A stretch of 19,585 nucleotides of DNA from an uncultured Chitinophagaceae bacterium (GTDB lineage: Bacteria > Bacteroidota > Bacteroidia > Chitinophagales > Chitinophagaceae): the NCBI GenBank assembly GCA_934502905.1, contig CAKSVK010000057.1:1-19585 (forward strand), written 5' to 3'. Under the pieces are notes generated by a model. The model worked only from the letters and a program-made list of their open reading frames with translations, searched no databases and was not told where the DNA came from. Position numbers and translations under genes: made by a program. Shown here in pieces: positions 1-19,585 of this stretch. Numbering within the stretch: position 1 is the first letter of the stretch; every line of letters starts with the position of its first letter.

Positions 1-1638
1 AAGATCGCGGTTGGTTTGCACATACCCGTTTCCTACCCGTGTTTGATGAAAATAAGTCATCAGCGACTGCATCTGGCTATGGTTGCCGGATGCAACCGTA
101 AAGGCGCCCGCGGTCCTCGTATTATAACGAAGTCCTATCCTTCCTTCAGCGGTTGCTTTTTCATTAAGCGCAAGGTATTGAGAGTAAACCCCGGTATTCA
201 ATGTCAATGCAGGACTGAAGCGATGTTGCCATTGCGCATACCCGCGAAGCAAGTGCGTATGGTTCTTCTCTGCCAGGAACGGTATGAAACCATGATCAGC
301 ATCCCGGATGCTATCCGCATATTTATAGTGCAGTTGGTCTAGCGTTACCCCTGCTGTAATCCTGTCCCTGGCCGAAATTTTTTTGTTAACAACCACGCTC
401 GCCACATACCGCCATTCATTTCCATCCTCCCTGTAATTTTTGTGCGGCTTCTGACCGGCATCCAGCGAATCCTGCCGGGTGATCACATTGGAACCCGCTG
501 CTGCCAGCGTAAGCGTATAAGAAGTGGTATTATTAAAAAAGTAAGTATGCCTCAGGCCGGCAACCCCCATCCTGGTGCCATTGTAAAGATCGTGGTAGGG
601 ATCATTGTAAAAATTGCTGGTATCCTTGATCTCGCCTTTAAAATCAATATGACTTTTACCGCCAACGCCAAACAATGTGAAATGACCGGCTTTTTCCGTA
701 GGCAGGTCTATTTTAAAGCTGAGGTCCTGATAAGCCGGCACAGCGGCACCTGTTCCTACGTTTACACCCAGTGACTTCAGTAAGCCGGGTATGCTGTACC
801 GGTAGTACACCAGGTAAGAGGCTTTTGATCCTTTACTGAAAGGACCTTCCGCGCCCAGCTCCAGCCCGTTGAATCCTACCTGGCCTGTAAATTCCCTGCG
901 GTTGCTGTTGCCCTTACGCAAATTCAGATCAAAAGCGCCGGCCGTAGCATTTCCGAATTGTGCAGGAAACGCACCTGTATAAAATGCAGACTGCCCGATC
1001 ACGTTGTTGTTCAGCATGCCTACCGGGCCACCGGTAGCGCCCATGCTGCCGAAGTGATTAGGGTTGGGAATATCCACTCCCTCCAGTCGCCACAGCAGCC
1101 CGAGCGGTGAGTTTCCGCGGATGATAATATCGTTCCTGCCATCATTTACACTGTTGACGCCTGCAAAATTAGATGCCATACGGGCAACATCGTTGCGGCT
1201 GCCTGCAAAACGCCTGCTGTCCTCTGCATTGAACTCCATGGCGCTGACCGTAGCCATCTGCCTGCTGATCAGCCCGCGCCTGCCCGATATGATTACCTCC
1301 TGCTGAACCACCAGCTTCTCCAGCAATTCCAGCTCCAGGATCGTCTCTTTACCCGACTCTACCACTACGTTTGATAATTGCAACGGCTCATACCCTACAT
1401 GACTTATCCAAATGGATATGCGTCCCACGGGCACCTGGGGGATAGCAAACCTTCCCTCCAAATCGGATATCCCTGTAAACTGCGTACCGGGGATGGTGAT
1501 GGTAGCGCCGCTTACCTGTTTTTTTGATTGTTGATCATAAATTGTTCCCCGCAGGGTCTGTACCTGCCCCATGGCAAACATGGTACCGGCGATAAACGCC
1601 GAGAAGAGTATACTTTTTTGAAAATAATTACGCCACAT
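1..1638 (-). CDS. TonB-dependent outer-membrane receptor, C-terminus outside window
   Basis: The frame is open from an ATG at 1638 down to base 1, giving 546 residues; the rest of the beta-barrel lies outside the window. Residues 1-25 form a signal peptide (MWRNYFQKS, then a hydrophobic stretch ending AMGQ). Residues about 27-110 form a carboxypeptidase-regulatory-like beta-sandwich (LRGTIYD, GATITIPGT, ISHVGYEP). A plug domain follows at about 113-235, with NDIIIRGNSPLGLLWRLEGV and then GAFPAQFGNATAGAFDLNLR. The remainder looks like alternating barrel strands. Proteins of this kind import a ligand across the outer membrane using TonB energy; the ligand cannot be read from the sequence. No SusD partner is visible, and any downstream gene lies outside the window. 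It diverges from a membrane LytTR regulator, which is a plausible controller by position only. The family is clear; the substrate is unknown. Confidence 0.93.
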   Translation of the reverse strand, partial: MWRNYFQKSILFSAFIAGTMFAMGQVQTLRGTIYDQQSKKQVSGATITIPGTQFTGISDLEGRFAIPQVPVGRISIWISHVGYEPLQLSNVVVESGKETILELELLEKLVVQQEVIISGRRGLISRQMATVSAMEFNAEDSRRFAGSRNDVARMASNFAGVNSVNDGRNDIIIRGNSPLGLLWRLEGVDIPNPNHFGSMGATGGPVGMLNNNVIGQSAFYTGAFPAQFGNATAGAFDLNLRKGNSNRREFTGQVGFNGLELGAEGPFSKGSKASYLVYYRYSIPGLLKSLGVNVGTGAAVPAYQDLSFKIDLPTEKAGHFTLFGVGGKSHIDFKGEIKDTSNFYNDPYHDLYNGTRMGVAGLRHTYFFNNTTSYTLTLAAAGSNVITRQDSLDAGQKPHKNYREDGNEWRYVASVVVNKKISARDRITAGVTLDQLHYKYADSIRDADHGFIPFLAEKNHTHLLRGYAQWQHRFSPALTLNTGVYSQYLALNEKATAEGRIGLRYNTRTAGAFTVASGNHSQMQSLMTYFHQTRVGNGYVQTNRDL

Positions 1639-1664
1639 AGTTTCACTTTATATGTTAAGAGGTG

Positions 1665-1672
1665 CAAAACTA
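1665..1672 (-). promoter_or_regulatory. Candidate -7 box of the TonB receptor
   Basis: Read on the minus strand this is TAGTTTTG, an exact match to the Bacteroidota -7 consensus TAnnTTTG, 26 bases before the receptor ATG. No TTG -33 element is seen at the usual spacing, so the call rests on one box. Confidence 0.45.
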
Positions 1673-1690
1673 ATATCTCCGTTCTGCCGC

Positions 1691-1727
1691 TATCCGTTAA
1701 AGGGACGGATAACAAAGTTTTAGGGAC
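1691..1727. promoter_or_regulatory. Candidate operator between receptor and LytTR gene
   Basis: TATCCGT (1691-1697) and ACGGATA (1705-1711) form a perfect 7-bp inverted repeat with a 7-nt spacer. Overlapping it, AGGGAC occurs at 1701 and again at 1722, a 21-bp centre-to-centre spacing. LytTR proteins are known to bind short direct repeats about two helical turns apart. The site lies upstream of the receptor -7 box and of the LytTR gene. Binding is inference. Confidence 0.35.
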
Positions 1728-1814
1728 AGGTTGCATTCCGGGATGAACGGCAGGGATAAAACACCATGTTTGAATAACTTTACAAGCTGAATCTATACTG
1801 AATAACCAGGGCAT

Positions 1815-2831
1815 ATGAAGCTAAATATCATCAACCAGCCTTTTCCAATCCATACATGGCGGTGGTACCGGCTAAGGGGATTAGCCTACGGCTCTTTCGT
1901 TTTTTTGTTCCTGCTGCTGTTTAAGCCTTTTTACCTGCACCTGTACGACTTCCCGCGGCTGTTTTTTACAGCCTTATTTTATGGCAGCATCACCACAGTC
2001 GTACTCCTGGGCGGAGGTTATTTCTTTGTTAAAGTGCTTATTCCCCGCATCAGCGAGGAGAAATGGACCCTCGGCAAACAAATCCTGTACCTTTCTTTTT
2101 TGATGATCTGCATTGCATGGCTGAATGGTTTTTTAACCGCGGTAATATATAATGTAAGCCTGCCGGCATCCTGGTATCTCTCCATGTTCAAATGGGTGCT
2201 GATGCTGGGTGTCATACCGGTCACCATTACCGAAACCATTTCCTATAACCGGTACCTGCATCAACACCTGCATAATGCACAGCAGATCTCGGCGATCGTC
2301 ACAGAAAAAAAGGCCCATGCCGTCCCCCCTTTACCACCAGGCAAAACAGTTTTTTTGCAGGATGAGCATGTATATATCACGAAAAATGAGACACCGAAAA
2401 TAATCGGGGAGCCTGTCTCCGCAGATGAATGTGATGTAGTGTTAACAGGGGAAAATCATGGTGACAGGCTGGCGTTGCCGGGTGATAAGTTACTGGCCGT
2501 TCAGGCGCTTGATAATTATGTGAATATATATTGGGAAGAGCAGGATCAGTTGCAGACAACCCTCATACGGAATACACTTTCCAACATAGCAGATCAGTTA
2601 AAGGGTATTGAGCATATTTATAAAACACACCGGGGATGGCTGGTAAATACCAAACGGGTGCTGAAAGTGGAAGGGAATGCGCAGGGATTAAAATTGCAGG
2701 TAGAACTGCTTCGGTTACAGGTACCCGTGTCCCGGGCAAACATCTCCGGCTACAGGCAGGTATACAGGAAAAATATGGAAAGGAGAAAACCAGCACTGCA
2801 TGGGAATAGCCAGGAGATATATTATGCATAA
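1815..2831 (+). CDS. Membrane-anchored LytTR-family transcriptional regulator
   Basis: A 338-residue protein with two parts. The N-terminus has four likely membrane segments (about 24-40, 50-75, 89-112 and 122-142). A charged linker with a short coiled stretch (about 143-220) leads to a C-terminal LytTR DNA-binding domain (about 222-318). Motifs visible there are LLAVQALDNYVNIYW, TLIRNTLSNI, and HIYKTHRGWLVNTKRVLKVEG ending PVSRANISGYR. There is no receiver domain, so it is not a classical response regulator. It more likely senses a membrane signal directly or works with a partner kinase. The start at 1815 is the first ATG ahead of the membrane region; no Shine-Dalgarno sequence is seen, which is normal for this phylum. 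It diverges from the TonB receptor with 176 bp between the two starts, where a candidate operator lies. A LytTR domain without a receiver, fused to four helices, is a recurring Bacteroidota architecture of mostly unknown signal. Confidence 0.9.
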   Translation: MKLNIINQPFPIHTWRWYRLRGLAYGSFVFLFLLLFKPFYLHLYDFPRLFFTALFYGSITTVVLLGGGYFFVKVLIPRISEEKWTLGKQILYLSFLMICIAWLNGFLTAVIYNVSLPASWYLSMFKWVLMLGVIPVTITETISYNRYLHQHLHNAQQISAIVTEKKAHAVPPLPPGKTVFLQDEHVYITKNETPKIIGEPVSADECDVVLTGENHGDRLALPGDKLLAVQALDNYVNIYWEEQDQLQTTLIRNTLSNIADQLKGIEHIYKTHRGWLVNTKRVLKVEGNAQGLKLQVELLRLQVPVSRANISGYRQVYRKNMERRKPALHGNSQEIYYA

Positions 2832-2928
2832 CCCATCAATACCTTTTGGTTGTTTGCCAGTTTTGTAGCTCTTTGCTGCAGATCACCCTTTAGAATATTC
2901 CTTCCTGCCAATAACATATAGGGTATGC

Positions 2929-2988
2929 GCAAAACAAGCAGCCCGGGAGAGTTGCGTGGGACACGCAACAGGGCTTTGCTTTTTTTGC
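2929..2988. repeat. Compound hairpin, copy 1 of a cccggga/ggacacgcaac element
   Basis: This lies in the 372-bp gap 2832-3203, which has no gene. The inner stem GTTGCGT (2951-2957) pairs perfectly with ACGCAAC (2963-2969) over a 5-nt loop. Outer arms 2929-2944 (GCAAAACAAGCAGCCC) and 2971-2988 (GGGCTTTGC then seven T then GC) pair with one mismatch and a 2-nt bulge. The T-run follows the inner structure, so it could end transcription of the LytTR gene, but it starts about 100 bp after the stop. The block 2942-2969 matches 14630-14658 in motif order and spacing. The rest of the gap holds a short TGCGGATTTTGCG / CGCAGATTC stretch (2986-3018) and the next gene's promoter. Confidence 0.55.
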
Positions 2989-3166
2989 GGATTTTGCGTG
3001 CCAGATGTACGCAGATTCTTTTGTAACGGCTTAATAATTGAGATCCCGCTTAATTCTTTACCCAGGATGAAGTTACAGGATCATGTCATTTTTAAAGTGC
3101 CTGAGTAGCACTAATTGTATACCAGAAAAAACGATTGACCGCTTTTTCTTAACTTCCCCGATACAT

Positions 3167-3174
3167 TATATTTG
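3167..3174 (+). promoter_or_regulatory. Candidate -7 box for the nucleoid-associated protein
   Basis: TATATTTG matches the Bacteroidota -7 consensus TAnnTTTG exactly and lies 29 bases before the ATG at 3204. A TTG sits at 3135-3137, but its 29-nt spacing to the box is longer than usual. Confidence 0.5.
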
Positions 3175-3203
3175 CGCCTTTATCTGAACCTTTTCACCAA
3201 AAC

Positions 3204-4244
3204 ATGAATTTTAGCAATACATCATTCAAAGCGCTGACATTACACTTTGTAGGCAATAAAAATACAGACGGGCGCTTATTTTCATCGCCGGGATCCGTTC
3301 CGTTGACAGAAGACCTGGAAAGCAAGCTCAGTCATTTTTACCTAAACAAGTTTATGGAGCTGCCGGACAGGTATCGTTTCATTCATGCTTCATCCCTTCA
3401 ATTCAACGAAGTATACAGCTTTGCAGGTGAGATTTTTAACAACCATACGACTTTTGAAACAGTATCCGGAAAAATTGCGGCACACCTGTTTGAAAAGTCC
3501 GTTCATCCCAATATCAAAGCCGGCGAACTGCATATATGCCTTTTTACAGATTGCCTGTATAACAACCACTCTGTAGATGTAATTGGTATTTTTAAAACAG
3601 AAGATAAATCCGGGTTTTTCGAAATCACGGAAATTGGGGAAACACTGTCACTGCAATACCGTGAAGGAGTGGATATCAACCGGTTTGATAAAGGATGCCT
3701 GATCTTTAATGTTGCTGCAGATACCGGATACGAAGTTTGCGTTATTGACAGGCAGAATAAAGGAGAGGAAGCCAAGTACTGGATGGATGAATTTTTAGGA
3801 CTCATGCAGGTCAGCAACGAATTCAGCCAGACCAATGAAATATTATCTATTACAAAAAATTATATCACACAACAGTTTGCAGAAGAATTCCAGGTGAATA
3901 AAACAGACCAGATAGAGCTGCTGAACCGCTCCATTGATTATTTCAAGTCGCACGACATGTTTGACAAGGAAGAATTTGAGAATGAAGTATTCCACCATCC
4001 CGATACCATACAATCCTTCAGGCATTACGAAACACAATACCTGGACCGCAATGAGCTGGAACTGGATGACAGCTTCGCCATATCAGCACAGGCAGTAAAA
4101 AAGCAATCACGCGTATTTAAGAGTGTATTGAAGCTGGACCGGAACTTTCATATATACATACACGGCAACAAGGAAATGATTGAAAAGGGCATAGAAAGTG
4201 ACGGCAGAAAATATTACAAAATATATTACGAAAATGAGAGCTAG
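3204..4244 (+). CDS. Nucleoid-associated protein, NdpA/YejK (NA37) family
   Basis: 346 residues, the usual length for this family. Recognition rests on overall layout and conserved pieces: HFVGNK near the N-terminus, IAAHLFEKSVHPNIKAGEL at about 92-112, LCLFTDC-like and VIGIFKTEDKSGFFEI in the middle, and YWMDEFLGLMQ followed by the C-terminal half around DEFENEVFHHPDTIQSFRHY. No signal peptide or membrane segment is seen, so it is cytoplasmic. Family members bind double-stranded DNA and associate with the nucleoid; their physiological role is poorly defined. The gene stands alone, with a good -7 box 30 bp upstream and 198 bp to the next gene. The assignment comes from remembered family features, not a search. 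Confidence 0.78.
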   Translation: MNFSNTSFKALTLHFVGNKNTDGRLFSSPGSVPLTEDLESKLSHFYLNKFMELPDRYRFIHASSLQFNEVYSFAGEIFNNHTTFETVSGKIAAHLFEKSVHPNIKAGELHICLFTDCLYNNHSVDVIGIFKTEDKSGFFEITEIGETLSLQYREGVDINRFDKGCLIFNVAADTGYEVCVIDRQNKGEEAKYWMDEFLGLMQVSNEFSQTNEILSITKNYITQQFAEEFQVNKTDQIELLNRSIDYFKSHDMFDKEEFENEVFHHPDTIQSFRHYETQYLDRNELELDDSFAISAQAVKKQSRVFKSVLKLDRNFHIYIHGNKEMIEKGIESDGRKYYKIYYENES

Positions 4245-4277
4245 TGTTAAATCAGTTTAATAATGCCTGCCTCCTTT

Positions 4278-4346
4278 TCCTGCAGATTACAGATAAGTGC
4301 TGATTTTATTATGCTGCTTCTGCGAAAATCAGTGCAATCTGCAGGA
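4278..4346. repeat. Two-step inverted repeat between NdpA-like gene and OYE gene
   Basis: The outer stem TCCTGCAGATT (4278-4288) pairs perfectly with AATCTGCAGGA (4336-4346). The inner stem CTGATTTT (4300-4307) pairs perfectly with AAAATCAG (4325-4332). Its words (CTGCAGATT, TGCGAAAATCAG) resemble the intergenic stretches at 2986-3018 and 9603-9702. It lacks a T-run, so it is not an obvious terminator. Confidence 0.6.
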
Positions 4347-4442
4347 GATGTATCCGTCACATTTCATTGACATAACACTAATCATAAATACCCTATCTTT
4401 CCATAAAGAACAGATATCACCCGCATGTAAAAATCAGCAGCA

Positions 4443-5552
4443 ATGGAGATCATAAAATTATTCGAACCTTATACGATGGGAAGCTTCGTTCTACCCAACA
4501 GGTTTGTGTTACCACCCCTCACCAGGAGCCGGTCAACAGAGCCCGGCGAAGTGCCGAACGAACTGATGGCTGCTTATTATGCGCAAAGGGCCAGCGCCGG
4601 CTTCCTGATCGCTGAAGCCACGCAGGTTTCACTACAGGGGATGGGATATGCCAGAACGCCGGGCATTTATACCCGTGAACAGATAGAAGGATGGAAGCTG
4701 GTGACGGATGCTGTACACCAACAGGGACGGAAAATATTCCTGCAGTTGTGGCACACCGGCCGGGTGGGCAGCAGCAAGGTGAATGGGCTCCAACCGGTAG
4801 CGCCCTCTCCCATTGCTGCTAAAAATACCAATGTATATATTTTTGACGGTGCACCGAATGGTGATGCTACTTTTGTGCCCGTAGAAACGCCGCGGGAAAT
4901 GACGGAAGCAGATATCCGGACGGTGATCGCTGAATTTTCCCGGGCAGCAAAAAATGCCATGGAAGCAGGCTTTGACGGGGTAGAAATACATGGCGCAAAT
5001 GGCTACCTGGTAGATCAGTTTTTACGCAGCAACTCCAATAAAAGAACAGATGACTATGGCGGCACCGGGGAAAAACGGACCCGCTTTGCCGCGGAATTAA
5101 CCAAAGCGGTGGCAGATGCCGTGGGCAGGGAAAAGACCGGGCTCCGGGTAGCGCCTTTTATCAAGTTCAAGGATATGGATGACCCCGAAATACTGGACAC
5201 GATGATGCTACTGATAGAAAAAATAAACCAGCTGGATATCCTGTATCTCCATTTCTCTGAGGCAGATTGGGATGATGCACCCCAAATTCCGTACGACTTC
5301 CGGGTAAGCCTCCGGAAAAAGTTCGGCAATACTATTATTGCTACCGGCAATAAAACACCTGAGCAGGGAGAGCAACTGCTGCAGGAAGGACTGGTTGACC
5401 TGGTCGGGTTCGGCAGGAAGTTTCTGGCAAATCCCGATTATCCTGAAAGGGTCAGAAAAAAGGCACCCCTGAACGAAATAACGGATACGCATACCCTTTT
5501 CGGCGGCGGTGGCGCCAGGGGCTACAGCGACTATCCCTTCCTGGGCAATTAA
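4443..5552 (+). CDS. Alkene reductase of the Old Yellow Enzyme family (NemA-like)
   Basis: A 369-residue FMN-dependent (alpha/beta)8-barrel enzyme of full family length. It would reduce activated C=C bonds of enones, maleimides or nitro compounds with NAD(P)H in the cytoplasm. Visible landmarks are PPLTRSR (25-31, with the flavin-facing Thr27), QLWHTGR (101-107), and EIHGANGYLVDQFLR, where H183 and N186 bind the substrate carbonyl and Y188 is the expected proton donor. The phosphate-binding end reads IATGNKTPEQ and then VGFGRKFLANPD. TDDYGG follows the active-site helix as in other members. The true substrate cannot be inferred; many bacteria carry several such enzymes with stress or detoxification roles. 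The gene stands alone and converges on the PstS-like lipoprotein gene, with 47 bp between. A weak promoter (TTG at 4367, TATCTTTC at 4394) precedes it. Confidence 0.93.
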   Translation: MEIIKLFEPYTMGSFVLPNRFVLPPLTRSRSTEPGEVPNELMAAYYAQRASAGFLIAEATQVSLQGMGYARTPGIYTREQIEGWKLVTDAVHQQGRKIFLQLWHTGRVGSSKVNGLQPVAPSPIAAKNTNVYIFDGAPNGDATFVPVETPREMTEADIRTVIAEFSRAAKNAMEAGFDGVEIHGANGYLVDQFLRSNSNKRTDDYGGTGEKRTRFAAELTKAVADAVGREKTGLRVAPFIKFKDMDDPEILDTMMLLIEKINQLDILYLHFSEADWDDAPQIPYDFRVSLRKKFGNTIIATGNKTPEQGEQLLQEGLVDLVGFGRKFLANPDYPERVRKKAPLNEITDTHTLFGGGGARGYSDYPFLGN

Positions 5553-5581
5553 ACACCTGCGCTATTATAACCCTTCCCGGC

Positions 5582-5599
5582 ATGAGTCCAGTGGCTCAT
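5582..5599. terminator. Weak hairpin between convergent genes
   Basis: ATGAGTC (5582-5588) pairs with GGCTCAT (5593-5599), seven pairs including one G-U, with a 4-nt loop. It sits in the 47-bp gap between convergent stops and could act on both strands, but no T-run follows on either side. Confidence 0.25.
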
Positions 5600-6544
5600 T
5601 TAATTTGGCAGGTACCCGCTTTCAGCGATAACGCTTTTTCCTGCCGCTGTCTGAAGCAACTTATACAGCTTATACGCCATTGAATTTTCATCGAGGTCTG
5701 AACGGATGGCCGCATACACTTCCGCTACAAAGGGATACTTCCGGCTTTGTAAGGATCCTTTATCCGGGTAAATGCCGTCTATAGCCAGGCTCTTTACCAC
5801 TTTATCCCTTACGATATGCTCCTTGTAATAATAAACGGTATATCCCAACGCATCCACATCATACCGTATGCTCGAAAACACCTGCGACATGCCGGGCAGC
5901 TCAGGCTCATAATCAACAGCAAGATCTCCCATTTCCAACTCCTTCATCACCAATGATTCCATCAATTCCTGGCTGCCCGAATTTTGATTTCTGGTATAAG
6001 GTTTCATAGCTTTATCGTTTCCGCCTACCTCTTTCCAGTTTTTTATTTTACCCATATAAATATCCTGTACCTGCTTCGTGGTCAGCGATTTTACAGGGTT
6101 TTCGAGGTTGGCTACAAAAATAAAAGCGTCAAGCGCTACAGGGGTTTCAATCAGCTGCACACCGGCATTATCCGCATATTCCTTTTCATCCGGAGACATT
6201 TTACGGGCAGTGAGAATAATGTCCGCCTTTTTGTCTATCAGGTTAATGATCGACTGGTGGGTTTGCGAAGATTTTAAACGTTCTGCCACAAAGTCTTGCG
6301 GAAGATCCGTTTTCAAATACCACAGGTTATTCATAAACACAGCCTGCTCCCATTCGTAATTGTATCCCAGGAGCTTACAGGCGATCAACCTGTTCAACGG
6401 ATCTGTAGAAGTAGAGCCGTCTACCTTCGGATAATTCTCCATGGTAATTCCTTCAATCGTCAGGGAAACAACACGCGCTTCTTTTTTGCAGGATCCCGTT
6501 AAAGCAGCTATTAGTGACAGCGATAAAAAAAGTTTATACTTCAT
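5600..6544 (-). CDS. PstS-like phosphate-type substrate-binding lipoprotein
   Basis: 314 residues. The N-terminus MKYKLFLSLSLIAALTGSC is a lipoprotein signal with the acylated Cys at 19, so the mature protein should be membrane-anchored. The body is a type II periplasmic-binding fold of the PBP-like/PstS group. KVDGSTSTDPL (40-50) matches the first phosphate-binding loop, and YTRNQNSGSQELM (183-195) matches the second loop, where PstS has R-x-x-S-G-T. LTTKQVQDIYMGKIKNW (154-170) is a hallmark segment of the family. No pstC, pstA, pstB or phoU lies next to it, so it may be an orphan phosphate sensor or scavenger, or a binding protein linked to another system. The CKKEA start after the lipobox is typical of Bacteroidota lipoproteins. 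The family is fairly clear; the ligand is inference. Confidence 0.85.
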   Translation of the reverse strand: MKYKLFLSLSLIAALTGSCKKEARVVSLTIEGITMENYPKVDGSTSTDPLNRLIACKLLGYNYEWEQAVFMNNLWYLKTDLPQDFVAERLKSSQTHQSIINLIDKKADIILTARKMSPDEKEYADNAGVQLIETPVALDAFIFVANLENPVKSLTTKQVQDIYMGKIKNWKEVGGNDKAMKPYTRNQNSGSQELMESLVMKELEMGDLAVDYEPELPGMSQVFSSIRYDVDALGYTVYYYKEHIVRDKVVKSLAIDGIYPDKGSLQSRKYPFVAEVYAAIRSDLDENSMAYKLYKLLQTAAGKSVIAESGYLPN

Positions 6545-6897
6545 GATCAGGAATATTGTAGGAAATGCTTACTATCAACTCCCCTTGTTCATGTAACATG
6601 GGTTCATTTCCTGCTTTTCAATTATAACCGGTGGCTTTATATGGTTGCTTTTTCATTGAGCGGGGTTTTTTGTCAATCGTTGCACGGGGTATTATTTTTC
6701 CTTCTTGCGCCGGGATCGGCCATACCATACCCAAGTGAATGAAAGCCGCAGAAGCCGGTATAGCCATTCATTAAGAGGTGTTATATTCTTCCCGTTTAAA
6801 AATATGCAGGAAACATCTTCCTGTGACAAACGTCTCCTCCAGATGCCGGGTAAGCAGGCCGGAAGCGCGGCGACTGATAAATATTTTTCATAGGCGG
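6545..6897. other. Intergenic stretch without a recognised gene
   Basis: About 350 bp upstream of the PstS-like gene and before the duplicated uxuA leader. Short open frames here have no family features or plausible starts. A 6-bp hairpin (CAGGAA/TTCCTG at 6807-6823) is the only structure seen. It should contain the minus-strand promoter for the gene at 5600-6544, but no consensus -7 box could be picked. Confidence 0.5.
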
Positions 6898-6947
6898 TCT
6901 TTAAAGATTTTGCTATAGTTTAGCAAAATATAAATATTCATCATATG
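6898..6947 (+). repeat. Second copy of the uxuA leader with palindrome and ATG
   Basis: These 50 bases match 13277-13326 at 47 of 50 positions and end on an ATG at the same place. The palindrome TATAGTTT-AGC-AAACTATA found before uxuA appears here as TATAGTTT-AGC-AAAATATA (6914-6932), one mismatch. Both copies place it 12 bases before the ATG. Weaker similarity (GATAAATATTTTTCAT) continues upstream to about 6875. The identity is read directly from the two sequences. Confidence 0.9.
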
Positions 6948-7165
6948 GACATTGTTAAGTAACAATAAAATGAGCATGGCGATGGTTTGACCCCATTGAT
7001 CCCGGGAAGTGCAGGGGCTAAAACGGGGTGATGTTCAATGTGTTATACCAAGCTGGCGCCATGTTCGCATCATGGAGCGTGGCAGAAAACGGACCTTTTA
7101 TGAAGACGGAACGGCCCCATAAGGATACTATAAAAAAACAAACAGCCTTTAAACCTCTTGTAACA
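6945..7165 (+). pseudogene. Decayed 5' fragment of a mannonate dehydratase (uxuA) gene
   Basis: Following the duplicated leader, the sequence still aligns with the start of uxuA but is full of stops and indels. ATG GAC ATT GTT AAG is followed at once by TAA. The 15-mer CATGGCGATGGTTTG (6975-6989) is identical to uxuA 13349-13363, and one frame reads WRWFDPIDPG where uxuA has WRWFGPNDPV. Further on, CATGGAGCGTGG (7070-7081) resembles the uxuA PHGEVW region. GGATACTATAAAAAAACAAA (7122-7141) resembles the GYIEKYKQSLKNL region, with one frame reading GYYKKTNSL then a stop. Similarity fades near 7165, so only about the first 100 codons are represented, with internal gains and losses. The leader is far better conserved than the coding part. 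The early section is secure; the later alignment was made by eye. Confidence 0.65.
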
Positions 7166-7190
7166 ATATGGCAACAGAAAAAACAGTGAT

Positions 7191-8399
7191 ATGGAAACGC
7201 TGACACTCATCCTGAAAATATTATTTTATTCCGTCAGCGCTGTTGTGGCCTTTTATTTTTTATTGCCGTCGTTATTGTTTGTTGCTTATTGCCTGAAAGG
7301 CGGACTCAAAAAGAAATTCGCACATTCACCCGAAGGCAGGCAATACGAATTTGCCACCATTATCACCGCACACCAGGATGAAAGATTCATTCCCCCGTTC
7401 GTGGATTCATTTTTAAAGCAGGCATATCCTCATTTTAAAGTGTATGTAGTAGCAGACGATTGCGATACCAGCAACCTGCAATATGATGATGAGCGTATCA
7501 TCATCCTGAAGCCGGAAACCGCATTACACTCTAAGATCAGGTCAATTCAATATGCCATCGATCATTTTGTGCAGGAGCCGGACGTGATGATCATCTTCGA
7601 CAGCGATAACCTGGTGCATCCGCAATACCTTCTGAACCTGAACGGGTATTTCCAGCAGGGGTTCAGGGTAGTGCAAACACACATGCTTTCCAAGAACACG
7701 GACACGACCTATGCCCAGCTGGATTCCGTAGGTCATATCTACTATACCTTCCTGGAGCGGAAATCGAAAATGGCGCTGGGGATGTCTTCTTCCATTCTCG
7801 GGTTAGGCATTGCGCTCGACTTTAAGTTATATAAGGAGATCAATTATAAGAATACCGTAGGCGGTTTCGATAAAAAATTACAGGCGCGTATGGCCATGCT
7901 GGTTAAACAGATCGCTTTTGCAGACGATGCAATTGTATATGATGAAAAGGTGGAAGATGCCGTCGTCATGGAAAAGCAAAGGACCCGCTGGATTTATTCC
8001 TATTTTTCGCATGTAAAGGAAAGCTGGCAGTTATTCATCCATGGGCTGAAAACAATGAACCCCGGCAGGATATTATTGGGTGCAAGCATGCTTCGTCCGC
8101 CCATGATCCTGTTGATCTCTTTGCTCATGACCATTCTTGCTGCCAGCTATTTTGTTGATCCGAAGCTGCTGATCGGCTGGGGCATTGTCATCGCATTATT
8201 TGTGCTGACGTTCGTGCTCACCGTGGCAACGCAAAGCTACCAGAAAGGTATGACCGGCTCGCTACGCTTTATCCCGCTGCTGATGATCAGCCAGTTCAAA
8301 TCTTTACTGAAGATAAAGAAGGCTAAAAATAATTTTTTAAAAACAGAGCATAAAAAAGTGATGTACATCGACGAATTATTAAAAAATGAGTGCTCTTAA
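7191..8399 (+). CDS. Membrane glycosyltransferase family 2 (processive synthase type)
   Basis: 402 residues. One N-terminal membrane segment (about 8-35) is followed by a cytoplasmic GT-A domain and then two to three C-terminal membrane segments (about 300-320, 327-347, with an amphipathic stretch near 358-375). Catalytic landmarks are VVADD (86-90) for nucleotide-sugar binding, FDSDN (136-140) as the DxD metal site, GGFDKKLQARM (224-234) around the acceptor-site Asp227, and QRTRW (263-267), the Q/RxxRW motif of processive beta-glycan synthases. It would polymerise or transfer a sugar from a nucleotide donor at the inner membrane. The following deacetylase gene overlaps it, suggesting an N-acetylated product, as in PNAG- or chitooligosaccharide-like glycans; that is inference. 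No PilZ domain or export partner is visible. A decayed uxuA leader copy lies upstream, ending near 7165. Confidence 0.9.
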   Translation: METLTLILKILFYSVSAVVAFYFLLPSLLFVAYCLKGGLKKKFAHSPEGRQYEFATIITAHQDERFIPPFVDSFLKQAYPHFKVYVVADDCDTSNLQYDDERIIILKPETALHSKIRSIQYAIDHFVQEPDVMIIFDSDNLVHPQYLLNLNGYFQQGFRVVQTHMLSKNTDTTYAQLDSVGHIYYTFLERKSKMALGMSSSILGLGIALDFKLYKEINYKNTVGGFDKKLQARMAMLVKQIAFADDAIVYDEKVEDAVVMEKQRTRWIYSYFSHVKESWQLFIHGLKTMNPGRILLGASMLRPPMILLISLLMTILAASYFVDPKLLIGWGIVIALFVLTFVLTVATQSYQKGMTGSLRFIPLLMISQFKSLLKIKKAKNNFLKTEHKKVMYIDELLKNECS

Positions 8400-9393
8400 A
8401 AAGATCTATTACCATACTGCATCATTGCTCCCTATGAGAATGTTCCGCTCAGGCGGTCCCAATCATGTGCTGCTGCCTTATCATCATCTTGTAAGCAATA
8501 AGGATGTGGCGCATATACAGCGCCTCTACAGCTACAAAAATGAAAAGGTATTTACAGATGACCTGGATTTTTTACTGAAGAACTATACGCCTGTTCATCC
8601 CGATGCGCTGTATAATGCAGTTCATACCGGACAGTCGATCCCGAAAGGTTCCTTTCTGCTGACCTTTGACGACGGGCTGAGAGAGGTTTACGATATTATT
8701 GCTCCTCTTCTGCATAAAAAAGGTATTCCGGCCATCTTCTTTATAAACCCGGCTTTTATTGACAATAAGGAGCTTTTTTATCGCTGCAAAATAAGCCTGC
8801 TCATCCATGAGCTGAAGCAGCACAATGCATTACGCCCGTTGTATGCAGGTGTTTTGAAGGTGCCTGTTAACGAAAAAAATATTGTCCATACATTATGCAG
8901 CATTGATCAATGTAATGCACATTTGCTGGATGACATCGCTGCAAAAACGGGTTATTCATTCCGGGAATACCTGGAAAAGCAGCAGCCATTCCTTAACAGG
9001 GAACAATTAATCGCACTTCACCGGCAGGGCTTTACCATTGGCGCGCACAGCATGGACCACCCTTATTACAAACTGCTTCCTGAAGAAGAGCAGGTGCGGC
9101 AGACCATTGATTCCTGCCGCTATGTAAAAGAGCTTACAGGGCAGACCATTTGCCATTTCTCCTTTCCGCATTCCGATGCCGATGTCCCGAAAAAAGTGGT
9201 GGATGCCATCCGTCAACAAAACGAAGGCTTGCTGTTCGGCATACAAAACCAGAAACAGGAGCTGCAGAATAATATCCTGCATCGTTTCAACGCCGAAAGA
9301 CCGGAAATACCTTTTGAGAAGCTCATCAAAGGACAGCTGCTGCTGAACCGGCTGCTACAGCTCGCCGGCAGGAACATTGTGAACAGGACTTAA
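8386..9393 (+). CDS. NodB-type polysaccharide deacetylase
   Basis: 335 residues, starting 14 bases inside the end of the glycosyltransferase gene, so the two are very likely co-transcribed and translationally coupled. The NodB domain begins with LLTFDDG (91-97; D95 and D96 are the base and metal-ligand pair). The zinc histidines are in GAHSMDHPYY (H221 and H225), and FSFPHSDAD (258-266) corresponds to the arginine/proline motif region, although the usual R is replaced by H or S. No signal peptide is seen, so the enzyme may be cytoplasmic or membrane-associated. That fits deacetylation of a lipid-linked or nascent glycan rather than extracellular polymer. About 110 residues (about 126-205) separate the two halves of the active site, longer than in minimal NodB proteins. 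The expected reaction is removal of acetyl groups from N-acetylated sugars made by the partner enzyme. Confidence 0.88.
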   Translation: MSALKKIYYHTASLLPMRMFRSGGPNHVLLPYHHLVSNKDVAHIQRLYSYKNEKVFTDDLDFLLKNYTPVHPDALYNAVHTGQSIPKGSFLLTFDDGLREVYDIIAPLLHKKGIPAIFFINPAFIDNKELFYRCKISLLIHELKQHNALRPLYAGVLKVPVNEKNIVHTLCSIDQCNAHLLDDIAAKTGYSFREYLEKQQPFLNREQLIALHRQGFTIGAHSMDHPYYKLLPEEEQVRQTIDSCRYVKELTGQTICHFSFPHSDADVPKKVVDAIRQQNEGLLFGIQNQKQELQNNILHRFNAERPEIPFEKLIKGQLLLNRLLQLAGRNIVNRT

Positions 9394-9938
9394 TAACAGG
9401 AACCATATTTTACACCCGGGGATTAAACTGACCGCGGCACTGTGGTTTGTGTCCTAACATAGGTGTCAATTTAAGCCCGTAAGGTCTGAATTTGAGTAGC
9501 GCCAACTTCCCTCGCGGAATTTTGAATAGTATGCTACATCCATCGCGGAGATTTTCTCTGAAACACCAGACTGGCTGACGCTGCGGGCAGCCGGGAAGCT
9601 TTCCCGCAGATGAGCGCAGATACTATACGCAGATACCGCAGAGAGGATCGTTGTCCTTTCTGTTATTACCTGCAAAATCAGCGTCATCAGCGAAAATAAT
9701 CCCCGTAGCTCTGCGGGACAACCCTTGGTGCAGGTCGCTGGGTCCGATACTGCAGGCAGAGCGCATTGCGCCAGGTTCCGGTATTTTATTGCTTATGTTT
9801 ACTAAGTTGATGGCTATGGTGTCCCACCAACCACTTGTTATCGGTGACTTTTCAATAAAACCAATGACGGATCATTATTAAGCAGGTCCAAAAGCTTATG
9901 GCTATCGGACATCCCTCCACCCTGATCATCAATAATAC
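9394..9938. other. Repeat-rich gap with no recognised gene
   Basis: 545 bp between the deacetylase and the membrane-protein operon. The open frames here show no family features. It holds a 7-bp hairpin (9581-9609) and a CGCAGA-rich stretch (9603-9702), described separately. The region 9838-9938 encodes, on the minus strand, a 24-residue open frame (9838-9912) that cannot be supported as a gene. The rest may be gene debris. Confidence 0.5.
9581..9702. repeat. Hairpin plus CGCAGA-repeat stretch
   Basis: CTGCGGG (9581-9587) pairs perfectly with CCCGCAG (9603-9609) around a 15-nt loop. CGCAGA then occurs at 9605, 9615, 9629 and 9637, four copies in 38 bases. The stretch ends with AAAATCAGCG and CAGCGAAAAT (9675-9698), words related to the inverted repeat at 4278-4346 and to 2986-3018. 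It looks like a degenerate intergenic repeat family. Confidence 0.55.
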
Positions 9939-10397
9939 TTAAAAATGAAAAAGCGGTCGCGGGGTAGGCATAAACGGCCAGGGAATAGAAGTAAAAATAA
10001 GCAACAGGCCAATGGCAAACCATATGGCAGTGGTTTTATGCTTGGCCGCCGCGTCTGTCAGGCGTTTTGCCTTTGCAGATCCGATGGTGATCAATACCAC
10101 CGCAAGGGTCATCATCACCATATGCTCCATCGCAAAAAAACGGACATCACGCTCCTTAACTGCCGTGGAGAAATTATCCCAGAAGTAGGATACAATAGGA
10201 CTGAGAAAATACATAACCACTCCCAGGATAAACTGGATATGAATAACAGATACGGTTATTAATTTCCACCTGTTATCCCCGGAAGTATACGCCCTTCCGG
10301 ACTTCCACCCGGTATAAGCACGATAGATGCAGATCACCAATGTGAGCAGTACGATCCATCTGAGAACAGAATGCAGTAAAATGATATGTGGATGCAT
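9939..10397 (-). CDS. Small four-helix membrane protein with conserved-looking histidines
   Basis: 152 residues with four predicted membrane segments (about 7-27, 45-67, 90-107 and 122-140). Histidines lie inside or at the edge of the first three: H9 in LLHSVLRW, H53 in VIHIQFILG and H92 in MEHMVMM. This layout recalls small cytochrome-b-like membrane proteins of Bacteroidota, where such histidines could hold heme, but no proven haem motif is visible, so heme binding is inference. It is the last gene of a three-gene minus-strand operon, 21 bp after the CoA-transferase gene. Its position suggests a link to redox or electron transfer alongside the SDR. The function is otherwise unknown. Confidence 0.8.
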   Translation of the reverse strand: MHPHIILLHSVLRWIVLLTLVICIYRAYTGWKSGRAYTSGDNRWKLITVSVIHIQFILGVVMYFLSPIVSYFWDNFSTAVKERDVRFFAMEHMVMMTLAVVLITIGSAKAKRLTDAAAKHKTTAIWFAIGLLLIFTSIPWPFMPTPRPLFHF

Positions 10398-10418
10398 AAT
10401 TAATGGGAATTTAAGGGG

Positions 10419-11714
10419 TTATATGCTTTCTTTAAAAAAACGTTGATGCATCGCTTTCTCGAGCGCCTCGCGGTGGTCGGGATGGGCAATGCTGATGAGC
10501 GCTTTTGCTCTTTGCTTCAGGTTTTTACCAAACAGGTTTACCACGCCATATTCGGTTACAACCCAATGTATATGACCACGTGTTGTTACTACTCCGGCGC
10601 CTTCCTTCAGGAAAGGAACGATCCTTGAAATACCTTTTGAAGTAACCGAAGGCATCGCTATAATAGGTTTTCCGCCTTCAGACAATGAAGCGCCCCGCAT
10701 GAAATCCATCTGCCCTCCAATACCTGAATATTGAAATGTGCCGATGGAGTCTGCACAGACCTGCCCGGTCAGATCTATCTCTATAGCGCTGTTGATAGCG
10801 GTCGCTTTCGGGTTCTGCCGGATAATGCTGGTATCGTTTACATAAGCAATATCCATTACCAGGATGGAAGGGTTATTATCAACAAAATCATACAGCTTAC
10901 GCGTTCCGATAAGAAAACTGGTGACGGAAGCACCGGGATTTATTTTTTTGTTTTCATTGGTGATAACACCTTTTTCCAGCAGGGGTATGATCCCGTCTGA
11001 AAACATCTCGGTGTGCAGTCCCAGGTTTTTATGCTGCTCCTGGTTCTTTAAAACTTCATTGGGTATGGTTCCGATCCCCATCTGAAGGGTAGCGCCGTCC
11101 TCGATCAGGGAAGCCACATGGTAGCCAATGCGGGCACTGGCTTCCGTAGAGCCGGATGCATAATCCACTTCAGGCAGGGGCGCGTCATACGCTACGAACG
11201 CATTTATTTTTGAAACATGCACAAAGCTGTCTCCTCCTCCCGTTCTGGGCATATGCCGGTTGACCTGTGCTATGACATATTTTGCCGTATCCACTGCAGA
11301 AGCGGCAATATCCACCGAGGTGCCCAGCGAACAGTATCCATGCTTATCCGGTGGCGACACCTGTATCAATGCCACATCCAGCGGTAATATCGATCTTTTA
11401 AAAAGCTGCGGTATCTGGCTCAGGAATATGGGTACGTAATCACCTGCTTCGCTGTTGGCGATTGCCCGGGTATTGGCCGATACAAAAAGAGAATTGAAGA
11501 AAAAGCTCTTCCGGTATTCCGGCTTATTAAACTCAAGCGCACCGAGGTTGGTAATACTTACCAGCTCCACGTCGCGCAATTCGGCATGTCTCGATAATAA
11601 AGCGTTTATCAGATAAACCGGCGTAGCGGCGCTGCCATGCAAAAAAACCCTGTTCCCGGACTGGACGATCTGTACCGCTTCTTCAGCCGTACGGTAATTG
11701 ATAGATGCGTTCAT
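10419..11714 (-). CDS. Acetyl-CoA hydrolase / 4-hydroxybutyrate CoA-transferase family protein
   Basis: 431 residues, full length for the family. Enzymes of this class move CoA between acyl-CoA and a free carboxylic acid through a glutamyl-CoA thioester. The expected catalytic glutamate is E236 in LGLHTEMFSDGI (231-242). The oxyanion and CoA-binding loop GIGGQMDF is at 331-338, and VSPPDKHGYCSLG (119-131) is the conserved N-terminal-half motif. TTRGHIHWVVTEYGVVNLFG near the C-terminus is also diagnostic. It sits 5 bp after the SDR gene and 21 bp before a membrane-protein gene, so all three are probably one transcript. An SDR plus CoA-transferase suggests handling of a hydroxy- or keto-acid, such as a 3- or 4-hydroxybutyrate-type compound. 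The exact acyl substrate is not readable; acetate or propionate CoA-transfer is an equal alternative. Confidence 0.9.
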   Translation of the reverse strand: MNASINYRTAEEAVQIVQSGNRVFLHGSAATPVYLINALLSRHAELRDVELVSITNLGALEFNKPEYRKSFFFNSLFVSANTRAIANSEAGDYVPIFLSQIPQLFKRSILPLDVALIQVSPPDKHGYCSLGTSVDIAASAVDTAKYVIAQVNRHMPRTGGGDSFVHVSKINAFVAYDAPLPEVDYASGSTEASARIGYHVASLIEDGATLQMGIGTIPNEVLKNQEQHKNLGLHTEMFSDGIIPLLEKGVITNENKKINPGASVTSFLIGTRKLYDFVDNNPSILVMDIAYVNDTSIIRQNPKATAINSAIEIDLTGQVCADSIGTFQYSGIGGQMDFMRGASLSEGGKPIIAMPSVTSKGISRIVPFLKEGAGVVTTRGHIHWVVTEYGVVNLFGKNLKQRAKALISIAHPDHREALEKAMHQRFFKESI

Positions 11715-11719
11715 TCGAA

Positions 11720-12469
11720 TTATTTGGACAAATATCCGCCATCTACGGCATAATAACTACCTGTTACAAACGAAGCTTTGTCGGAACCGAGCCAAACAAC
11801 CAGTTCTGCCACTTCAGATGCTTCACCGAGCCTGCCGATTGGATGCTGGGATACCAGGAACTGTTTCATTTCCGCACTCAGGTTATCAAGCAGGGGCGTA
11901 TTGATGAAAGCAGGTCCGACGGCATTTACACGAATACCTTTTGCGCTGTATTCCAACGCAGCGGTTTTGGTAAGTCCTATCACACCATGTTTGGCTGCTA
12001 CGTAACCCGCTGCTGTGTTGAACCCAATCTGGCCCAAAATAGAAGACATATTTATAATACTGCCTTTGCCTTGCCTGAGCATCTGCTCCAACTGCAGCTT
12101 CATACAATAAAACACACTGTTGAGATTAACGTCTATCACCTTCAGCCACCCTTCTACACTCATATCGGCCACATCATTGGGCTCACCACCTATTCCGGCG
12201 TTGTTAACAGCAATATCCAGGCTTCCGAATTCCTTTACAGCAGCGGCAACCAGGTGCTTGCAATCCTCATATTTGCTGACATCGGCCGTTACAAAAATAC
12301 AGTCTGCGCCCTTTGCTTTGATTTGCTGTACGGCCTCCTCGCCTGATGGCCGATTGATATCGGAAATAACCACCTTGGCACCATATGCCGCATACAATTC
12401 AGCAACGGCTTTTCCAATTCCGGAACTGCCCCCTGTAACAAGGACTACCTTCCCTTTAATATCATTCAT
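11720..12469 (-). CDS. Short-chain dehydrogenase/reductase, NAD-preferring type
   Basis: 249 residues, a classical SDR. The cofactor loop TGGSSGIG is at 12-19, and D37 ends the second strand (VVISD), which favours NAD over NADP. NNAG is at 89-92. The catalytic tetrad is N115 (DVNLN), S143 (NMSS), Y156 and K160 (YVAAK). The C-terminal IRVNAVGPAFINTPL and VTGSYYAVDGG are typical of hydroxy-acid, acetoin or sugar-alcohol dehydrogenases. It is the first gene of the minus-strand operon with the CoA-transferase (5-bp gap) and the membrane protein. The likely role is reversible oxidation of a hydroxy compound whose carboxylate or ketone product is then activated by CoA. The substrate is unknown. Confidence 0.93.
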   Translation of the reverse strand: MNDIKGKVVLVTGGSSGIGKAVAELYAAYGAKVVISDINRPSGEEAVQQIKAKGADCIFVTADVSKYEDCKHLVAAAVKEFGSLDIAVNNAGIGGEPNDVADMSVEGWLKVIDVNLNSVFYCMKLQLEQMLRQGKGSIINMSSILGQIGFNTAAGYVAAKHGVIGLTKTAALEYSAKGIRVNAVGPAFINTPLLDNLSAEMKQFLVSQHPIGRLGEASEVAELVVWLGSDKASFVTGSYYAVDGGYLSK

Positions 12470-12573
12470 GTTGATCGGTTTTAATTTCCCGCAAGTTCCT
12501 GAATATGTACCACAAGCAGCAAAGATGAGGTCAGTTGCTTATATGACTTTGATCAAGTATTACCATCAAAATG

Positions 12574-12605
12574 ACAAAAGCAACAGATCAGTCTGTTGCT
12601 TTTGT
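12574..12605 (-). terminator. Strong hairpin terminator after the small lipoprotein gene
   Basis: ACAAAAGCAACAG (12574-12586) and CTGTTGCTTTTGT (12593-12605) pair perfectly over 13 bp with a 6-nt loop. On the minus strand the 3' arm ends TTTTGT, and the hairpin begins 24 bp after the stop of the gene at 12630-13139. It should insulate that gene from the downstream SDR operon. Confidence 0.8.
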
Positions 12606-12629
12606 TCCATATAAAGTACCTGATCAGGA

Positions 12630-13139
12630 TCAGAATGTATATTTTGCAAATTTCGCTTTACCAGACGGAACGAAATTGACAACTACGTCTGATGCTTTGT
12701 CCCAGGAGAAATCTTTTGAGCCATCTTCCTCAATCACTTCTTCAAGTATTTCCAGGTCAAAACCGTAAGTGCCTCTTACATACAGATCCTTTCCTTCTTT
12801 CAATATGCTACCATCAGCTTTATAGGTGACAGCATTAAACTTCAATTTATAATTGTTCTCTTTATCAATGGCAACAATTTCCATTTTACCATATAAGCCT
12901 GATGAAGTCTTGTAAATTAATACATCCGAAGGTTTCATGACCAGTCCGTCCGCGTTGCTGGCTTCAAACTCATCAGACGACAAGGTGGCGTCTTTAGCGG
13001 CAATATGTTCTCTTTTGATATCTGCGTAAGCCGTAACCTTCTCTTCAGGTTTGTTTTCGGGCTTATCCTCTTTTTTACAGGAAGATACCATTGTTACTAA
13101 CAGGGAAGAAAAAAGGAAAAAATTCGCAATCTTTTTCAT
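12630..13139 (-). CDS. Small acidic lipoprotein of unknown function
   Basis: 169 residues. MKKIANFFLFSSLLVTMVSSC is a lipoprotein signal with Cys21, followed by CKKEDKP and a proline/glutamate/lysine-rich tether (about 22-36). The body is rich in Asp, Glu and beta-prone stretches (VLIYKTSSGLYGKMEIVAID, LYVRGTYGFDLEIL, SDVVVNFVPSGKAKFAKYTF). It is predicted to sit on a membrane facing the periplasm or the cell surface. No family was recognised. It diverges from uxuA across 184 bp containing the 19-bp palindrome, so the two might share control, and it is closed by a strong terminator. A 6-bp hairpin (13174-13190) lies in its 5' region. Confidence 0.8.
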   Translation of the reverse strand: MKKIANFFLFSSLLVTMVSSCKKEDKPENKPEEKVTAYADIKREHIAAKDATLSSDEFEASNADGLVMKPSDVLIYKTSSGLYGKMEIVAIDKENNYKLKFNAVTYKADGSILKEGKDLYVRGTYGFDLEILEEVIEEDGSKDFSWDKASDVVVNFVPSGKAKFAKYTF

Positions 13140-13276
13140 TTGGATAAGATTTTAAATAATGAATGAAAAATATCCGGAATACCCTTCCGGTAAGGAACGA
13201 TCATTAAACGGTGTCCTGTATATTTTATTATAAACAGGTTACACAGACTGCGAATGATAAATATTTTCATGTATGA

Positions 13277-13326
13277 TCTTTAAGGATTTTACTATAGTTT
13301 AGCAAACTATAAATATTCATCATATG
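13277..13326 (+). promoter_or_regulatory. uxuA leader with 19-bp palindrome
   Basis: TATAGTTTAGCAAACTATA (13293-13311) is a perfect 8-bp inverted repeat around AGC, 12 bases before the uxuA ATG. It has the size of an operator for a dimeric regulator such as LacI or GntR types, or could fold as a hairpin in the mRNA just before the start codon. TAGTTTAG within it resembles the -7 consensus with one mismatch. The block is repeated at 6898-6947 with 47/50 identity, which supports a specific function. Confidence 0.65.
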
Positions 13327-14496
13327 CATATTAAGCAACTACAGCAAACATGGCGATGGTTTGGCCCAAACGATCCTGTAAGCCTCCAGGATATTAACCA
13401 CGCCGGTGCCCAGGGTATTGTAACAGCCCTTCACCATATTCCGCATGGTGAAGTGTGGAGCCGGGAAGAAATACAAAAAAGAATTGATGAGCTGAAAGCA
13501 GGTGGTTTTGAATGGAGCGTGGTTGAAAGCCTGACTGTTCATGAAGATATTAAGAGAAGAAGCGGGGACTATGCAGGATATATTGAAAAATACAAGCAGT
13601 CACTGAAGAACCTCGCCGCGCTGAAAGTGAACATTGTGACCTATAATTTCATGCCGGTGAACGACTGGACGAGGACGGATATCAACTATACTGTAGCCGA
13701 CGGATCTAAAGCGCTGTATTTCAACTGGACGGATATGGCTGTATTTGATATTCATATACTGAAAAGAAAAAATGCAGCGCAAAGCTATCCTGAACGTATA
13801 ACCGAAAAAGCAGAAAAAAAATTTGCCGGCATGAGCGGGGCAGACAGGCAATTGCTGACAGATACTGTGGTATTCGGTATACCGGGAGAAGAAAAAAGAA
13901 CCCCGGAAGGCATGCGCAGGGAGCTGGAGAAATACAGCGATATCGACAGCCAAGCGCTCAAGGAAAACCTGGCTTATTTCCTGCAGGAGGTGGCACCCGT
14001 TGCCTCCGAATATGGCATCCGCCTGGCCATACACCCGGACGATCCCCCGTTTGATATCCTCGGGTTACCCAGGATCGTATGCAACAGGAAAGACCTGGCC
14101 GATATCATATCTTTTTCAAACGCGCCGGCCAACGGCTTGTGCTTCTGTACGGGCTCCCTGGGCGCCAATCCCGCGAATCAATTGCCGGAAATGATCGAAA
14201 CCTTCAATAAAAGGATCCATTTTGCCCACCTGAGGAATGTAAGCCGGGATGCGGAAGGTAATTTTTACGAAGCAGACCACCTGGTAGGCGACGTGGATAT
14301 GTACAAGGTGGTAAAGGCCCTGCTGAAAGTGCAACAGGACGTTACACATGAGATACCCTTCAGACCCGACCATGGGCACCAGATGCTGGACGATCTGAAA
14401 AAAGTGACCAACCCCGGGTATTCCGCTATCGGCCGCTTACGCGGACTGGCTGAAATACGCGGACTGGAGCTGGGAATAACCAGGAACTGGCAGTAA
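13324..14496 (+). CDS. uxuA: Mannonate dehydratase
   Basis: 390 residues, full family length. UxuA dehydrates D-mannonate to 2-keto-3-deoxy-D-gluconate in the cytoplasmic hexuronate (glucuronate) breakdown pathway and needs Mn2+. It is a TIM-barrel protein. The metal and active-site residues are visible as H237 in IRLAIHPDDPP, C275 in LCFCTGSLGA, H302 in FAHLRNV and D349 in FRPDHGHQML. TWRWFGPNDPVSL at the N-terminus and TYNFMPVNDWTRTD (about 106-119) are conserved family segments. No uxaC, uxuB or transporter lies beside it, so the remaining pathway genes must be elsewhere. It diverges from a small lipoprotein gene. Its leader carries a perfect palindrome, and leader plus gene start are duplicated in decayed form at 6898-7165. 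The start at 13324 is set by the leader and by homology. Confidence 0.95.
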   Translation: MHIKQLQQTWRWFGPNDPVSLQDINHAGAQGIVTALHHIPHGEVWSREEIQKRIDELKAGGFEWSVVESLTVHEDIKRRSGDYAGYIEKYKQSLKNLAALKVNIVTYNFMPVNDWTRTDINYTVADGSKALYFNWTDMAVFDIHILKRKNAAQSYPERITEKAEKKFAGMSGADRQLLTDTVVFGIPGEEKRTPEGMRRELEKYSDIDSQALKENLAYFLQEVAPVASEYGIRLAIHPDDPPFDILGLPRIVCNRKDLADIISFSNAPANGLCFCTGSLGANPANQLPEMIETFNKRIHFAHLRNVSRDAEGNFYEADHLVGDVDMYKVVKALLKVQQDVTHEIPFRPDHGHQMLDDLKKVTNPGYSAIGRLRGLAEIRGLELGITRNWQ

Positions 14497-14559
14497 TATG
14501 CATGTAAGCAAGCAATAGGGACAGCTTAAGTACATTGATCTAACAGAAAATAAATTATA

Positions 14560-14593
14560 GCGAGCCGGATAGAAGGTATTTCATCCGGCTTGC
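14560..14593. terminator. Hairpin downstream of uxuA
   Basis: GCGAGCCGGAT (14560-14570) pairs with ATCCGGCTTGC (14583-14593) over 11 positions with one G-U, and a 12-nt loop. It begins 63 bp after the uxuA stop. The following bases (TCAATG) are not a T-run, so termination would be factor-assisted at best. Confidence 0.4.
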
Positions 14594-14629
14594 TCAATGT
14601 ATAGGGGTTAAGCTGTTACAAACCTATGC

Positions 14630-14658
14630 CCCGGGAACCTTGTGCAAGGACACGCAAC
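14630..14658. repeat. Copy 2 of the cccggga/ggacacgcaac element
   Basis: CCCGGGA (14630-14636) and GGACACGCAAC (14648-14658) occur in the same order and within one base of the same spacing as at 2942-2969. The arm between them has diverged (TTGTGCAA against TTGCGTG), so the inner hairpin of copy 1 is lost here. Both copies are intergenic. Confidence 0.5.
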
Positions 14659-14707
14659 GGGACGGGATGCCCTGCACGTGAGGGAAAATGCAGATAGCAT
14701 CCATCAA

Positions 14708-14743
14708 TAAAAAACTGCCATTGCTTCTACAACAACGGCAGTT
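14708..14743 (-). terminator. Terminator of the accB-accC operon
   Basis: On the minus strand AACTGCC-x-TTG pairs with its partner (arms 14733-14743 and 14713-14723, one internal mismatch), followed by a T-rich run (complement of AATAAAAAA ending near 14714). It starts 23 bp after the accC stop. This is a standard intrinsic terminator. Confidence 0.7.
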
Positions 14744-14765
14744 CAATATAATGTTCTGTGATTAT

Positions 14766-16103
14766 TTACAGCATTGTGAAATTGTCCAGGAATTTGGTAG
14801 TGAAATTACCTTTCCTGAAATCTTCATTACGCATGAGCTGCTGGTGGAACGGAATAGTTGTTTTCACTCCTTCAATCACATATTCGCTCAGCGCCCTGCT
14901 CATGGTATTAATAGCTTCCTGCCGGGTCCTGGCCACAGAAATGATCTTACCGATCATGGAATCATAATAAGGAGGTATTACGTACCCCGCATAAATATGA
15001 GAGTCGATGCGTACGCCATGACCACCGGGCTGGTGTAACACAGTGATCTTACCAGGTGACGGACGGAAGTCATTGTACGGGTCTTCAGCATTGATACGGC
15101 ATTCTATTGCATGCATTTCCGGATAGTAGTTCCTGCCGGAAATAGATTCCCCGGAAGCTATTTTAATCTGCTCCTTAATGAGATCGAAATTCGTTACCTC
15201 TTCCGTAACACAGTGTTCTACCTGGATACGGGTATTCATTTCCATAAAATAAAAATTCTTGTGCTTATCCACAAGAAACTCTATTGTACCCACACTCTCG
15301 TAGTTGATGGCAGAAGCGGCCTTCACAGCAGCCTCTCCCATTTTCTCACGGAGATCATTCGTCATGAACGGCGACGGCGACTCTTCTACCAGCTTCTGGT
15401 GGCGGCGTTGAATAGAACAATCCCTTTCGCTCATATGGCAAACCTTGCCGTACCTGTCACCGGCTATTTGTATTTCTATATGCCTGGGCTCTTCTACAAA
15501 CTTCTCTATGTATACCCCGTCATTTTTAAATGATGCCGCAGCTTCCGCCTTGGCTGTAGAATAAGCATGTTCCATTTCACTCTCTTCCCATACCACGCGC
15601 ATTCCCTTACCACCACCACCGGCAGTTGCCTTTAAAATAACCGGGTATCCGATTTCTTTTGCAATACCTTTTGCATGATCAACACTTTCCAGCAACCCGC
15701 CGCCACCCGGCACTACCGGCACGCCCGCCCTGATCATTGTTTCTTTGGCGGTGATCTTGTCTCCCATAGCTGTGATCATCTCCGGCTTGGGACCAATGAA
15801 CTTAATGCCGTGTTCACCGCAGATCTGGGCGAAACGGGCATTTTCCGCTAAAAATCCGTAACCGGGATGTATAGCATCCGCATTGGTTATTTCGGCGGCT
15901 GCCATCAGGTGAGGTATATTAAGATAAGAATCGCTGCTCTGCGGACGACCGATACATACAGCCTCATCGGCAAACTTAACGTGCAGGCTGTCCTTGTCGG
16001 CCGTAGAGTATACCGCTACGGTTTTAATACCCATTTCACGGCAGGTGCGAATCACGCGCAGGGCTATTTCCCCGCGATTCGCAATTAATATTTTCTTTAG
16101 CAT
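14766..16103 (-). CDS. accC: Acetyl-CoA carboxylase, biotin carboxylase subunit
   Basis: 445 residues, the usual length. AccC carboxylates the biotin of AccB with bicarbonate and ATP, the first step of fatty-acid synthesis in the cytoplasm. The ATP-grasp landmarks are all present: [19 protein letters not shown] at the start, PGYGFLAEN (80-88), the glycine-rich ATP loop AGGGGKGM (161-168), [12 protein letters not shown] (226-237), and the metal and catalytic segment [11 protein letters not shown] (287-297). There E288, N290, R292 and E296 match the known catalytic residues by number as well as by motif. It follows accB after 102 bp that contain a hairpin and is closed by a terminator. The carboxyltransferase subunits are not in the window. 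Similar subunits serve propionyl- or methylcrotonyl-CoA carboxylases, but the short separate accB beside it favours acetyl-CoA carboxylase. Confidence 0.96.
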
Positions 16104-16124
16104 TTATTCAATTTGAAAATTAGG

Positions 16125-16140
16125 TCCCGCCATTGCGGGA
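16125..16140. other. Hairpin in the accB-accC spacer
   Basis: TCCCGC (16125-16130) pairs perfectly with GCGGGA (16135-16140) around a CATT loop, flanked by A/T-rich arms that pair partly (GAAAATTA before, TGAAAATTTG after). It lies inside the operon transcript, 22 bp before accC, where it could tune the ratio of the two products or mark an RNA-processing site. No function is shown. Confidence 0.45.
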
Positions 16141-16205
16141 TGAAAATTTGAGAAACAACTTTACGCCGCGAACCCGACCCATTTTCACAGCTACAAACTT
16201 TCAAA

Positions 16206-16694
16206 TTAATTAGGTTCCACTAAAAAGAGCGGTTGATCGTATTCTACGGGGCTGGCATCTTCTACAAGCACTTTTACTACTTTGCCGCCTACTTCACTTT
16301 CAATCTCGTTGAACAGCTTCATCGCCTCGATAATGCAAACAATTTTACCCGGCGCCACATCATCTCCCACTTCCACCAATGCCGGCTTATCCGGTGAGGA
16401 ACGCCTGTAAAAAGTTCCGATCATCGGGCTCTTGATGGTAAGCAGGTTATCTGCCTTAGGCTCTGCACCCTTCCCTTTATCCTGGCCAGTCCCGGCAGCC
16501 GGTGCTGTTTGCTGGGCCACGGGGGGTGAAACTACCTGCGGAACCGCATACGCCTGGGGAGCAGATACGATCTGGGTTACCTGGTCTTCTTTCTGCTTTA
16601 TAGTTATCTTAAATTCTTTTTCTTCAATTACAAGTTCTCCGATATTAGACTTATTGATAATCTTTATCAACTCCTGAATTTGTTTAAAATCCAT
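16206..16694 (-). CDS. accB: Biotin carboxyl carrier protein of acetyl-CoA carboxylase
   Basis: 162 residues. The N-terminal helix region MDFKQIQELIKIINKSNIGE and EFKITIKQ is typical of AccB. A flexible Ala/Pro/Gln linker follows (about 45-80). The C-terminal biotinyl domain runs from about 85 to 160, with IKSPMIGTFYRRSSPD, the thumb-like insertion, and EAMKLFNEI, where K126 should carry the biotin. The protein shuttles carboxyl-biotin between AccC and the carboxyltransferase. It precedes accC in the same direction. A candidate promoter lies 52 bp upstream of the ATG. The start is fixed by the conserved N-terminal helix. Confidence 0.95.
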   Translation of the reverse strand: MDFKQIQELIKIINKSNIGELVIEEKEFKITIKQKEDQVTQIVSAPQAYAVPQVVSPPVAQQTAPAAGTGQDKGKGAEPKADNLLTIKSPMIGTFYRRSSPDKPALVEVGDDVAPGKIVCIIEAMKLFNEIESEVGGKVVKVLVEDASPVEYDQPLFLVEPN

Positions 16695-16745
16695 TTTTTC
16701 GCCAGTTTAATGTAAAAATCAGCTCTTTTTTTAAGAAACTGACGG

Positions 16746-16778
16746 CTAAGATAGGGATTCAGCAGAATTCTACCCAAA
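16746..16778 (-). promoter_or_regulatory. Candidate promoter of accB-accC
   Basis: On the minus strand TTTG (complement of 16775-16778) and TATCTTAG (complement of 16746-16753) are separated by 21 bases, close to the Bacteroidota -33/-7 layout, with one mismatch in the -7 box. It ends 51 bases before the accB ATG. Confidence 0.45.
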
Positions 16779-16872
16779 TGTTTTTTATCATCTGTTAACC
16801 CCATTCTTACATGAACAAATTCCGTTAATTTGTAGTTTGTTTCTCTAAAACTTAAAAATTTCATACATCCAT

Positions 16873-17451
16873 ATGAGAAAATACATTCCATTTATTTGCA
16901 TATGTTTTATCGCCTGCAACTCCGGTCCATCCAGCAAGAAAGAACAAACCGTTCCGGCGGAAACAAAGGAAAAAACCGCCTTGCCGGCAGACTTCAGCCA
17001 TTCATTTGAAAAAGTCCTGGGCAATTACTATATATTAAGAGATGGCTTTGTGGCGGAGGACAGCGAAGCGGTGAATAAGGCTGCTGCAGAGCTGGCGTCG
17101 GCTGCCACGGCCCTGACACTGGATGAATTAAAGCCACTTGACCCCGAAAACCTGATCATTCCTACCGCCCGGACCTATATTTCCGGTATAGAAAGTGAAC
17201 TAAAAGGACTCTCAGGAGAAAAAGACATGGAATCCCAGAGAAAGGCTTTCCAAATGGTCACCGCAAACCTCTATGACCTGGCACGCACGGTAAGGTACGG
17301 GGATGAAAAAATATACCTGCTTCACTGCCCTATGGCTTTTAACGACACGGGGGCAGATTGGTTAAGCTCCACGACAGAGATAAAAAACCCATACTTCGGA
17401 AGCAGAATGCTGAAATGCGGATTTGTAAAAGATTCGGTATCGGTACAATAG
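16873..17451 (+). CDS. DUF3347-domain lipoprotein
   Basis: 192 residues. The short signal MRKYIPFICICFIAC has a lipobox-like FIAC (Cys15), followed by a charged Lys/Glu/Pro tether. The rest is a helical domain (about 40-150) with LGNYYILRDGFVAEDSEAVNKAA, then HCPMAFNDTGADWL (151-164) and KNPYFGSRMLKCG (171-183). This C-x-M and M-x-x-C arrangement is the hallmark of the DUF3347 domain, often found next to or fused with copper or cation efflux proteins in Bacteroidota. C152, M154, M179, C182 and possibly H151 could bind a soft metal such as copper; that is inference. No efflux gene is adjacent. It starts 178 bp from accB on the opposite strand and ends in a strong terminator. Confidence 0.85.
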   Translation: MRKYIPFICICFIACNSGPSSKKEQTVPAETKEKTALPADFSHSFEKVLGNYYILRDGFVAEDSEAVNKAAAELASAATALTLDELKPLDPENLIIPTARTYISGIESELKGLSGEKDMESQRKAFQMVTANLYDLARTVRYGDEKIYLLHCPMAFNDTGADWLSSTTEIKNPYFGSRMLKCGFVKDSVSVQ

Positions 17452-17473
17452 GATCACCTATATAATAAGCATT

Positions 17474-17519
17474 AAGACCTGATTTGACCCTTTCCCGGCA
17501 AATCAGGTCTTTGTTTTTT
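17474..17519 (+). terminator. Strong intrinsic terminator after the DUF3347 gene
   Basis: AAGACCTGATTTG (17474-17486) pairs perfectly with CAAATCAGGTCTT (17499-17511) over 13 bp with a 12-nt loop. A T-run (TTGTTTTTT, to 17519) follows immediately. It starts 22 bp after the stop codon and is a textbook rho-independent terminator. Confidence 0.9.
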
Positions 17520-17669
17520 CAGAACCACTTTTTACCGGTTGTTAAGCATTATTAACATTCCTATGCAACGTTGACAGGCAAATATCTTTCATAGGCACGT
17601 ATTACCTTTATGTAATTATTCCGCTGCCGGCATCTTATGCCTGTACGTTTACTTCAAAGACGCTTATTT

Positions 17670-19585
17670 ATGAAGAGAATAGTAAAGCATACATTGCTGT
17701 TAATGATATCCTGCTTAATATTTAACCTTGCTAAAAGTCAAAGCCGTATGAACTATGATAGTGCCTGGAAAAAGGTCGATGAGCTGATCAACAAAAAAGG
17801 ACTTCCCCAGTCGGCTATGGTGGAGGTGGATAAAATCTATGCGGCTGCAAAAAAAGAAAACAAACAGGGGCAATTGCTAAAAGCCCTGGTTTACCAGGCG
17901 CAGCTATCCGGCAGTGCAAGTGATGATGCTACCACTGCCATCAAAAAAATAGAAGGCGAAATTGCCGGTGCGGCATTTCCGGCCAAACAGGTCCTGCAAT
18001 CGCTTGCCGGTGACCTGTACTGGCAGTATTTTCAGAACAATCGCTGGAACCTGTACGACCGGACAAATACGACGGCATTCGACAAGGAAGATATAGCCAC
18101 CTGGACCATGGATGATTTTCATAAAAAAATCGGCGAGTTGTACCTGTCTTCTCTTGGAGAGGAAAAAGCGCTGCAGCAGGTCTCGCTGAAAGAATACGAG
18201 CCGGTAATCATCAAAGGTAATATGCGGGCTTTACGCCCTACCCTGTTCGACCTGTTGGCGCACAAAGCGCTGGGCTATTTTCAATCGGATGAAAGAGATA
18301 TCTCCAGACCTTCTTATGCATTTGCCATCAACGATGAAAATGCATTTGCACCGGCATCAGCTTTCGCATCCTGGAATTTTACCAGCAGGGATACTGCTTC
18401 GCTGCAGTACCGGGCTTTGCTGATCTATCAACAACTATTGCTTTTCCACCTGCAGGACAAAACGCCCGAAGCATTATTGGATGCAGACCTGAAAAGAATA
18501 TCTTTTGTCTACAACAAATCTGTTTCGCCCGGAAAAAGCGAATTATACCTCAACGCTTTAAAAGATATCATTACCCGGTTTGAAAAAAATGCTGCCAGCG
18601 CCCAGGCGCATTACCTGCTGGCTGATTATTATTACAACCTGGTACCCCCGGCGGAAACCGGCGAACCTGCTGAAAAAACAGCGTATTCCCCTGACAGCAA
18701 TGCGCTGAGAACGGCTAAACAGATCTGTGATAATGCGATAGCGCAATTTCCGGGTTCGGAAGGAGCGGTCAACTGTACCAATCTTCGTAACAGCATTGTA
18801 AGAAAACATCTCCAGTTACAAACGGAGAAAGTAAATATCCCCGACGAAGCGTTCCGTACGCTGGTCACTTACCGGAATATCGGAAAGATATATTTCCGGG
18901 TGATCAAAATGACCGGCGAGCTGAAAGCACAGCTCAGGAACCGCTATCAAAACGATTACTGGTCAAAGCTTACAGCCGCCTCTCCGTTACGCACATGGGA
19001 ACAGCCATTGCCCCAGGCAGACGATTACCGGAGCCATATGGTGGAAGCAAAAGTGGATAAGCTGCCGGCAGGAGAATATATATTGTTAGCCAGCATGAAT
19101 AAAAATTTCAGTCCGGCCGAGAACATGCTGGCTGCACAACCGGTATATGTGTCCAGTATCAGCTATATTAACAGCGATAACAACTATTTCGTGCTCCATC
19201 GTCAGACCGGTCAACCACTTTCTGAGGCAGCCATACAGGTATGGACATCTGAATACGATTATGATGACAGGAAGAACGCCCTCAAAAAGGCAGAGTTGGT
19301 CCATGCCGACAAGAACGGCTTTTTTACCATTCCCAACAAATCCCAACGTACCCGTAATATAAGACTGGACATTTCCTGGAAAGATGACCGCCTCTTTATG
19401 GATGACTACCAGTATATACATTCCATGTATGACGGTTATAATAAAAAGTTAACCAAAGAGGAATACGAAAAAGACAAACGCCAGGTATTCTTTTTTACAG
19501 ACAGAAGCATATACCGCCCGGGGCAAACCGTACATTTTAAAGGCATTGCGGTTACCAGAAATTTTGAAACCAAAAAATCTGCTAT
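17670..19585 (+). CDS. Alpha-2-macroglobulin-like protein, N-terminal part
   Basis: The frame is open from 17670 to the window end (638 codons), so the C-terminal part lies outside. Residues 1-24 form a signal peptide (MKRIVKHTLLLMISCLIFN, cleavage near AKSQS). Residues about 25-480 are a Bacteroidota-type N-terminal region, mostly helical. A beta-rich part begins near 500, including ADKNGFFTIPNK, and DRSIYRPGQTVHFKG (611-625) is the signature opening of a macroglobulin MG2 domain. Family members are very large envelope or periplasmic proteins thought to trap proteases, often with a thioester CxEQ further on; that region is not visible. An in-frame ATG 33 bases upstream (17637) would add 11 basic residues, but the start at 17670 gives a standard signal peptide. 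No promoter was assigned with confidence; TACCTTTA near 17605 is one possibility. Confidence 0.88.
   Translation, partial: MKRIVKHTLLLMISCLIFNLAKSQSRMNYDSAWKKVDELINKKGLPQSAMVEVDKIYAAAKKENKQGQLLKALVYQAQLSGSASDDATTAIKKIEGEIAGAAFPAKQVLQSLAGDLYWQYFQNNRWNLYDRTNTTAFDKEDIATWTMDDFHKKIGELYLSSLGEEKALQQVSLKEYEPVIIKGNMRALRPTLFDLLAHKALGYFQSDERDISRPSYAFAINDENAFAPASAFASWNFTSRDTASLQYRALLIYQQLLLFHLQDKTPEALLDADLKRISFVYNKSVSPGKSELYLNALKDIITRFEKNAASAQAHYLLADYYYNLVPPAETGEPAEKTAYSPDSNALRTAKQICDNAIAQFPGSEGAVNCTNLRNSIVRKHLQLQTEKVNIPDEAFRTLVTYRNIGKIYFRVIKMTGELKAQLRNRYQNDYWSKLTAASPLRTWEQPLPQADDYRSHMVEAKVDKLPAGEYILLASMNKNFSPAENMLAAQPVYVSSISYINSDNNYFVLHRQTGQPLSEAAIQVWTSEYDYDDRKNALKKAELVHADKNGFFTIPNKSQRTRNIRLDISWKDDRLFMDDYQYIHSMYDGYNKKLTKEEYEKDKRQVFFFTDRSIYRPGQTVHFKGIAVTRNFETKKSA

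Follow-up and report, generated by a model that had tools for sequence, protein, structure and literature searches.

Promoter capture, in which a rearrangement sets the 5′ region of one gene ahead of another, is well known from laboratory evolution. In the citT case from long-term evolution of E. coli, the captured element was reportedly the 5′ region of another gene, placed in the sense direction by way of a new joint between unrelated genes. The event is described as promoter capture by duplication in the E. coli long-term evolution experiment (citT; PMC4718724). Old natural captures should be hard to recognise, because the joint itself decays.

The promoters of the Bacteroidota are described as a −33/−7 pair (TTTG/TANNTTTG, refined to TAHHTTTG; PMC6847099), with TAnnTTGY given as the −7 variant of F. 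psychrophilum (PMC9723704).

We describe here a block in a 19,585-nucleotide stretch from an uncultured Chitinophagaceae bacterium (this whole stretch is referred to hereafter as the window) where, as in a promoter capture, the 5′ region of a donor gene, uxuA, stands in the sense direction ahead of a GT2 glycosyltransferase gene that appears cut off from its operon.

Results

The window holds an intact uxuA (mannonate dehydratase, 390 aa, 13324–14496, + strand; NCBIfam TIGR00695, 503 bits), preceded by the leader (13250–13326, + strand) that alignment identifies as the parent of the copy. The copied leader lies upstream, on the same contig and in the same orientation, 6.4 kb away. By blastn, uxuA-derived homology spans 6870–7002 against 13250–13376 (133 bp, 79.7%, E ~1e-26), such that homology to the leader begins 28 bases upstream of 6898, at 6870/13250. 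The upstream part of the duplicated leader (6870–6897, + strand) falls within this match and aligns well up to 6891, after which a diverged patch (6892–6897, + strand) retains 1 of 6 matches to 13271–13276. There follows the preserved core (6898–6947, + strand), identical to 13277–13326 at 47 of 50 positions and terminating in the ATG; this block had been picked out in the initial annotation of the region, and the alignment bears it out. From its ATG runs a frame of five codons and a stop (6945–6962), possibly encoding a leader peptide, MDIVK.

Further copies of two core leader motifs were sought in the window at up to 2 mismatches, and there are none. The nearest genome found, G126 (UxuA 88% identical), came from a search of 394 genomes followed by one of its genus; when 12 genomes of that genus were searched with 6860–7190, the block was not found and the best match was the uxuA of G126 itself (E 0.0016). 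When the uxuA leader and gene start were searched as DNA across the family, 69 of the 394 genomes gave a match, mostly in the coding part only; some of the longer matches reach back into the leader, by ~37 bases from the ATG in G126 and G242 and by ~17 in G313.

Past the ATG, stops and frameshifts break all frames of the copy, with pieces of uxuA persisting in order to ~7150. We place this decayed coding remnant at 6948–7157 (+ strand, right border uncertain within ~7145–7159); it reaches to about codon 97 of uxuA and contains a gap of ~66 bp, smaller indels and a weakly matched portion (7003–7071). A 15-mer, CATGGCGATGGTTTG (6974–6988), is identical in copy and parent, and WRWFDPIDPG is readable in one frame, confirming two earlier observations; 6948–6973 is identical to uxuA at 11 of 22 positions. 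Past the ATG, local alignment reaches a score of 36, where 1000 dinucleotide shuffles get no higher than 31; frameshift-tolerant alignment of 6945–7190 with UxuA reaches 68, and the highest of 60 shuffles 41.

The alignment beyond the leader against shuffled sequence, which the initial annotation had proposed as a check, was significant for two of three stretches taken separately. Positions 7072–7107 match uxuA 13513–13548 with a score of 18 (best shuffle 15.5; 0/1000 as good), and 7108–7159 match the expected stretch 13549–13640 with 12.5 (best shuffle 12.0; 0/1000; 6/1000 as good when set against uxuA 1–300), supporting the piece GYYKKTNSL read there previously. Against orthologues, 7072–7107 score 12 in G126 (15/1000 shuffles as good) and 21 in G362 (0/1000), and 7108–7159 score 17.5 in G126 (1/1000) and 8.5 in G362 (463/1000), with control comparisons to the GT gene and to uxuA 600–900 giving no match (at least 348/1000 shuffles as good). 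The third stretch, 7003–7071, is not significant alone (58/1000 against uxuA 1–300, 315/1000 against 13360–13460); an anchored extension through it scores 7.5, with 0/300 shuffles as good and 1 of 138 scanned anchors higher (8.0). The chained alignment places the ~66-bp uxuA gap near 7071. A gap-free register up to 7083 was dropped as the true alignment; 7072–7107 fits uxuA 13513–13548 better.

Mismatches in the copy are spread flatly over the codon (16/44, 18/45 and 17/43 at the three positions in the gap-free register; 23-19-21, 17-9-14, 20-18-20 and 20-20-19 at positions 1-2-3 in four chained alignments), as against 1/46, 2/46 and 16/45 between the uxuA genes of the window and G126 over the same stretch. 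Hence the copy is a genuine pseudogene of uxuA, pairing colinear, significant homology to an intact parent with a disrupted frame and lost codon constraint.

The leader has changed more slowly than this remnant. Its identity of 47/50 (94%) compares with 139/202, 111/151, 144/202 and 115/174 (66–74%) for the coding part under four gap settings, giving p values of 1.2e-4, 1.4e-3, 3.8e-4 and 5.1e-5 in the same order; the contrast is conservative, since the four alignments favour the coding part, and its leader side amounts to 3 changes in 50 bases. The much better preservation of the leader, as first proposed in the initial annotation, is therefore upheld whether the coding part is taken at 111/151 or at 144/202. 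Nor is the uxuA leader slow between species, as the leaders of the window and G126 are discordant at 13 of the 49 sites aligned. There the copied leader follows the uxuA of the window 11:0, whereas at the 18 discordant sites of the coding part the split is 8:9 (p 0.004 against the leader); in the four chained alignments the coding part divides 13:12, 10:6, 12:12 and 15:9 between window and G126 (p 0.006, 0.054, 0.005 and 0.033). This pattern supports the view that the leader may have been retained for a role, most simply that of a captured promoter, or else homogenised by gene conversion.

Between the remnant and GT2 we find a short segment (7158–7189, + strand) encoding PLVTIWQQKKQ and a stop. 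It matches two loci, L001 (Chitinophagaceae bacterium UBA2793) and L002 (Ferruginibacter sp. MAG), with 88% identity across 26 bp (E 0.002, four sequences searched), both of which carry, as the gene ahead of GT2, a methyltransferase (Pfam PF13489, E 1e-26 and 8e-25) with the C-terminus GGFVTVWQKKK; compared with this, VTIWQQKK is clearly the best of the 39122 six-frame 8-mers of the window, scoring 39 where the next scores 23. Gene order points the same way. Of 32 distinct GT loci, 8 have a methyltransferase immediately before GT2 (L001, L002, L012, L013, L014, L019, L021 and L026), and in L007 and L011 it sits one glycosyltransferase further upstream; the 32 comprise relatives from a GT2 protein search and the best of 106 genomes with a match, two uxuA loci and one repeat having been excluded from 35. 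The segment ~7158–7189 is thus probably the tail of a methyltransferase gene rather than uxuA, a well-supported assignment, with a border to the remnant uncertain by ~15 bases. The uxuA origin given initially for 6898–7165 consequently stands to ~7150, its last part most likely belonging to another gene.

A competing match exists between 7161–7186 and L097 of G398 (26 bp, 92%, E 0.0027), at the start of an oxidoreductase-like gene (MQTEKTDVLVIGAGPSG; named by eye). This origin was set aside as one chance-level match among 12 genomes; the methyltransferase reading is preferred because of place and gene order, a methyltransferase being what is expected here. Extending that reading leftward failed by every approach: for the whole of 7003–7157, frameshift-tolerant alignment left 50 and 51 of 60 shuffles as good and DNA extension anchored at the tail and run leftward 133 and 129 of 300, and for 7084–7159 local DNA alignment left 822, 461 and 996 of 1000 as good at three loci. 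With a methyltransferase tail lying between remnant and GT2, the block is best read as a joint, running from the uxuA leader and decayed 5′ part through a methyltransferase 3′ end into GT2 and its neighbour.

Both genes beyond the joint are intact: GT2 (402 aa, 7191–8399, + strand; Pfam PF13641) and a polysaccharide deacetylase overlapping it (335 aa, 8386–9393, + strand; Pfam PF01522). Against L001, GT2 is 83% identical in amino acids, above its nucleotide identity of 73%, and its closest relatives found (83%, 78% and 67%) are from other Chitinophagaceae-type MAGs; within the genus of G126, GT2 is matched at E < 1e-30 in 1 of 12 genomes, at 40% identity. The pair fits best as a truncated piece of an operon acquired horizontally, although loss from the other genomes may instead explain its absence in the genus. 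Remnants of other polysaccharide operon genes (from L001 and L002) were sought elsewhere in the window, and none was convincing (best E 0.001, 31 residues within 2229–2321). A PstS-like binding protein at 5600–6544 is matched in 0 of 12 genus genomes at E < 1e-20, in a search run without a positive control; the left side of the window may have come from outside the genus.

The intact uxuA is probably in its ancestral place and the copy at 6870 derived, because SDR, CoA-transferase-like and small membrane genes adjoin uxuA in G126 as in the window. We also observe that, comparing 9939–16694 with L085 of G126, the segment from small membrane gene to uxuA is inverted relative to accC-accB-MG2, and that in G126 three genes, two of them acetyltransferase-like, separate accC from the membrane gene (all names by eye). 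A small lipoprotein-like gene (12630–13139, named by eye, without a Pfam or NCBIfam match) sits between SDR and uxuA in the window; G126 has only 187 bases between them. As to how the joint arose, a tandem duplication with ends in uxuA and the methyltransferase gene would give exactly this arrangement if the rest of the left copy were then lost, and plain insertion of ~300 bp of uxuA may equally have produced it, the two being indistinguishable.

Within the preserved core, a box TAGTTTAG (6916–6923, + strand) occurs 29 bases before the ATG. The same box is found at −29 in the uxuA leader of the window (13295) and at −28 in G126, and TACTTTGC at −25 to −27 in 4 of 8 other genus uxuA leaders examined. 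This nearly fixed distance from the ATG resembles Bacteroidota −33/−7 promoters, and the TACTTTGC of the four relatives fits TAnnTTGY; TAGTTTAG itself, in contrast, fits neither TAHHTTTG nor TAnnTTGY exactly, departing from the former at two bases (G at the third, A for the last T). Over 105 upstream regions (window plus eight genus stretches) TAHHTTTG is enriched (14 against 5.1 expected), as is TAHHTTTGC (8 against 1.4), whereas TAnnTTAG, the form of TAGTTTAG, is not (3 against 3.4). It is thus the position and conservation of TAGTTTAG, not its fit to a consensus, that make it a candidate −7-like promoter element. No TAnnTTTG occurs on the + strand of 6545–7190, which makes the copied leader the best candidate for the start of GT2-deacetylase transcription, and the + strand of 6545–7260 holds no terminator-like site. 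An E. coli-type promoter scan returned 3 sites against 1.5 expected, with a consensus that is not informative for this phylum.

The initial annotation had suggested that the leader is kept for its own role, for example in control of the glycosyltransferase unit. Retention fits the 47/50 core beside a decayed coding part and the 11:0 split; control of GT2 fares less well, lacking an exact Bacteroidota −7 motif. The search for the block upstream of related GT2 genes, which had been put forward as a test, found it in 0 of 32 loci and argues against a conserved element, albeit weakly, with GT2 there in another context. The best match of the copied leader to these loci has an E of 0.11 over 14 bp; in L010, 41 bp at 73% (E 0.37) span the GT start. 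Separately, 17 consecutive bases of L009 (3791–3807), ~1.1 kb upstream of GT2 and in its direction, agree exactly with the upstream portion of the uxuA leader (E 0.002); the core box falls outside them, and the agreement is probably chance.

Both leaders contain perfect 8-bp inverted repeats in overlapping registers, TATAGTTT-AGC-AAACTATA in uxuA (13293–13311) and TTTTGCTA-TAGTT-TAGCAAAA in the copy (6908–6928), and of the three bases at which the leaders differ, two complete the repeat of the copy. On a very unlikely reading, these would be signs of a leader preserved for some uxuA-linked regulator or RNA function, whether as an operator placing polysaccharide genes under hexuronate control, as a regulator decoy or through the leader peptide MDIVK. 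Such repeats number 5 in the window, where 10 mononucleotide shuffles average 1.6 (range 0 to 4), the RNA hairpin of the copy is better than 195 of 200 shuffles, and the ATG and start region are preserved. Speaking against such a role, the centres of the two repeats lie 5 bases apart, none of 9 genus leaders has a perfect repeat at the same place (G398 has one elsewhere), the fold of the intact uxuA leader is ordinary (37/200 shuffles as good), and no Rfam family, and hence no known structured RNA leader or riboswitch, matches the window at gathering score. A literature search returned no paper on uxuA regulons of Bacteroidetes. It is quite unlikely, in our estimate, that the duplicated leader put GT2-deacetylase under the control of hexuronate breakdown, the differences between leaders having tuned a copied operator (TTTTGCTA-N5-TAGCAAAA); were it so, extracellular polysaccharide modification would be switched together with uronic acid use.

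Discussion

This block is best explained, in our view, by a truncated polysaccharide operon having captured the uxuA promoter, a reading to which we would give close to an even chance. A rearrangement would have fused a copy of the uxuA 5′ end (leader and up to ~97 codons) to the last codons of a methyltransferase gene, forming a joint directly ahead of GT2 and deacetylase genes that had themselves been excised from a larger polysaccharide operon. Unconstrained, the copied codons would then have decayed, with the leader, its promoter, start region and ATG kept as the new transcription start for the pair. GT2 is read as cut off from its own operon because a methyltransferase directly precedes it in 8 of the 32 loci, and a gene so cut off would need a new promoter. 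The frames of both genes have stayed intact, with GT2 better conserved in amino acids than in nucleotides, and the region ahead of them offers neither a consensus −7 motif nor a terminator-like site on the + strand. Set against this, TAGTTTAG is off consensus at two bases, the block recurs in none of the GT loci, the patch 6892–6897 has diverged where a −33 element could lie, and preservation extends to the start codon of uxuA, which a GT2 promoter would not need; the leader comparison is based on few changes, and the methyltransferase tail has its chance rival in G398.

Rather unlikely, in our judgement, is that the block is a functionless relic whose leader was lately homogenised with that of intact uxuA by gene conversion between direct repeats 6.4 kb apart. 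The repeats do share orientation and contig, a short tract would leave the leader at 11:0 beside a mixed coding part, and the identical 15-mer (6974–6988) could be a second tract; yet 6892–6897 diverges within an otherwise preserved leader, and the core stops at the ATG, a boundary of function to which conversion would be blind and one that leans us towards selection. Decidedly unlikely is a neutral relic with a leader that serves no purpose and owes its count of 3 changes in 50 bases to luck: the numbers are small, identity also varies within the coding part (from the identical 15-mer to 11/22 at 6948–6973), and the block was found neither in the 12 genus genomes nor in the 32 GT loci, but p values of 5e-5 to 1.4e-3 were obtained even with alignments favouring the coding part, and uxuA leaders otherwise change fast. 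From this balance we infer a transcription start in the copied leader, and its upkeep by selection rather than by gene conversion. The anatomy of the block is well supported; the function proposed for it is plausible.

Beyond what was recognised initially, the probable methyltransferase tail turns a puzzling relic into a recognisable joint. Several features make the locus legible: an intact donor gene close at hand, relatives that reveal which operon was truncated, and a useless part whose decay acts as a built-in clock, making the retained part conspicuous by comparison. Should promoter capture be confirmed here, it would show how an acquired operon fragment gains a control region.

The copy shares with an ordinary truncated uxuA pseudogene its stops, frameshifts, flat codon-position mismatches and an intact parent 6.4 kb away, and differs from it in a non-coding leader far better preserved than the coding part. 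With the citT promoter capture it shares a rearrangement that sets the 5′ region of another gene, in the sense direction, before a gene via a new joint; it differs in being a natural event, of an age at which the donor coding part has decayed by ~30%, and in that the case is known from sequence alone, with tandem duplication only one possible route. The block in the window looks like a natural, old example of this known kind of event.
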